64,000 nucleotides of DNA from Chlorobaculum tepidum TLS. Lineage in GTDB: Bacteria; Bacteroidota; Chlorobiia; Chlorobiales; Chlorobiaceae. Made by a program: the position numbers and the translations under genes. The notes under the pieces are model-generated. The model worked only from the letters and a program-made list of their open reading frames with translations. It did no database searches and had not been told where the DNA came from. This document shows positions 1 through 64,000 of the stretch, piece after piece. The stretch covers positions 705,501-769,500 of the forward strand of contig NC_002932.3 in assembly GCF_000006985.1 (NCBI RefSeq), given 5' to 3'. Each line of letters begins with the position of its first letter. The first letter of the stretch is position 1.

Positions 1-250
1 CTCCCTTGGTGTAACCGATCTCGGTAATGGTTTTGCGGGCGATGGTCTGGACATCAACGATGCCTTTGCTGGTGACTTCGCCGCCGACGATCACCTGACC
101 GGTGGTAACGAACGTTTCGCAGGCGACGCGGGAGTTGGGGTCCTGTTTGATGAACTCATCCAGCACGGCGTCGGAAATCTGATCGGCCACCTTGTCCGGA
201 TGGCCTTCTGAAACTGATTCCGAGGTAAAGTAATACCTTGAATGTGACAT
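1..250 (-). CDS. metK: S-adenosylmethionine synthetase, N-terminal part (runs off the window)
   Basis: Makes S-adenosylmethionine from ATP and methionine in the cytoplasm. Only the first 83 codons are inside the window; the gene continues past base 1. The translation starts [20 protein letters not shown] and carries the GHPDK nucleotide-binding motif at residues 16-20, followed by the expected region with DAVLDEF and TTGQV. The start is the ATG whose complement is at 248-250, with a purine-rich AAAGGGAAA stretch just upstream as ribosome-binding site. A structured stretch lies upstream at 357-423 on the same strand and could belong to its leader. The family assignment is secure; regulation is inference. 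Confidence 0.95.
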
Positions 251-674
251 AGTTTCCCTTTCGGTTTTTTGTTAATCGAACGACAAGAACGGCAGGTGTC
301 CGGCGGTTTGCCGATGCGGTTTTCTCGTGAAGGTGAATGTCGCGGAGGGACAAACGGGACACGGGAAACCTTTCGGCAAGCTCCGGGGACAACTCCCGCA
401 AGAGAGCTTTTGGCACCGTGTCCATAGGTAATGGGGATGCCGGAAAATCAACGACAAATGTACGAATTCGAAATTTGCCATGCAAGTTCAATGTGGAGGG
501 CTAGGTGAATTCTTCTGTGGCAGGAACCGGTGGACGATGTGGATAAAAGAGAGGTAAATAGTTAGCATGAAGTTCACAATACTGAGTGGTAATGGATGGC
601 GTCAATGGTTTATTTTCTCGGGTGATGAGGGTGTTTTGCGGAAAAACCTTACCAGACAATAATAATAATCATCT
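251..674. other. Intergenic region between divergent metK and phosphoesterase genes
   Basis: No convincing gene in these 424 bases; the short open frames have neither ribosome-binding sites nor recognisable protein character. It contains one large potential RNA structure (listed separately at 357-423). The stretch immediately before the phosphoesterase, around 640-670, is AT-rich. Confidence 0.6.
357..423 (-). promoter_or_regulatory. Potential structured leader of metK
   Basis: GGACACGG at 357-364 is perfectly complementary to CCGTGTCC at 416-423, closing a 51-base interior. Inside it AAGCTC pairs with GAGCTT, and a smaller CTC/GAG hairpin forms. Read on the metK strand the element lies about 107-173 bases before the metK start. 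metK leaders often carry SAM-sensing riboswitches, but I cannot match this one to a known SAM class, so the regulatory role is inference. Confidence 0.35.
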
Positions 675-2390
675 GTGATGAACATTGGTGGCTTGTTCAG
701 GAAAACCGGCGTGGTGTTTGCGCTGTTCGTGCTGCTTTCGGGGCGGCCGTCGGTGCTTTGGGCCGAGGCGTGGAAGTTCGGGGTGATGGGGGATACGCAG
801 TGGACAACGGCCGATCCTTCGGGGCAAAATCCGCACACTGTGCCGGTTTCGATCATCCGGCAGGTGAACCGGCAGTTCATTGATGCTGGCGTGAAGTTCG
901 TCATTCAGGTCGGCGACCTGAGCGACGACGGCAAGGAGATTTCCGAAGAAGAACGGGTGGCTGCCGCTCAACCGCTGATCGATGCAGGCATCGGTTTTTT
1001 TGCTTTCCGGGGCAATCATGAGGCTAAAAGTGCGGAGAACGGTTACGGTGCGCCCGGCTTCCGGCAGCGTTATCCCCAAAATCGCGACGGCGGTTTCACG
1101 AAATCGGATGGCGGCTCGTTTACCGTTGGTTCGAATTTTAGCAGTCCGGTCAAAATCAGCCGCGATCTCGACGGATTGAGCTACTCGTTCGATTTCGGCG
1201 AGGGCCAGGAGCGGGCGCGTTTCGTCATCATTGACAACTGGCCGCTGCCGGGTCGCCTGGTCGCCAATTCGACGCACTATCCTTCAGGCTACACCATTGC
1301 CGACCAGCAGCCCTGGATTAGCGCCCAGCTCGACAAGCACAACAGGAAAACGCCCCACGTTTTTGTCTTGTCGCATCAGCCGCTGATTGGCGAGGGGCAC
1401 CAGGACACGCTTTTCAGCGGCTTCGCCAATGAGCATCCGGAATGGCAGAACCGGTTTTTTGAGAGCCTGCAAAGCAACGGCGTGCGCCTGTTCATCTGCG
1501 GCCACGATCACATCCACCAGCGCTCGGTCATTACGAGTCCCGACGGCAAATCGAAGGTCGAACAACTCATCGTGCAATCGAACAGCAGCAAGTTCTACAC
1601 GCCGAAATCCCTCGACGACACCAACTGGTTCGGCCAGAAAAGCCGCGAGATTTCGGTTTCACAGGAGCGCGAGTCGGTCGGTTACTATATCTTTACCATC
1701 GACGGCCCGAGCGTGACGGTCGATTATTGGGCCGACGACCACGGCCACTGGCAATCCGACGCCAACTTTCCGCAAGGGGCGGGTCGTGCCGACACCGGCG
1801 TGACGCCGCAGTTTCACTTCGTCAAAAAGGAGCGCTGGAGCTACAGCCTGAACGGCAAGCAGTTCCTCGTTCCGCAGGGCGCGAGCTACACGGTGGTGCG
1901 GGATCGGTTCAATGGCTGCGAAGCGCGGATTCTCGATGGCCTCAACACGAGCGAGTCGCGAGATGCCAGCCTCGACAGCACCGGCCAGGGGCGGCCTCTG
2001 ACGAAAGTGGTCAACACCGGCTGGATTGCTGCCAAACCGTCCAGGCATAGCGGCAAAAATCCGGCAATCCCTGTTTTTCAACTCAGCGGACTTGGCGAGT
2101 CGGGCAGTGATCACACCGATCATTATGTACTGTCGATGAGCTATGACCCGGCAACGGTTCGTCAAAAAAACATTGCCAGCGGCGGGTTCGGTCTTGTGAC
2201 GCAAGACGCCGCCGGGCGGTGGCTCAACGCAGTCGAGGCCAATTCCGGCGGCGCGGCAACCTTCATCGACGGGCCGTGGAGGCGCGGTTACGCGCTCGGC
2301 TCGCATGGCATCGACCGTAAGCATCACCGCGCTTGGGCGGTACTGAACCATGAGGGCGCTTTTGCCGTGGCGAATTTTTCTGCACATTGA
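675..2390 (+). CDS. Secreted calcineurin-like metallophosphoesterase
   Basis: A 571-residue phosphoesterase predicted to act outside the cytoplasm. Residues 1-31 form a signal peptide (basic start, hydrophobic VVFALFVLL, then WAEA). The metal-binding blocks of the calcineurin-like family follow in order: GD at 39-40, GDLSDD at 80-85, GNHE at 113-116, SHQP at 233-236 and GHDH at 276-279. The first block reads GDTQ rather than the commoner D-x-H. The C-terminal 200 residues are an unassigned extra domain. Start is GTG at 675 or the adjacent ATG at 678; neither has a clear ribosome-binding site. The substrate cannot be told from sequence. It appears to be transcribed alone. Confidence 0.85.
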   Translation: MMNIGGLFRKTGVVFALFVLLSGRPSVLWAEAWKFGVMGDTQWTTADPSGQNPHTVPVSIIRQVNRQFIDAGVKFVIQVGDLSDDGKEISEEERVAAAQPLIDAGIGFFAFRGNHEAKSAENGYGAPGFRQRYPQNRDGGFTKSDGGSFTVGSNFSSPVKISRDLDGLSYSFDFGEGQERARFVIIDNWPLPGRLVANSTHYPSGYTIADQQPWISAQLDKHNRKTPHVFVLSHQPLIGEGHQDTLFSGFANEHPEWQNRFFESLQSNGVRLFICGHDHIHQRSVITSPDGKSKVEQLIVQSNSSKFYTPKSLDDTNWFGQKSREISVSQERESVGYYIFTIDGPSVTVDYWADDHGHWQSDANFPQGAGRADTGVTPQFHFVKKERWSYSLNGKQFLVPQGASYTVVRDRFNGCEARILDGLNTSESRDASLDSTGQGRPLTKVVNTGWIAAKPSRHSGKNPAIPVFQLSGLGESGSDHTDHYVLSMSYDPATVRQKNIASGGFGLVTQDAAGRWLNAVEANSGGAATFIDGPWRRGYALGSHGIDRKHHRAWAVLNHEGAFAVANFSAH

Positions 2391-2475
2391 GGCTCAAGCC
2401 CTCGCCGTCAATTCAAGAATGGATAACTGAAATGGAGGTCTGATAACCGGAAATGTCCTGCAACCGGAGACAACC

Positions 2476-2988
2476 ATGCTGCTGCAAAAATCCAAAGTTC
2501 TGGTACTCAACGCGAGTTACGAACCGCTGAGCATCTGCGATGCCCGCAATGCCGTGCTACTGCTCTTTTGCGGCAAGGCGATGATGGTCGCCAGCCATCC
2601 GGAGCACCGTATCCGCACGGTAACGGAGAACTTTCCGCTGCCGAGCATCGTCAGGCTGATGGTGTACGTACGAATCGATTACCGGGGCGCGGTGCTGAAC
2701 CGTAAAAACCTCTTCAGGCGGGATGGATTCAGGTGCCAGTATTGCGGCTGCAAGGATGGCTCGCTGACGGTCGATCACGTCATGCCGAAATCACGCGGCG
2801 GCGAGGACACCTGGGAGAACCTCATCACCGCCTGCAAGTCCTGCAATACGAAAAAGGGAAACCGCACGCCATCAGAAGCAGGTATGGCCATGCTGAACAA
2901 GCCGTGCAGGCCGAGCAATATCACCCTCATGCGCCAGCACTACCGCTCGATCTCCGACGAGTGGAAGCCCTACCTCTTCATGAGCTGA
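2476..2988 (+). CDS. HNH endonuclease family protein
   Basis: A 170-residue protein with a typical HNH nuclease core. Zinc-binding pairs are C87/C90 and C120/C123. The catalytic DH is at 100-101, followed by PKSRGG and ENLITAC, the spacing found in free-standing HNH proteins of many bacteria. The N-terminal [12 protein letters not shown] segment is also typical of this subfamily. CGGAGA upstream serves as ribosome-binding site. Free-standing HNH proteins of this type are widespread and their cellular role is generally unknown; there is no restriction, phage or intein context here. Confidence 0.88.
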
Positions 2989-3031
2989 CCGGCAAGCAAG
3001 CCGCTCTGCCCGCCGGTTGCGAATCATCCGC

Positions 3032-4009
3032 TCAGCCCATCCGTATTTCCGAATAGTCGCCGATGTTCAGCTCGTGGCCCATCGCCGAAACGATGGCGTT
3101 GTTGCCGACGATCGACCGGTCCAGCATGATCTCGCTGACCTGCGACTTGCGTCCGATGATGGAGTTCATGATGATGGAGTCCCTGACGACCGCATGTTCG
3201 GCGATGGTGGCGTTCGGGCCGATGATGGAGTTGGTGACGGTGGCGCTGTCGGCAATGAAAACCGGCGGGTTGATGATGCAGCCGGGAAGTGATTTTTGCC
3301 GGGTATCCCTCTGCAAGAGAACTTCGTTCGTTGAGAGAAGCGTTTCAGGTTTGCCGCAATCGTACCATCCCTGCACCGGGAAGGTTGAAAATGGTTCGCC
3401 GAGATCGATCATGTGCTGCAGGGCGTCGGTAAGCTGGAATTCGCCTTTGGTCCGGATGTCGTTGGTGATGATGTAGTCAATGCTGTTGAAAAGCGTGCCT
3501 GCCCTGTGCAGAAAATAGAGTCCGACGATTGCCAGATTGCTCACCGGTTGCTCCGGCTTTTCCACGAGCCGCACGATCCTGTCGCCCTCGGTGACCACCA
3601 CCCCGAAGCGTCTCGGATCATCAACCTCTTTGACCCCGAGCGTCGAAATACTGCTGCCGAGTACCAGCTTCAGGTCGACATCAAAAATGGTGTCTCCGAG
3701 GATGATGAACAGTGGCTCTTCATCGATCACATGCGGTCTGCACATATGGACCGCATGGGCGAGACCGAGCTGGTCGGCCTGGGTGACAAAGGTCAGTTTG
3801 ATAGCATAGTGTGAGGTGAGGTACTCCTCGATTTTGCCTCCGAGATAACCAACGATGATCACGGCCTCATCAATGCCCGATTCGATGAGTTTGTCCATGA
3901 TATGCCCGATGATCGGCTTGCCGGCTACATTGAGCAGTACTTTCGGTTGGGAAAAGGTATGCGGACGAAGACGGCTTCCGACACCGGCAACGGGAATGAT
4001 GGCTTTCAT
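3032..4009 (-). CDS. Sugar-phosphate nucleotidyltransferase (glucose-1-phosphate thymidylyltransferase-like)
   Basis: A 325-residue nucleotidyltransferase that couples a sugar 1-phosphate to an NTP, giving an activated sugar for cell-surface polysaccharide. The N-terminal signature GVGSRLRPHT and the following PKVLL are the NTP-binding loop and substrate motif of the GlmU/RmlA fold. Residues from about 245 on are isoleucine-rich hexapeptide repeats (left-handed beta-helix), as in long-form enzymes such as GlmU-like and archaeal types. The exact sugar and nucleotide cannot be decided. It is convergent with the HNH gene and divergent from the NUDIX gene; no other sugar genes adjoin it. Confidence 0.85.
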   Translation of the reverse strand: MKAIIPVAGVGSRLRPHTFSQPKVLLNVAGKPIIGHIMDKLIESGIDEAVIIVGYLGGKIEEYLTSHYAIKLTFVTQADQLGLAHAVHMCRPHVIDEEPLFIILGDTIFDVDLKLVLGSSISTLGVKEVDDPRRFGVVVTEGDRIVRLVEKPEQPVSNLAIVGLYFLHRAGTLFNSIDYIITNDIRTKGEFQLTDALQHMIDLGEPFSTFPVQGWYDCGKPETLLSTNEVLLQRDTRQKSLPGCIINPPVFIADSATVTNSIIGPNATIAEHAVVRDSIIMNSIIGRKSQVSEIMLDRSIVGNNAIVSAMGHELNIGDYSEIRMG

Positions 4010-4238
4010 GTCAGGGGTCGCTTTTGATTGACTGAAAATATGCGCATCAATTTACTTCAATTGCAGGAGATTATCATGATTTGAAAGTCGGTGAAAAAAC
4101 ATCGTTCAGGTAATCGGAGAAATTGCGTTCTTGCAAGTGGTGTTGTGTTTGCGGGCTTTTGTGCGGTAAAAGATCATTGTGACATCATAGTGAAACAGGC
4201 ATGGAAAAAAGCTGAAATCTTGTATCTTTTGCACGGTT

Positions 4239-4266
4239 CTTTCCTATAACAATCGTTATAGGAAAG
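4239..4266. repeat. Perfect 12-bp inverted repeat before the NUDIX gene
   Basis: CTTTCCTATAAC at 4239-4250 and GTTATAGGAAAG at 4255-4266 are exact reverse complements with a 4-base AATC centre. The element lies 36 bases before the NUDIX start in the divergent intergenic region. It could be a dyad operator or a transcribed hairpin. It has no T-run, so it is not a typical terminator. Confidence 0.8.
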
Positions 4267-4302
4267 GTTGTTCATGTAACGTTTTACTTCTTTCGGGCAA
4301 TC

Positions 4303-4713
4303 ATGGCCAATGGAACGGTTAAAATAGCGGAACAGTCAGGCGTGCTGCCAATTGCCGGTGACAAGATTGTGCTGATTACGGCCCGCGGTTCCGGGCGCTG
4401 GATCATCCCCAAAGGGTATATCGAGAAAGGCATGTCGCCCGCCGAATCTGCTGCAAAGGAGGCATGGGAGGAGGCTGGTATTGTCGGAAGCGTTCGGCAT
4501 GAAGAGATCGGCACCTACTCATACCGCCGTCCGTCGGGTATCTTTTCGGTCAGGATTTATCCCCTCGAAGTTGAGTCCTTGCTTGAGCAGTGGGATGAGA
4601 TGCATGTCCGTCAGCGTCGGCTGGTCACGCCATCGGAAGCTATAGAGATGATTTGTCTCAAGGAGCTGAGGAGTCTCATAACTGATTATCTGATAAAGCG
4701 TTTCGATTTTTGA
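4303..4713 (+). CDS. NUDIX hydrolase
   Basis: A 136-residue NUDIX-fold hydrolase acting on a nucleoside diphosphate linked to another group. The Nudix box spans about residues 46-68, from GYIEKG to AWEEAGI. The two metal-binding glutamates (WEE) are intact. The usual first Glu of the box is Met and the Arg-Glu pair is Lys-Glu. The PKGYIEKG-type box resembles the diphosphoinositol/diadenosine polyphosphate branch, but the substrate is unknown. The ATG at 4303 is used because homologous sequence starts directly after it; its ribosome-binding site is weak. Confidence 0.85.
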   Translation: MANGTVKIAEQSGVLPIAGDKIVLITARGSGRWIIPKGYIEKGMSPAESAAKEAWEEAGIVGSVRHEEIGTYSYRRPSGIFSVRIYPLEVESLLEQWDEMHVRQRRLVTPSEAIEMICLKELRSLITDYLIKRFDF

Positions 4714-4773
4714 TCCGCTGATCATTGTGCTGTTTGCTCTCGGTTTTTTGTGAAGGGTTTCTGAAAATTTTGT

Positions 4774-4801
4774 TTGGTGATTTCGGCTCAAGTCGTATAT
4801 T
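4774..4801 (+). promoter_or_regulatory. Likely promoter of the tRNA cluster
   Basis: TTGGTG at 4774-4779 and TATATT at 4796-4801 are spaced 16 bases apart, close to the housekeeping sigma consensus. They sit 18 bases before the first tRNA. Position and spacing support this; it is a prediction. Confidence 0.45.
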
Positions 4802-4819
4802 GCAAGCCTTCCGTTAAGA

Positions 4820-4895
4820 CGGGGCATGGCGCAGCTGGTAGCGTGCCTGCTTTGGGAGCAGGAGGTCCCGAGTTCGAGTCTCGGTGCCCCGACCA
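4820..4895 (+). tRNA. tRNA-Pro (anticodon TGG)
   Basis: A full cloverleaf is visible. Acceptor CGGGGCA pairs with TGCCCCG, and anticodon stem CCTGC/GCAGG encloses loop TTTGGGA, giving anticodon TGG. The T arm has TTCGAGT. The 3' CCA is encoded in the DNA (4893-4895). First of four tandem tRNA genes. Confidence 0.97.
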
Positions 4896-4926
4896 GGGAG
4901 AGCAATAACTGATTGAAAAGCGTTAT

Positions 4927-5000
<74 letters not shown>

Positions 5001-5026
5001 CAGGAAGAGGATTTTTCGCTTTTCAT

Positions 5027-5101
5027 GGTGATTGTAGCTCAGTTGGTTAGAGCGCCAGGTTGTGGCCCTGGAGGTCGGGGGTTCGAGTCCCCTCATTCAC
5101 C
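5027..5101 (+). tRNA. tRNA-His (anticodon GTG)
   Basis: Anticodon stem CCAGG/CCTGG carries loop TTGTGGC, anticodon GTG. The extra G at -1 (5027) opposite C73 (5101) is the hallmark of tRNA-His. Acceptor positions 5 and 68 are both T, an internal mismatch. CCA is not encoded. Confidence 0.95.
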
Positions 5102-5155
5102 CCGGTTCTGTAATGGGCTTCCGCAATTTAACGGGAAGCGTTTTTGGAATTGAAC

Positions 5156-5227
5156 GGCCCCATCGACTAGTGGTTAGGTCATCACCCTTTCAAGGTGGTA
5201 GCACGGGTTCGAATCCCGTTGGGGTCA
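5156..5227 (+). tRNA. tRNA-Glu (anticodon TTC)
   Basis: Acceptor GGCCCCA pairs with TGGGGTC. The anticodon arm with loop CTTTCAA gives TTC. Last tRNA of the cluster, followed by a terminator at 5288. Confidence 0.96.
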
Positions 5228-5287
5228 CACTATAGCTCCGATAAACTTCGCGGTTTTGACGTGAGTTGAGTATACACGCTGGTTATC

Positions 5288-5322
5288 AAGCTCTGTGCTG
5301 TTGCAGGTTCAGAGCTTTTTTT
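5288..5322 (+). terminator. Rho-independent terminator of the tRNA cluster
   Basis: AAGCTCTG at 5288-5295 pairs with CAGAGCTT at 5310-5317, followed by a run of T to 5322. Confidence 0.85.
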
Positions 5323-5460
5323 GTTAGGTTGCGGCATCTCTGAACATTGCCGGTCATTCGATTGCGCGGCCTCGGCTGGCATGCTGGCGCATCGGCTCTG
5401 CATCGTTCCTGACGATTTTCCGAGATGCTTTTCATGAATGCATTGCACTAATACCCGCCC

Positions 5461-7893
5461 ATGAAAATCTCCGTCAACTGGCTCAAGGAGTTTGTTCCCT
5501 CTCTTTCATTTGATTGTTCTGGACTCGTCGATTACCTGACCTTTCTTGGTCTCGAAGTTGAAGATGTTTTTGAACAAAAGCTGCCCGACCAGAAGGTGAT
5601 TGTCGGTAAAATTGTCGAGGTCAGACCCCATCCGAATGCTGACCGGCTTCGGATCTGCATGGTCGATACGGGCGAAGGTGAGCTGCGGCAGATTGTCTGT
5701 GGCGCGCCGAACGTCGAGGCTGGCATGATGGTGCCGGTGGCTACCATTGGCGCTGTGCTGACGGCTGTTTCCGGTGAAACCTTCACCATCAAGCCTGCGA
5801 AAATTCGCGGCGAGCACTCGTCCGGGATGATCTGCGCCGCTGATGAACTCGGATTATCGGATGATCATGATGGTGTGATGGTGCTCGACGAGGCGTGTGA
5901 GATTGGCCAGCCGCTTGCCCGCTACCTCGAAACCGACACGGTGCTTGACATCGCTGTGACGCCGAACCGTCCCGATGCGCTTTCGCATCTTGGCGTCGCC
6001 CGCGAGCTGGCCGACTGTAACGAGATTGTCTATCCGCAAGCACCGGTGATCGAGTTCACTCGTGGCGGTGGTCTTATCGAGGTACAGGACGAGGAGTCGT
6101 GTCCTTACTACACGGCCACGGTCATCAAGGGCGTGACGGTTGGTCCGTCGCCGCGATGGCTTGCCCGCCGACTCGAACAGATCGGCCTACGCCCAAAGAA
6201 CAACATCGTCGATATCACCAACTACATTCTTCATTCGTTTGGCCAGCCGCTGCACGCTTTCGACTATCACCAGCTTGCCGGTAGCCGCATTGTCGTGCGC
6301 AGCGACGCCGAGAGCAGCTTCATGGCGCTCAATAAGGTGGAGTACCAGCTCCAGCCAGGTATGACGGTTGTTTGTGACGCGCGTGAGCCGGTGGCTATTG
6401 GTGGCGTGATGGGCGGCCTTCATTCGGCGGTTACCGATAAAACCACCGACATTCTGCTCGAAGCTGCGTACTTCAATCCGGCCTCGGTCAGGAAAACCGC
6501 CAAGCAGCTTCAGCTCTCTTCTGATTCCTCTTATCGTTTTGAGCGCGGTGTCGATCCGTGCAACGTGAAGCGGGCCGCCGAATACGCCATCGCCATGATT
6601 CTTGAAATCGCTGGCGGCAATGTCGATTCCGCCGAGGCGTGGGGCGACATGCCTGCCGCACAGAAAATCGTGTCACTCAGGCCCAAACGTGTTAATGCTG
6701 TGCTCGGCAGTTCGATCACCGCCTCCCGGATGGTTCGATTGCTGGAGAAAATCTGTATCAAGGCGGTCTCGCAAGAGGCTGTGTCGGACGATGTTGATTC
6801 TATCGCGTTTTCTGTGCCCTCCTTCCGGGTCGATATCGAACAGGAGATCGACCTGATCGAAGAGGTCGCACGCCTGTACGGGTACAACAATCTGGAACCG
6901 GCACCTGTAATGGTTTCCAGCTATCCGGTTAGCCGCAAGGTGCCTGAATATTTTCCCGATTATTTGCGTAGCATCATGATCGGCCTGAATTTCAGGGAGG
7001 TGCTCACCAACCCTCTGATCAGGAAAGCCGAAGCTGACTGCTTCAGCTCGATGCTGGTCAACGTGCTCAATCCGATCAGTGAAGAGCTCGAAGTGCTTCG
7101 CCCGAACCTTGCCCCCTCGCTGCTCAAAGTCGTTGGGTACAATATGCGGCACGGCAATCGCGAGCTTCGCCTTTTCGAGGTTGCACACGGATTTGAGAAG
7201 CAGCCGGAAGCCGGGCGCGGCAACGAGGGGCCACTGTCGGCATTTCTTGAAAAGGAGTTGCTTTCGATGGTGATAACCGGTCGACGTGAACCCAGAAGCT
7301 GGAACCGCCAGGACGAGAACGTCGACTTTTACGATCTCAGGGGCGTAGTGGAGATGTTGCTTGAAAAGCTGAACTTACTTGAAAAATCAGCTTTCAATAT
7401 TTATAATGCTCGAACTATTGGTATTGAAATCACCTCGACGGAAAACGGGAAAACGTCCGTTCTGAAGGCGGGGACGGTTCAGCAGGTCAACCGGGAGGTG
7501 CTCGATGTTTTTGGTCTTGATCAGGATGTGTATCTGGCTGAGCTCGATGTTACGCTGCTGGAGCGATGTTTTGAGTCAGGCGTGATCTATGAGCCCCCGT
7601 CGAAGTTCCCCGTGGTTGAAAGAGATCTTTCATTCGTGCTTCCCCGTCATATTCCGGCCCAGCGCCTGATCGATCTTGCAAAGGCGAGCGATCCGCGGGT
7701 CAGGTCGGTTCGGATTTTCGATGTGTTCGACCGAGGAACAACTCAGGGAGAACCCTCAACGCGAAGCGTGGCGCTTTCGCTTGAGCTTGCCGACAGGTCG
7801 GGAACCATGAACGAAGAGGCGATCAGCGCCGTCATCTCGAAGGTGATTGACAATGCCAGGAGTGAACTTGGTGCGGTAATTCGGCAAGTTTGA
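5461..7893 (+). CDS. pheT: Phenylalanyl-tRNA synthetase beta subunit
   Basis: Large subunit of the (alpha-beta)2 enzyme that charges tRNA-Phe. At 810 residues it has the full bacterial length. Domains in order: EMAP-like tRNA-binding domain (about 40-150, with PHPNADRLRIC), B3/B4 editing domain (about 200-400), B5 domain (about 405-480), catalytic-like core, and a C-terminal ferredoxin-fold anticodon-binding domain (about 715-810, with KFPVVERDLSF). pheS is not adjacent. The gene heads a short operon with a coiled-coil protein and zapA. Confidence 0.97.
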   Translation: MKISVNWLKEFVPSLSFDCSGLVDYLTFLGLEVEDVFEQKLPDQKVIVGKIVEVRPHPNADRLRICMVDTGEGELRQIVCGAPNVEAGMMVPVATIGAVLTAVSGETFTIKPAKIRGEHSSGMICAADELGLSDDHDGVMVLDEACEIGQPLARYLETDTVLDIAVTPNRPDALSHLGVARELADCNEIVYPQAPVIEFTRGGGLIEVQDEESCPYYTATVIKGVTVGPSPRWLARRLEQIGLRPKNNIVDITNYILHSFGQPLHAFDYHQLAGSRIVVRSDAESSFMALNKVEYQLQPGMTVVCDAREPVAIGGVMGGLHSAVTDKTTDILLEAAYFNPASVRKTAKQLQLSSDSSYRFERGVDPCNVKRAAEYAIAMILEIAGGNVDSAEAWGDMPAAQKIVSLRPKRVNAVLGSSITASRMVRLLEKICIKAVSQEAVSDDVDSIAFSVPSFRVDIEQEIDLIEEVARLYGYNNLEPAPVMVSSYPVSRKVPEYFPDYLRSIMIGLNFREVLTNPLIRKAEADCFSSMLVNVLNPISEELEVLRPNLAPSLLKVVGYNMRHGNRELRLFEVAHGFEKQPEAGRGNEGPLSAFLEKELLSMVITGRREPRSWNRQDENVDFYDLRGVVEMLLEKLNLLEKSAFNIYNARTIGIEITSTENGKTSVLKAGTVQQVNREVLDVFGLDQDVYLAELDVTLLERCFESGVIYEPPSKFPVVERDLSFVLPRHIPAQRLIDLAKASDPRVRSVRIFDVFDRGTTQGEPSTRSVALSLELADRSGTMNEEAISAVISKVIDNARSELGAVIRQV

Positions 7894-7907
7894 TCCAGCC
7901 CGGTTTT

Positions 7908-8213
7908 ATGGATGCAGCAAACGAGCATAATGATCATCAGTTGCTTGCGGGCCTCGAAAAGAATGTGGGGCGGCTTGTGGAGCAGTTGTCCGAGTGCCGA
8001 AAAGAAAATGAGTTATTGAAATCTGAGGTTTTGAGCCTTCAGAACATATTGCGGTCATTCAAGCTGCCTGGTACCGAAGGGCCAGAGCCAAAGGTTTCGG
8101 GGACTTCAGGCGAAGGATTTTCCTACGCCGACAAGCTTCAGATCAAACAGAAGCTGGTGATGATTCTGCAAAAGATCGAGAGGGAACTGAGGGGAGAGAA
8201 AGCCGGATTTTAA
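7908..8213 (+). CDS. Small coiled-coil protein between pheT and zapA
   Basis: A 101-residue hydrophilic protein of unknown function. Residues about 10-45 show heptad-like leucine spacing (LLAGLEKNVGRLVEQLSECR), predicting a coiled coil; the rest is charged. The ATG at 7908 starts 15 bases after the pheT stop, and the TAA stop overlaps the zapA ATG by one base. Its position beside zapA and its coiled-coil character suggest, as inference only, a ZapB-like or other division-linked role. Confidence 0.75.
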   Translation: MDAANEHNDHQLLAGLEKNVGRLVEQLSECRKENELLKSEVLSLQNILRSFKLPGTEGPEPKVSGTSGEGFSYADKLQIKQKLVMILQKIERELRGEKAGF

Positions 8214-8482
8214 TGCCCATGGAAAAGATCAGCGTCAATGTGTATGGCGACAGCTACCCTTTGCGGGTAGAGAACAGCGAACTGACCGGAAAGGCGGCAA
8301 AGGATGTCGATGGTGTCATGAGGCGTTTCGCCGCCAAAGCTCCGGATCTGGAAGCAAAAAAGCTGGCCGTTTTGGCTGCGATCCAGTTTGCTGAAAAAAA
8401 GAACGAACTTGAGGAGGAGCTGTCGCAGCTCAGGCAGAAAATGGCTCATATCAATGAATTTATCGAGCAGAATTTGCACTAA
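8213..8482 (+). CDS. zapA: Cell division protein ZapA
   Basis: An 89-residue FtsZ-ring associated protein. It has the ZapA N-terminal beta region (ISVNVYGDSYPLRV) followed by the long C-terminal helix (EEELSQLRQKM) used for tetramer formation. The length fits short bacterial ZapA proteins. Its ATG overlaps the previous stop as TAATG, suggesting translational coupling. The structured RNA that follows at 8511 reproduces the zapA-ssrS neighbourhood known from many bacteria. Confidence 0.85.
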   Translation: MPMEKISVNVYGDSYPLRVENSELTGKAAKDVDGVMRRFAAKAPDLEAKKLAVLAAIQFAEKKNELEEELSQLRQKMAHINEFIEQNLH

Positions 8483-8510
8483 AGCGTTACATTGAAAGCA
8501 AGCGAAATAT

Positions 8511-8735
8511 CCGCACCACAGCGAGAGGTGTTTTGTAAGTAAAAGAACTAACAGGATAGAACAGGGAGTCAAACTCTTCATTTTGATTGCAGGCCTTGCT
8601 GCCTGGCGGTGATGAGCCGTTGGCATCGACACTTTTCGAAGCGTCGCATTGGAAGCAAAAAACCTGAAGGAGACGCCCACCGTGGTTAAACGGGTTCTTG
8701 AATCTTACACATCTCTTGAGGGTGCGGTTTTTTTT
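8511..8735 (+). ncRNA. ssrS: Structured RNA, probably 6S RNA
   Basis: A 225-base intergenic RNA with a long closing stem. CCGCACC (8511-8517) pairs with GGTGCGG (8721-8727), which is followed by eight T (8728-8735). Further inward GAGAG..TGT pairs with ACA.CTCT, GTAAG with CTTAC and AGAAC with GTTCT. The rod-like shape with interior loops, the terminator built into the closing stem, the length near 200 bases and the position after zapA all fit 6S RNA, which binds RNA polymerase in stationary phase. I assigned it from structure and context, not a covariance search. If not 6S, it is still a strong RNA gene. Confidence 0.65.
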
Positions 8736-8790
8736 GTTCAATTTTGAAAGGCCGGTCTCATTTTGGCCGGTTGAAAAAGGAGGATAGTTA

Positions 8791-10365
8791 ATGGGAATAG
8801 TCATAAATCTGTTTCTCATTATTGCGGCATCCATAGTCTTTTTTGTGGTCGGTTTTTACATCGGTCGATTCTTTCTGGAGCGCATCGGTACCACCAAGGT
8901 ACTCGAAGCTGAAGAACGTGCCGTGCAGGTCATCCAGGAGGCTCAGAAAGAGGCCAATGACTACAAGGAACTCAAGGTCAACGAGGTGAACCAGGAGTGG
9001 AAGAAGCGCAAGCGTGAGTTTGACAGCGAAGTAACCATCAAAAACAACAAGTTTGCCCAGCTGCAGAAGCAGATTCGCCAGAAAGAGGTGACTCTGGCTA
9101 ATCAGATGCGGGACATCAAGGAAACTGAAAAGAAGCTTCAGGAGCAGAGAGAGGAGCTGAAGCATCAGACTCAGAACGTACAGAATCGATCCGCGGAGCT
9201 TGAAAAGACCATTTTAGAGCAGAACCAGCGGCTGGAGAGTATCTCGAACCTGACCGCCGAAGAGGCTCGTCAGATGCTCATCGACAACATGATCGCCAAG
9301 GCCAGGGAAGAGGCGGCCGAAACCGTTCACCAGATTCACGAAGAGGCCACGCAGAAGGCCGACCGGATCGCCGAAAAGATCATGCTGACCGCTATCCAGC
9401 GTATCTCTTTCGAGCAGGCGACCGAGAGTGCCCTGTCGGTGGTACATATCCAGAGCGACGAGTTGAAGGGGCGTATCATCGGACGCGAGGGACGCAACAT
9501 CAAGGCGTTCGAGAATGCAACCGGCGTGGATATTATCGTCGATGACACTCCCGAGGTGGTCATTCTCTCCTGCTTCGATCCGCTCCGCCGCGAGATGGCC
9601 AAGCTGACTTTGCAAAAGCTGCTTGTTGACGGCATTATCCATCCGGTGGCGATCGAAAAGGCCTACCAGGACGCTAAGAAAGAGATCGAGGATGTCATCA
9701 TGTCTTCCGGCGAAGAGGCGATTTCGTCGCTTCAGATTCCCGACATGCCAGCAGAAATCGTCAACCTGATCGGTAAGATGCGTTTCCATACGGTTTACGG
9801 TCAAAACCTCTTGCAGCACAGTCGCGAGGTTGCTATGCTGGCGGGTTTGATGGCCGCCGAACTGAAGCTCGACGCCAAGCAGGCTAAGCGCGCCGGCCTC
9901 TTGCACGACATCGGTCTGGTGCTGCCTGAGACCGAAATGCCGCATGCGCTGGCGGGCATGGAGTTTCTCAAGAAATTCAATATGTCGCCGGTGGTGCTCA
10001 ACGCCATTGGCGCTCATCACGGAGAGGTCGAGAAGGCGTCGCCCATTGCTGACCTGGTCGATGCGGCTAACATTGTGTCACTGTCGAGGCCCGGCGCGCG
10101 CGGCGCGGTTACGGCCGAGGGTAACGTCAAGCGTCTCGAAAGCCTCGAAGAGATCGCCAGGACCTTCCCCGGCGTGATCAAGACCTACGCTCTGCAGGCG
10201 GGCCGCGAGATCAGGGTGATCGTCGAAGGCGACAATGTTAGCGACTCTCAGGCCGATGTGCTCGCCCACGACATTGCCAGCAAGATCGAGTCGGAGGCGC
10301 AATACCCCGGCCAGATCAAGGTGACCATTTTGCGCGAAAAACGCTCGGTCGCCTTTGCAAAGTAA
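8791..10365 (+). CDS. rny: Ribonuclease Y
   Basis: Membrane-anchored endoribonuclease starting mRNA decay. At 524 residues it has the standard layout: an N-terminal membrane helix (about 4-26), a long charged coiled coil (about 35-200), a KH RNA-binding domain with GRIIGREG from residue 227, and an HD phosphohydrolase domain whose catalytic HD is at 372-373 (LLHDIGL). AGGAGG just before the ATG at 8791 is a strong ribosome-binding site. A bidirectional terminator follows. Confidence 0.97.
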   Translation: MGIVINLFLIIAASIVFFVVGFYIGRFFLERIGTTKVLEAEERAVQVIQEAQKEANDYKELKVNEVNQEWKKRKREFDSEVTIKNNKFAQLQKQIRQKEVTLANQMRDIKETEKKLQEQREELKHQTQNVQNRSAELEKTILEQNQRLESISNLTAEEARQMLIDNMIAKAREEAAETVHQIHEEATQKADRIAEKIMLTAIQRISFEQATESALSVVHIQSDELKGRIIGREGRNIKAFENATGVDIIVDDTPEVVILSCFDPLRREMAKLTLQKLLVDGIIHPVAIEKAYQDAKKEIEDVIMSSGEEAISSLQIPDMPAEIVNLIGKMRFHTVYGQNLLQHSREVAMLAGLMAAELKLDAKQAKRAGLLHDIGLVLPETEMPHALAGMEFLKKFNMSPVVLNAIGAHHGEVEKASPIADLVDAANIVSLSRPGARGAVTAEGNVKRLESLEEIARTFPGVIKTYALQAGREIRVIVEGDNVSDSQADVLAHDIASKIESEAQYPGQIKVTILREKRSVAFAK

Positions 10366-10384
10366 AAAATCTGACTGATCGAAT

Positions 10385-10424
10385 AAAAAAGGCTGCTTCG
10401 GGAAAATACTGGGCAGCCTTTTTT
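10385..10424. terminator. Bidirectional terminator between rny and hisB
   Basis: AAAAAAGGCTGC (10385-10396) pairs with GCAGCCTTTTTT (10413-10424). The A and T runs let it act on both strands, and both neighbours converge on it. Confidence 0.9.
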
Positions 10425-10445
10425 ATTTGTGTTGTACTTCTTATC

Positions 10446-11048
10446 TCAGATTGCCCCTTTGGTCGATTTGATTTCTGTGCTTTCGACCTTCACTGCCTGC
10501 TTCATCGCGTAGGCCAGCGACTTAAAGAGCGCCTCGATCATATGGTGCGTATTCCGGCCCTCCAGAACCGCGAGGTGCAGGTTTGCGTTCATCGTTCGCG
10601 AGAGCGACACAAAGAAGTGCTCTACCATCTCGGTTGAAAGCCCCTGGATCACCGGGCGCTGAAATTCTGCCCTGAAGACGCAATAGCTACGCCCACCGAG
10701 GTCGATCGAGCACTGTGCCAGCGCTTCGTCCATCGGGATGATCGCCCAGCCGTAGCGTCCGATACCTTTTTTGTCGCCAAGCGCGTCCACGATGGCTTTG
10801 CCGAGCACCAGCGCTACATCTTCTACGGTGTGGTGGTCGTCAACTTCCAGATCGCCGCTGCACCGTAACTGCACGTCGATGCCGGAGTGGCGGCTGAAGT
10901 TGGTGAGCATGTGATCGAGAAAAACCACGCCGGTCTCGATGGCCGACGTTCCTGAACCGTCGAGATTGACGGTGGCGGAAATGTCCGTTTCAGCAGTTTT
11001 GCGGCTGTGAGATGCGATGCGCTGGGTCATGGGTGTTGATTCTGACAT
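10446..11048 (-). CDS. hisB: Imidazoleglycerol-phosphate dehydratase
   Basis: Sixth step of histidine biosynthesis, a manganese-dependent dehydration. At 200 residues it is the monofunctional form. Both metal-binding histidine motifs are present: DHHTVEDV in the first half and [10 protein letters not shown] near the C-terminus. The start chosen is the ATG of [10 protein letters not shown]; the open frame extends further upstream but that part overlaps the DUF2905 gene and has no conserved character. No other his genes adjoin, so the histidine pathway is scattered in this genome. Confidence 0.95.
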
Positions 11049-11056
11049 GAATGATG

Positions 11057-11308
11057 CTATCTGAAAAATTTGTTGATAAGGCCAATGACGAGGCTCAGGA
11101 TGATTGACAGGACGATGGAGCTTCCGAGCGGAAAATAGAGCCGGAAATTCTCTTTTTCGATATGAATGTCGAACGGCAGGTGGCCGAACCATCCCAACCA
11201 TCCATTTCCGCCCGATTTCTGAACAAGCATGATAAGCAAACCGAGTGCAGCGATCGATGCGCCAAGCAAAATGAGCATTTTGCCAATTCCTGAAAACGGG
11301 TCTTGCAT
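11057..11308 (-). CDS. DUF2905 family small membrane protein
   Basis: An 83-residue protein with two membrane helices (about 9-29 and 60-80), separated by a short loop with [10 protein letters not shown] and FPLGSSI, the sequence pattern of DUF2905. Function unknown. It lies just upstream of hisB on the same strand, with an 8-base gap, so the two are probably co-transcribed. Confidence 0.8.
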
Positions 11309-11387
11309 ATTGTGAAAAAGTTGCTAAATTAAGGGCACATTATTGAAAGATACGATAGTTAGCGGAAATTTCATCAGATAGCTGGAC

Positions 11388-11768
11388 ATGCTCAACAGTT
11401 TTGTCGTCATTTTTGCCTTGCTTGCAGCACTTCTGCTGATCGTATCAGTGCTGTTGCAAAGCCCCAAAGCTGGCAGTGGTCTGACTGGAGGTATTTCGAG
11501 CCTCGGCACCGTGCAGACTCTCGGCGTCAGGCGTACCGGTGATTTTCTGAGCAAGACTTCGGCGATTCTGGCTGGTCTGGTTATGGTTCTTTGCTTCATT
11601 GCTCAGTTCACGCTTCCTGCCCGTCATCAGGAGGGCACAGGCAGCAGCATCCTGCAGAAGAGCGCTCCAGCATCGCTTCCGGTTAACAATCTTCCGCAGT
11701 CGCTTCCGACTGGCAATATTCAGCCTGCGGCGGCTCCAGCAGAACAACCGGCAGCACCGGCAAAATAA
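11388..11768 (+). CDS. secG: Preprotein translocase subunit SecG
   Basis: A 126-residue accessory subunit of the SecYEG export channel. Two membrane helices (about 3-22 and 56-76) flank the conserved cytoplasmic loop ([14 protein letters not shown]). The C-terminal 45 residues are a low-complexity Ala/Pro/Gln tail, longer than in Escherichia coli SecG. A tRNA-Lys gene follows directly, and secG-tRNA pairs are common in bacteria. Confidence 0.92.
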
Positions 11769-11773
11769 GATTT

Positions 11774-11849
11774 GCACTCGTAGCTCAGTTGGTAGAGCAA
11801 CTGACTCTTAATCAGTGGGTCCAAGGTTCGAGTCCTTGCGAGTGCACCA
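11774..11849 (+). tRNA. tRNA-Lys (anticodon CTT)
   Basis: Acceptor GCACTCG pairs with CGAGTGC. Anticodon stem ACTGA/TCAGT carries loop CTCTTAA, anticodon CTT. CCA is encoded (11847-11849). Confidence 0.96.
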
Positions 11850-11857
11850 GAGAGAGA

Positions 11858-11890
11858 AAGCCTTACAGAACGTTACTGTAAGGCTTTTTT
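11858..11890 (+). terminator. Terminator of secG-tRNA-Lys
   Basis: AAGCCTTACAG (11858-11868) pairs perfectly with CTGTAAGGCTT (11876-11886), and the T-run continues to 11890. Confidence 0.9.
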
Positions 11891-12076
11891 GTTTTATCTA
11901 TGTTTCGGTAAATAATGCATAGGCAGATTACCGGTGGATACGTTCAGAGCGCTCTCTTGCGCCTTCGGGAGAACGACATTCTTTTGGCTCGGAAATATGT
12001 CGTACTAAAAGCACTGACTCGTATTACGGTTGTTCCACTGCGAATGACAATGGTTGATGGTGTTCAGATAATTCGC

Positions 12077-12733
12077 TTACCACTCTGCCGAGTGCAGCCC
12101 GACGATCTCCTTGTACGCAATTGCGGTGGCGCAGGCTGTTACCGGAGCCGAAACCAGCAGGCCGACGCCGAGGGCGAGCGCGCCCAGCACATTGACAAGG
12201 AACAGCACAACCGCGAAGACGAAAAAGGCGAACCAGTTTTTCGTGATGATCTTGCGGCTCGTCTCCATTGCCTGCCAGAACTCCATGCCGTGGTCGATGA
12301 TGAGGAATGTGGCCAGCATGTAGCCGATGGCGAGATAAATGCCCGGCAGGATGAGCAGCACCAGCCCGACGGCTACGAGGATGCCGCTTGCCAGCCCGGC
12401 GAGGAAGAGTGGCAAGAAATAGTTGAATCCCTTGAAAAAGTCGCTGAACTGAAGCTCCTGGCCGGTCATGATTCTGAACGCCGCGATGGTGTATCCGGCG
12501 TAAAGCGGCGCGGCTATGGCTGAAAAGAGTAGCGAGCCGAATGCGGCCATTTTCGAACTCACGATCGAGGCCGCAAAGCAGATGAGTGTGAAGCCGATGA
12601 ACTCGCCAATGTTCCCCTTGAACATCTCCCACCCCTTCCGCACATAATCGGAAGTGTTGACCTGATAGCCATCCTCGATGAGCTTGTCAAAAAGCGCGGG
12701 GTCGACTTTTTGTCCGAAATCAAACGGTGCCAT
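12077..12733 (-). CDS. Integral membrane protein, unknown function
   Basis: A 218-residue protein with a soluble N-terminus of about 45 residues and roughly five membrane helices rich in Gly, Ala and Leu. It resembles the loosely defined family of DUF975-like bacterial membrane proteins, sometimes mislabelled as beta-carotene monooxygenase. No catalytic motif is visible. It stands alone between tRNA-Lys and the divergent lptF-type gene. Confidence 0.7.
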   Translation of the reverse strand: MAPFDFGQKVDPALFDKLIEDGYQVNTSDYVRKGWEMFKGNIGEFIGFTLICFAASIVSSKMAAFGSLLFSAIAAPLYAGYTIAAFRIMTGQELQFSDFFKGFNYFLPLFLAGLASGILVAVGLVLLILPGIYLAIGYMLATFLIIDHGMEFWQAMETSRKIITKNWFAFFVFAVVLFLVNVLGALALGVGLLVSAPVTACATAIAYKEIVGLHSAEW

Positions 12734-13002
12734 GATTTTTCTCCTGTTTTTTTCTTCACTTCTGCCGATGGTCGCAATCAGGAAAAACAGCCTCTCCTTT
12801 CCGATCCACCGTTACAGAGCGCAAGGCTATGTTCTTTTGGACGTAATTTACTCAAGCCTTGTCAGAGCGCAAAGTGTCATTCCGTATTCCGGCGGGGCGG
12901 CTCTCGGCAGCCACTATTGCAGAAACTGCGTTCCGCTGTATATTGTGAGCGGTCTGCGTTCCTGAACGGGGGATGCGGCTGAAAAAGGTTAACAGACATG
13001 TC

Positions 13003-14331
13003 ATGAAAATTTTTGATCGATACATTCTCAAGGAGCATCTCGGCACCTTCTTTTTCGCGTTTGTAACGATCATGTTTGTGTTCATTCTCACCTTTCTTAC
13101 TCAGTTTCTTGAACGCCTGATAGGCAAGGGGCTCGATTTCAGAATCATACTCGAAGTGGTGGCGTTGCAGTCGGCCTGGATGGTTGGACTGGCGGTGCCG
13201 ATGGCGGTGCTGGTTTCGACAGTCATGGCCTTCAGTTCCCTGACCAACAGCTCGGAGCTGACGGTGATGCGCGCTGGCGGCATCTCGATCTATAGGCTTG
13301 TTGCGCCGGTGCTGCTCGCCGCGCTTGCCTTGTCGCTTATGATGGAGCGCTTCAACAACGTGCTGATGCCCGAGGCCAACTACAAGGCCAATGCCCTGTT
13401 TGCCGACATCACCCGCATGAAGCCCGGTCTCGGCATCGACAAGAACGCTTTTTCCGATGTGATTCAGGGTTACTCCATTATGGTGCGGGATATTGACAAC
13501 GAAACCGGAGAGCTTCGTGACATCGTGCTCTACGATCGCGGACGGCCGGATGTTCGCACCGTGATCATGGCGGCAAGGGGGCGTATCCAGTTTTCGCAGG
13601 ATTACAGTCATCTCGTGCTGACCCTCGAAGATGGTCAGATTCACGAGCTCTCTCTGCCGGCGATGGATAGGTATCGCAAGATGGTTTTCGCCAGGAACCG
13701 TTATGTTTTCGATGCGACCGGATATGGCTTCGAGCGCACTGATGACGGCAAGCGACGCCGGGGCAGCAAGGAGCTTTCAGCTGCCGAACTGCTGTCGATG
13801 GCCAGAGAGTTTCGCATGAAAGACCGCATGGCCGAGAGTTCGATCGACAAGGGAATCGCCGGGTTGAGAGCGGAGATTGAGTCGATTCGCAAGCGGAGCA
13901 GCACTTCTCCAGCATCCTCGCCAGCGCTGCTGCCGCCCGCGGTGACCGGACGCGCCATCGAATTGGTCGATACGATGATCGACAATGCAACGGAGCGCAT
14001 CGGGCAGATGCGGGAAAACCGTGAGTCGTTCTACAATTACATGATCGAGTATCACAAGAAATATTCGCTCGCCTTTGCCTGCGTGGTGTTCGCCATGATC
14101 GGCGCGCCGCTTGGCGTCATGGCGCGGCACGGCGGATTCGGTGCGGGCGCGGCGCTGTCGCTTTTCTTTTTCGTGCTCTACTGGGTACTGTTGATTGGCG
14201 GTGAGAAGATCGCCGAACGAGGCCTGCTGTTACCAGCTATCTCGGTCTGGCTGCCCAATGTCGTACTGGCCGTTACCGGTCTGTTCATGATATACCGCCT
14301 GAGCAGCTCGGCCAGCGGATCAGGCCGGTAA
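13003..14331 (+). CDS. LptF/LptG family permease (lipopolysaccharide export)
   Basis: Inner-membrane half of the LptB2FG transporter that pulls lipopolysaccharide toward the outer membrane. About 442 residues: three N-terminal helices, a large periplasmic beta-rich domain (about 130-260), then three C-terminal helices containing the family pattern FACVVFAMIGAPLGVMARHGG. KIFDRYILKEHLGTF at the start is typical, so the ATG at 13003 is preferred over 12973. The middle portion (about 260-330) has a charged, Ser/Pro-rich insertion. Its LptG partner and lptB are not adjacent. Confidence 0.88.
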   Translation: MKIFDRYILKEHLGTFFFAFVTIMFVFILTFLTQFLERLIGKGLDFRIILEVVALQSAWMVGLAVPMAVLVSTVMAFSSLTNSSELTVMRAGGISIYRLVAPVLLAALALSLMMERFNNVLMPEANYKANALFADITRMKPGLGIDKNAFSDVIQGYSIMVRDIDNETGELRDIVLYDRGRPDVRTVIMAARGRIQFSQDYSHLVLTLEDGQIHELSLPAMDRYRKMVFARNRYVFDATGYGFERTDDGKRRRGSKELSAAELLSMAREFRMKDRMAESSIDKGIAGLRAEIESIRKRSSTSPASSPALLPPAVTGRAIELVDTMIDNATERIGQMRENRESFYNYMIEYHKKYSLAFACVVFAMIGAPLGVMARHGGFGAGAALSLFFFVLYWVLLIGGEKIAERGLLLPAISVWLPNVVLAVTGLFMIYRLSSSASGSGR

Positions 14332-14680
14332 ATTGAGCCATGCACCGTTCGGCTTGCCTGCTTGACGTGGAGTTCAGTCCATAATTGCGAGGTGAAAAGA
14401 TTCAGGTCGTTGCCAGACTCCGTGACCGGTCGTTGCCAAAATTTTTTCTTTGTTTTTTAACTCTGATTCTTGCGACAAAGAGAATAAAAAAAATATATTA
14501 CCGTATGATTAAAGTTAAGAAGCATGTGATTTAAGTATTAGGTTTCGGATTAATGCCCGACATTCCAGACCCTGTCAAATCTCCATCCGTCCTCTTTGTT
14601 TCTCTATCTTTCGCTGTTCCCGCATCTCTCATAGTTTGTCAGTTGCCCCTTGTTTTTCATCCATCATTAGGATCAATTTC
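14332..14680. other. Intergenic region, AT-rich in the middle
   Basis: No gene seen. Bases about 14,470-14,540 are markedly AT-rich compared with the flanking genes and probably hold the promoter of the TauE/SafE gene. No clear hairpin or repeat. Confidence 0.5.
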
Positions 14681-15517
14681 ATGAATAATCTCGAATTGTC
14701 ACTGATTGTTGGCGTCGGGGCCCTGTTCGCAGGAATGCTCGGCTCGCTGACAGGACTCGGCGGCGGAGTAGTTATCGTGCCGTTGCTCACACTCGGACTC
14801 GGCATCGATCTGCGCTATGCTGTCGGAACTTCGCTGGTCGCTGTCATCGCGACGTCATCTGGCGCTGCTGCAGCCTATGTCAAGGAGGGTTTTTCGAATA
14901 TTCGCATCGGCTTGTTCCTCGAAGTGGCCACCACCGTCGGCGCCCTTGTCGGCGCATTTCTTGCCGGTATGCTTGCGACCAATATCATCGCTATCATTTT
15001 CGGTCTCGTGCTGCTCTATTCGGCATACCTGTCAACCAAGGCTAAAGAGGATCACTCCGATGATGTCAACCCCGATCCGCTGGCGATAAAGTTCAAACTC
15101 AACAGCAGCTATCCCACCGAAGAAGGCGTCAAGCACTACAGCGTACACAACGTCGGTGCAGGCTTCGGCCTGATGTGGCTTGCGGGCATTCTCTCCGGTC
15201 TGCTTGGCATCGGCTCGGGCGCGGTCAAGGTGCTCGCGATGGATCACGCCATGCGTCTGCCGTTCAAGGTTTCGGCCACAACCAGCAACTTCATGATCGG
15301 CGTGACCGCTGCCGCCAGCGCCGGCGTCTATTTTCAGCGCGGCTATATCAATGCGGGGCTGACTTTTCCAGTCATGCTTGGTATTCTTGCCGGTTCGTTT
15401 ATCGGTGCAAAGCTTTTGATGGTCGCCAAAACGAAGTGGCTGCGGCTGATTTTCGGTGTGGTGATTTTTGCGCTCGGTCTCGAGATGATTTTCAACGGCA
15501 TAACCGGGAGGATCTGA
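14681..15517 (+). CDS. TauE/SafE family sulfite/anion exporter
   Basis: A 278-residue membrane transporter of the TauE/SafE (DUF81) family, which exports sulfite, sulfoacetate or related anions. About eight membrane helices fall in two halves, each with a Gly-rich family motif: GSLTGLGGGVVIVPLL near the N-terminus and LLGIGSGAVKVLAM near residue 180. The ATG at 14681 begins the first helix and follows GGATCAATTTC. The next gene encodes DUF1634, a known partner of this exporter type. In a sulfur oxidiser, sulfite export is plausible but unproven. Confidence 0.88.
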   Translation: MNNLELSLIVGVGALFAGMLGSLTGLGGGVVIVPLLTLGLGIDLRYAVGTSLVAVIATSSGAAAAYVKEGFSNIRIGLFLEVATTVGALVGAFLAGMLATNIIAIIFGLVLLYSAYLSTKAKEDHSDDVNPDPLAIKFKLNSSYPTEEGVKHYSVHNVGAGFGLMWLAGILSGLLGIGSGAVKVLAMDHAMRLPFKVSATTSNFMIGVTAAASAGVYFQRGYINAGLTFPVMLGILAGSFIGAKLLMVAKTKWLRLIFGVVIFALGLEMIFNGITGRI

Positions 15518-15519
15518 CG

Positions 15520-15912
15520 ATGAACGCACACCACAAACCTGAAATGAACGACCTTCGCATGACGGGCATTATCGGCAATCTTCTGCGTTTCGGCGTGCTG
15601 CTTGCCGCGTCGATCGTCCTGGTCGGCGGCATTCTTTTCCTCGTCCACCACGGCGGCGAGCTGCCGGAATATCATATTTTTCGCGGCTCTTCGTCGCCAT
15701 TGCGCACCGTGCCGGGAGTCATTCACGGCCTGATGGCTTTCCAGAAGCGAGCCATCATACAGCTCGGCTTGCTCCTGCTCATCCTGACGCCGGTTGTGAA
15801 CGTGCTGTTTACCATTTTCGCTTTCTGGGTGGAAAAGGACAAGCTCTATGTGGGCGTTGCGTCGCTTGTGTTCATGTTCCTGCTTTTCAGCCTCGTCGGC
15901 GGCAAGTTCTGA
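15520..15912 (+). CDS. DUF1634 membrane protein paired with the TauE/SafE exporter
   Basis: A 130-residue protein with three membrane helices (about 19-42, 77-98 and 106-126). It starts 3 bases after the exporter stop, with GGGAGGA upstream, so the two genes form an operon. DUF1634 proteins are regularly found beside TauE/SafE exporters, suggesting a functional pair; the molecular role is unknown. Confidence 0.82.
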   Translation: MNAHHKPEMNDLRMTGIIGNLLRFGVLLAASIVLVGGILFLVHHGGELPEYHIFRGSSSPLRTVPGVIHGLMAFQKRAIIQLGLLLLILTPVVNVLFTIFAFWVEKDKLYVGVASLVFMFLLFSLVGGKF

Positions 15913-15933
15913 TTCCGCCGCACGCTTGTTTCA

Positions 15934-15953
15934 GGGCCGCCTCGACGCGGCCC
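15934..15953. terminator. GC-rich hairpin between convergent genes
   Basis: GGGCCGC (15934-15940) pairs with GCGGCCC (15947-15953) around CTCGAC, followed by GTTTCATTT. A probable terminator for the DUF1634 gene, though the T-run is short. Confidence 0.55.
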
Positions 15954-15965
15954 GTTTCATTTCCG

Positions 15966-16322
15966 TCAAGCCGAAATCGCTTTTTTCCTGCCATTTTCAT
16001 CGACGCTGACAAAGGTTATCCGGGTGGTGAACACCAGCTCTCTGCTACCGGTGCTGATCTCCTCTCTGGTCACATCCACGGTATATTCCACCGAGGTGGT
16101 GCCGATATGGTTCTTCTTCGACTCGAAGCAGAGAATGGTACCCTGCCGGATGCTTTTTTTGAACTTGATGTTGTCCATGCCGACCGTGACGAAGTTGCAG
16201 CCGGGATAGTCGAGCGTCACGGCGATGTAGCTGACCTCGTCAATCCATTTGAGCAGATTGCCGCCGAACAGGAAACCGTAATGGTTGAGGTGCTCCGGCA
16301 TCACGAGCTTGTATGTTTCCAT
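15966..16322 (-). CDS. Hotdog-fold acyl-CoA thioesterase
   Basis: A 118-residue thioesterase of the YciA/BFIT-like hotdog family that hydrolyses acyl-Co[21 protein letters not shown] is the hallmark active-site helix (N-x-x-G-x-x-x-G-G and D). The following strands ([16 protein letters not shown]) complete the fold. One hotdog domain, so it probably works as an oligomer. The substrate is unknown. Confidence 0.85.
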
Positions 16323-16418
16323 GATTGTTGATTTTGTAAGGTTTTTAGAAAATAAGGGTTATAAGTTCTGTAGGTTCAATGAACGATTTTCGCGACTGGT
16401 TCAACTACATAAAATTCA

Positions 16419-18047
16419 TCATTCTCTTAACGGCTTGACCATGAGCACCTGCTCCCGCTCGATGATGACGTTGCCGGGGGTTTTATGGTCTTTTTTGAGG
16501 TATTTCTTCTGGGTGCAGATGACCGGTACCAGTTCGGAGTGCTTTGCCGATGAATGCCACGCGGCGATTTCGGCGGCGCGTTGAATTTCTGATGTGTGGC
16601 GCATGGTCGCGCCTTTGAGCACGCAGTGCGAGCCTGACGCGCCTCTGGCGTGAAGCCAGAGGTCGTCGGGTTTGGCGAAGCCGAAGGTGAGTTTCTCGTT
16701 GTTCGCGGAATTTCTGCCGATGTAGAGGGTGATTTTGTCGCTGATCGGTATCGTCTTGAACGGTGGCATTTTCTCCTTTTTGTTTTTGCTGTTGCCTGAT
16801 GCTCGTCTGCCGGAGGACGAGCTGGTTTCGAGTGCCTGCTGCAAGCGATCAGTGGACTCGGCTTCGTCGAGTGTGGCGAGTTTCTGGCGGAGATGGTCGA
16901 GTTCTGCGCGGAGTTCGGCGCGGCGGAGCTTTAGCGCCGCGGCTTTTTTGCGGTTTTTCTTCGCCTGCGTAAAGTACCACGCGGCGTTTTCCTGGAGGTT
17001 GAGACCGCGTTTGAGGGGAATCGTCACGTCGGGAGAGCCGGGGGCGAAGAGGTTCGGCACCGTCACCGCGGCGTCCAATGGCTCGATTGCGCCGATGGCT
17101 CCAGTGAGCAGGTGGCCGTATCGTTCGTTGCGCTGCGAAATCTCCTCCGGATCGTGTCCGGCATTCGCTGCGAGTTCCTTTTCAAGCTTGCCGATTTTCG
17201 CCGTCAGCTCCCGGCGCATCGCCACGGCTCGTTCCCGCAAGTGAAGGTGGCGGTACATCTTACGGCTGTAGTGGTTCAGCGCGTCGATGACGCTCTCGAA
17301 GGTCGTCGCCTCGCCCTCCGGTGCTGGCGGGAAGAGCGAGAAGGCAGGTGGCTCGCCGGGATTTTCGATGACGCACGGGGTCGGGGAGGCGAGGTCGTAG
17401 AAGATGGCGACGAACGCCGAGTAGAGCTGTTCAGTCGCATCGCTTTCGGTTATCGCGAGGAGCCGCCGGACGAGCTTGTGGTCGAAGCCTGGTAGCATCG
17501 CGAGCAGTCGCCGGTCGAGTGGCACCGTGCTGTCGCCCTCTTCAAGCTTCCGTCGGAACAGTGCCGGGTCGGAGGCGAGCTGCTCCAGCGCCCGGAAATA
17601 TGGCGTGCCGGCAGTCGTCTCCCCGAACGGCGTATTTTCGAGTTTGCGAGCATCCTTGAAGGCATCGACGATTACGCCGTCGCGCACGAGCAGCATGTTG
17701 GTTTCGGCGCTGAACATTCGTAGCACGAGCGCGTGGCCGTCGTCGAGAGCTAAGCTGATCTGCCGGTCGGCGGGCGAGATCGCCACGCCGGTGACCTGCC
17801 GTTCATAGACCTTGGTCATGATGCTCGCCGTGTTGCGATTCTTGCGGTTTAGTCCCTCGCGAGTGTAGAGCGAGAAGTGCGGCGAGCGCACGGTGACAAT
17901 GAGTTGCAGATGCTCGCCCTCCTGCGTGACGAAGGCGAGCGTGAGTTCGTTTTTCTGCTGCGAATGGATTTCGAAGAGGTAGCCATCCGCAAGCCGGTCG
18001 TGCAGCTCTGCGGCTGCGTGGTAAAGCGTAAAGTAGTTGCGGAGCAT
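16419..18047 (-). CDS. NFACT family protein (RqcH-like)
   Basis: A 542-residue protein of the NFACT family, the bacterial counterpart of Rqc2/NEMF, which binds stalled 50S-peptidyl-tRNA complexes and adds C-terminal alanine tails. Order: NFACT-N (about 1-200), helical and coiled-coil middle (about 250-410), and C-terminal NFACT-R from about 435 with the conserved DLWLHARGASGSHCVL. The start is the ATG of MLRNYFTLYH; the open frame continues upstream but overlaps the divergent deaminase gene on the other strand. Older annotations call such proteins fibronectin-binding. Confidence 0.85.
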   Translation of the reverse strand: MLRNYFTLYHAAAELHDRLADGYLFEIHSQQKNELTLAFVTQEGEHLQLIVTVRSPHFSLYTREGLNRKNRNTASIMTKVYERQVTGVAISPADRQISLALDDGHALVLRMFSAETNMLLVRDGVIVDAFKDARKLENTPFGETTAGTPYFRALEQLASDPALFRRKLEEGDSTVPLDRRLLAMLPGFDHKLVRRLLAITESDATEQLYSAFVAIFYDLASPTPCVIENPGEPPAFSLFPPAPEGEATTFESVIDALNHYSRKMYRHLHLRERAVAMRRELTAKIGKLEKELAANAGHDPEEISQRNERYGHLLTGAIGAIEPLDAAVTVPNLFAPGSPDVTIPLKRGLNLQENAAWYFTQAKKNRKKAAALKLRRAELRAELDHLRQKLATLDEAESTDRLQQALETSSSSGRRASGNSKNKKEKMPPFKTIPISDKITLYIGRNSANNEKLTFGFAKPDDLWLHARGASGSHCVLKGATMRHTSEIQRAAEIAAWHSSAKHSELVPVICTQKKYLKKDHKTPGNVIIEREQVLMVKPLRE

Positions 18048-18116
18048 GGACTTGAATGGTTGCGGAGGCGCTTTCTTTCCTCTATTTTCCTGAAATAATC
18101 TAAACACAAGATAGCA

Positions 18117-18644
18117 ATGCAGGAAGAAAGCAAAAGTGGTTGCTGCTGCGCATCGTCCTCCGGTCAGCACGATAGCGATGGGGCAGAAAAGCGGCTCGGG
18201 TGGCACGAATATTTCATGTGTGTGGCGCACCTCATTTCGCGCCGTGCGACCTGCACTCGGGGCCACGTCGGCGCGGTGATCGTGCGCGACAACAACATCC
18301 TTTCGACCGGTTACAACGGCGCGCCCTCCGGCCTGCCTCACTGCAACGAGACCAACTGCAAAATCTACCGCAGCATCCACCCCGACGGCACGGTCGAGGA
18401 GAATTGCGTCAATACGATCCACGCCGAGATCAACGCCATCGCGCAGGCGGCCAAGCACGGCGTATCGATCAAGGACGCCGACATTTACATCACGGCGAGC
18501 CCCTGCATTCACTGCCTGAAGGTGCTCATCAATGTGGGCATCAAGACGATCTACTACGACAAGCCCTACAAGATCGAGCACATTGCCGAACTGCTGCGCT
18601 TGTCGGGCATCAGGCTGGTGCAGGTCAACGCCGTCAACTGCTGA
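18117..18644 (+). CDS. Deoxycytidylate (dCMP) deaminase
   Basis: A 175-residue zinc deaminase that makes dUMP from dCMP for thymidylate synthesis. The zinc ligands and catalytic acid are visible: HAE at 102-104 and PC..C at 129-133. CNETNCK (76-82) with the downstream histidine matches the second zinc site of ComE-type dCMP deaminases. The first 25 residues are Ser/Cys-rich and non-conserved. ribD follows 8 bases later on the same strand, probably in one transcript. Confidence 0.92.
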
Positions 18645-18652
18645 TCGGAAAG

Positions 18653-19780
18653 ATGGGTATGGCAACGAATCCAGCGTTAGCGGCGCGTCCGGAGGATGAA
18701 ACGTACATGTGGCGCTGCCTTGAACTGGCTGAACGCGGCGCAGGCAGCGTGAGCCCGAATCCGATGGTCGGTTCAGTGATCGTCTGCGCTGGGCGAGTCA
18801 TCGGCGAAGGGTGGCACCGGCAGTACGGCGGTCCGCACGCCGAGGTCGACGCCATTGCCTCGGTCGAGGACGAATCGCTGCTTCGGCAATCGACGCTGTA
18901 CGTCAATCTGGAGCCGTGTTCTCACTACGGCAAGACGCCGCCATGCGCTGATCTGATCGTCGAAAAGCGCATCCCGCGCGTGGTTGTCGGGTGCCTTGAT
19001 CCGCACGAAAAGGTGGCGGGTAAGGGGATCGCCAGGCTTCGTGAAGCCGGAATCGAGGTGACGGTCGGCGTGCTCGAAGCGGAGTCCGAGCGGCTCAACG
19101 AGGCCTTCATGACCTCGCATCGCAAAGGGCGTCCCTTCGTGGCGCTCAAGACCGCGCAGACGCTCGACGGGCGTATTGCCACTTCGCTCGGCGCGTCGAA
19201 ATGGATAACCGGCGAAGAGTCTCGGTGCCAAGTGCACCGCCTGCGATGCATCTATGATGCCGTTTTGTGCGGCGCTTCGACCGTGCTGGCGGATAACACC
19301 GAGCTTACCGTGCGTTTTTGCGCTGGCCGCCAGCCGTTGCGCGTGCTGCTTGATCCCCGGCTTCAAGTGCCGCACGAGTTCCGGATTTTCAACGACGCGG
19401 CCAAAACACTCGTCTTCGCACTTCGGGAAGAGGCCGATCCTGATCTTGTCAGGCAGCTCGAAGCGCGAGGCATCGAGGTGGCAACCGTCGGTGAGGCCGA
19501 AGGCAGTCTTGATTTCGCGGAGGTATTCGCGGAGTTGCACAAACGCCGTCTGCTCTCAGTGTTGGTTGAAGGTGGAAGCCGGTTGGCGTCGGCGATGGTC
19601 AGATCAGGTTTCGTCGATAAATACTACGTCTTCATCGCGCCAAAGCTGTTCGGTGGCGATGGCCTGGCAAGTTTCGGAGCGCTCGGCGTGACGCATCCCG
19701 ATTATGCTGTCAAACTCAGCTTCAGCGGAATCCGGCGATTTGGCGAAGATCTTCTTCTCGAAGCATATCCTGTACATTGA
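18653..19780 (+). CDS. ribD: Bifunctional riboflavin biosynthesis protein RibD
   Basis: Catalyses deamination then reduction of the pyrimidine intermediate in riboflavin synthesis. 375 residues: an N-terminal deaminase with HAEV at 62-65 and zinc cysteines C89 and C98, then the C-terminal reductase (about 150-370) with the TLDGRIAT and [12 protein letters not shown] motifs. The ATG at 18653 follows GGAAAG; an ATG at 18659 is also possible. ribE is 5.6 kb away, so the pathway is not in one operon. No FMN riboswitch is apparent upstream. Confidence 0.95.
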
Positions 19781-19872
19781 TGGCTGGATTTTTTAAAAGC
19801 ACAAGCAATAGCAGGAGGTCCCGCCGAAGCCACAACAATAAAGGAAGAGTCAACACTTCATCCGGAGGGTTT

Positions 19873-20274
19873 ATGAATAACAACGATCTTGGCAAGCTCC
19901 TGATCCGCTTGTGCGTCGGGGGGCTCATGCTGTTTCACGGCGTGTACAAGCTGATTCACGGCTACGGCTTCATTGCGGGTAAACTCAAGGCCGCGCATCT
20001 GCCCGTCTGGCTGGTTGCCGGCGTGCCGGTTGGCGAAGTGTTTGCTCCGCTGCTCATCGTGTTGGGCATTTACACCCGTCCCGCGGCGCTTGTCGAGGCA
20101 TTTCTGATGGGGGTGGCCGTCTGGCTTGTTCACATGGGTCAGCTTACCGCGCTTGATCAGCATGGTGGTTACGCCCTCGAACTGCAAGCATTCTACTTTT
20201 TTGGCTCCATCGCTATTTTCTTTCTTGGCGCTGGCCGCTACAGTATCTCGCGTGGCACGGGAAAGTGGAATTGA
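19873..20274 (+). CDS. DoxX family membrane protein
   Basis: A 133-residue membrane protein with four helices. The first contains [19 protein letters not shown], the DoxX family signature, and helix 2 includes [21 protein letters not shown] before the ATG at 19873 is a strong ribosome-binding site and rules out the longer frame. DoxX was named after a thiosulfate:quinone oxidoreductase subunit, but most members are of unknown function. Confidence 0.85.
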
Positions 20275-20299
20275 TGCCTCGCCAAATATAAACCGATGA

Positions 20300-20349
20300 C
20301 TGAATTCTGTAATTCCGTTGTCATTCCTCGCCCGGATTACAGAATTCAG
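20300..20349. repeat. Long inverted repeat between convergent genes
   Basis: CTGAATTCTGTAAT (20300-20313) is the exact reverse complement of ATTACAGAATTCAG (20336-20349); CCG/CGG extends the stem after a one-base bulge. The loop is about 18 bases. It lacks a T-run. It could end transcription from both sides or be a dispersed palindromic element; no second copy was seen in this window. Confidence 0.75.
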
Positions 20350-20447
20350 TACCAGCAAGAAGCTCCCCGGGAATGCTCTTCGATATAGTATGAAACAAGG
20401 TGTGTTGCCGGGACTCGCGGTATTGGCTTGTCCGGCTTCGCAAATCG

Positions 20448-20708
20448 TCAGGCGGCGCTGACTTTCTGCAGTTTGACGATTGCCGCTTTTTTGGCGCGGC
20501 GGCCCTCATCCCACTCGCTGCCGAACATGGCAGCTTCACTGAGCTTGTCCATGATTGCTGTCAGGTTTTTGATCTGCCGTCTGTCAGCACCTGCAAGTTC
20601 AGGTTTCACTTCGATTTTCAGAATCTCATTTTGCACACACTGGATTGCATCAAGAAATTTATCCTCTTCGATATACTTGAGGATGAGTTGTGCTACACTT
20701 ACTGTCAT
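20448..20708 (-). CDS. Hypothetical protein, 86 residues
   Basis: Not recognised. The protein is helical and charged (SVAQLILKYIEEDKFLDAI, then MDKLSEAAMF and RRAKKAAIVKLQK), with no signal peptide, membrane helix or cysteine. A normal codon pattern and a good helical character make it likely to be real. It stands alone beside a gene-poor stretch. Confidence 0.6.
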   Translation of the reverse strand: MTVSVAQLILKYIEEDKFLDAIQCVQNEILKIEVKPELAGADRRQIKNLTAIMDKLSEAAMFGSEWDEGRRAKKAAIVKLQKVSAA

Positions 20709-21613
20709 AGACGAACCACGATTACATGTTGTGTCGCGGTACGAATTTCAGCTCATACCATGACACGATGATTGGTAAAAAGAGAAAAGGTAAACTTTTT
20801 GAGTGCTTACGGCACGTACACTACTCGCTCGATATACGAATCTGTACGGTGCAAATATATCAGGTACAAACAAAAATTGCTAATCGTTTTTTATAACCTC
20901 GAAATAACCGCCGCAGGCAACAATTTTTTTTTATCGAGAAGTCGGGATTCTGCCAATAACTTTCTTTTTTTAATCAGTTAGATCCATCCGAGTCCCGGTG
21001 CCTTTGTTTTGATCTCAGAGCTTGTGACGCCATTTTTGTGCTTTTCCTTGTCATGCATGCACGAATTCCTGATTGTTAGAGCACATAAGGCAAAAGTCCC
21101 TGAGAGTCAGTTTTTTTCGATCTGCTGTGCCTTTCCGTGCTGCCAGATTTATTGTAACGCCGCCTTGCGGTTGCCGGTTTTTGATGTATTGAAGACCTTT
21201 GACGGGTTTGAATAAGCAGGTGCCGATGCAGCTGTAGATGTTTTTCGAAATCGTTCTTGCTGCTGGGAGCAAGTTGCTCTGCCCTTTTACGTAGTCCGTG
21301 TTTTGCGGGAACGGGCAGTTCGGGATGTCTGAAGCTCTGCTTTTTTGTGTCTTTGTTATTCCAGAAATCCCGATTGATCTGGTGTGGATAATAAAGGTAC
21401 CATTGAAAACGATAGACCACTTGTTGGGAGTATACGAAAAGGCATTCTCGAAGGGCATGGTATTTTTTGCTTTCAATATCTCGAAAATCGCATGTAAACA
21501 AGTTAGTGACTATGAATGTGCCATCTGACGTTTTGGCGAAAATTCTTCTTGATTGAAAATCTGCTGCCGGTGCGGTACCTTGTTTCGCAAGCCGATAGCC
21601 GAGCGGAGGTGAA
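20709..21613. other. 905-bp AT-rich stretch without a convincing gene
   Basis: Clearly richer in A and T than its neighbours. Several open frames exist on both strands (the longest on the minus strand at 21076-21660 and 21051-21476), but none has a ribosome-binding site, family motif or coding-like composition, and they overlap one another. It may be decayed foreign DNA or a regulatory region for the ABC ATPase gene that follows. Confidence 0.5.
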
Positions 21614-22447
21614 ATGCTATCGACAGTGCGGTCATTGAAACAGAATACAGTAAGTACCATCGTGAATCACGTTTTTGAATTCAGCAATGTCAGCGCTTAC
21701 CGTGGCGGAACAAAGGTGTTTGAAGGGCTTGACCTGAGTATTCGCATGGGGGAGAGCACGGCAATTCTCGGGCCGAACGGGTCAGGGAAGACGACGCTGC
21801 TGAAGTTGATCTCTCGCGAAATCTATCCGGTTCATGCCGATGACTGCCGGATGACGGTTTATGGTCGCGACCGGTGGAACGTGGAGGAGCTGCGTTCCCG
21901 GCTCGGCATTGTTTCCCATGATCTGCAACAGAATTACGGGGTTTACGCCAAAGGCCGGGAGGTGATGCTTTCGGGATACTATTCAAGCATCGACACCTGG
22001 CCGCACCAGCTGTTCAGCGCTACTGACATTGAACGTGCCGAGGAGTTGATGCGGCAGCTCGGTGTCGAGGAGCTTGCTGACCGGCCGTTCGGCAAAATGT
22101 CCACCGGACAGCAGCGCCGTTTCCTGCTCGGACGCGCGCTGGTGCATGGGCCTGAGGCGCTGCTGCTCGACGAACCGACCAGTGGTCTCGATATTTCGGC
22201 CTCGTTCCAGTATCTCGATACGGTACGAAAGCTTATGCAGCAAGGCACGCAGCTGATTCTCGTCACCCATCACATCCATGAAATTCCGCCGGAGGTCACG
22301 CGAGTCATCTTCATGCGCAAGGGGCGCGTCGTGGCTGATGGCGACAAAGAGGCCATGCTGACCTCGTCGAACGTTTCCAGCCTGTTCGGCTGTGGCGTTG
22401 AGCTGATCGAACGGAACGGCTATTACCAGGCGGTACCGGCGGGTTGA
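21614..22447 (+). CDS. ABC transporter ATP-binding protein
   Basis: A 277-residue ATPase. Walker A GPNGSGKTT is at 53-61, the signature STGQQRRF starts near 163 (S-T-G-Q-Q instead of L-S-G-G-Q), Walker B LLLDEPTSGLD is at about 181-191, and the switch histidine lies in LVTHH. The STGQ-type signature and overall form recall molybdenum-type ModF/PhrA-like ATPases. No permease or binding protein gene adjoins, so the partner is unknown. GGAGGTG six bases before the ATG at 21614 fixes the start. Confidence 0.88.
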   Translation: MLSTVRSLKQNTVSTIVNHVFEFSNVSAYRGGTKVFEGLDLSIRMGESTAILGPNGSGKTTLLKLISREIYPVHADDCRMTVYGRDRWNVEELRSRLGIVSHDLQQNYGVYAKGREVMLSGYYSSIDTWPHQLFSATDIERAEELMRQLGVEELADRPFGKMSTGQQRRFLLGRALVHGPEALLLDEPTSGLDISASFQYLDTVRKLMQQGTQLILVTHHIHEIPPEVTRVIFMRKGRVVADGDKEAMLTSSNVSSLFGCGVELIERNGYYQAVPAG

Positions 22448-22586
22448 CATGATGAATTGAAAGGGGGACGAAGAATCTAATCTTCTTCTTCCATCCTGTT
22501 TGTTTTTTCCCAAGGAACGGAACGCCATCGCTTCCGGTTTATGGTGCAACTGCTTCTGAAATCTTCATCTCACCTCAACCATTGAC

Positions 22587-23093
22587 ATGATTATGGCAAC
22601 CATTACGCTCAAGGGAAATTCCATTCACACCGCAGGTGAGCTTCCGGCTGTCGGCAGTCAGCTCCCAGCGTTTACCCTTGTGAAAAGTGATCTTTCGGAG
22701 GTTTCGCCTGCTGATTTCGCTGGCAAGAAACTCGTGCTGAACATTTTTCCGAGTCTCGATACGGCTGTTTGCGCGGCTTCGGTGAGGCGCTTCAACAAGG
22801 AGGCGGGCGAGCGTGGTGATGCTGTCGTGCTCTGCATTTCCGCCGATCTTCCGTTCGCGCAGGGGCGCTTCTGCACCACCGAGGGTCTCGACAATGTGGT
22901 TCCCCTGTCGGTGTACCGTTCACCGGAGTTTGGCTTGGATTATGGCCTGACCATTACCGATGGCCCGCTGAAAGGATTGCTCTCTCGCGCGGTGATCGTT
23001 ACCGATGCTTCCGGCAAGGTGCTCTATGCCGAGCAGGTACCCGAGATCGTACAGGAGCCGGATTACGACAAGGCTCTGGCTGCGCTCGCCTGA
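22587..23093 (+). CDS. tpx: Thiol peroxidase (Tpx type, 2-Cys peroxiredoxin)
   Basis: Reduces hydroperoxides using thioredoxin. 168 residues. Peroxidatic cysteine C62 lies in [14 protein letters not shown], and resolving cysteine C96 in [12 protein letters not shown], both as in classical Tpx. The first ATG (22587) and the ATG two codons later (22593) are equally possible. A terminator follows. Chlorobi are strict anaerobes, so this is presumably oxidative-stress defence. Confidence 0.94.
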
Positions 23094-23117
23094 TTGTCTG
23101 CTGACATTTTTCTCTCT

Positions 23118-23155
23118 GAAGCCATGCCGTCGCGCGACCGCATGGCTTCTGTTTT
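23118..23155 (+). terminator. Terminator after tpx
   Basis: GAAGCCATGC (23118-23127) pairs with GCATGGCTTC (23140-23149), an inner GTCG/CGAC extends the stem, and TGTTTT follows. Confidence 0.8.
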
Positions 23156-23292
23156 CCTGCCCGATTTTTCATTTCAGCCACGGTATAACGCCTGTGATTT
23201 GAGTGGTATTACGTCTGTACTTCGTATCTTTTTCTCACATTGTTTCCCCTTGGTTTTTCGCGTTCCTCACTCATAACGCAAACCGCAAATCC

Positions 23293-25248
23293 ATGACAAA
23301 CCCCGATTCCCCAGCATTATCGCCGGTCGAACGCAGCCTCGCAGAAATTCGGCTTGCTGAACTGACCGCAGCCAAAACCTGCTATTCCTCCCCGGCCACC
23401 TGGGAGGATGAGGTGCTCTATTTCCTTATGCTCGACCGGTTTTCGGACTGCAGGGAGCATGGCGGCTTCAATGATGTCAGCGGAGCCCCGGTTGTTGCGG
23501 ACGGGACGCGCACCACGCTGCTGTTCCGCATCGAAGCCGATGCGAACAACGCGGACTGGCAGCAGTGGTTCGAGGCGGGCCGGGGGTGGTGCGGCGGCAC
23601 GATTGCCGGTATGCGCGACAAGCTTGGTTACCTGAAGCGGCTCGGCGTGACGGCGATCTGGGTCAGCCCGGTGTTCCGGCAGGTGACCGGCAGCGACTCC
23701 TACCACGGCTACGGCATTCAGAACTTTCTCGATGTCGATCCCCATTTCGGCACACGCGAAGAGCTGCGTGATTTCGTTGCTGACGCGCACCAGCTCGGAA
23801 TCCGGGTGATCCTTGACATCATCCTCAACCATGCGGGCGACGTCTTCAGCTATCATGACAATCAGCCCTACTTCTATTACCAGGGCTGGCAGTGGCCGGT
23901 CAAGGGGTACAGGCTGAATCAGGGCGATGCGGGCAGCATTCCGTTCAGCGACGGAGAGGCTCATCTGGAAATCTCGATGGAGGCTGCGATCTGGCCGGTG
24001 GAGTTCCAGAGCGAGACGACCTGGACGATGAAGGGCGAAATCCGCAACTGGGACGTGTTTCCGGAGTACCTCCAAGGTGATTTTTGCTCGCTCAAGGATA
24101 TCGATCACGGTTGGGCGCCGGACGACCCGGCAGAGAGCTGGGACCTCGAAAAGCGCATCAGCCTGTTCCGCCCCTCGGCGGCGCTTGATCACCTTATCAA
24201 GGTTTATCGATTCTGGATGGCGTATGCCGACATCGACGGCTTCCGGCTCGACACGGTCAAGCACATGGAGCCGGGCGCGGTGCGCTACTTCGCCTCGGCG
24301 ATCCACGAATTCGCGCAGACGCTCGGCAAGGAGAACTTTCCGATCATTGGTGAAATTACCGGTGGGCGCTCTTACGCGATGCAGATTCTTGATGTGACGG
24401 GTCTCGATGCAGCGCTTGGCATCGGCGACCTGCCGGACAAGCTCGAATTTCTTGTCAAGGGCTGGCGCAGTCCCGGCAATCCGGATACCTCCGAGCAGGA
24501 GGGGTATTTCGATCTCTTCTGTAACAGTCTGCTCGATGGCAAGAACAGCCATCAGTGGTACTCGAAGCACATCGTTACCATGATCGACGATCACGATCAG
24601 GTGGGCGAGCAGCGCAAATACCACTTCTGCGGCGATTCGCCCGAGGGCCGGAAACTGCTGAAAGCGGCGCTGGGGCTGAACCTCGCCACCGAAGGGATCA
24701 GTTGCATCTACTATGGCACCGAGCAGGCGTTCAACGGAGCCGATCCGCGCAGCGACGACCACTCATGGGGTGACGTGTTCCTGCGCGAGTGCATGTTCGG
24801 CGGGCCGTTCGGATCGCTGCAAAGCACGGGCCGGCATTTTTTCAACGAGGAGCATGAGGTCTATCGCTTCGCTGGCAGGCTGGCGGAGTTCCGCAAAAGC
24901 GAAATTGCCCTGCGCCGTGGACGCCAGTATTTGCGGAAGGTTTCCGCGACGGGCAGCGAGGACGATTTCGTCTATCCCCAGCCGGTTAATGGCGAGATGC
25001 ACTGGGTGGTCGCCTGGTCGCGCATTTTCGCCGAGACGGAGTGCCTGTGTGCCATCAACACAAGCCTCGAACGCGAGCTGACAGTATGGGCTGTGGTTGA
25101 TCACCAGCTCAACCCGCCCGGCAAAACGATGCGCTGCGTCTTTTCGTCATCACCGGAGCAGGAAGGCGAAGAGATAAAGGCAGGGCCTGTCTGCGGCTCG
25201 GCGGTGAAAATCACGGTGCCACCAGGCGGCTTCGTCATCTATCGCTGA
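23293..25248 (+). CDS. GH13 alpha-amylase family enzyme
   Basis: A 651-residue alpha-glucan-active enzyme of glycoside hydrolase family 13. The four conserved regions are present: DIILNHAG from D175, DGFRLDTVKH at 315-324 with nucleophile D320, GEITGG with acid/base E354, and DDHDQ with D435. No signal peptide is seen from the ATG at 23293, so it probably acts on cytoplasmic glycogen or maltodextrin. An N-terminal extension of about 90 residues precedes the barrel. Amylase, glucosyltransferase or branching-like activity cannot be separated from sequence alone. No glycogen genes adjoin. Confidence 0.9.
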   Translation: MTNPDSPALSPVERSLAEIRLAELTAAKTCYSSPATWEDEVLYFLMLDRFSDCREHGGFNDVSGAPVVADGTRTTLLFRIEADANNADWQQWFEAGRGWCGGTIAGMRDKLGYLKRLGVTAIWVSPVFRQVTGSDSYHGYGIQNFLDVDPHFGTREELRDFVADAHQLGIRVILDIILNHAGDVFSYHDNQPYFYYQGWQWPVKGYRLNQGDAGSIPFSDGEAHLEISMEAAIWPVEFQSETTWTMKGEIRNWDVFPEYLQGDFCSLKDIDHGWAPDDPAESWDLEKRISLFRPSAALDHLIKVYRFWMAYADIDGFRLDTVKHMEPGAVRYFASAIHEFAQTLGKENFPIIGEITGGRSYAMQILDVTGLDAALGIGDLPDKLEFLVKGWRSPGNPDTSEQEGYFDLFCNSLLDGKNSHQWYSKHIVTMIDDHDQVGEQRKYHFCGDSPEGRKLLKAALGLNLATEGISCIYYGTEQAFNGADPRSDDHSWGDVFLRECMFGGPFGSLQSTGRHFFNEEHEVYRFAGRLAEFRKSEIALRRGRQYLRKVSATGSEDDFVYPQPVNGEMHWVVAWSRIFAETECLCAINTSLERELTVWAVVDHQLNPPGKTMRCVFSSSPEQEGEEIKAGPVCGSAVKITVPPGGFVIYR

Positions 25249-25281
25249 GATGCGGTGTTTGTCAGGCTAATCATGCCACCT

Positions 25282-25317
25282 GGCGGAGTCGGGAGTTTTT
25301 CCGGCCCCGCCTTTTTT
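25282..25317 (+). terminator. Terminator after the GH13 gene
   Basis: GGCGG (25282-25286) pairs with CCGCC (25307-25311) and CGG with CCG further in; TTTTTT follows at 25312-25317. Confidence 0.8.
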
Positions 25318-25416
25318 GTTACTATTGTTGTCAGATAAATGGTATTGCGGCTGTCTTAAAACCTGGGAGCTCGGCGTTCCCAAGGGCATCACGAAAGAAA
25401 CGAATCAAACAAATAT

Positions 25417-26076
25417 ATGTTCACTGGCATAGTTAAGGATGTTGGAGCCATCGCTGCTTCGGCGCGGCAGGGGAGCGGGATGCGGCTGAAGGTTCGCTAC
25501 ACTTCTGAGGCGGAGTTCGGCGATCTCGCTATCGATGAGAGCGTGAGTATCAATGGAGCTTGCCAGACGGCGGTGGCGGTCGGGCCGGGGTGGTTCGAGG
25601 TTGATACGGTGGCCGAGACGCTCAAGAAGACGACGCTTGGCTCGTTCCGTCCGGGTACGAAGGTCAATCTCGAACGGGCCGTGCGGCCGATGGATCGGCT
25701 TGGCGGGCACTTCGTGCTGGGCCACGTCGATGGCGTCGGGCGGGTGTTGCGCATCGAGGAGGTTGGCGGCAGCCGGATGATTTCGGTGGCGTTTGACTCG
25801 CGCTTCGATGCGTGGATCGTCTCTGCCGGCTCCATCGCCATCGACGGCGTCAGCCTCACCGTGGCGTCGGTCGAGCCGGGCCAGTTTACGGTGGCGATCA
25901 TTCCCTACACCTTTGGCCATACCACCATCACCGGTCTCGCCGCCGGCAGCGAGGTGAACCTTGAATTCGACATTCTCGGCAAGTACGTCGCCCGGCAGCA
26001 TACGGCGGCCGCCGCGCCGTCGCAGGAGCCGAGCCGCATTACCGAATCGTGGTTGAGCGGCCAGGGGTTTGCATGA
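25417..26076 (+). CDS. ribE: Riboflavin synthase, alpha subunit
   Basis: Joins two lumazine molecules to make riboflavin. 219 residues in two similar lumazine-binding halves (about 1-95 and 96-200). MFTGIV at the start and the repeated [11 protein letters not shown] and [11 protein letters not shown] segments are diagnostic. The stop codon overlaps the rarA ATG as ATGA, so the two genes are translationally coupled despite unrelated functions. I see no FMN riboswitch in the 168 bases upstream. Confidence 0.95.
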
Positions 26077-27431
26077 TGCCGGACGAACACTCGCAATCCG
26101 ATCTTTTCGGTTTCTCCGATCCGGGCCGCTCGTCCGCGAAAAGCAACCGCTTTCAGCCGCTTGCCGAACGGGTGCGCCCGCGCTCGATCGACGAGCTGTT
26201 TGGTCAGGAGCACCTCGTCGGCCCCGGCGGGCCGGTCAGGAGTTACCTCGAACAGGGTCGCATTCCCTCGATGATCTTCTGGGGGCCGCCCGGCTCTGGC
26301 AAGACCACACTCGCCGAAATCTGCGCCAGATCGCTGAACTACCGCTTCGAGCAGCTCTCGGCAACCGACGCAGGCGTCAAGGATGTGCGCCGCGTGCTCG
26401 AACTGGCGCAGAAAAGCCGCTCCATCGACGGGCGGCAGATGCTGCTTTTCATCGACGAAATCCACCGCTTCAACAAGGCGCAGCAGGACACGCTGCTGCA
26501 CGCCATCGAGCAGGGGCTCATCGTGCTGATCGGCGCGACCACCGAGAACCCGTCCTTCGAGGTGAATCGCGCGCTGCTCAGCCGGATGCAGGTTTACATT
26601 CTCAACCCGCTGAGCGAAGCCGAGGTGCGGCGCGTCGTCGAGCGGGCCATCGAGAGCGATCCGCAGCTCGCCGCCGCCGGAGTCGAAATGCGTGACATGG
26701 AGTTCCTGCTCGCCTATGCGGCGGGCGACGCACGCAAGGCGCTCAACGCGCTCGAAGCCGCCCTGTCGCTCGCGCCACGCGGAACCGCGCCGGTGGTGAT
26801 CGACCGCACGCGGCTCGAACAGGCGCTCCAGCACCGCGCTCCGACCTACGACAAAGGCGGCGAGGCGCACTACGACACGGTGTCTGCCTTCATCAAATCG
26901 ATGCGCGGCTCTGACCCCGACGCAGCGCTTTTCTGGATGGCCAAAATGATTGACGGCGGCGAAGACCCGAAGTTCATCGCCCGCCGCATGGTGATTTTCG
27001 CCAGCGAGGACATTGGCAACGCCGACCCCTACGCGCTCACGCTCGCCGTCTCGGTGTTTCACGCCGTCGAGCTGATCGGCCTACCCGAAGCGCGCATCAA
27101 CCTCGCCCAGGGCGCGACCTACCTGGCCTCGTGCCCAAAATCGAACGCGAGCTACGAGGGTATCAACGAGGCGTTGTCGGATGTCAAAAAGGGCGCCGCC
27201 AATGCCGTGCCGCCCCTCTACCTGCGCAACGCCCCGACTGACCTGATGAAAGAGATTGGCTACGGCAAAGGCTACCGCTACCCCCACAGCTACCCTGGCC
27301 ACTTCGTCGAAGAGCACTACTTCCCCGAGCAGATGGAGCCAAAAGCTTACTACCGCCCAACCGGCGAGGGCCGCGAAAAGTTCATCCGTGAACGGCTGGA
27401 GGGGTTGTGGAAGGATCGATATGGGGATTGA
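26073..27431 (+). CDS. rarA: Replication-associated AAA+ ATPase RarA (MgsA)
   Basis: Recombination and replication-restart ATPase related to clamp loaders. 452 residues. Walker [10 protein letters not shown] is at 71-79, Walker B FIDEIHRF follows, and the [11 protein letters not shown] sensor and LLSRMQVY are typical. The C-terminal tetramerisation region is present, with [16 protein letters not shown] and [22 protein letters not shown] split over the tail. The ATG at 26073 overlaps the ribE stop, with AGGGG upstream. Confidence 0.95.
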
Positions 27432-27491
27432 TTGGATCGCGCTGGAGGTGGTGGTATATTTGGAGCACCTTACAACAAACAGAATGCCGTC

Positions 27492-28874
27492 ATGAACCTG
27501 CACAGAATAATCGCGCTTCTCGTTCTCTTTTTCGTATGCTCAACTCCCGTCCACGCTGCGGATGGAACGGAGCCGACGGCAAGGCCGCCGCTCGTCATCA
27601 GCCTTGACGATGCGGTGAGGATCGGGGAGCAGCATAACCGGGAGCTGGAGATTGCGCGGCTGGACAAGCTAATGGCGAGGCAGAAGGTTCGGGAGTCTTG
27701 GGCCGAGGTGCTGCCGCATCTTTCGTCGAGCCTGACTTACACCCGCACGCTGAAGCCGTCGGTGCTGTTCCTGCCGTCGAGCATTTTTGGCGGCACGGGA
27801 GGTACGCAAGCAATCGAAATCAGTTCGGACAATTCATCCATCGCGTCGCTCAATCTCAGTCAGAACATATTCAAGCTCTCGGCCTTCGCGGGCATCAAGG
27901 CTGCCGGGCTGGTGCGCCAGATCAGCGACCAGTCCTTTCGCAATACCAACGCCGGGGTGGTCACCTCGATTCGCCGCGCCTATTACGATGTGCTCATCGC
28001 CACCGAAAAGCGCAAGCTGGTTGAGCAGAGCATCGCCCGCTGGGAGGAGGCTCGCAAGGATACGAACGCCCTCTTCAGGCAGGGGGTAGCTGCTGACATC
28101 GATACCCTCAAGGCGTGGCTGTCGGTCGAGAATCTCAGGCCTGACCTGATTCGCGCGCAGAACAACGAAGCGATTACGGCGACCAATCTGAAGCGGGTGA
28201 TGGGCATCGATCAGGAGACGCCGCTGATCCTGACGAGTACGTTGACATTCCACGAAATCGAAATGCCGAAAAGCGTGGCGGCAGCATACAGCGAAGCGCT
28301 CGACAAGCGTCCGGATGTGCGGAGCCTCTCGCTTCAGGCAGAAGCCGAGAACGCGAAGGTGATGGCCGCCCGATCCGAGGGGCTGCCGGTGCTGAGCGCT
28401 TTCGGGCAGCTCGAAGCGCAGACGCAGTTCAACGATGGCACCTCGCTCGCCTCGACGCGCTGGCCGGTTTCATCGACGGCGGGTTTGCAGCTTTCGGTGC
28501 CGATTTTCTCCGGCTTCGCTACGAGTGCGAGGATTCAACAGGCGAAGATTACGCGCTTGCAGACCAGCACAAGGTATGAAGACCTGAAGTCGCAGGTCAG
28601 GGCCGACGTCGAGGTGCGCCTCTCGAACGTCGTTGAAGCTCGCAAGCGCATCGACGTGCAGTCGAAAACCATCGCCGTCGCCGAGCGGAGTTATAAAATC
28701 ACCATGCTGCGCCTTCGCGAAGGCATTGGCTCGCGCCTCGAGCTCACCGACGCCGAGTTGCAGCTCGATACCGCCAAAGCCAACTATCTCCAGGCAGTGT
28801 ATGACTACCTTGTCGCGTCGGCGGAGCTGGAAAAGGCGCTGGGAAGGATCGAGCCGACCGAGTCGAAGCTGTGA
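27492..28874 (+). CDS. TolC family outer-membrane efflux protein
   Basis: A 460-residue outer-membrane channel component. A signal peptide (about 1-22, ending VHA) is followed by two homologous helical-barrel halves, with the conserved repeat beginning SLDDAVRIGEQHNRELEIARL and the second-half LQLSVPIFSGF. C-terminal AELEKALG is typical. No RND or ABC pump or membrane-fusion gene adjoins, so it must serve partners elsewhere. Followed by a terminator. Confidence 0.9.
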   Translation: MNLHRIIALLVLFFVCSTPVHAADGTEPTARPPLVISLDDAVRIGEQHNRELEIARLDKLMARQKVRESWAEVLPHLSSSLTYTRTLKPSVLFLPSSIFGGTGGTQAIEISSDNSSIASLNLSQNIFKLSAFAGIKAAGLVRQISDQSFRNTNAGVVTSIRRAYYDVLIATEKRKLVEQSIARWEEARKDTNALFRQGVAADIDTLKAWLSVENLRPDLIRAQNNEAITATNLKRVMGIDQETPLILTSTLTFHEIEMPKSVAAAYSEALDKRPDVRSLSLQAEAENAKVMAARSEGLPVLSAFGQLEAQTQFNDGTSLASTRWPVSSTAGLQLSVPIFSGFATSARIQQAKITRLQTSTRYEDLKSQVRADVEVRLSNVVEARKRIDVQSKTIAVAERSYKITMLRLREGIGSRLELTDAELQLDTAKANYLQAVYDYLVASAELEKALGRIEPTESKL

Positions 28875-28918
28875 ATGGCGATGAGCTGAAATCGAGATCG
28901 AAATCGGTTATTTCTTCA

Positions 28919-28944
28919 GGGCAGCCCCTTTGCGGCTGCCCTTT
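28919..28944. terminator. Terminator between convergent tolC-like and methyltransferase genes
   Basis: GGGCAGCC (28919-28926) pairs with GGCTGCCC (28934-28941), followed by TTTG. Confidence 0.7.
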
Positions 28945-28957
28945 GTATTGCTGGCGA

Positions 28958-29896
28958 CTATCGCTTCATTCTGACCGCGCGGACGATCATGCTTGAGGCT
29001 CGTTTCGGATTGCGTCCCGCCGCGAGCGATTTGGCGGCGCGAACGCCCGCCCGCGCGATTCCGCTGATTCCGAACGGTTTTCCGTTGATCGAGCGCTCCA
29101 GCTTTTCGCTGTACCAGACGTTGTAGAGTGTGTCGGGTATCCATCTGCCTATGTTAAGGATTGACAGACCGTGCTTTTCAAGCAGCTTCTGGAGCGTGTC
29201 GGGCGAGAAGTGGTAGAGGTGGCGCGGAGCGTCGAGGGCGATCCAGTTGGGGCCGTAGCCGCGAGCGTCGAGGCTTTCGATGTTGGGCACAGCGATGATG
29301 AGCTGGCCGTCTGGCCTCAGCAGCTCGCGGGCTTGGTCGAGCGCTTCGCCGATGCGGTGCAGGTGTTCGAGCGCATGCCAGAAGATGATCCGGTCGAATC
29401 GGCGGCTGTCGAAATCCGCGTCGCACAGGTCGGGTTTTGAAATTCTGAGTCCGGCGCGTCTTGCCGTGGATGCGGCTTGCCGGTCGGTTTCAACGCCGAA
29501 GAGGTTCGTCAGCGGAACGCCGAAATCGCCCCGAATTCGCAAGAGCAGTCGTCCCGTTGAGCATCCGACTTCAAGCACCTGCGTCGCGTCGGCAGGCTTT
29601 TTTATCCCTTTCATTACCATGCTCGCTTTTCCAGCCATAAGAACATCGCTGATCGCAAGATAACATTGGTCACGCAGCGAGCGGGAGTTGGTTTGGTTCA
29701 GGAAAGGGTCGTAGGCTTCTGCAGGGTAGTGGGTCGCCATCTCGTCCGGACCGGGCCGTGGGTTGAGCATGACGAGGCCGGATGCCGATGATTGCACGAG
29801 TTGCCAAGGCTCGCCGTGCAGGTTAAATCGGTCGAGGGCTTGCAGAAAGGGGGTGAACTCCCTGCTTCCAGTGATTGGGCAGGGGACGGTTTCCAT
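28958..29896 (-). CDS. Class I SAM-dependent methyltransferase
   Basis: A 312-residue methyltransferase. The SAM-binding motif I is VLEVGCSTGRLLL at about 108-120, motif II/III is FDRIIFWHALEHL, and then LRPDGQLIIAVPN. The N-terminus starts METVPCPITGS, recalling the CPVC-type zinc-finger start of this Methyltransf_23-like family, but with one cysteine only. Substrate unknown; such enzymes often modify sugars or lipids of the envelope. It may be in a transcript with the HIT gene 9 bases upstream. Confidence 0.85.
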   Translation of the reverse strand: METVPCPITGSREFTPFLQALDRFNLHGEPWQLVQSSASGLVMLNPRPGPDEMATHYPAEAYDPFLNQTNSRSLRDQCYLAISDVLMAGKASMVMKGIKKPADATQVLEVGCSTGRLLLRIRGDFGVPLTNLFGVETDRQAASTARRAGLRISKPDLCDADFDSRRFDRIIFWHALEHLHRIGEALDQARELLRPDGQLIIAVPNIESLDARGYGPNWIALDAPRHLYHFSPDTLQKLLEKHGLSILNIGRWIPDTLYNVWYSEKLERSINGKPFGISGIARAGVRAAKSLAAGRNPKRASSMIVRAVRMKR

Positions 29897-29905
29897 TTTC
29901 CGGAA

Positions 29906-30430
29906 CTACGGCTTTTTCGGTTCGCTTTGAAGCTTCTTGATCGCCTCGCGGAGTTGGATGTAGGTCTGGCGCAGGTCGTTCGAGAGCACCTTGGTTTCGC
30001 CGAGCACCGGCATGAAGTTGGTGTCGCCTTCCCATCGGGGTACGATGTGGAAGTGAATGTGCTCGTCAATGCTACCTCCCGCAACCCGCCCGAGGTTCGC
30101 GCCGAAGTTGAACCCTTGCGGTTTGATGGTCATTTTCAGCGCCTTCATGCAGAGGTTGGACATGTTGAAAATCTCGACCATCGTTTGAGCGTCAAGATCG
30201 CCAAAATCCGGTGTCTGCAAGTAGGGGATGACCATCAGGTGGCCGCAGTTGTACGGGTAGAGGTTCAGGATGGCGAAGCAGAATTCACCCCGGCAAAGCA
30301 CGTAGCGCTCCTCGTCCTGTTCGGGCGGAATGTCGGCGAACACCGATTTGCCCTCCTCTGGAGTGAAAGGCTTTTCTTCCTTGAAGGTCTGCATGTAGAC
30401 GTCGCGCCACGGTGAGTACATTCTTTGCAT
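29906..30430 (-). CDS. HIT family hydrolase
   Basis: A 174-residue HIT-domain nucleotide hydrolase. The catalytic histidine triad is H124-x-H126-x-H128 (HIHFHIVPRW). C-terminal and N-terminal extensions resemble the Ap4A phosphorylase-like HIT proteins of actinobacteria and Chlorobi, with RYVLCRGEFCFAILNLYPYN before the triad. It probably cleaves dinucleoside polyphosphates or AMP conjugates. Confidence 0.88.
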   Translation of the reverse strand: MQRMYSPWRDVYMQTFKEEKPFTPEEGKSVFADIPPEQDEERYVLCRGEFCFAILNLYPYNCGHLMVIPYLQTPDFGDLDAQTMVEIFNMSNLCMKALKMTIKPQGFNFGANLGRVAGGSIDEHIHFHIVPRWEGDTNFMPVLGETKVLSNDLRQTYIQLREAIKKLQSEPKKP

Positions 30431-30571
30431 AGGGAATTTCTGCTAATCTGTTGCGCTATCCGGTTGCTGCGTTTATCCCGCCAAGTCGGGACAGTGATGA
30501 TTATGAGAGTTTCCGGGAATGCCCTAGTGGCAGGGAAAAAAGATGCATTGAAAAACCAGAATGCCGTTGTG

Positions 30572-30655
30572 TACCAAAGGTGGGACTCGAACCCACACGA
30601 GCTTGCGCCCACTGGATTTTGAGTCCAGCGCGTCTACCAGTTCCGCCACTTTGGC
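30572..30655 (-). tRNA. tRNA-Leu (anticodon CAA)
   Basis: Class II tRNA with a long variable arm. Acceptor GCCAAAG/CTTTGGT; anticodon stem CTGGA/TCCAG with loop CTCAAAA, anticodon CAA. CCA is not encoded. Confidence 0.95.
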
Positions 30656-30681
30656 ATGAGATTCAATGAACAGATGAACAG

Positions 30682-30763
30682 TGCGAGAGAAGGGACTCGA
30701 ACCCTTACGCCTCACGGCACTAGTTCCTAAGACTAGCGTGTATACCAATTTCACCACTCTCGC
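30682..30763 (-). tRNA. tRNA-Leu (anticodon TAG)
   Basis: Acceptor GCGAGAG/CTCTCGC; anticodon stem CTAGT/ACTAG with loop CTTAGGA, anticodon TAG. It has a long variable arm, lacks encoded CCA, and lies upstream of tRNA-Leu(CAA) on the same strand. Confidence 0.95.
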
Positions 30764-31082
30764 TTCATGAAGCGCTAATATACGTGGTTTCAGGATATTA
30801 TAAAGATTTTGATCGAATTTTCCCGATTTTGTCCCGATGAGGGAAAAAATCCTTTTGGATGCGATTCCAGCCAAAACCGGGATCGCTACCCAAACAGATT
30901 TGCCTGGTTTCAGATGGCGATTTCGAGACCGTAAATCTACGAATCAATGCCTGCAAAAGCTGAGGCAGGCGCGGGTTCGCTTCGGCGTTCTCCTGTTTTC
31001 GCTTTCTCAGGGAAAGGATTATCTTCATTAGCGCTTGAAATGCGCCATCTGGATCATTCACCATCATTTTGCCTGGTTTTTA
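30764..31082. other. Intergenic region between tRNA-Leu and the PAP2-like gene
   Basis: 319 bases without a convincing gene. An open frame continues upstream of the PAP2-like protein from 31035 (TTG) but its sequence is not protein-like. The promoters of the tRNA-Leu pair (minus strand) must lie here. Confidence 0.5.
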
Positions 31083-31676
31083 ATGCAGCTCGATACACGC
31101 CGGTTCGCCTCTCTGGTCTCATGGATCATCAGTCCTGTCGTCGTGGCCCCGGCAGTTTATCTGCTTATTGTTCTGTATCGTTATTCGGCTACATCCAGTC
31201 ATCTCGACTGGTTTCTGGTGCTGTTTCTTTCGGCCACGATTGTTCCGATGTTCCTGATTTACGGACTCAAGAAGATCGGCCGGGTTTCGGATTACAATAT
31301 CACTTTCCGGGAGCAGCGATTCCTGCCGCTGCTGGTGCTGGTTGGGGTCAATCTCGTTGGCTACGAGCTGATGAAGCAGCTCGACGCGCCGCGATTTCTC
31401 TCGGCGATTCTGCTTTTCAATGCCGTCAATACGGTCTTCATCCTCTTGGTCACGCTTCAGTGGAAAATCAGCATTCATCTCTTTTCCCTGACCTCGTCTA
31501 TCGCGCTGCTCGTGCTCTCCTTCGGGCTGCCCGCGCTGGTGTTGCTCTGCTTCGTGCCGCTCCTGATGTGGTCGCGCATTTATCTCAAGGCCCATAACTT
31601 TATGCAGACGCTTGTTGGCAGCATCATCGGTTTTCTGCTGATGTACGGTGAATTCAAATGGTGGCTTGCACTGTGA
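31083..31676 (+). CDS. Membrane protein of the PAP2-like superfamily
   Basis: A 197-residue integral membrane protein with about six helices. WKISIHLFSLTS (about 127-138) and RIYLKAHNFMQTLVGSIIGF near the C-terminus match the C2 and C3 blocks of PAP2-like phosphatases. The first block is not clear, so activity is uncertain. The next gene starts within its last codons, so the two are coupled. The ATG at 31083 lacks a good ribosome-binding site. Confidence 0.7.
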   Translation: MQLDTRRFASLVSWIISPVVVAPAVYLLIVLYRYSATSSHLDWFLVLFLSATIVPMFLIYGLKKIGRVSDYNITFREQRFLPLLVLVGVNLVGYELMKQLDAPRFLSAILLFNAVNTVFILLVTLQWKISIHLFSLTSSIALLVLSFGLPALVLLCFVPLLMWSRIYLKAHNFMQTLVGSIIGFLLMYGEFKWWLAL

Positions 31677-32725
31677 GTAAACGGCGTTACAGCGTGGTGC
31701 TGGTGACATACGGGGAGGTCGAGAAGCTTTCAGTGCGCGCGCTCTGGCCGAGTTCCCGGAAGATCATCGAGGTGATTACCCGCAAGATCGTTCCCCTGCC
31801 GAAGCTGCTTCTCTACATGATTGCCGATTACCGTTCGGCTAAGCACTATCTTGACTGGAAGCTGCACTGCTACCGCTCACGACTGGTGGAGATCAATCGC
31901 AGGCAGGCGCTTGGCGTGGAGGCAGCGCTCCGGCGCAATCCGCGATTTGCCGGAGAGAACGACGAAATCGAGGTGGCTGACGCATACTATTTTGTAAAGC
32001 CATATCTCGAAGAGGTGCTTGATCGCTTCTGGAGCCGTTCGTATGGGATTGTTGTTGTGCCCATGATACCGGTCGAGTCTGCCTTTTCGTGCGGCCCGGC
32101 GTGCCAGATGGTGACCGATCACTTTGGCGAAAATCATCTTGGCCTGGTAAGAGTGGTGCGCGGTCTCTGGAAGGACGATGAACTGCATCGTCTTTATCTG
32201 GATCACCTGTTCTCGTCGCTTCCGGCAGCGTGGCAAGGGGCAAAGGGCGGTGAGAAACAGGGACTTGTGCTGGTCATTCACGGCACGATCGTCAAAAATC
32301 GCAAAGGTGAAAAGCCCTCCGTTTTTACCGGCCTCGATGAAACGATGGAGTTTTTCCGGCTGATGAAAGAAAAAATCATGGCCGATCCCCGCAACGTGTT
32401 CGGCGAAGTGAAGCTCGGCTGCCTGAACCACAGCAGAGGGGGAGAGTGGACACCCGAAACCGTCGAACTGGCGCTCGACGAGTTTGCCCGTGAAGGATTT
32501 CGTTCGGTGGCGATGTTTCCTTTCGGCTATTTTGCCGACAACAGCGAGACCGATTACGAGGCCAAAAAGCTGCTCGACCGTTCGTCCGCCGACCGGAAGC
32601 ACTATATTCCCTGCGTGAACGATTCACCGGTGTTCGCCGCGTGGCTGGCGTCGAGGATCGCCACCGAGATCGAACGGCTCGACGTCCAGCGCGAGGTTTT
32701 CAGCGATGGCCCGTCAAGGAAATGA
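31658..32725 (+). CDS. Ferrochelatase family protein
   Basis: A protein of about 350 residues with ferrochelatase-like features. The catalytic histidine region is VLVIHGTIVKN and the acidic metal-site region is FGYFADNSETDYEAK, equivalent to the H and E motifs of HemH, which inserts Fe2+ into protoporphyrin. The N-terminal 90 residues are unusual. Chlorobi make cytochromes and must have a ferrochelatase; this may be it or a divergent chelatase. The start is either ATG 31658 (18-base overlap) or GTG 31673 (GTGA overlap with the PAP2 stop). The TPR gene follows with an ATGA overlap. Confidence 0.65.
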   Translation: MVACTVSKRRYSVVLVTYGEVEKLSVRALWPSSRKIIEVITRKIVPLPKLLLYMIADYRSAKHYLDWKLHCYRSRLVEINRRQALGVEAALRRNPRFAGENDEIEVADAYYFVKPYLEEVLDRFWSRSYGIVVVPMIPVESAFSCGPACQMVTDHFGENHLGLVRVVRGLWKDDELHRLYLDHLFSSLPAAWQGAKGGEKQGLVLVIHGTIVKNRKGEKPSVFTGLDETMEFFRLMKEKIMADPRNVFGEVKLGCLNHSRGGEWTPETVELALDEFAREGFRSVAMFPFGYFADNSETDYEAKKLLDRSSADRKHYIPCVNDSPVFAAWLASRIATEIERLDVQREVFSDGPSRK

Positions 32726-33330
32726 ACAAACAACAGCAGAGCATGAATACCAATAGATCTGCTCAGGAGATGAGCGAAACGTCGCCGGAGTACGAGCAGA
32801 AGTACCAACAGGCGATTGATTGTATCGAGAATCAGGAATACGGCCAGGCGATTTCGATACTCGACGAGCTTGCCGGGGAAGCGTCGCGCGACGCGAAGCT
32901 GCGCTATGCGCGCGCCGTGGCGCTGCTTTCCAACGGGGAGTACCGGCGCGCGGGCACTGACCTTGCGTTCACGGTTGCGCTCGACCGGTCGAATCTTGAG
33001 GCGTACCGGCATCTTGGTTTCGTTCTGCTGACCATGGGCAAGGAGGAGGCGGCCATCAAGGTGCTCGAAGAGGCGCTCCGGCGTGATCCCTGTTTCGTGG
33101 AGGCGTGGTGTGTGCTGGCCGATGTCCACATGGATCTCGGTGAGCACGACAAAGCGCTCGACGCGCTCGACAGGGCGCACGAGCTTCAGCCCGGCAATGC
33201 CGAGGTGCACTGCAAGCTGGCCATGTACTATATGTCGCGGGGAGACATGCGCGGTCTTCGAGCCGAGTACGAGGTGCTTAGGGAGATCGAGCCGGACGTG
33301 GCTGCCCAGATTGCCGAGCTGCTGCCGTGA
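32722..33330 (+). CDS. Tetratricopeptide-repeat protein
   Basis: A 202-residue soluble protein made of about four to five TPR units (residues about 25-195), for example ALRRDPCFVEAWCVLADVHM and KALDALDRAHELQPGNAEVH. TPRs are protein-protein scaffolds, so partners are unknown. Start ATG 32722 overlaps the previous stop as ATGA with AAGGA upstream. The three-gene unit PAP2-like, ferrochelatase-like and TPR appears translationally coupled. Confidence 0.82.
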   Translation: MNKQQQSMNTNRSAQEMSETSPEYEQKYQQAIDCIENQEYGQAISILDELAGEASRDAKLRYARAVALLSNGEYRRAGTDLAFTVALDRSNLEAYRHLGFVLLTMGKEEAAIKVLEEALRRDPCFVEAWCVLADVHMDLGEHDKALDALDRAHELQPGNAEVHCKLAMYYMSRGDMRGLRAEYEVLREIEPDVAAQIAELLP

Positions 33331-33385
33331 TGTATGGTAAATAATATGGCAGGGTCTTGAACTCACTCAAAACAATCAGATTGCG

Positions 33386-33637
33386 ATGAAACTGTTTCCG
33401 GACGAAGACAAAAAAAAGAATTTCATGAAACGGGGGCTTCCGGTCGTTCTTGCGGTTGTCTGGACGCCCATAATCTGGATGGTTCTGGCGGCCTTTCTCG
33501 GGCCCGCGATGGAACGGGTCATCGGCGTATGGCAGGTGACTGTTGCTATACTCGCCGTTGCTACATTGTTGGCAATGGTTGCGCTGATCCGGTTGTTTAA
33601 AACGCTCGGTTTAAAAATATTTGACAATATCGGTTGA
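33386..33637 (+). CDS. Small two-helix membrane protein
   Basis: 83 residues: a charged N-terminus (FPDEDKKKNFMKRG), then two membrane helices (about 18-38 and 48-70). Not recognised. A possible AtpI-like form was considered, but no ATP synthase genes adjoin. It lies upstream of the nuo promoter region. Confidence 0.55.
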   Translation: MKLFPDEDKKKNFMKRGLPVVLAVVWTPIIWMVLAAFLGPAMERVIGVWQVTVAILAVATLLAMVALIRLFKTLGLKIFDNIG

Positions 33638-33852
33638 TTTTTTAATAAAGATCATTTATTTGTCGCCTTTGCTTTAAAAAAAACGGATTAGGTGAATTTT
33701 GCGATATTTGGTCTGCCCTGAAAAAATCAGCTTTTTATCTGAAGATTGAGAAGATTTTTTTATATTGGCGGCACCTGATTTAGCGGCCCTTCAAGCCTGT
33801 CAGAAAAAGGGAACTTGTTACTCCCTTTACCAATAAAGTCAAACAACAGAAC

Positions 33853-34284
33853 ATGGATCAGACGTTAAGCGGTTTCGGTACCGTATTCGTGTTTCTCGTA
33901 CTCGGTATTGTGTTCGTCGTAGGTGGTTACCTGACGGCGAGAATGCTCAGGCCGAGCAGACCCAACCCCGAAAAGAATTCTACCTACGAGTGCGGCGAGC
34001 ATGCTGTCGGCAGCGCGTGGGTCAAGTTCAATATCCGATTTTATGTCGTTGCCCTCATTTTTATCATTTTCGACGTTGAAGTCGTCTTCCTCTATCCCTG
34101 GGCTACGGTTTTCAAACAGCTTGGCGCTTTCGCGCTGGTTGAAGTGCTGATTTTCGTCGGTATTCTTGTACTCGGACTTGTCTATGCCTGGGTCAAGGGT
34201 GACCTGGACTGGGTTCGCCCGACTCCAAATATCCCGAAAATGCCGGAGATGCCTGTTCGTCGCTCCGGCAAGGCGAACGGATAA
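33853..34284 (+). CDS. nuoA: NADH-quinone oxidoreductase subunit A
   Basis: First gene of an 11-gene complex I-like operon. 143 residues with three membrane helices; the conserved [23 protein letters not shown] loop (about 41-63) and [12 protein letters not shown] in the second helix are diagnostic. NuoA sits near the quinone site. The 215 bases upstream are AT-rich and presumably hold the operon promoter, which I could not pinpoint. Confidence 0.96.
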
Positions 34285-34311
34285 TCTTTCAATCATCATC
34301 GATTTTACGCT

Positions 34312-34881
34312 ATGGGTTTGCTTGACGCCAGAATATCGAACCGCAACGTGCTGGTGACTTCGGTTGACAACGTGATGAACTGGGCTCGCCTCTCCTCCCT
34401 TTGGCCGATGGGTTTTGGTCTGGCCTGCTGCGCTATTGAGATGATGGCCACCAACGCTTCGAACTACGATCTCGAACGTTTCGGTATTTTTCCTCGTTCG
34501 TCGCCCCGCCAGTCTGACCTCATGATCGTGGCCGGAACGGTCACCATGAAGATGGCCGAGAGGGTGGTGACGCTTTACGAACAGATGCCCGAACCGCGCT
34601 ATGTGCTGTCGATGGGAAGCTGCTCGAACAGTGGCGGACCCTACTGGCATCATGGTTACCATGTGCTCAAAGGTGTTGATCGTATCATTCCGGTCGATGT
34701 GTACGTTCCCGGCTGTCCTCCGCGCCCCGAGGCGCTGATCGGCGGCCTGATGAAAATCCAGGAGCTGATCCGGATGGAGGGACTTGGCATTTCTCGCCAG
34801 GATGCCCTGAAGAAGCTTGCAGGAAAGCGTGTTGATCCGCAGCAGGTGATCGACCAGGTTCGCAAGTCGGCTACGGCATAA
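34312..34881 (+). CDS. nuoB: NADH-quinone oxidoreductase subunit B
   Basis: Carries the N2 [4Fe-4S] cluster next to the quinone pocket. 189 residues. Cluster ligands C39, C40, C104 and C135 are all present ([32 protein letters not shown]). It lies 27 bases after nuoA. Confidence 0.97.
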
Positions 34882-34910
34882 CCACTATTATCTATCAAGA
34901 ATTCAAGGGA

Positions 34911-35432
34911 ATGGAAGAAGCAGCAAACCAGATGTCGCCAGCGGTGCAGCAGAGCAAAGCCGCTTATGATAATATAAAGGAGCGATTTGGCGATGCGATA
35001 TCGGAGTTCGACGCCAATCCGACCATGCCGTTCTTCGAGGTGCTTGATGTCAGCAAGTGGGTGGACATTGCGCTTTACATGCGTGACAACTCTCTTCTGC
35101 AGTTCAACTACCTTGCCTGCCTGTCGGGCGTGGACTATCCCGAAGAGCAGAAGCTTGGCATCGTCTGCAATTTGGAGTGCATCGGCAAATACACCCACAA
35201 GATTGCTGTCAAGGTCAAGTGTCCGCGTGATGGCGGCTCGATTCCGTCCGTCTCGTGCGTATGGCACACCGCGAACTGGCACGAACGCGAAGCCTACGAT
35301 ATGTACGGCATGGTTTTCGAAGGGCACCCCGACCTGCGAAGGATCCTCTGTCCGGAAGACTGGACCGGTTTTCCGCTTCGCAAGGATTACCAGGTTCAGG
35401 AGACCTATCACGGCATCAAGGTTCCGTATTGA
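34911..35432 (+). CDS. nuoC: NADH-quinone oxidoreductase subunit C
   Basis: Peripheral-arm subunit without cofactors. 173 residues. The family signature HEREAYDMYGMVFEGHPDLRRIL with the following PEDWTGFPLRKDY is complete. It is separate from NuoD, unlike the NuoCD fusion in Escherichia coli. Confidence 0.96.
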   Translation: MEEAANQMSPAVQQSKAAYDNIKERFGDAISEFDANPTMPFFEVLDVSKWVDIALYMRDNSLLQFNYLACLSGVDYPEEQKLGIVCNLECIGKYTHKIAVKVKCPRDGGSIPSVSCVWHTANWHEREAYDMYGMVFEGHPDLRRILCPEDWTGFPLRKDYQVQETYHGIKVPY

Positions 35433-35465
35433 CGCCATAACCCGTAAACAAGCATTTTCCGAGTC

Positions 35466-36668
35466 ATGCAGGAATTAGGCAAAGCTGAAACGAACTCCAC
35501 CAGGATCATCCGTCAGGACGACAAGCGCGTCACTATCGAAAAGGATCTCGATACCGAACATATGGTGCTCAGCATGGGGCCGCAGCACCCGTCAACGCAC
35601 GGCGTGCTCCGTCTCGAATGCATCACCGACGGTGAAGTGGTCGTCGAGGCCGAGCCGTACCTCGGCTATCTCCACCGCTGTTTCGAGAAGCATTGCGAAA
35701 AGATTGACTATCCGGCCATCGTGCCCTATACCGACAGGATGGACTACCTTGCCGGCATGAACAACGAGCTGGCTTACTGCATCACCGTCGAGAAGTTGCT
35801 TGACATCGAAATTCCCCGCCGTGTCGAATTTATCCGTGTCATCGTCGCTGAGCTGAACAGGATCGCTTCGCACCTGGTGGCCATTGGCACTTACGCTATA
35901 GACCTTGGCGCTTTCACACCGTTCCTCTTCTGCTTCCGCGATCGAGAGCACATCATGAGCCTGCTCGAATGGATCTCCGGTGCGCGTATGCTCTATAACT
36001 ATATCTGGATCGGTGGTCTTGCCTATGATGTTCCTGCCGATTTCAAGACGCGTGTTGCCGAGTTTGTCACCTACTTCAGGCCGAAAGCCAAAGAGTTGTA
36101 CCAGCTCTTGACAGAGAACGAGATTTTCGTCAAGCGCACGTACGACATTGGCATCATGCCTGCCGACGTAGCGATCAACTATGGCTGGAGCGGTCCGATG
36201 CTTCGTGGTTCCGGCGTCAAGTGGGATCTGCGCCGCAACGATCCCTATTCGGTCTATCCCGAACTTGATTTCGATGTTCCGGTACCGGACGGCAAGTTCT
36301 CCGTTGTCGGTGACTGCCTGTCGCGCCATCTGGTTCGCGCGCTCGAAATGGAGGAGAGTCTCAAAATCATCGAGCAGTGTCTCGACAAAATGCCGGAAGA
36401 GCCGAACTTCAACTCGCGGGCGCTTATTCCCAAGAAGATTAGGCCCAAGGCTGGCGAGGTCTATGGCCGTGCCGAGAATCCGCGTGGAGAGCTTGGCTAC
36501 TACATCGTCAGCGATGGAAAATCGACCAGCCCGGTGCGCTGCAAGGCCCGTTCGTCGTGCTTCGTCAACCTGTCGGCGATGAAGGATCTTTCGAAGGGGC
36601 AGCTGATTCCCGATCTGGTGGCCATCATTGGCAGCATCGATATCGTGCTGGGTGAAGTTGACCGCTGA
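35466..36668 (+). CDS. nuoD: NADH-quinone oxidoreductase subunit D
   Basis: 49-kDa subunit forming the quinone pocket with NuoB. 400 residues. [13 protein letters not shown] near residue 40 contains the quinone-interacting histidines. [11 protein letters not shown] and the C-terminal [19 protein letters not shown] are typical. It descends from hydrogenase large subunits but lacks their nickel cysteines, as expected. Confidence 0.96.
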
Positions 36669-36715
36669 CCGTTTTCAAGACAACACTTTTATTTCAAGAA
36701 GGTTCGCCTATTGAT

Positions 36716-37795
36716 ATGAGTTCATCACCATCTCTCAATACCTGGTCCGACGCCCTTTCAGGTTTCTCCATCGGCTGGTTTCCGCTCGGGCTGGTTATCG
36801 TTGCGGCTATTCCGCTCGTGTTCATCGCACTCTACGCGCTGACCTACGGTGTGTATGGCGAGCGCAAGATTTCAGCTTTCATGCAGGACAGGCTTGGTCC
36901 TATGGAGGTTGGTTTCTGGGGTCTTCTGCAGACGCTTGCCGATATTCTGAAGCTTCTCCAGAAAGAGGATATCGTGCCGACCGTGGCCGACAAATTCCTT
37001 TTCGTGATCGGCCCCGGCATCCTGTTCGTTGGTTCGTTCCTTGCCTTTGCAGTCTTGCCCTTTGGCCCGGCCTTCATCGGCGCAGACCTGAATGTTGGTC
37101 TGTTCTACGCTGTCGGCATCGTGGCTATCGAGGTGGTCGGTATCCTTGCCGCCGGCTGGGGTTCGAACAACAAGTGGGCGCTTTACGGCGCGGTTCGCAG
37201 CGTCGCCCAGATTGTCAGCTATGAAATTCCTGCTTCCATCGCTCTCCTGTGCGCCGCCATGCTGGCCGGCACTCTGAGCATGCAGCAGATTATCCTGATG
37301 CAGGCCGGCCCGAATGGCTTCCTGCACTGGTTCCTCTTCACCAATCCGATCGCGTGGCTGCCTTTTCTGATCTACTTTATCTCCTCGCTTGCCGAGACCA
37401 ACCGCGCACCGTTCGATATTCCTGAGGCTGAATCCGAGCTGGTTGCTGGCTACTTCACCGAGTATAGCGGCATGAAGTTCGCCGTGATCTTCCTGGCCGA
37501 GTATGGCAGCATGTTCATGGTGTCGGCGATCATCTCCATCGCGTTCCTCGGCGGCTGGACTTCGCCGCTGCCGAACATCGGCGGTCTCGAACTGAACACC
37601 ATGACCAGCGGTCCGGTTTGGGGTGCCTTCTGGATCATCATGAAAGGATTCTTCTTCATTTTCGTGCAGATGTGGCTTCGCTGGACGCTTCCCCGACTCA
37701 GGGTTGACCAGCTCATGTATCTCTGCTGGAAGGTGTTGACGCCTTTTTCCCTGGTTTCATTTGTGCTGACAGCCATCTGGGTGATCAACCATTAA
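36716..37795 (+). CDS. nuoH: NADH-quinone oxidoreductase subunit H
   Basis: Membrane subunit linking the quinone pocket to the proton pumps. 359 residues with about eight helices. [18 protein letters not shown] and the loop [20 protein letters not shown] are diagnostic. Confidence 0.96.
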
Positions 37796-37849
37796 TCGTG
37801 AGGCTGGCTCAAGAGAGAATACAAAGGCAAGCAAGACGAACAACAAACT

Positions 37850-38500
37850 ATGAGTGAGTACTTCAGCAATATAAAGACCAGTGTGACCACCATCGCGACC
37901 GGCATGGGCATCACCCTCAAGCACTTCTTCAATGCGGTCAAGCGCAAGGGAGATGCGGGTATCGACGATGCCGACTATTTTCGCCAGGTTGACGGTCTGT
38001 GCACCTTGCAGTATCCGAAGGAGGCGATTCCGACGCCGCCGCATGGCCGTTACCGGCTGTATTGCAACATCAACGACTGCATCGGCTGCAAGCAGTGCGA
38101 ACGCGCCTGTCCGGTGGAGTGCATCACCATCGAAACCATCAAGACGACCAGCGATGATCTGGAAGCTTGCGGCAAAACCTCCGGCGGACAGCAGAAGCGC
38201 ATGTGGGTGCCGGTTTTCGACATCGATTTGGCCAAGTGCATGACCTGCGGCATCTGCCAGAGTGTTTGCCCGACCGACTGCCTCTATCATACACCCGTCG
38301 CCGACTTCTCGGAGTTTGACGTCAGCAATATGATGTACCACTTCGGTAACCTCTCGAAGATCGAGGCCGAAGCCAAAAGGAAAAAGCTTGCCGAACAGCA
38401 GGCCCAGGCGGCAAAGGAGAAAGCCGCGGCTGGCGGCGCTCCGGCACCGAAACCGGCTCCAAAGGCCGCTCCGCAGCCGAACCCGGGCGACGCCCGGTAA
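37850..38500 (+). CDS. nuoI: NADH-quinone oxidoreductase subunit I, with Ala/Pro-rich tail
   Basis: Two [4Fe-4S] clusters passing electrons toward NuoB. 216 residues. First motif ligands C77, C80, C83 and C87; second motif C130, C133, C136 and C140, both followed by Pro. The last 45 residues are a low-complexity Lys/Ala/Pro tail absent from most NuoI. With NuoEFG missing, this subunit is a plausible docking point for ferredoxin (inference). Confidence 0.96.
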   Translation: MSEYFSNIKTSVTTIATGMGITLKHFFNAVKRKGDAGIDDADYFRQVDGLCTLQYPKEAIPTPPHGRYRLYCNINDCIGCKQCERACPVECITIETIKTTSDDLEACGKTSGGQQKRMWVPVFDIDLAKCMTCGICQSVCPTDCLYHTPVADFSEFDVSNMMYHFGNLSKIEAEAKRKKLAEQQAQAAKEKAAAGGAPAPKPAPKAAPQPNPGDAR

Positions 38501-38540
38501 GCATCCGGAAGGAATTGATTACCAACAAGTGCAGATAACC

Positions 38541-39062
38541 ATGAATCAACTGACCATCGCCATCATCTTCTACATCTTCGCGGCCGTTACGGTACTGTCG
38601 GCGGCGTTTGTGGTCTTTTCGAAAAATGTCATCTACTCGGCATTCTCGCTGCTCTTTACCTTTTTCGGTGTCGCGGCTCTCTATGTTTTTCTGAGCGCGG
38701 ACTTCATCGCTGTGACCCAGGTGGTCGTCTATGTCGGCGGCATTCTGGTGCTCCTGCTTTTCGGTGTTATGTTCACCAACACCATCATGTCAACCGAGCT
38801 GAAGGCTGACGTGCTGAACGTCGTGCCAGGCATTCTTCTGACGCTGCTCCTGATTGTTGGTATGCTTTTCACCTTCTACACAACCGGAAGCTGGATGCCG
38901 GGTGAGATGCAGCTCAATGGCAGCGTGGTGCAGAGCATCGGTCTTGAAACCATGTCGCGCTACATGCTGCCGTTTGAAATGTTCTCCATCGTACTGCTGG
39001 TCGCCCTGCTTGGCGCTGCTTACCTGGCCCGCTACGACAAGGCAAACAAAAAAGAACATTAA
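38541..39062 (+). CDS. nuoJ: NADH-quinone oxidoreductase subunit J
   Basis: 173-residue membrane subunit with five helices. FFGVAALYVFLSADFIAVTQ and VVYVGGILVLLLF are family hallmarks. Start ATG 38541 rather than the longer frame, which runs back through the nuoI tail. Confidence 0.94.
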   Translation: MNQLTIAIIFYIFAAVTVLSAAFVVFSKNVIYSAFSLLFTFFGVAALYVFLSADFIAVTQVVVYVGGILVLLLFGVMFTNTIMSTELKADVLNVVPGILLTLLLIVGMLFTFYTTGSWMPGEMQLNGSVVQSIGLETMSRYMLPFEMFSIVLLVALLGAAYLARYDKANKKEH

Positions 39063-39071
39063 GGAGTCTTC

Positions 39072-39395
39072 ATGCTAACGCAACAGTTACTGTCGATCGG
39101 CGTCAACCATTTTCTGACCATTTCAGTCATTCTTTTCGGTCTGGGCATGTTTGCCGTCATGACCCGCAAAAACGCCATCGTTATCCTGATGGGCGTCGAG
39201 CTGATCTTGAACGCGGCTAACATCAACTTTCTGACCTTTTCGAAATACAATGGCGGCATGGAAGGGGTGATGTTCAGCCTTTTCGTCATTGTGCTGGCTG
39301 CCGCCGAAGCCGCTATCGCACTTGCGATCGTGATCAATATTTTCAAGACCTTCAAGACGGTCGATGTATCCAGCGTGGACACCATGAAGGAGTGA
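39072..39395 (+). CDS. nuoK: NADH-quinone oxidoreductase subunit K
   Basis: 107-residue, three-helix subunit. The helix with GVELILNAANINF contains the conserved glutamate, and AAAEAAIALAIVI follows with the second. It begins 9 bases after nuoJ with AAGGAG upstream. Confidence 0.96.
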   Translation: MLTQQLLSIGVNHFLTISVILFGLGMFAVMTRKNAIVILMGVELILNAANINFLTFSKYNGGMEGVMFSLFVIVLAAAEAAIALAIVINIFKTFKTVDVSSVDTMKE

Positions 39396-39444
39396 TCCGC
39401 CCCGGTAAAACACTTATAGCTGCAAATTCTTTGTAAAACGAAAC

Positions 39445-41712
39445 ATGATGCACAGTTTAATCCAGTTATCCATCGCTGTCCTGCTACTGCCGCTGCTCTC
39501 GTTTGTGGTGCTGATATTTTTCAACCGCAGGCTCCCGCGTGGTGGCGATTTCGTTGGCGTCGGTCTGCTTGGCACGACGCTGGCTATAGCGCTGTATATC
39601 TTCTGGACGGTGATCGTTCAGCACTACGATCCGGCCTTCAGGCTTGCGTGGGATTTCACCTGGCTTGATTTTGGCAATGTCCCCGGCGTCGGACCGCTGC
39701 AGGTCAAGATGGGTATCGTGATTGACAACCTGGCGGCGATCATGCTGGCAATGGTTTCGCTCATCAGTTTCCTGGTGCACCTCTACTCGACCGGGTATAT
39801 GAAGGGGGAGATGTATTACGGACGCTTTTTTGCCTATCTCGGCATCTTTACCTTCTCGATGTTCGGCATCGTGCTTTCTGACAACCTCTTTTCGATCTAC
39901 ATCTTCTGGGAGCTTGTCGGTCTTTCGTCTTACCTTCTGATCGGTTTCTACTTCCACAAAGACAGCGCCGCCGACGCGCAGAAAAAGGCCTTTCTCACCA
40001 ACCGTGTTGGCGACATCGGTATGTGGCTCGGCATCCTGATTCTCTATTCCCAGTTTCACACCTTCGGCTACCAGGAGATTTTCAACCATATCAAGAATGG
40101 CGACTTCCACATGTCGCAGGCTTGGCTGACCGCCGCCGGCATTCTGCTCTTCATGGGCTGCGTCGGTAAATCGGCCCAGTTCCCGCTGCATGTCTGGCTT
40201 CCTGACGCCATGGAAGGCCCGACTCCGGTTTCGGCGCTCATCCACGCGGCAACGATGGTTGCGGCTGGCGTCTATTTTGTGGCCCGTATCTTTGTGCTTC
40301 TGACGCCGGATGCGCTGCACGTGATCGCTTTCATCGGCGCATTCACCGCTTTCATGGCGGCAACCATCGCCATCACGCAGTTCGACATCAAGCGCGTGCT
40401 GGCCTATTCGACCGTTTCACAGCTTGGTTACATGGTGCTCGGTCTCGGTGTCGGCTCCTACTCCGCCGCGCTGTTCCATCTCCTGACCCACGCTTTCTTC
40501 AAAGCCTGCCTCTTCCTCGGTTCCGGCGCGATCATCCACGCGATGCATCACGAGCAGGACATGCGCTGGATGGGAGGCCTGTACAAAAAGATGCCCTGGA
40601 CGTTTGTCACTTTCAGCATCGCCACATTGGCGCTTGCCGGTCTGCCGCTAACCAGCGGCTTCCTTTCGAAAGATGCGATTCTGGCCGGTTCGCTCGGCTT
40701 CGCGCAGGCCGAGGGCGGCGGCATCTACTATCTCGTGCCAGTGTTTGGCTTCGGTGCCGCAGTGCTGACCGCCTTCTATATGGGCCGTCAGATATGGATG
40801 GTCTTCTTCGGCGAGAACCGTACACATCTGAAACCGAAATCGGCGCACAGCATGGATGATCATGATGACGGCGATGTCGATCACATTCATGACGCTGCGC
40901 ACGGTGGTCACGATCATCATCCGGTGCACGAGGTTGCCTGGAACATGAGGCTTCCGCTGGTTGTTCTTGCCACGCTCTCTGTCTTTATCGTCTTTTCGCC
41001 TGATCCGCTTGATGGCGGCAAGGGCTGGTTCATGCACCTGGTGCAGACTCCGGCCACGGTTGTCAGCGTTGCCGAGATGGCGCACGAAGGCGCGCAACTT
41101 CACGCTCCGGAAGCTGGCAAGTTGCTTGCTGAGGCGCATACGGATACCCAGCATGTCGAAGCCGCCACATCGCGTGAGGCTGAAGGGCAGCATGGTCCTG
41201 TTTTCGCTGATCCCCGTCAGGCTGAGATTGCTCACATGACGCACGCCAATCACTACACGGCGATCAAGCTGTCGTCGATCATGGTGGTTATCGGTATCGG
41301 TATGGCGCTCATTGTCTATGTTTTCAGGATTATCGATCCCGACAAGACGGCGCAGGCGATTCGTCCGCTTTACCTCTACTCGTTCAACAAGTGGTACTGG
41401 GACGAGATTTACGACGCAACCATCATCAAGGGCTCCATACTGATCTCGAAGATTCTTGCCTGGTTCGACACGAACATCGTTGACGGTCTTGTCAACGGCG
41501 TGGCGACGATCTTCAGGAAGTTCGCCTTCTTCAATGGCGGCGTTGACAAATATGTAGTTGACGGACTGGTCAACTTCACGGCCTTCACCGTCCAGACGAC
41601 CGGCGCGGTCTTCAGAAAGATTCAGACGGGCAAGGTGCAGACCTATCTGGTCATGGTGGTTTTTGCGGTTCTGGGCTGGTTCGCCCTTTACTTTGCGCAC
41701 CTCGTCAAATAA
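39445..41712 (+). CDS. nuoL: NADH-quinone oxidoreductase subunit L
   Basis: Distal antiporter-like proton pump. 755 residues, long for the family (about 610 in Escherichia coli). The core has WELVGLSSYLLIGF, FLTNRVGDIG and AMEGPTPVSALIHAATMV. Between about residues 468 and 495 lies a His/Asp-rich cytoplasm- or periplasm-facing loop (for example HDDGDVDHIHDAAHGGHDHH), then a second His-rich stretch at about 545-595. The C-terminal lateral helix is extended. Confidence 0.95.
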   Translation: MMHSLIQLSIAVLLLPLLSFVVLIFFNRRLPRGGDFVGVGLLGTTLAIALYIFWTVIVQHYDPAFRLAWDFTWLDFGNVPGVGPLQVKMGIVIDNLAAIMLAMVSLISFLVHLYSTGYMKGEMYYGRFFAYLGIFTFSMFGIVLSDNLFSIYIFWELVGLSSYLLIGFYFHKDSAADAQKKAFLTNRVGDIGMWLGILILYSQFHTFGYQEIFNHIKNGDFHMSQAWLTAAGILLFMGCVGKSAQFPLHVWLPDAMEGPTPVSALIHAATMVAAGVYFVARIFVLLTPDALHVIAFIGAFTAFMAATIAITQFDIKRVLAYSTVSQLGYMVLGLGVGSYSAALFHLLTHAFFKACLFLGSGAIIHAMHHEQDMRWMGGLYKKMPWTFVTFSIATLALAGLPLTSGFLSKDAILAGSLGFAQAEGGGIYYLVPVFGFGAAVLTAFYMGRQIWMVFFGENRTHLKPKSAHSMDDHDDGDVDHIHDAAHGGHDHHPVHEVAWNMRLPLVVLATLSVFIVFSPDPLDGGKGWFMHLVQTPATVVSVAEMAHEGAQLHAPEAGKLLAEAHTDTQHVEAATSREAEGQHGPVFADPRQAEIAHMTHANHYTAIKLSSIMVVIGIGMALIVYVFRIIDPDKTAQAIRPLYLYSFNKWYWDEIYDATIIKGSILISKILAWFDTNIVDGLVNGVATIFRKFAFFNGGVDKYVVDGLVNFTAFTVQTTGAVFRKIQTGKVQTYLVMVVFAVLGWFALYFAHLVK

Positions 41713-41757
41713 CCGAACGATTTAATTTTTACTCTCCGAACATAACAGGTATTGAAC

Positions 41758-43395
41758 ATGCTGAGCTTCATTGTATTTCTGCCGATCATTGCCGGACTTG
41801 TCATTTTGGCTGTGCCCTCGTCGCAGAAGCAGATCATCAGGATCGTCTCGCTCCTGGCTGCTCTCGGCCAGGGCGTGCTCGCCGTCCTCATCTGGCGCCA
41901 TTACGACCCGACGATGGCGGGTATCGTGGCCGCTCCCGGTGGATCGCCTGTCGGCTCCTTCCAGATGATCGAACGGATTCCGTGGATTTCGCTCGATCTC
42001 GGCTCGTTCGGCCCCCTGAACATCGAGTATTTCCTCGGTGTTGACGGCCTTTCGATCACGATGGTGCTGCTGACCGCCCTGATTTCAATTATCGGTGTGC
42101 TTTCCAGCTGGCCGATCCAGAAGCAGGTCAAGGGCTACTTCATCCTTTACAACCTGCTCAGCACGGCCATGATGGGCTGTTTCGTGGCGCTCGATTTCTT
42201 TCTTTTCTACGTGTTCTGGGAATTGATGCTTCTGCCGATGTACTTCCTCATCGGTATCTGGGGTGGTCCGAACCGTGAGTATGCAGCCATCAAGTTCTTC
42301 CTTTACACCCTGTTTGGTTCGGTGTTCATGCTGCTGGTCATGATTGGCCTCTACTTCAGCGTCACCGATCCGCTCACTGGCCATCACACTTTCAGTCTTG
42401 TTGCCATGGCTGACCAGGCAAACTATATCAAGGGCACGATTCTTGGCCCTGACAGCGTCACCTGGAGATATGTTGCCTTCATTGTGCTCTTCGTCGGCTT
42501 TGCCATCAAGGTTCCGATGTTCCCTTTCCACACCTGGCTGCCTGACGCGCACGTTGAGGCTCCGACTCCGATCTCTGTCATTCTGGCCGGTGTGCTGCTG
42601 AAGCTCGGTACTTACGGCATGATGAGGATCAACTTCCCGCTCTTTCCTGAGGTTTACCAGGCAGGCCTCTATGTGATTGGTGTGTTTGGCGCGATCAACA
42701 TCATCTACGGTGCCTTCTGCGCTCTGGCCCAGCAGGATCTGAAGAAAATGGTTGCTTATTCGTCGATCAGTCACATGGGCTATGTGCTGCTCGGCCTGGC
42801 TGCGGCCAACACCGAAGGCATGATCGGCGCGCTCTACCAGATGTTCAACCACGGCACCATCACCGCTATGCTTTTCCTTCTGGTCGGCGTCATCTACGAT
42901 CGTGCTCACGCCCGCCAGATCGACAAGTTTGGTGGCCTGGCTACCTATATGCCTGTCTATACCGGTTTCGTGATCGTCGCATGGTTTGCCTCGCTTGGTC
43001 TGCCGGGTCTCTCCGGCTTCATCTCAGAGGCGCTCGTATTTGTCGGCGCGTTCAGCGCTCCCGTTACTCGTCCGATCGCTATGGTTTCGGTGCTCGGTAT
43101 CGTTTTCGGCGCGGCCTACCTGCTCTGGTCGTTGCAGCGGATGTTCCTCGGCAAGCGCAAGCCGGACGCTTTGTACGATCTCGAAGTTGATGTCGATGGA
43201 CACGAGCATATTCACTTCCATGACTGGAAAGGCAAGCTCGATCTCGATGCCCGTGAACTGACCATGCTCGTGCCGCTTGTGATCATCGTCATTGCGCTCG
43301 GTATCTATCCAATGCCGGTTATGGGTCTCATTACGACCAGTGTCAACAAACTTGTCCAGGTTCTCACTCCGGTTGCCATGTCGGCCGTGCATTGA
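41758..43395 (+). CDS. nuoM: NADH-quinone oxidoreductase subunit M
   Basis: Second antiporter-like subunit, 545 residues, about 14 helices. FWELMLLPMYFLIGIWGG carries the key glutamate; FAIKVPMFPFHTWLPDAHVE and AYSSISHMGYVLLG are typical. Near the C-terminus HEHIHFHDW is a short His-rich loop. Start ATG 41758 preferred over TTG two codons upstream. Confidence 0.96.
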   Translation: MLSFIVFLPIIAGLVILAVPSSQKQIIRIVSLLAALGQGVLAVLIWRHYDPTMAGIVAAPGGSPVGSFQMIERIPWISLDLGSFGPLNIEYFLGVDGLSITMVLLTALISIIGVLSSWPIQKQVKGYFILYNLLSTAMMGCFVALDFFLFYVFWELMLLPMYFLIGIWGGPNREYAAIKFFLYTLFGSVFMLLVMIGLYFSVTDPLTGHHTFSLVAMADQANYIKGTILGPDSVTWRYVAFIVLFVGFAIKVPMFPFHTWLPDAHVEAPTPISVILAGVLLKLGTYGMMRINFPLFPEVYQAGLYVIGVFGAINIIYGAFCALAQQDLKKMVAYSSISHMGYVLLGLAAANTEGMIGALYQMFNHGTITAMLFLLVGVIYDRAHARQIDKFGGLATYMPVYTGFVIVAWFASLGLPGLSGFISEALVFVGAFSAPVTRPIAMVSVLGIVFGAAYLLWSLQRMFLGKRKPDALYDLEVDVDGHEHIHFHDWKGKLDLDARELTMLVPLVIIVIALGIYPMPVMGLITTSVNKLVQVLTPVAMSAVH

Positions 43396-43433
43396 TTTGG
43401 TGTTCCGTTTAAAAGCATAAACGTTGGAGAAAT

Positions 43434-44969
43434 ATGTTTGAAATGCCATCAGGCGCTGAAATACAGAGCATCATCTCGATCCTCAAGGGTGGTGCCGGAT
43501 ATTTTGTCCCTGAAATCTATTTGTCGGCGCTCTTTATGGTGCTGATACTGCTCGATCTCATCACGGGGAAAAAGAATCGCGGATTACTTGCCACGGCTAC
43601 CATCGCCGGTTTGCTCGGCAGTGTCTATTTTATTTTCAAGCAGCAGACGATGCCGGAGGTTCAGTTCTTTTTCGGCATGTACGCGCTTGACCGCTTCGGT
43701 ATCTTTTTCAAGTACTTTTTCGTGGTCTCCGGCGTTCTTGCCGTGCTGACCACCGTGATCGACGAGCAGCTCAAAAAGCACGAGTCGGGCATGGGTGAGT
43801 ACTATGCGCTGCTGGTGGCTATGGTGGTCGGCATGATGATGATGGCATCCTCGACTGATCTGTTAATGATGTTCCTTTCGATGGAGCTTGTTAGTCTTTC
43901 GGCTTACGCGCTGACCGGTTACCTGAAGCGCGAACCTCGCTCCTCGGAAGCGGCCCTGAAATACCTGGTGTACGGCGCAGTCTCCTCGGGAATGCTCCTG
44001 TATGGCTTCTCGCTCTTGTACGGTATGACCGCCGAAACCAATCTTACCCGCATCAGCATGGTGCTTGCCGCGCATGGCTACGATCCGCTGGCGATGATAC
44101 TTGCCGTGCTGCTCATCATGGCAGGTCTCGGCTACAAGATGGGCGCGGTACCGTTCCACTTCTGGAGCCCCGACGTTTACGAGGGCGCACCTACTCCGGT
44201 CACCGCCTATCTTTCGGTTGCCTCCAAGGCTGCCGGTTTCGCCATGCTCATGCGTTTCTTTTTCGTGGCTGTGCCTCACGGCTTCGATATGTATGTCAGC
44301 CCGCTGCACATTGACTGGCTCTCGATCCTGATACTGGTCTCCGCGGCTTCGATGATCTACGGTAACGTCGTGGCTATTTGGCAGAAGAACGTCAAACGTC
44401 TGCTTGCTTACTCCTCGATCGCCCACGCCGGTTATCTCTTGCTCGGCATCATCACCATGGATCAGCTCGGCACACAGGCGGTTCTGGTCTATCTCGCCGC
44501 TTATCTCCTGATGAACTATGGCGCTTTCTATGTGGTGATTCTCATCGCCAACCACACCGGAAGCGAAAACCTTGATGACTACAAAGGTCTTGGCAAAAGA
44601 ATGCCGTTGCTCGGTGCTGCCCTGACGGTGTTCCTCATCTCGCTGGTCGGTCTGCCGCCGACCTTCGGCTTCATCGGCAAGCTGATGATCTTCTCAGCGC
44701 TGCTCGCCAAAGGCAGCCTCTTCATGTGGCTGGCTCTGATCGGTATCCTGACCAGTGTTATTTCGCTCTATTACTACATGCTGATTCCGCTCAACATGTA
44801 TCTGAGAGAGTCGAACACTCCCGAAGAGGGCGTGATCGCGACCGGCATGGGCGCGAAGATCGTCACCGCTTCGCTGATGATTCTGACGTTGTGGTTTGGT
44901 CTGTTTTTCCAGCCAATTGCCAACTATGCAAGATATTCAACGTCTATTTTCGGAGCGTTTCTGAACTGA
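43434..44969 (+). CDS. nuoN: NADH-quinone oxidoreductase subunit N
   Basis: Third antiporter-like subunit, 511 residues. SMELVSLSAYALTGYLKR, GAVPFHFWSPDVYEGAPTP and SIAHAGYLLLG are diagnostic. Last gene of the operon; a strong terminator follows. No nuoE, nuoF or nuoG lies in or near the operon. Confidence 0.96.
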   Translation: MFEMPSGAEIQSIISILKGGAGYFVPEIYLSALFMVLILLDLITGKKNRGLLATATIAGLLGSVYFIFKQQTMPEVQFFFGMYALDRFGIFFKYFFVVSGVLAVLTTVIDEQLKKHESGMGEYYALLVAMVVGMMMMASSTDLLMMFLSMELVSLSAYALTGYLKREPRSSEAALKYLVYGAVSSGMLLYGFSLLYGMTAETNLTRISMVLAAHGYDPLAMILAVLLIMAGLGYKMGAVPFHFWSPDVYEGAPTPVTAYLSVASKAAGFAMLMRFFFVAVPHGFDMYVSPLHIDWLSILILVSAASMIYGNVVAIWQKNVKRLLAYSSIAHAGYLLLGIITMDQLGTQAVLVYLAAYLLMNYGAFYVVILIANHTGSENLDDYKGLGKRMPLLGAALTVFLISLVGLPPTFGFIGKLMIFSALLAKGSLFMWLALIGILTSVISLYYYMLIPLNMYLRESNTPEEGVIATGMGAKIVTASLMILTLWFGLFFQPIANYARYSTSIFGAFLN

Positions 44970-45001
44970 ACGGTCTGACATAAACGCTTTTTGACGGCCT
45001 T

Positions 45002-45040
45002 AAAAAACCTGGTAAATCTTTTTGATTGCCAGGTTTTTTT
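45002..45040 (+). terminator. Terminator of the nuo operon
   Basis: AAAAAACCTGG (45002-45012) pairs with CCAGGTTTTTT (45029-45039), an 11-bp perfect stem ending in a T-run. Confidence 0.92.
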
Positions 45041-45185
45041 ATTTGAAGCTTTTTGATTAGTTAATAAATTTCTGAAGGGTTCGTGATTTTAATAATAACA
45101 ATTGTAAATCATATTTACCTGTTATCTGGCGACGTTCATCCGGTACAGGAGGAAAGATGCAGGCGAAATCCTCATCAGGAATCTG

Positions 45186-46619
45186 ATGAACGCCACGCAG
45201 CAGACGCAGGACCATCTGGTGCACTTTTATTACCTGCATGCCCTTGACTGGGTTGATGTGGTCAGCGCATTGAAGGCTGATCCCGGCCAGGCTTCTGCGA
45301 TCGCGCAGAGCATTTCGGCTTGGCCGAAGTCCTCGGTCGGCTACTTCAAGGATTTGCAGAAGCGCCTCGTGGCTTTTGTCGAAAGCGGTCAGCTCGGCAT
45401 CTTTTCGAACGGCTACTGGGGCCATCCTGCCTACAAATTGCCGCCGGAGGTGAACCTCATCGCCGTGGCGCACTACCTCGAAGCGCTCGATTTCCAGAAA
45501 GAGATCGTCAAGATCCAGACCGTCTTTGATGGCAAGAATCCGCATCCGAACTATGTCGTTGGCGGTATGGCCTGCGCGATCGATCCGAACAGCGATACGG
45601 CGATCAACATCGAGCGTCTCAACATGATCAAGAAGATCATCGACGAGACGCAGACCTTTATCGATCAGGTTTACATCCCTGACCTCATCGCCATCGCCGG
45701 ATTCTACAAGGAGTGGCTTTATGGTGGAGGTCTTGGCAACTTTATGAGCTACGGCGACTTTCCGGAGACCACGCTCGACGATTACGAAAAGCTTTTGTGG
45801 CCGCGCGGCATCATCATGGGCAAGGATCTTACGACAGTGCTCGACGTCGATCCACGTGATATGTCTCAGATCAAGGAGGAGATCGCCCACAGCTGGTACA
45901 CCTACAGCAATGGCAGCGATCAGGGTTTACACCCGTGGGAAGGGGAGACCAACCCTAAATACACCGCTCCGAAGCCACCGTTTGAGTATCTCGATACGGA
46001 CAAGAAGTACAGTTGGCTCAAAACGCCGCGCTGGAAAGACCAGCCGGTAGAGGTCGGTCCGCTGGCCAGCGTGCTGGTAGCCTACGCGAAGGGTGATTCG
46101 ATGATCAAGGATACGGTCGGTATGGTGCTTTCGAAGCTTGAAGTCGGCCCCGAAGCACTCTATTCGACCCTCGGACGAACAGCCGCGCGCGGCATCGAGT
46201 GCAAGCAGACCGCCGGCTTCATGCGCCACTTCTACGACGAGCTGGTTGCCAACGTTAAAACCGGTGATTACCAGACCTTCAACAGCGAACGTTGGGAGCC
46301 CTTGACCTGGCCAAAAGAGTGCAAAGGCTTTGGCTATACCGAAGCGCCGCGCGGCTCGCTCGGTCACTGGATCAGGATCGAAAACGGCAAGATCGGCGAC
46401 TATCAGATCGTGGTGCCATCGACCTGGAACGCTTCACCGAGGGATGGCCGTGGCAACTCAGGCGCGTACGAAGCTGCCTTGAAGGGCACGCCGATGCACG
46501 ATCCCTCGCAGCCGCTTGAGATCCTTCGCACGGTGCACTCGTTCGATCCTTGTCTTGCCTGTGCGTCGCACGTGTTTGACATGAATGGTAACGAGATTAC
46601 GAAGGTAAGGATCGTTTAA
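45186..46619 (+). pseudogene. hupL: Uptake [NiFe] hydrogenase large subunit, 5'-truncated
   Basis: Open frame of 477 residues covering only the C-terminal four fifths of HupL (usually about 560-600). The C-terminal nickel motif DPCLACASH is intact at 454-462, followed by the 15-residue peptide that HupD would remove. The N-terminal motif (R-x-C-G-x-C) with the other two nickel cysteines is absent, so it cannot bind the NiFe centre. HupL-like sequence continues in frame a few codons upstream of the ATG (ILIRNL, from about 45168), showing the ATG is an internal Met and the break lies near 45150-45165. A strong AGGAGG at 45147 serves only a 9-codon frame whose stop overlaps this ATG. hupS is missing. 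Confidence 0.85.
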
Positions 46620-46632
46620 TACGGAGGTTATC

Positions 46633-47322
46633 ATGGGACGGATTATTGAGGAAATCTATGTGTGGCGCCTGCCGGTCAGGCTCTACCACTGGGTCAACGC
46701 CTTCAGCATCGCGGTACTGCTTGGCACTGGTCTGTATATTGCGTACCCCGTGTTGGCCGCACCGTCCGGTGAGGCGGTGTTTCACCACGGCATTGCGACC
46801 TGGCGGGGCGTGCACTTTGCGGTGGCCTTCGTGTTCATCGCCAACTTCCTGTTCCGGATGTACTACGCCCTGATGGCCCGGGACGACCAGTATGCCCGTT
46901 TCGGCGGTTTTCAGCCCTGGAAACCCTCGTGGTGGGGCAAGCCTTTCAAGGAGCAGATGGCAGCGTACCTTTTCCTTCGCAAGGGTGAGCCGGACTACGT
47001 CGGCCATAACCCGGTGGCTGCGCTGACCCACTTTCTGTTTATCTTCTGCGGTTCAGTGTTTATGATTGCCTCGGGACTTGCCATGTACGGAGAGAACAAC
47101 CCCGGCGGCCTGAGCGAAACGCTGTTTGGCTGGATGCTTCCACTTTTTGGCGGAAGCTGCAACTTGCGATTTGCTCACCACCTGATGGCTTGGATTTTCC
47201 CGTTCTACATTCTGGTGCACCTGTACGCGGTGTTCCGCCACGACATCGTCGATCGCAGCAGCGTGACCTCTTCGATCATCACTGGTTACAAGCACAAGGT
47301 TGAGAATGAAGCAGCGTTGTAA
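46633..47322 (+). CDS. hupC: [NiFe] hydrogenase b-type cytochrome subunit
   Basis: Membrane anchor that would pass electrons from HupSL to quinone. 229 residues, four helices, with haem-ligand histidines in RLYHWVNAFSIAVL, GVHFAVAFVF and RFAHHLMAWIFPFYILVHLYAVF. Start ATG 46633 with GGAGG upstream, 13 bases after hupL. The gene looks intact though its partner subunits are broken or missing. Confidence 0.92.
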   Translation: MGRIIEEIYVWRLPVRLYHWVNAFSIAVLLGTGLYIAYPVLAAPSGEAVFHHGIATWRGVHFAVAFVFIANFLFRMYYALMARDDQYARFGGFQPWKPSWWGKPFKEQMAAYLFLRKGEPDYVGHNPVAALTHFLFIFCGSVFMIASGLAMYGENNPGGLSETLFGWMLPLFGGSCNLRFAHHLMAWIFPFYILVHLYAVFRHDIVDRSSVTSSIITGYKHKVENEAAL

Positions 47323-47353
47323 TTGATGATCGAAAATGAAGCATTGATAACTG

Positions 47354-47377
47354 GGGCGGGCCGTGTGTCCGCCCTTT
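47354..47377 (+). terminator. Weak hairpin between hupC and hupD
   Basis: GGGCGG (47354-47359) pairs with CCGCCC (47369-47374), then TTT. Possibly an attenuator or weak terminator. Confidence 0.4.
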
Positions 47378-47444
47378 GGCTGTTCAGTAAACCGAAGCTC
47401 GAATGCTTTTTCCATAACTTTCATAATCTTTTAGTTTTTCCCCT

Positions 47445-47969
47445 GTGAAAACAATCAACGTAGTCGGTCTTGGCAATATTCTTTTCGGTGATGAAGGTTT
47501 CGGCGTGGAGGTGGTTCGGGCGCTGGAGGCTTCCGGCGATTGGCCGGAAACGGTGCAGTTCGTGGATGGTGGCACGCAGGGACTCTACTTGCTCGATTAT
47601 TTCGAGTCATGCGATGCCTTGATGGTTTTCGACTCGATCATCCCGGTTGAGTTCGAGCCGAAGGTCTATTGCTATCGTAAAGAAGAGCTACCCGCTTTCA
47701 TTCACCGCAAAATGTCAGCTCATCAGATGGGTCTGAGCGAACTGCTCGCCGTGGCCCGGCTGCATGGGCGGGAACCGTCGGAGATCGTGCTCATCGGTGC
47801 GCCACCGCACGATCTCGGACTGGGCAACCCTCTGAGCGAGCCGATGCTCCGGCATCTGGCGCGGGCCGTCGAAACGGGACGCGAGTTGCTTGAAGAGTGG
47901 CTGGTAAAAGTAAAGGCATCCGGTTTCCCTTGCGTTGCAGGGGATATCCGGATGCCTCATCGCTTTTAG
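47445..47969 (+). CDS. hupD: Hydrogenase maturation endopeptidase
   Basis: Protease that trims the HupL C-terminus after nickel insertion. 174 residues from a GTG start. The nickel-sensing residues known from HybD are all present: E17 (GDEGFG), D63 (VFDSI) and H93 (SAHQMG). The last dozen residues are encoded within a long inverted repeat (47914-47957), suggesting the natural C-terminus was extended into a hairpin. Intact protease without a functional substrate here. Confidence 0.92.
   Translation: MKTINVVGLGNILFGDEGFGVEVVRALEASGDWPETVQFVDGGTQGLYLLDYFESCDALMVFDSIIPVEFEPKVYCYRKEELPAFIHRKMSAHQMGLSELLAVARLHGREPSEIVLIGAPPHDLGLGNPLSEPMLRHLARAVETGRELLEEWLVKVKASGFPCVAGDIRMPHRF
47914..47957. repeat. 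Inverted repeat overlapping the hupD 3' end
   Basis: AGGCATCCGG (47914-47923) is the exact reverse complement of CCGGATGCCT (47948-47957); TCCC/GGGA adds an inner stem. It lies at the convergence of hupD and folE and is likely a bidirectional terminator hairpin. Confidence 0.7.
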
Positions 47970-47993
47970 CTGTAAAGAAATGCTGACGTGTGG

Positions 47994-48668
47994 TCAGTGG
48001 TTGCCGATCAGGCGCAGGAACTCGCTTCGGGTAGACTGGCTGGTCATGAAATCTCCGGACATGGCGGAGGTTGTCGTCACCGCGTTCTGCTTCTCCACGC
48101 CGCGCATCACCATGCACATGTGTGTCGCTTCGATTACCACGGCCACACCGCGCGGGTTGAGCACATTCTGAATGGCGTCCCTGATCTGCTGGGTTAGCCG
48201 CTCCTGTACCTGCAAGCGCCGCGCGAACACCTCGACGACTCTTGGAATTTTCGATAAGCCCACGATCTTGCCATCGGGAATGTAGGCCACGTGCGCCTTG
48301 CCGAAGAAGGGGAGCATGTGGTGTTCGCACATCGAGTAAATATCGATGTCCTTCACCAGCACCATCTCGTCGTACGACTCTGTGAACACCGCTTTTTTGA
48401 GCAACTGCTCTGGATCCTGCCGGTATCCCTTCGTCAGGAATCGCAGGGATTTGGCCACCCGCTCGGGGGTCAGGAGCAATCCTTCGCGCTCCGGATCCTC
48501 GCCAACCCCTTTCAGCAAGCTGTATACGGCGTCGGTCATCGACCCGAGCACCTCCTCGTCACGATCATGCGACTCGTCGAAGCACTCATCGAGATCGCAT
48601 TGCGAAAGTCGTGATTCTGCAGATCGGTTATTCTCCACGGTAGGTGACACTGTTTTTTCCTGTTTCAT
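47994..48668 (-). CDS. folE: GTP cyclohydrolase I
   Basis: Makes dihydroneopterin triphosphate from GTP for folate and pterin synthesis. 224 residues. [20 protein letters not shown] contains two zinc ligands and the catalytic His; [10 protein letters not shown] has the third zinc cysteine. C-terminal SEFLRLI is usual. The start overlaps the queD stop region by 41 bases; a later start is possible because the first 40 residues are poorly conserved. FolE and QueD act in succession toward queuosine or tetrahydropterin. Confidence 0.94.
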
Positions 48669-49080
48669 GTATTATGACTTCATGGAGGCTAACCTCCTGT
48701 TTGGTAATGGTTTTCAGCCGGGAATCGAGAATCTCCCAGACGATGACGGCAAGAATCTCTGTTGTCGGGACGTGGCCTGCAAGTTCGTTGACCTCATGGT
48801 TCAGATGCCGGTGGTCGAACCGTGCCACAATCTCCTCTTCAAGAATTTTCTTTAGCTCCTTGAGATCGAACAAATAACCGGTTTTCCGGTCAATGATGCC
48901 CGATAGGGTGATTTCAAGCAGATAGTTGTGCCCATGTCCATACTTACCAGAACATTTTCCATAGAGCTGCTGGTTTTCCTCGTCCGATAGCTCCGGATTG
49001 AACAGACGGTGGGCGGCATTGAACTCGATTTGGCGTGTAACGTAAATTTTTCTCGGCTTTTCGACGATGTCGTTCATCAA
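48628..49080 (-). CDS. 6-pyruvoyltetrahydropterin synthase family protein (QueD-like)
   Basis: Acts on the FolE product. 150 residues. Zinc histidines are in FNAAHRL and [11 protein letters not shown], and the catalytic cysteine in [11 protein letters not shown]. The long insertion before it and the LNHEV motif fit the PTPS/QueD family. Whether it makes carboxytetrahydropterin (queuosine) or pyruvoyl-tetrahydropterin (Chlorobi contain biopterin glycosides) is open. Confidence 0.9.
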
Positions 49081-49398
49081 GGGTATCGCTGGTGTTTCAT
49101 TGACTGTCTTCCAGCATCTGCCGGATGACGGGGATTCGATGTGATTTTTCAGTTTAACCCGGCCTGCCAGTTATAAGTTTCAGCGTTCAGACAGCTGAAA
49201 ACACCATACTCTTCAGCGTTTGGTGACAACGAACGATACAACATCTGGTGGTGGAAATGAAACGGTAAAAGGGGAATGCTTGTTGTTAACATCAAAAACG
49301 CCAGAGTTGTGTTGAGCGGCTCAGGCAATTTTAGATTTACTCGTCGTGACAGTGGTGTTGCGAAGATTTCATTCACGAAAAAAACAATTTAACCTCTT
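49081..49398. other. Intergenic region between queD and thioredoxin genes
   Basis: 318 bases. Short open frames are unconvincing. Holds the divergent promoters of queD-folE and the thioredoxin gene; no clear hairpin. Confidence 0.5.
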
Positions 49399-49704
49399 AT
49401 GGCTCAAACACTTGACGATCTTATCAGGACAAGCGAACTTCCCGTATTTATCGATTTCTGGGCCGACTGGTGCGGGCCCTGTAAAATGGTGGCTCCATCC
49501 GTCAAACAGCTCGCCAGCGAGTTCAAGGGACGGTTGATCGTGGTCAAGGTCAACGTCGATCAGCAGCCTGACGCGGCGGCCCGTTTTCAGGTTCAGGGTA
49601 TTCCGGCCCTCATGCTTTTTGTTGGTGGTCAGCTCAAATGGCGCACTGCCGGAGCGATACCCTACCAGCAAATGCGCCAGGAAGTGCTGAAAGCGATCGG
49701 GTGA
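49399..49704 (+). CDS. Thioredoxin
   Basis: Cytoplasmic disulfide reductant, 101 residues. Active site W-C-G-P-C with C25 and C28; cis-proline in GIPALMLF. No signal peptide. Sequence between WADWCGPC and the cis-Pro region matches ordinary bacterial thioredoxins, so it may serve Tpx, ribonucleotide reductase or photosynthetic redox control. Confidence 0.95.
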   Translation: MAQTLDDLIRTSELPVFIDFWADWCGPCKMVAPSVKQLASEFKGRLIVVKVNVDQQPDAAARFQVQGIPALMLFVGGQLKWRTAGAIPYQQMRQEVLKAIG

Positions 49705-49765
49705 CGGAGAGCCATTGCTTTTGTTGATGGACTGGACGAGGTGTACAAAAGGTGGCACAAAAGGT

Positions 49766-49810
49766 GGCAACAATGAGGGCGCGGCTACAGTGGCCGCCCT
49801 CATTGTTGCC
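49766..49810. terminator. 15-bp perfect inverted repeat between convergent genes
   Basis: GGCAACAATGAGGGC (49766-49780) and GCCCTCATTGTTGCC (49796-49810) are exact reverse complements with a 15-base loop. It sits between convergent thioredoxin and protease genes, so it is probably a bidirectional terminator, though without a T-run. Confidence 0.65.
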
Positions 49811-49812
49811 TA

Positions 49813-50508
49813 TCAATCTTTTCGTCGGTTCATCACCATCACGTAGTAAAGTAACTGCATGATAGCCTGTGCGGCGGCGGCTACGTAGGTCAGGGCGGCG
49901 GCGTCAAGCACGGCGTTCACGCCTGCCATTTCACGCTGCGAAACGATGCCCTGCGAAACCAGCAACTCCTTGGCGCGTCGGCTGGCATCGAATTCCACCG
50001 GCAGCGTCACCAAAGCGAACAGTGCCGTTCCCGCGAAGAGAATGATTCCCGCCCACGCCAGCGAGCTTCCAAGCACGCCTTGCATGAACAGGCCTATCAT
50101 GAACAGGATCGGCCCGAGATTGCTGCCGATCGACACCACCGGCACCATCGCCGAGCGGATGGCCAGTGGCGAGTAGTTCACCTTGTCCTGCAAGGCGTGC
50201 CCGGCCTCGTGTGCCGCCACGCCGACCGACGCGATGCTCGGCAGGCTGTAAACCTCCTCACTGAGCCGCAACACCTTCTGGCGCGGATCATAGTGGTCTG
50301 AAAGCATCCCGCTGGTCATCTCGACATTGACATTCTCCAGCCCGCCTCGCTGGAGAATTCGCAAAGCCGCCTGCGCGCCGGTCACGCCATTCTGCGTCGC
50401 CACCTGCGAATATTTCTTGAACGCCGATTTCACCTTGAACTGCGCCCAGATGCCAAGGAGCAGCGGGGGCAAGGCGAAGAGAAAATATGCCGGATCGAAA
50501 TAAAACAT
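49813..50508 (-). CDS. Membrane zinc metallopeptidase (YugP-like)
   Basis: 231 residues. An N-terminal membrane helix (about 7-25), then the zinc-binding HEAGH at 100-104 in a soluble domain, then two or three C-terminal helices. Typical family sequence includes GMLSDHYDPRQKVLRLS and VEFDASRRAKELL. A putative neutral zinc protease; substrate unknown. Confidence 0.9.
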   Translation of the reverse strand: MFYFDPAYFLFALPPLLLGIWAQFKVKSAFKKYSQVATQNGVTGAQAALRILQRGGLENVNVEMTSGMLSDHYDPRQKVLRLSEEVYSLPSIASVGVAAHEAGHALQDKVNYSPLAIRSAMVPVVSIGSNLGPILFMIGLFMQGVLGSSLAWAGIILFAGTALFALVTLPVEFDASRRAKELLVSQGIVSQREMAGVNAVLDAAALTYVAAAAQAIMQLLYYVMVMNRRKD

Positions 50509-50692
50509 GGTTCTATCGAAAAATTGTTGAACGGTTTTAAACGGTAAATCTGCCTAAAAAAACAACAGAGGGGCAAGAATCGTTTCGATGAACAGAGACA
50601 AGAGCCTTGCGCTTATCGCGTCACGAATCTTCCTGTTACACTAGAGTTGGACGATAAATCTCCAAGCCTCTTGCATTGCGCAAGCGGGCAAT

Positions 50693-50729
50693 AAAAAAAG
50701 CCGTCCTATACTGACTGGACGGCTTTTTT
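50693..50729 (-). terminator. Terminator of tRNA-fMet
   Basis: GCCGTCC (50700-50706) pairs with GGACGGC (50717-50723), flanked by seven A and six T, so it also works on the minus strand just after the tRNA. Confidence 0.88.
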
Positions 50730-50731
50730 AG

Positions 50732-50804
<73 letters not shown>

Positions 50805-51037
50805 ATGTTATGGCTCTAAATCTAACCCAATAATCGGATTATGCAACTGAAAACCCGGAAAAGTCAAAAATAGTATCAGCGAGCTCATTTTCTTTCGACC
50901 AGCGTTATCTGGTGGAGGTAGCTCGTTCGCAACCACCGGAATTGCAAATCGCCCGAACAGATGTGCTTTCTTTCGGGCGATTCGGTTTTTTGGCGTGACG
51001 GATTTCATGGCGTTGCGACCAGAATCCGTCCATTTTG

Positions 51038-51340
51038 TTACGGTTGTGGGGGCGGTACTGGATAGGCGCGGAGGCTCGGCGCTGGCGGGTCATACTGCTT
51101 CAGGTAATTCGGATCGACGCCTTCATTGCCTTTCAGATGCATCGGTTCAGGCGGCGAATTGGTGTCGAATCCCTGGCTGGCTCCATCCCTGGCCCCTTCG
51201 TCGCTCGGCTCTCTCGTGGCAGCCTCACTGTCTCTCGATATAGCCTTCAATTGATCGAACGCACTTTCCGCGTGCAGATTCGTTGGCGCAAGCGCTCCTG
51301 AAACGGCAAGCAGGATCAGCGTGCTGAATGCTTTTTTCAT
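51038..51340 (-). CDS. Small secreted Pro-rich protein
   Basis: 100 residues with a clear signal peptide (about 1-24, KKAFSTLILLAVSGALAPTNLHA). The mature part is acidic, then ends in a proline-rich tail (PSLRAYPVPPPQP). Not recognised; probably periplasmic. Confidence 0.65.
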   Translation of the reverse strand: MKKAFSTLILLAVSGALAPTNLHAESAFDQLKAISRDSEAATREPSDEGARDGASQGFDTNSPPEPMHLKGNEGVDPNYLKQYDPPAPSLRAYPVPPPQP

Positions 51341-51600
51341 TGCGGTAAGTTTGAGATTGTTTTTTGTATCGATACAAGAACAATTTTTGAAAAATAGATG
51401 GTTTCCATTAATTTAAATATTGAACCATTATAATTTAAAAAAAATTTCAGTTTGATGTAATTGATCAGTAGTAGATTGCAATCGTTACAGTCTCTTCTTC
51501 CGGTTCTGCATTTTCGGGTTAGTCGCATCAGCGGAGAAGAAGCGTGAGTGCCTTGCGCAAGTCAGTGCTGATTGCACCATCCAACAGGCCCTGTTTGAAC

Positions 51601-52624
51601 ATGAAGTGTTCCGTTCAAAGAAGTGTCCGGCTGATTTCTCTTTTGGCCGTCCTGGGCTTTTTCCATGGCACAGCCGCTGCCACCTTGTGGTCTTCAGGGC
51701 CGCGCCAGACCGGCGAGGTCGTTCTCGACGAGATGGTTGCCGGGGCGGGCGGCTTCGTCGTTCGCGTCGGAAGCAACGGATGCACCAGCAAAAACTCGTT
51801 CGAGGTGCTGGTGAACAAAAAACCGGGTCTTACTGATCTCGCGCCGCACTACGAACTGACGATTGTCCGCAAGGTGCCAGATGAGTGCAAGGCGATTGTC
51901 GAGGATGGCACTGTGATTGCGTATGATCTGAAGCAGGATCTCGGCATCTCTGGTCACTACACCTATACCATTGCCAATCCCGTTTATTCGCCGCGCCCAT
52001 ACGCGGATACGAGTGATTACTATCTGCCTAATGCCTTGAAGGATGCGGCGCCTGATTTTCCCAAGGTTACAGAGGTGCGCCCCGAGCCATTCGAGAAGTA
52101 CACTGCCAGGCCGGACTTTTTTTCCTGCCTTCTACCCGTTGATTGGAAACGGAGTCCCGCCGATCCGGAGGGTGACGCAAAAGCTGGGATTTACGAGGTG
52201 CAGCTCACAAAAGAAGAGCTTGCCAAACCGGAGGATGGCGAGAAATATTACTTCCCGCATCCGCTCATCTACGTTGGCTACTACGCCCCCGGCAACCGTG
52301 AGGGGAAAACGTATGCAAACTATCTGGCCGATTACGACCGGCTGATGCGCAAGAACACGGGCAGCAAACAGTCATCGTACAGCAAACCGGTGAAGACGAC
52401 GGTCGCCGGGCTTGAGGCGACTGTTACCGATTACGAGGTCTGGCAGGAGCTTCCGCGTGGCCCGCTGTTTACCACAAAGTACTGGCTGAAGGCTCGTTTC
52501 GTGTTTGTCAAAGCAAGGCAGGGATTTTATGTGCTGGCATTCAAAAGTCCAAAAGAGTTCTATATATAATCAGGGCTTCCCCACATTCCAGACGGTGCTT
52601 GACTCTTTCGTTCCCAAACGGTAA
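51601..52624 (+). pseudogene. Secreted protein with a C-terminal frameshift at a TA repeat
   Basis: The open frame ends at 52569 and encodes about 322 residues from ATG 51601 (signal peptide MKCSVQRSVRLISLLAVLGF, cleavage after AAA); a GTG at 51544 is an alternative start. Family not recognised; the C-terminal part with TVAGLEATVTDYEV and FVFVKARQGFYVLAFKSP resembles the membrane-lipoprotein/PsbP-like domain. The frame breaks in TTCTATATATAATC. Removing four bases (one TATA) joins EFY to NQGFPTFQTVLDSFVPKR, ending at TAA 52622-52624, a natural-looking C-terminus. So this is a recent frameshift, a phase-variable gene, or a sequencing error. Confidence 0.6.
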
Positions 52625-52636
52625 AACGACTTCGCC

Positions 52637-53014
52637 ATGCCGGATATCAGGATAAAACCGACGCGCTCCACGTTGACTATGATGCGAATTGCGTCGTTTA
52701 TCGTGGCGCTTGTCGGCGCGGGTATGATTGCGGGCGTTGTGAGCAACGGCCTGCTCGAAGAGGGCGGCGTGTTCGTGATGGTCTGGATCGCCGCCTGCGT
52801 CGGGATTGTCGGATTCGCGATTTTCAGCGCCTTCAACCGCAAGGTGATCGAAGACGGAATCGTCAGCATCGAAGATGCGGGGGAGTCGCAATCCGCCTCT
52901 GATGCCCAAAGCGCGGAAGCGCGTCTGAAAACGCTCGACGGCCTCAAGCGCCAGAAGCTTATCAGCGATGATGAGTACCAGAAGCAGCGGGAGAAGATCA
53001 TCCAGAGCGTGTGA
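52637..53014 (+). CDS. SHOCT-domain membrane protein
   Basis: 125 residues. Two membrane helices (about 15-34 and 44-66) followed by a short linker and a C-terminal SHOCT domain (about 95-124: RLKTLDGLKRQKLISDDEY). SHOCT is a short helical oligomerisation or anchoring motif. It lies directly upstream of the candidate peptide gene and may be in the same transcript. Confidence 0.78.
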   Translation: MPDIRIKPTRSTLTMMRIASFIVALVGAGMIAGVVSNGLLEEGGVFVMVWIAACVGIVGFAIFSAFNRKVIEDGIVSIEDAGESQSASDAQSAEARLKTLDGLKRQKLISDDEYQKQREKIIQSV

Positions 53015-53052
53015 AGATGTTGCTATCATCAATCAACAAAAAAGGAGTAAAG

Positions 53053-53448
53053 ATGGACAAACAGGTTGACCATTCCAACGGTAAGCGCCGTTCAGGATCG
53101 GACAAGGGCGAGCGCATGATCGCCATCGGGCAGAAGCTTGGTGTCGCGATTCCGGCGGGGCTGCTGCTTTTCTGCGGTGTGAATGCCTCAGCGATGACTC
53201 GAGATGCCGTAAACATATCCTTCTCGCCGGACGCCGTACGGGAGAACGAAGTCGCCCAGCACCTCACGGCGCTTTCGGCCAATCCGCAGGGTGCGCTTCT
53301 TGCCGACAACGACAATCCGCTGCACGGCAACACGCACGTTAATAAGTTTGACCCCAACATACATAATGATTATTCGGATAGCGGCGTGCACACGGACAGC
53401 CACGGCAACGAGCACTGCAACACGCACGGCGACGCGAACCGTTATTGA
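53053..53448 (+). CDS. Candidate precursor peptide with H-x-(N/D) repeats
   Basis: 131 residues from ATG 53053, which has AGGAG seven bases upstream (the longer frame from 53011 has none). Residues 1-20 are polar and basic; about 24-48 are hydrophobic and end GVNASA, like an export signal. The tail 85-131 is Asn/Asp/His-rich. Every histidine in it (91, 95, 104, 113, 117, 121, 125) has Asn or Asp two residues later, and Y107 has D109. Four of these form H-x3-H-x3-H-x3-H (113-125). A radical SAM/SPASM gene starts 12 bases after its stop. Family not recognised. I infer a RiPP precursor; a metal-binding secreted peptide is the alternative. Confidence 0.7.
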   Translation: MDKQVDHSNGKRRSGSDKGERMIAIGQKLGVAIPAGLLLFCGVNASAMTRDAVNISFSPDAVRENEVAQHLTALSANPQGALLADNDNPLHGNTHVNKFDPNIHNDYSDSGVHTDSHGNEHCNTHGDANRY

Positions 53449-53460
53449 AGGGCGACCGGT

Positions 53461-54645
53461 ATGACGAGCAGAGAGGAGTTTCTCGAAAAACTCGCTCAGG
53501 CAGGCACGCTGAACCTGATTTTTCAACTGACCGATCAGTGTGCGCTTTCGTGCCGGTATTGCTTCGCGAAAGGCTCCCATCCATCCGGAGGCCTTCGCAT
53601 TGCCGATGACCTGCTCGATGCGGCCATCCGTAGCGCGTTCGATACGCGCCACCACCAGGTCTCCTTCGAGTGGACAGGAGGAGAGCCGTTTTTCGCAGGC
53701 ATCGATTTTTATCGCAAGGTCGATCGCCTCCAAAAAAAGTACGCTACCAAGCCCTACGCGAATACCATTCAGACGAGTGGCTACGTGCATGACCGGGAGT
53801 TGATCGCCTGGCTTGCCGGGCACGGTTTTCGCATCTCCTCTACCATTGACGGCCCGCCGGAACTGCATGATTTCCAGCGCCCTGTGAATGGCGGCGGCCC
53901 GTCGCTCGGCGCGGTGCTCGCAACGCGCGAAACGATCATCGAGCATCAGGGGCACTGTGGCTGCATTTGCACGGTTACGCGGAACAGCCTCGGCAAGGAG
54001 GGGGCGATTCTTGATTACTACCGTTCGCTCGGCATTGAAGCCTTTCACAGCAATCCGTATTACTATTTTTCCAAAAATCTTGTTGGCGACGAAAGTCTCG
54101 CGCTTGATGCTGACGGCTACGCCGCGTATTTTATCGCCCAGTTCAACGCCTGGTTTGAGGGCGGGCGCAAGCTCCCGATGCCCGGCACGCTCAACTACAT
54201 TCTGCGCTCGCTGACTGCAGGAGCCGGGTTGAAGCAGTCGGTCTGCACCTTCGGCGGGCGCTGCCTGACCAATTTTCTGGCCATCACGCCCGATGGCGAT
54301 GCGTGGCTTTGTCCCAAGTTCGCGGGGTTCGATGAGATGCGCCTCGGCAACGTTGGCAAGATGGCTATCACCGACATCCTTTCTGACGCCAATCCCGCCA
54401 TGGCGCGCCTCATCGACGAGCGCCTGGATGCGATACACACCTGCGAAGCGGATGAGTGCCGCTTTCAGTACCTTTGCAACGCGGGGTGTCCTTACTACTC
54501 TTTCATCGCCAGCGGAGGCCGGAACATCGCCGTGAAGGATTCCCTTTGCACAGGCAAGCAGCTGCTTTTCGAATACCTCGAATCGGTGGTCGAGCTGATC
54601 GATCCCGCTCGACTTCCCGAACCCAGCCCCCTCGAACATGCGTAA
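53461..54645 (+). CDS. Radical SAM/SPASM peptide maturase
   Basis: 394 residues. The [4Fe-4S]-SAM ligands are C27, C31 and C34 (CALSCRYC), with GGEP at 73-76. The C-terminal SPASM domain supplies further cluster cysteines: C262, C268, C284, C328, C333, C339, C343 and C363. The second cluster motif has C-x4-C-x5-C-x3-C rather than the classical C-x2-C-x5-C-x3-C. Such enzymes modify ribosomal peptides or sulfatases; no sulfatase adjoins, whereas a small repeat peptide lies directly upstream. Its start follows AGGGCGACCGGT. Inference: it crosslinks the H-x-(N/D) tail. Confidence 0.88.
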   Translation: MTSREEFLEKLAQAGTLNLIFQLTDQCALSCRYCFAKGSHPSGGLRIADDLLDAAIRSAFDTRHHQVSFEWTGGEPFFAGIDFYRKVDRLQKKYATKPYANTIQTSGYVHDRELIAWLAGHGFRISSTIDGPPELHDFQRPVNGGGPSLGAVLATRETIIEHQGHCGCICTVTRNSLGKEGAILDYYRSLGIEAFHSNPYYYFSKNLVGDESLALDADGYAAYFIAQFNAWFEGGRKLPMPGTLNYILRSLTAGAGLKQSVCTFGGRCLTNFLAITPDGDAWLCPKFAGFDEMRLGNVGKMAITDILSDANPAMARLIDERLDAIHTCEADECRFQYLCNAGCPYYSFIASGGRNIAVKDSLCTGKQLLFEYLESVVELIDPARLPEPSPLEHA

Positions 54646-54724
54646 CATTATCTGTCGCACGGAGGCTGTCCGCCGTCTTTGCATTGTCGCGTTGCTCGCT
54701 CTGCTTCTTTTGCCCGTCGAGTGA
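54638..54724 (+). CDS. 28-codon signal-peptide-like frame, probably a truncated gene
   Basis: ATG 54638 overlaps the maturase stop. It encodes a basic start then a strongly hydrophobic stretch (RRLCIVALLALLLLPVE) and stops at 54722. It looks like a signal peptide with nothing after it, so it may be the remaining start of a third, exported gene of the locus. Expression is uncertain. Confidence 0.35.
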   Translation: MRNIICRTEAVRRLCIVALLALLLLPVE

Positions 54725-54809
54725 TTCCTTTTTTGTGCCGTGAATGCTGAGGGATCTATTTCAATAGAAGTATCACGACTCGCTTCAACGGTGTAAACAG
54801 GGATGCTGG

Positions 54810-55154
54810 ATGAGCGATCAGGTTTCAACTGCGCCGTGCGATCACGAGTGGTTTGACTCTTACCAGCGCTTTAGCTCTTTCTCTCCGGAATCGGTGCGTG
54901 ATGGTTGTCATCCAGGAATCATGGAGCATCTACAATCGTCCCAGAAGGCGATTGTTCTCGTTCATGGTCTTTCCGATTCTCCTTACTTCATGGCGGCGAT
55001 CAATCCAAAAATCCGGGGCACACGCTATCTCTTCTCGGCGGTTTTCGATCATGCGGTCACGACCATGGATGCACACCGGCCGTTTTTCTTGCCCATATTC
55101 CCACCCACAGCCGAGAGCAACAGTTACGCTTCGATCGCCACACCTGCCTCCTGA
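54810..55154 (+). pseudogene. Alpha/beta-hydrolase N-terminal fragment
   Basis: The frame encodes 114 residues. Residues about 40-60 (KAIVLVHGLSDSPYFMAA) are the first strand and oxyanion HG motif of an alpha/beta hydrolase, but the rest of the fold, including the nucleophile elbow, is absent. After about residue 62 the sequence is no longer family-like, and other frames to 55,354 add nothing recognisable. Probably a decayed gene; boundaries uncertain. Confidence 0.5.
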
Positions 55155-55440
55155 TCCAGCACGATTACACGGCGAATATCATCAATTCGCTCGCCACGGC
55201 GGCAACTGTTGTTCGACAACATTCTGAAAACGCCGAGGGGCTGGTGTATCCCTCTGAAAGAGTGGTCACACCGAGAAGTTTCCGGGGGAATCCATTGCGC
55301 AATCCGGTGCTCATTCATCTTCAGATTCACGATTACCAGGTGAAACGGAAATAAACGGTAACGTTGCTTGAGAGGAACTATCTCATTTTTTTTGTTATTG
55401 TTATCATTGTTGGTGAATCAGGGAATCCACTCGTTTCAGA

Positions 55441-56766
55441 ATGGTTCGGGCAATGGTAAAAAGGCTTTTGAAATTCTGCGTTATCCCGGCGATCGCTGTG
55501 TTCTTGCTTGTCGCCATGCCGGTAGCTGGCCAGGCAGCGCAGATTCGCGCCATGTCGTTGACGGGGAGCGTCAATGCGGGCAGCGCGGCATATTTTCTCC
55601 GGGTGCTTGATGAGGCGAACCGGGATAACGACACGTTGCTGCTCGTGGAGCTCGATACGCCGGGCGGGCTTGTTTCGTCTCTCCGGCAGATGGTGCAGGG
55701 AGTGATGGCGTCGCGCGTGCCGGTGGTGGTCTATGTCGCGCCGTCCGGAGCGCAGGCGGCTTCGGCGGGGGCGCTGCTGCTGCTCTCCGCCAATGTGGCG
55801 GCGATGGCTCCGGGCACCGAAACCGGCGCGGCCCATCCGGTCGATATAAGCGGCGGCGGCGAGAAGGGGAGCGTGATGGGCAAGAAAATCGAGAACGATC
55901 TTGCAGCCTTTGCCCGCAGTCTTGCGCAAAAGCGTGGCCGCAGTCCCGAATGGGCTGAGCGGGCCGTGCGGGAGAGCATCGCATCGACGGCATCTGAAGC
56001 GCTCGCGGCGGGCGTGATCGATACCGTGGCGGACAATCGCAAGGAGCTGCTCGTGTCCATCGATGGCCGCAAAGTCGAGACAGCTATCGGTGAATTGATC
56101 ATTCGCACAACCAATGTGCCAGTTAAGGAAGCGTCCCCAACTTTCGGCGAAGAGGTGATGATGGCTATCGCCGATCCAAACATCGCTTATTTTCTGCTAC
56201 TGCTCGGCCTGGCCGGTCTCTGGTTCGAGCTTTCGACACCGGGTGCGGTGCTGCCGGGCGTGGCCGGAGCGATTGCTCTTGTGCTCGGCGCGTGGGCCAT
56301 GCAGCTCCTGCCGGTCAACGTCACCGGCCTCCTGCTCATTCTGCTCGCCATCCTTTTTTTCGGGCTGGAAATCTTCGTGGTCAGCAGCGGAGCGCTTGCG
56401 ATCGCCGGTCTGGTCGCGCTTTTCATCGGTTCGGTCATGGTGTTCAATCAGCCGGAGTTAGGCCTCGTCATCAACTGGTGGGTTTTTCTTCCGCTTTTTC
56501 TTTCATTTTCGGCGGGAGTCCTGTTACTTGTCTTTGTGGTGTTTCGTTCTACCAGACGCAAGGCGATCTCCGGCAGGGAGGGGCTGGTCGGTGAAACAGG
56601 TACCGTTGAACGAGCCATCGGAGAGGGCAAGGACGGCAAGGTGTTTGTGCATGGCGAACTTTGGGACGCATCGGCAAACGGTTTGATTCCTGCCGGATCA
56701 CAGGTAACGGTCACAGGGATCGAGGGGATGAGGCTCATGGTGAAACAAAATAGCAAGGAGGAGTGA
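55441..56766 (+). CDS. NfeD family membrane serine protease
   Basis: 441 residues: signal sequence (about 1-33), a ClpP-like serine protease domain (about 35-225, catalytic Ser in ASAGALLLL and Lys in GKKIEND), four to five membrane helices (about 240-370), and a C-terminal OB-fold NfeD domain. Long-form NfeD genes pair with stomatin-like genes, as here. Role: membrane protein quality control at detergent-resistant domains. Start ATG 55441 or 55453. Confidence 0.9.
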
Positions 56767-56767
56767 T

Positions 56768-57517
56768 ATGCTTTTCATGAATATTCTGGTTTTACTGGCG
56801 CTGGCGGTGGCGTTTTTCGTTTCCGCGGTCAAGATTCTGCCCGAGTATGAGCGGGCAGTCATATTCCGGCTTGGCCGGATTATAAGAGCCAAGGGGCCGG
56901 GACTGATCATTCTGATTCCCTATATCGACCGGATGGTGAGGGTTGACCTGAGAACGGTGACGCTTGACGTGCCTCCGCAGGACATCATCACGCGCGACAA
57001 CGTTTCGGTCAAGGTGAGTGCCGTGGTCTACTTCCGGGTGATCGACCCGATCAAGGCGATCATCGATGTGGCCGACTTCCATTTCGCCACCTCGCAGCTC
57101 GCCCAGACGACCCTGCGCAGCGTTTGCGGGCAGGGCGAGATGGATAATCTGCTCGCTGAGCGTGACGAGATCAATGAACGCATCCAGTCCATTCTCGACA
57201 AGGATACCGCGCCGTGGGGGGTGAAGGTCGGCAAGGTCGAAGTCAAGGAGATCGACCTTCCCGAGGGGATGCGCCGGGCGATGGCCAAACAGGCCGAGGC
57301 CGAGCGCGAGCGCCGCTCCAAGATCATCAATGCCGAGGGCGAGTTCCAGGCGGCACAGCGTATCTCTGAAGCTGCAGCCATTATTGCGCAGAATCCGGCA
57401 GCCTTGCAGTTGCGCTATCTCCAGACCTTGCAGGATATCGCCGTTGAGAACAACTCGACTACGATTTTTCCTGTGCCGATCGATCTGTTAACGTCATTTT
57501 TTGAGAAAAAAGCGTGA
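56768..57517 (+). CDS. Slipin (stomatin-like SPFH protein)
   Basis: 249 residues: one N-terminal membrane helix (about 3-22) and an SPFH/band-7 domain ([37 protein letters not shown]) followed by the coiled [20 protein letters not shown] region. Begins one base after nfeD stop with GGAGGAG upstream, so they form an operon. Its C-terminus may be cut by the NfeD protease, as reported for archaeal pairs. Confidence 0.94.
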
Positions 57518-57556
57518 TCCGGTTTTCCATTTCTTCAATCATCAAACGATACGGTC

Positions 57557-58015
57557 ATGATTACCATCAAGTCGATTCTCTGTCCGATGGATTTTTCCGA
57601 TGCGTCGAAGAAGGCATACCGCTATGCCTGCGAGTTCGCCAAGTCGATGGGGTCGAAGTTGATACTGCTGAATGTGATTGAGCCGCGCCCGATCGCAGCG
57701 GATATGACCCTGAATTACGTGCCGCTCGAAGAGGATCTCGCCGCCGCCGCCAGGGAGGATTTCGTTCCTATGGTCGATGAGGCCAAGGCGGCGGGGATCG
57801 ATGTGAGCGCCGATGTCATCATCGGCATTCCCGCGGAGGTGATTCTCCAGAAAACGCTCGATTTTGACGTGAGCCTCGTCATCATGGGCTCGCACGGCAG
57901 GACCGGTCTCAGCCGCCTCCTGATGGGTAGCGTCGCCGAAGCGGTCGTGCGCAAGGCGCAAGTGCCGGTGCTGATCGTGAAGGCGCAGGAAAAAGAGTTC
58001 ATTAGCAAGGAATAA
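57557..58015 (+). CDS. Universal stress protein (UspA family)
   Basis: 152 residues, one Usp domain. The ATP-binding motif G-x2-G-x9-G-S is present (GSHGRTGLSRLLMGSVAE), so it is the ATP-binding type. Located 39 bases after the slipin gene; possibly co-transcribed. Confidence 0.92.
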   Translation: MITIKSILCPMDFSDASKKAYRYACEFAKSMGSKLILLNVIEPRPIAADMTLNYVPLEEDLAAAAREDFVPMVDEAKAAGIDVSADVIIGIPAEVILQKTLDFDVSLVIMGSHGRTGLSRLLMGSVAEAVVRKAQVPVLIVKAQEKEFISKE

Positions 58016-58051
58016 CGGCGTAGGGGCGGCTCTTTGCGGGTTGAATTTCCA

Positions 58052-58083
58052 ATCGGACGGATCAGACGGATCTGTCTGATCGG
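58052..58083. repeat. Short dispersed repeat, copy 1
   Basis: ATCGGACGGATCAGACGG begins the element; it also includes the palindrome TCAGAC-GGATCT-GTCTGA (58062-58079). It matches 63640-63670 with only a few substitutions. It overlaps the meaB 3' end, supplying its last codons and stop. Confidence 0.65.
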
Positions 58084-59069
58084 AAAGCCTTCAGCAGCTC
58101 CACGGCTCCGGTGAAGGGGCTGAGCTTTCCGGCGAGCACTTGTTGCTCGACCTCTGCTTTTGCTTCTTTGACCCGCACCGCGTTGTAGAACTGGCGTTTC
58201 AGTTGCTCTTCGGCGATGGCGTGAAGCAGGTGGCGCGACTGCTCCCGGCGCTGCTCGTTCCACTCGCCGCTTTGCTGCATGGCTGCGGCAAACGCTTCGA
58301 TAGTTTTCCACACTTCGCTGACGCCTGAGCCTTCGAGCGCGGAGGTCAGCAGCACCTTCCGTTTCCATCCCGAATGCTTCTCCGGCAGGAGCCTGAGCGC
58401 AGCCTCGAAATCAGCTTTAGAGTTTTCGGCGATTGTCTGCCGTCCGGAGTCCGCCTTGTTGACGGCCACGAGGTCGGCAATCTCCATGATGCCGCGCTTG
58501 ATGCCCTGCAGCTGGTCGCCGGAACCGGGGAGCATGAGCAGCAAAACGAAATCCACCATCGAGTTCACCACGATCTCCGATTGGCCGACGCCGACCGTTT
58601 CGACGATGATGACCTCGTATCCGGCGGCTTCGCAAAGCAAAATCGTTTCGTGCGTTCGCGGGGAGGTGCCGCCGAGGAAGCCCGACGACGGCGTCGGGCG
58701 GATGAAGGCTTCCGGGTGGGCTGCGAGCCGCTCCATGCGCGATTTGTCGCCGAGGATGCTGCCCTTCGAGCGCGAGCTGCTGGGGTCGATGGCAAGCACC
58801 GCCACCCGTTTGCCCTGACGAACAAGGTCAAGGCCGAGCGCTTCGATGAAGGTGCTCTTGCCCGCGCCCGGCGCTCCGGTGACGCCAATGCGGATCGAAG
58901 CGCTTCCGTCGCCGAGGCAGCGGTCGAGAATCTCGTGCGCCAGCTGCTCGTGCTCCGGGCGGCTCGACTCGACGAGCGTGATGGCGCGGCTCAACAGGCG
59001 GCGGTCGCCGTTCCTGATGCCTTCGACGAACTCCTCAACCGTGGGTTCATGCCGATGCCTGCCGCTCAT
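58062..59069 (-). CDS. meaB: Methylmalonyl-CoA mutase chaperone GTPase MeaB
   Basis: G3E-family GTPase (ArgK/MeaB) that loads and protects the B12 cofactor of methylmalonyl-CoA mutase. 335 residues. Walker A GAPGAGKS is at 65-72 (preceded by GVT), followed by DPSS and the DxxG region ETVGVGQSE; NKAD is the guanine-specificity motif. The last residues (RSDRSV) are encoded by a dispersed repeat. The gene is intact although its mutase partner is a remnant directly upstream. Confidence 0.94.
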   Translation of the reverse strand: MSGRHRHEPTVEEFVEGIRNGDRRLLSRAITLVESSRPEHEQLAHEILDRCLGDGSASIRIGVTGAPGAGKSTFIEALGLDLVRQGKRVAVLAIDPSSSRSKGSILGDKSRMERLAAHPEAFIRPTPSSGFLGGTSPRTHETILLCEAAGYEVIIVETVGVGQSEIVVNSMVDFVLLLMLPGSGDQLQGIKRGIMEIADLVAVNKADSGRQTIAENSKADFEAALRLLPEKHSGWKRKVLLTSALEGSGVSEVWKTIEAFAAAMQQSGEWNEQRREQSRHLLHAIAEEQLKRQFYNAVRVKEAKAEVEQQVLAGKLSPFTGAVELLKAFRSDRSV

Positions 59070-59088
59070 CGCCTCGCCCGGTTTCCGC

Positions 59089-59844
59089 TCACTGGTGATG
59101 TTCGAGCAGCAGCGCGAGCAGCTTGATGGCCGCTTCGGCGATCACCGTGCCGGGGCCGAAGACGCCCGCGATGCCGCGCTCGTAGAGGTAGTCGTAGTCG
59201 CGCTCCGGAATGACGCCGCCTGCGATGACGAGAATGTCGCCGCGCCGCGCCTCCTTCAATCCTTCCACCACCTGCGGCACTAGTGTTTTGTGCCCGCCCG
59301 CGAGGCTTGAAATACCGACGATATGCACGTCGTTGTCGAGCGCCTGCTGCACGATCTCCTCCGGCGTCTGGAAGAGCGGCGAAATATCGACGTCGAAGCC
59401 GATGTCGGCAAATGCCGCGGCGATCACCTTCGCGCCGCGATCGTGCCCATCCTGGCCGACCTTGGCCACCAGAATTCGCGGGCGGCGATTCTCTATGGCG
59501 ATCTTGGCGGCTCGCCACACCTTTTCGCCGGTGGACATGCAGAACGAGCCACCGAGGAAGCCGAAGCTCGTGGCGCACAACACGACCTCCTTACCATCAA
59601 TCGCGCCGTCGCCCGTGATGAGTGCCGTCGTCATGCCGTTTTTCACGCGCTCTTCATGGAGTTTGTTGGCGTATTCGGGGAAATTCAGAATATCGCGGTC
59701 AATGATATAGCGAGTTTCCTGGTGCTCGGTGAACGCATTCTCGTCGAGTATCAGTTCGATGTAATCGCGGGCGCTGAGGCGGACATAGCGGTGACCGCAG
59801 GTGGCGCAGACGAAATTGTCAGCCAGCAGCTTGCTGTAGAGCAC
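59089..59844 (-). pseudogene. Fusion remnant: AccD-like N-terminus joined to mutase B12-binding domain
   Basis: A 251-residue open frame made of two unrelated parts. Residues 1-118 are carboxyltransferase beta (AccD-like): [20 protein letters not shown], then [12 protein letters not shown] and GFLGGS; the catalytic core beyond is absent. Residues from about 122 are the C-terminal cobalamin-binding domain of methylmalonyl-CoA mutase: [12 protein letters not shown] with the B12 histidine H134, then [12 protein letters not shown] and [15 protein letters not shown]. The join is near 59475-59490. The only possible start is a GTG at 59844, and AccD-like sequence (DDKRHVVDP) lies in frame before it. 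Best explained by a deletion spanning accD-3' through most of the mutase genes. Confidence 0.82.
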
Positions 59845-59866
59845 CGGATCGACGACATGCCTTTTA

Positions 59867-60877
59867 TCATCGTTTTAGCAGCGGCTTGTGGCGGCTGATG
59901 AAGAGGTTCTTTTTCGGCTTGTCGATGAAGAAAGAGACCTTTTTTTCATAGGTGCGGATATGCTCCTCGGTCGTCGTTTCACACTGACCGATTTTCTGCC
60001 AGCGTTCGATGCGGCGCTGCTGAAGCGATTCGGCGGGCGCTTTGCCGAATGCCTCGATCCAGCGTCCTGTCACCTCGCGGAACGATTCGAGCGCCTCGTT
60101 TTTGAAGCGGTGCGTTGGGCCTGCCGGTTCGGGAAGCAGCTCGTCCACGATGCCGTTTTTCATCCCCTCCTTCGAGGTGATCTGCGAGATTTCGGCGGCG
60201 AGGTTCGCCTTGTCCCTCGTCCGGAACAGAATCGACGAGCACGCTTCTGGCGAGATGACCAGGTAGGTGGAGTACTCCATTGCGAGTACCGCGTCGCAGC
60301 CGGTCAGGGCGATGGCCCCGCCGCTGCATCCGCGGTTGATGATGACCGAGATGGTCGGTACGGTCGCCTCGGCGAGCGCCTGCATGCAGCGCCCGATTTT
60401 CCATGCGATGCCACCAGCCTCCGACTCCTCGGTCGGATCGGCTTCAGCCGTGTCGATTACCGTGATAATCGTGCGCCTTTCGCGCTCGGCGAGGGCAATC
60501 GCTTCGATCGCCTTGTCGAACGCAGCAGGAGTCGGCATGCCTTGGTTCCAGCGGCGCATTTCATCCTGATCTTGCGTGATCCGGGTCAGTTCACCAAAGT
60601 CGGAGGTCGGTCCCGACTGCTGGCCGATGAGCATCACCGGCCAGACCTTGCCGTTGCGCCGGAGTTCGGCGCGGTGCGTCTGGATCAGGCGACTGCCGTG
60701 GAGATCGTTTGCAAGGAACTCCTCCACGTTGTCGAACACCGTGAGGTAGTCAAGGTACTTCGGGCGTTCGGGGTGAAACGAGAGCTGGTATTTTTCATAT
60801 TCCGACAGCCGTTCGATGGAGTCGGCGCTGTAGCTGAACCCTTTTGTTTTTTCGAAAGGCAGGAAGAAGTGTTTCAC
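59867..60877 (-). CDS. AccA-like carboxyltransferase alpha subunit
   Basis: About 336 residues resembling acetyl-CoA/propionyl-CoA carboxylase carboxyltransferase alpha. The conserved core includes [29 protein letters not shown] and [18 protein letters not shown] with the oxyanion glycines, then [11 protein letters not shown]. It differs from standard AccA in its N-terminus. Start is GTG 60877 (KHFFLPF) or GTG 60913. The beta partner just downstream is broken, so it probably lacks a functional mate here. By context it belonged to a propionyl-CoA carboxylase. Confidence 0.75.
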
Positions 60878-61036
60878 AGGCAATGAATGAATAAATGATC
60901 GGGTTTGGGGCACGTCTAAAAACTTATTCCAAGCCTCGATTGCTGCGTTGGATGGCGCTCAAAATCCTTGCTTATTATCAGTGTTCCGGTTTCTGCGCTC
61001 CAGGCGTCTTGCGCTCGTCTCTCTCATGACACTTTT

Positions 61037-61198
61037 TTAGTGTGTGCCCTTCGGTTCAACGAATTCGACAAGCGCGCGATTGGTCTGGCGCGGATGGAGA
61101 AAGACGATCTTTTTGCCCCCCGCGCCTACCAATGGTTCACCAAGCGGAGTGAGGCCTTCATCGGCGGCCCGTTTGGCCTCCGCCTCAATGCCATCGGT
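61037..61198 (-). pseudogene. Methylmalonyl-CoA epimerase, C-terminal fragment
   Basis: About 54 codons: GIEAEAKRAADEGLTPLGEP, then GAGGKKIVFLHP and ALVEFVEP, the C-terminal half of the vicinal-oxygen-chelate epimerase with its last metal-binding Glu. The first half and start codon are gone. It is joined out of frame to the prpE fragment near 61192-61200. Confidence 0.78.
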
Positions 61199-61529
61199 CG
61201 CCCTTGCGAACGCCACGGGCCTGAAGCGCTCCGGCAAAAAGCGCCACCTTGTCGCGGAACTCGCGGTAAGTGAACTTCTCGATGGTGCCGGTTACCGGGC
61301 TGTCATAAATGACGGCGATCTGGTTGCCGCGTCCCTCATCGACGTGCCGGTCAAGCGCGTTGTAGCAAGTGTTGGTGACGCCTCCGGCGAACCAGCGGTA
61401 AAACGGCGGATTCGAGTCGTCGAGCACCTTGTTCCACGGCTTGTACCAGTGGAGATTTTCTACAAGCGCGCCCCAGAACTCTTCCGGGTTTTCAATCGAC
61501 TGACGGTGAACGTCGTTGTAGCGTGATGA
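61185..61529 (-). pseudogene. Propionyl-/acyl-CoA synthetase, N-terminal fragment
   Basis: About 110 codons of an ANL-family propionyl-CoA synthetase (PrpE-like). RQSIENPEEFWGALVENLHW, then DDSNPPFYRWFAGG, CYNALDRHVDEGRG and YDSPVTGTIEKFTYREF are characteristic. It ends at GVRKGDR and then hits a stop because of the junction with the epimerase fragment. No ATG start is visible, so the 5' end is also damaged or uses a rare start. Confidence 0.8.
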
Positions 61530-61717
61530 TATACTGCAAGCCCCCTTGAGCTATGAGGTTAATGATGGTAAGGGAGTGGCGGACTGCCGGATGATGGTGC
61601 TGTGCAAGAAGTAGTGCTGCTGTGAGTCCCGCATGTCCTCGAATGGCTGGATGTTGATCTGAAAATAAAATTCTAATGAAAATAAGAGATTACATCACTG
61701 GAACGATTGCTGTCTTC

Positions 61718-62545
61718 TCATCTTCTTCTCTTTAATAAAAGTTGTCCGGAGGCGTCGCCTCGCGCAATCAGTTTGAGCTGAGTGAACAGGGTGATCAGCG
61801 CCGGAACGGAGAGCGACTCCGCACGCAGTTTGAGCGTGGGTTCCGGTACTCCTGAAGTGTCGTAATACTCCTTCAGGTTATTCAGAAGTGTTTTCCTGCG
61901 CTGGTGGAAAACACGGCGGACGAAGGTTCGGAATCCTTCGCTGTCTTTGACCGGATCGACAGCCTTCGGCACCATTTTGATGACGGCGCTGTCCACATCC
62001 GGGCGGGGTTTGAAGACGGCGCGGCCTACCTTGAACAGATATTTCACGTCACAGAAGGCCTGCATCTGCACGGCGAGGATGCCGTACTCTTTCGTGCCGG
62101 GTACGGCGGCGATGCGCTGGGCGACTTCGTGCTGTATCATCAGCGTGGCCGAGGCGATGAGGTGCCGGTTATCGAGCAGCCGGAAGAGGATCGGGCTGGT
62201 GATCGAGTAGGGAATGTTGCCGAGCACCGAGAGTTTGCCGCCTGCAGCCAGCGGTTCAAGTGGTACTTTGAGGAAGTCGTCTTCGATCAGCTCGATCTGC
62301 GGATGCTCCTCGCGGTTGAACTTCGCCAGCTCCCGGTCTTTCTCGATGGCGGTGAACGACGGCATCACTTCGAGAATCGCCGTCGTCAGAGCGCCAAAGC
62401 CGGGACCAATCTCAACCACCCGGTCGCCCTCCTTGATGCCCGATTCCCGGACGATCTTGCGCGGAATGTTCCTGTCGAGCAGGAAGTTTTGGCCTAATTT
62501 TTTTTTTGCCGCTATATGCGTATGCTTATATTCAACTTTTGTCAT
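61718..62545 (-). CDS. rsmA: 16S rRNA (adenine1518/1519-N6) dimethyltransferase
   Basis: Dimethylates two adjacent adenines in the 16S 3' hairpin (also known as KsgA). 275 residues. [11 protein letters not shown], the SAM motif [12 protein letters not shown] and the catalytic [12 protein letters not shown] are all present. C-terminal helical domain complete. Confidence 0.95.
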
Positions 62546-62648
62546 CTGACTGGGCTTGGTGGGCGCAACTCAATATCAATGGCGGGGTTAACCCGGCAGG
62601 CACTCAGGTCCTGCATAGCTTTTTCAAATTTAAGGTATTCTGTCATTA

Positions 62649-63632
62649 ATGGGAGAGAAAATTACCATCGAACAGACCGCGAAGTATACTTCACGGGGCA
62701 ACAAGGCTACCCGCACCGGATTTGGCGAGGCGTTGCTTGAAGCCGGGCGTGAGAACCCGTCTGTTGTCGCTCTCTGTGCTGACCTGACCGGGTCGCTGAA
62801 CATGCATCTCTTCCGTAAAGAGTTCCCGGAGCGATTCATCCAGACCGGCATTGCCGAGGCGAACATGATCTCCATGGCCGCCGGCCTGGCCACTATCGGC
62901 AAGATTCCCGTGGCCTCAAGTTTCGCCGTTTTCGCGACTGGCCGCGTCTTCGACCAGATCCGCCAGTCGGTCTGCTACTCCAATCTCAATGTCAAAATCT
63001 GCGCTTCGCACGCCGGCCTTACCCTTGGCGAGGATGGTGCGACGCACCAGATTCTCGAAGATATCGGTCTGATGCGCAGCCTGCCGCGCATGACCGTCGT
63101 CGTACCGTGCGATTACAGCGAAACCAAACGCGCCACCAAGGCGATCATCGAGCACGAAGGCCCGGTTTATCTGCGCTTCGGACGTCCAAACGTGCCGGAC
63201 TTTACCGCCGATGAGGACGGCTTCGAGATCGGCAAATCCATCGAGCTGCATCCCGGCAAGGACGTCACCGTCATCGCCTGCGGCATCATGGTCTGGAAGG
63301 CGCTCGAAGCGGCCAGAATCCTTGAAAAAGAGGGGGTGTCGGTGCGCGTTATCAACATGCACACCATCAAGCCGATCGACACGCTCGCCATCGTGCGCGC
63401 GGCCAATGACACCGGCGCGATCGTGACCGCCGAGGAGCACCAGATGTACACCGGTCTCGGTGAGGCGGTGGCCAACGTTTGCGCCCGCAACATTCCGGTG
63501 CCAATCGAGATGGTTGCCGTCGAGGACACCTTCGGTGAATCCGGTAAGCCCGATGACCTGCTCCGCAAATACAAGCTGACTACTGAGGATATTCTGGAGA
63601 AAATTTACCTCGTACTGCGCAGGAAAGATTGA
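62649..63632 (+). CDS. Transketolase, C-terminal section
   Basis: 327 residues covering the pyrimidine-binding and C-terminal domains of transketolase ([42 protein letters not shown]). The N-terminal diphosphate-binding half should be a separate gene and is not adjacent. Split transketolases are known in several bacteria and archaea. It serves the Calvin-like/pentose phosphate interconversions; Chlorobi fix carbon by the reverse TCA cycle, so here it is mainly for pentose supply. Confidence 0.88.
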
Positions 63633-63639
63633 ATTTGAG

Positions 63640-63670
63640 ATCGGTCGGATCAGACAGATCAGTTTGATCC
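63640..63670. repeat. Short dispersed repeat, copy 2
   Basis: ATCGGTCGGATCAGACAG begins the element, and TCGGATCA pairs with TGATCCGA. Nearly identical to 58052-58083 in order and sequence. It lies between the transketolase stop and the EbfC ribosome-binding site. Confidence 0.65.
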
Positions 63671-63716
63671 GATTAATCTATACACATTGACCGCAACCCC
63701 AAGGAGAACCACCACG

Positions 63717-64000
63717 ATGGCAATGCCCAATTTTGGCGATATGATGAAGCAGCTTCAGGAAGCTGGCGCGAAGATGCAGGATTTGCAGAAGCAGCTCGAA
63801 AAGCTTGTTTCCGAGGGTGAAGCAGGCGGTGGCATGGTCAGGGCGAAGGTCAACGGACGGCAGAAACTGCTTGAACTCACCATTGATCCCGAGATCATGG
63901 ACGATGTCGATATGGTGCAGGATCTTGTTGTGGCTGCCGTGAACAAGGCGCTCGAAGCCTCGGCGCAGCTCGCGCAGAGCGAGATTCAGAAAGCCGCTGG
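63717..64000 (+). CDS. EbfC/YbaB family nucleoid-associated protein (3' end outside window)
   Basis: The first 94 residues are visible. Residues 7-30 ([20 protein letters not shown]) form the helical dimer arm, and [17 protein letters not shown] is the conserved core; these proteins bind DNA as tweezer-like dimers. AAGGAG lies upstream of the ATG at 63717. In many bacteria this gene precedes recR. Confidence 0.9.

Follow-up and report, generated by a model that had tools for sequence, protein, structure and literature searches.

A candidate triceptide-like peptide system with repeated His/Tyr-x-Asn/Asp triplets in the green sulfur bacterium Chlorobaculum tepidum

Introduction

The His-Xaa-Ser systems (HxsA/HxsB-HxsC) combine a precursor peptide bearing repeated His-x-residue triplets with one or more adjacent SPASM maturases. 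In the triceptides, a SPASM enzyme (XncB, OscB/GrrM, MscB, YxdB, HaaB or YhhB) is accompanied by a short precursor that carries repeated aromatic-x-acceptor triplets. Enzymes of the triceptide group abstract hydrogen from an aliphatic residue and add the resulting radical to an aromatic ring (PMC12257519), and the i,i+2 crosslinks known from SPASM enzymes include Tyr-Cβ(Asp), His-Cβ(Ala), Tyr/His-Cβ(Arg) and Trp-Cβ(Asn/Asp), with YxdB making the Tyr-Asp link, HaaB and ScaB the His-Ala link, and YhhB the Tyr/His-Arg link (PMC11002830). ChlB is credited with making several cyclophanes on one peptide by the title of a 2025 paper from Ruel et al., to which PMC12636437 refers.

The single Chlorobi strain covered by a 2014 survey of anaerobes was scored as having no RiPP clusters, and a literature search for a radical SAM RiPP in Chlorobaculum returned no report, the sole paper retrieved on all three subjects being one on a cyanobacterial genome. 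Here, we describe a pair of adjacent genes in a 64 kb stretch (the window) of the complete 2,154,946-base genome of Chlorobaculum tepidum TLS. The pair is likely to represent an exported, multiply cyclophane-crosslinked, triceptide-like RiPP system, a reading in which the bond chemistry is deduced from the conserved triplets and the enzyme class.

Gene Organization

The features of the locus are collected in Table 1. A first-pass annotation of the window had proposed a 131-residue peptide followed, 12 bases downstream, by a radical SAM/SPASM gene, and both the coordinates and the gap were confirmed from the open reading frames. The distance between the precursor stop and the maturase start is identical in length in four relatives. 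The precursor reading frame opens with ATG and is preceded by an AGGAG ribosome-binding site at 53043-53047. No protease or transporter gene linked to the pair was found.

Table 1. Coordinates of the precursor, the maturase and neighboring features in the window
Feature	Coordinates	Strand	Remarks
Upstream co-directional secreted protein, 341 aa	51544..52569	+	Order conserved
Upstream co-directional gene, 125 aa, membrane segment and SHOCT-like C-terminus	52637..53014	+	Order conserved, not tied to the pair
Precursor peptide gene	53053..53448	+	ORF, 131 aa: signal-peptide-like stretch in the leader, then a spacer and a core rich in His, Asn and Asp
Leader, residues 1-47	53053..53193	+	Basic n-region, hydrophobic 29-43, NASA/MT signal-peptidase-like site
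Core, residues 85-131	53305..53445	+	Contains all eight triplets; C-terminal NRY invariant
Triplet 1, H91-G-N93	53323..53331	+	
Triplet 2, H95-V-N97	53335..53343	+	D at 97 in four relatives
Triplet 3, H104-N-D106	53362..53370	+	
Triplet 4, Y107-S-D109	53371..53379	+	
Triplet 5, H113-T-D115	53389..53397	+	N at 115 in four relatives
Triplet 6, H117-G-N119	53401..53409	+	D at 119 in genome G016
Triplet 7, H121-C-N123	53413..53421	+	x = T in four relatives
Triplet 8, H125-G-D127	53425..53433	+	N at 127 in genome G016
Peptide maturase (394 aa) of the radical SAM/SPASM class, predicted to act as a cyclophane synthase	53461..54645	+	Pfam, AF2 model, fold comparison
Radical SAM motif C27-x3-C31-x2-C34	53539..53562	+	Invariant in 23 aligned sequences
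SPASM region, eight auxiliary-cluster Cys: C262, C268, C284, C328, C333, C339, C343, C363	54244..54549	+	
Third-gene remnant, 28 codons then stop	54638..54724	+	Remainder deleted in the window

The Precursor Peptide and Its Triplets

Searches with the precursor against Pfam, NCBIfam and the PDB gave no match, and its orthologues in four genomes are 69-73% identical to it. Residues 1-47 are the best conserved block of the leader, within which the stretch QKLG.AIPAGLLLFCGVNASAMT is nearly invariant among the orthologues. The export-signal-like segment proposed earlier is present by hydropathy: the best 15-residue window of the precursor spans residues 29-43 (2.28) and is followed at 44-49 by N-A-S-A/M-T, but the n-region is unusually long. 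We regard Sec export of the peptide as probable.

The 47-residue core of the precursor reads DNDNPLHGNTHVNKFDPNIHNDYSDSGVHTDSHGNEHCNTHGDANRY. As had been noted from the window alone, all seven tail His residues and Y107 are followed at position +2 by Asn or Asp, and the residue positions given for them are exactly right. When the 47-residue tail was shuffled with its composition preserved, Asn or Asp at +2 of all seven His was reached in 25 of 200,000 trials, a result that overstates the independence of the sites, since a period-4 repeat (H-x-N-x) makes up part of the tail. More weight therefore falls on the test of the triplets across species.

In all five genomes that carry the peptide, the Omega residue (His or Tyr) is invariant at each of the eight sites, and the +2 residue is Asn or Asp at every one of them. 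This holds through Asn/Asp exchanges among the five genomes at 97, 115, 119 and 127 and through synonymous changes of the His codons at 95, 104, 117, 121 and 125; the middle residue of the triplet varies at three of the eight sites. Nine other tail positions have Asn or Asp in at least one genome, and only four of them keep it throughout (one-sided hypergeometric p about 0.02), the five orthologues being closely related and thus of shallow statistical depth for such a comparison. Within the tail, conservation is highest at the triplets. The direction of the rule is only favored, since the period-4 repeat also places some Asn/Asp at -2: Asn or Asp stands at -2 of five of the seven His versus +2 of all seven, and over all eight triplets the counts are 5/8 and 8/8, respectively. 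The tail in genome G016 carries one additional His outside any triplet (H99, in H-S-P). No other copy of the precursor emerged from the genome: the pattern H-x-[ND]-x-H-x-[ND] has 39 matches, and the precursor gene is the only place where overlapping matches cluster.

The only Cys in the core of the window precursor is C122, which is Thr in all four relatives. A sactipeptide or ranthipeptide identity was ruled out on this basis, as the core holds no conserved Cys that could act as thioether donor.

Co-inheritance of the Peptide and the Enzyme

The peptide and the enzyme occur in exactly the same 5 of 21 genomes of the genus, and sampling 394 genomes from across the phylum turned up no further close enzyme. 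Joint conservation of peptide and enzyme, with fixed H-x-[N/D] spacing and variable residues elsewhere, had been named in advance as the expected support for a peptide-maturase system, and this is what the five genomes display; conversely, no homologue of the peptide that lacks a neighboring radical SAM gene was found. A PheT tree places all carriers within a single clade of seven genomes (support 100/99). In one noncarrier inside this clade (G015), a deletion has fused the upstream gene to the downstream gene, with loss of the pair, and a second (G009) is also without it. In a more distant genome (G006), 283 bp separate the two upstream genes from the third gene, and these same flanking genes enclose no vestige of the pair. 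Taken together, the deletion, the absence in G009 and the clean absence in G006 indicate that the two genes are gained and lost jointly.

Comparison with the closest relative (G002) reveals an uneven pattern of divergence. Most of the maturase is 95-98% identical at the DNA level, and the upstream gene begins at 97-98%, but the precursor is mostly at 62-83%, rising to 87-92% in the leader block and standing at 92% over the hydrophobic stretch. The precursor allele of the window stands apart from the other four, which are alike. The pattern is suggestive of a replaced allele or of rapid divergence within the precursor only; none of the eight triplets was lost in the process.

The upstream gene at 51544-52569 displays sharp steps in DNA identity against the relatives, from 98-100% to 78-85% and back. 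This mosaic suggests that recombination is active at the locus.

These patterns also bear on a rival explanation of the tail, namely that it is an unmodified His/Asn/Asp-rich metal-binding peptide (for Zn, Ni or Cu) and that the radical SAM enzyme acts elsewhere. A His at every fourth residue with Asn/Asp between is indeed reminiscent of metal-binding tails, and the signal-like segment recalls periplasmic metal chaperones. The joint gain and loss of peptide and enzyme is not what this account would predict, however, and while metal binding requires His, it leaves the Asn/Asp at every +2 position, exchanges between the two included, unexplained. Tyr107-x-Asp109 obeys the same rule as the His triplets, and equivalent peptides adjoin relatives of the maturase in unrelated phyla. 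We therefore consider an unmodified metal-binding tail improbable; the crosslinked product of the preferred, triceptide-like reading may itself bind metal.

The Maturase and Alternative Chemistries

The maturase passes the Pfam cut-offs for both Radical_SAM and SPASM. In an alignment of 23 sequences, the three SAM-cluster and eight SPASM cysteines show little or no variation, and all eleven are present in each of the five orthologues. A confident AlphaFold (AF2) model (pLDDT 88, pTM 0.88) is closest in fold to anSMEcpe (4k36; Z 40.4, 21% identity) and next to ChlB (9gm3/9GMC; Z 34.8-34.9 over 354-355 residues, 16-17% identity), likenesses that in themselves do not show function. ChlB differs from the maturase in being a SAM domain fused to a HExxH hydroxylase, a domain that is missing here. 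In the family tree, the maturase forms its own long, isolated branch (3.05 changes per site), and its identity to anything outside the genus is 20-28%, which renders transfer of a reaction type by homology weak. In a plasmid collection, the matches were confined to sulfatase maturases and similar proteins, with identities of 25-28%.

With respect to named families, the 25 best NCBIfam matches of the maturase include none whose specific cut-off is exceeded, and only the generic SPASM domain model is passed. The scores and cut-offs (in bits) are 65/310 for GrrM, 50/445 for YhhB, 75/425 for AmcB, 82.6/370 for HxsB and 78/650 for DarE, and neither XyeB nor FxsB is among these 25 families. The enzyme thus lies outside the Xye, Grr and Fxs families that had been cited as precedents.

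The best NCBIfam score is that of sulfatase_rSAM (TIGR03942; 156 bits), which, together with the closest solved structure, would fit an anaerobic sulfatase-maturing enzyme that generates formylglycine and has the peptide as an incidental neighbor. The cut-off of this family is 349 bits, far above the score obtained, and the genome gave no match to a sulfatase (PF00884) in a search that was positive in 10 of 14 control genomes. The catalytic Asp of anSMEcpe, Asp277, directly follows the third SPASM Cys. In all five orthologues, the residue after this Cys (C284) is Pro285, whereas the sulfatase-type clade has C-D in each of its 21 members, and the maturase falls outside this clade in the tree. 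These observations leave the sulfatase-maturing assignment with a vanishingly small likelihood.

The second best score belongs to DynA (144 bits, below its cut-off of 450), and it raises the possibility that the same triplets are modified by another chemistry: an imidazole-N-to-Cβ linkage, as for His-Tyr in dynobactin, an ether, or oxidation or epimerization of Asn/Asp with no crosslink. The dynobactin enzyme does form an N(His)-Cβ link (PMC11002830), and darobactin-type enzymes form ethers (PMC9055067). As systems, dynobactin/DynA and darobactin/DarE resemble the present one in having sequence-related SPASM enzymes and, in dynobactin, a His crosslink; their cores, however, are different from that of our precursor, whose tail lacks a dynobactin-like Trp-x-x-Asn. 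The DynA score also lies far under the family cut-off, and Tyr107, which occupies a His place in the pattern, is better accommodated by ring-carbon than by imidazole-nitrogen chemistry. Modification of the triplets by one of these other chemistries is accordingly judged unlikely, if less so than an unmodified tail.

Proposed Mechanism and Comparison with Known Systems

Returning to cyclophane formation, the two genes probably form a minimal RiPP cassette. The precursor would be made in the cytoplasm and recognized through its leader by the SPASM maturase, which would abstract a β-hydrogen from the third-position Asn/Asp of each Omega-x-[N/D] triplet. The resulting Asn/Asp radical would then attack the ring two residues earlier, either the imidazole of one of the seven His or the phenol ring of Tyr107. 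Up to eight three-residue cyclophanes would close in this manner, with an expected mass change of -2.016 Da each and -16.13 Da in total. The modified peptide would be exported by the Sec route and cut near NASA/MT, to give a product of 84 residues whose His-rich end is rigid.

The steps of this scheme differ in strength. That the precursor is the substrate of the adjacent maturase is very probable, and crosslinking of Omega to Asn/Asp by this enzyme is a likely, if less secure, reading of the triplets; the number of rings, up to eight, is a prediction from the triplet count. As to function, our guess is a peptide that acts at the surface or in the periplasm, through interference or through metal binding by the arrayed imidazoles.

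The locus has the sequence features expected of a triceptide (3-CyFE) system: a CxxxCxxC motif, two auxiliary clusters, and an adjacent precursor with conserved aromatic-x-acceptor triplets. As in triceptides, the predicted acceptor is Asn/Asp at i+2 and no Cys is needed, and Tyr-x-Asp is the substrate type of YxdB (PMC11002830). Departing from them, His is the Omega residue in seven of the eight triplets with Asn/Asp as acceptor, the triplets number eight, the precursor is unmatched and the maturase scores under all family cut-offs. The system is also unlike HxsA/HxsB-HxsC in that the +2 residue is Asn/Asp at all sites and not Ser, and in its single maturase. A His-Asn/Asp pairing is absent from the crosslinks in one triceptide review (PMC11002830), and our claim of novelty is limited to that source. 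The first-pass annotation had termed the locus a candidate new RiPP system. Its reading as a RiPP pair is borne out by the co-conservation and the triplets; a wholly new kind of system is not, as the nearest chemistry makes it a triceptide-like variant (PMC11002830). The His-Asn/Asp pairing, the eight triplets and the isolated enzyme branch argue for a new lineage within triceptide-like systems.

If this reading is correct, a ribosomal peptide for which eight rings are predicted on each chain has been overlooked in a green sulfur bacterium that is a cultured model organism. The pair would then offer a compact two-gene system in which to study one SPASM enzyme iterating along eight sites, as well as a new scaffold of arrayed, locked imidazoles, and it would point to relatives in CPR bacteria and archaea.

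Related Loci in Other Phyla

By one uniform criterion, a peptide with Omega-x-[D/N] repeats neighbors the enzyme at 5 of the 19 loci that lie outside the sulfatase-type clade and at none of the 21 within it (Fisher p 0.018), a contrast that is supportive only, because the criterion was set after examples had been seen. At a Woesearchaeota locus (L051:5170-5529), a 119-residue peptide rich in H-x-D/Y-x-D and containing ...HHDHSDNHRDQHTDEGG...HTDKHTDRGHSES lies beside a SPASM enzyme and is a possible archaeal (DPANN) triceptide-like RiPP. Distant relatives of the maturase are adjoined by the peptides GDHSDHVDVNFPYGDYADRWSD and GDHSDHIDHNMPYGDYIDSHRD in a Daviesbacteria and another CPR genome and by GDWDDWDNGHSD in Nomurabacteria. 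The loci of these ultra-small bacteria (CPR/Patescibacteria) at which short peptides with His/Tyr/Trp-x-[D/N] repeats adjoin SPASM maturases include L054:5106-5339, L063:5143-5391 and L070:5103-5252, to which L143, L144 and L145 add three more, the wider genome search for loci of this type having covered the CPR phylum. In a Bacteroidales genome, a 148-residue precursor with a signal-like segment (L076:2948-3394) adjoins a highly divergent SPASM enzyme and holds about fifteen Omega-x-[N/D] triplets, mostly Y-x-N, within its last 60 residues. The neighboring peptide in an Ignavibacteriales genome contains NEYSDYGN.

We lean, by a modest margin of belief, toward a wider picture in which the maturase represents a new lineage that repeatedly joins His rings to the β-carbon of Asn/Asp. 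The secreted peptide would then bear up to eight strained rings, seven of them containing imidazole, in a ladder-like His array with a role of its own in green sulfur bacteria, and the His/Tyr-x-Asp/Asn logic would be common to independent CPR and Woesearchaeote systems.

Peptides of other composition were also encountered beside SPASM enzymes. At L044, L047 (Larkinella) and L049 (Rhodobacteraceae), a 140-residue upstream ORF (3473-3901 / 3525-3947) with a LRIWFRIWVRFWFRI-like W/F-x-R run precedes a DarW-like SPASM enzyme that scores about 297 bits against a cut-off of 650. Downstream peptides at L045, L053 and L062, in a Thorarchaeote, an alphaproteobacterium and a Chitinophagaceae genome, hold or end in N-[VI]-Y-R-Y-[AS]-F. 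Two contigs of IMG/VR binned as viral carry Tyr-rich (YPEYGEYSEYLDYHDYSD) or Trp/Tyr-rich peptides that adjoin SPASM maturases (L081:3844-3981 and L079:1291-1557). At L038:320-2616 (genome G206, same family), two tandem SPASM enzymes are followed by an ORF resembling a nucleosidase-aminotransferase fusion, and no small precursor was recognized at this locus.

The Third Gene and the Downstream Region

In four relatives, the maturase is followed by a third gene, which starts inside the maturase stop and encodes a secreted all-β, propeller-like protein of 267-271 residues with weak PQQ/BamB-like repeats; its structural model is poor (pLDDT 62). This gene was ruled out as an obligate partner, since G006 has the gene but lacks the pair, and the window has the pair but only a remnant of the gene. 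The window is decayed at 54638-55400, where remnants of the third operon gene, an alpha/beta hydrolase and a 237-residue protein are joined across several internal deletions; all three genes are intact in the relatives L083/L084.
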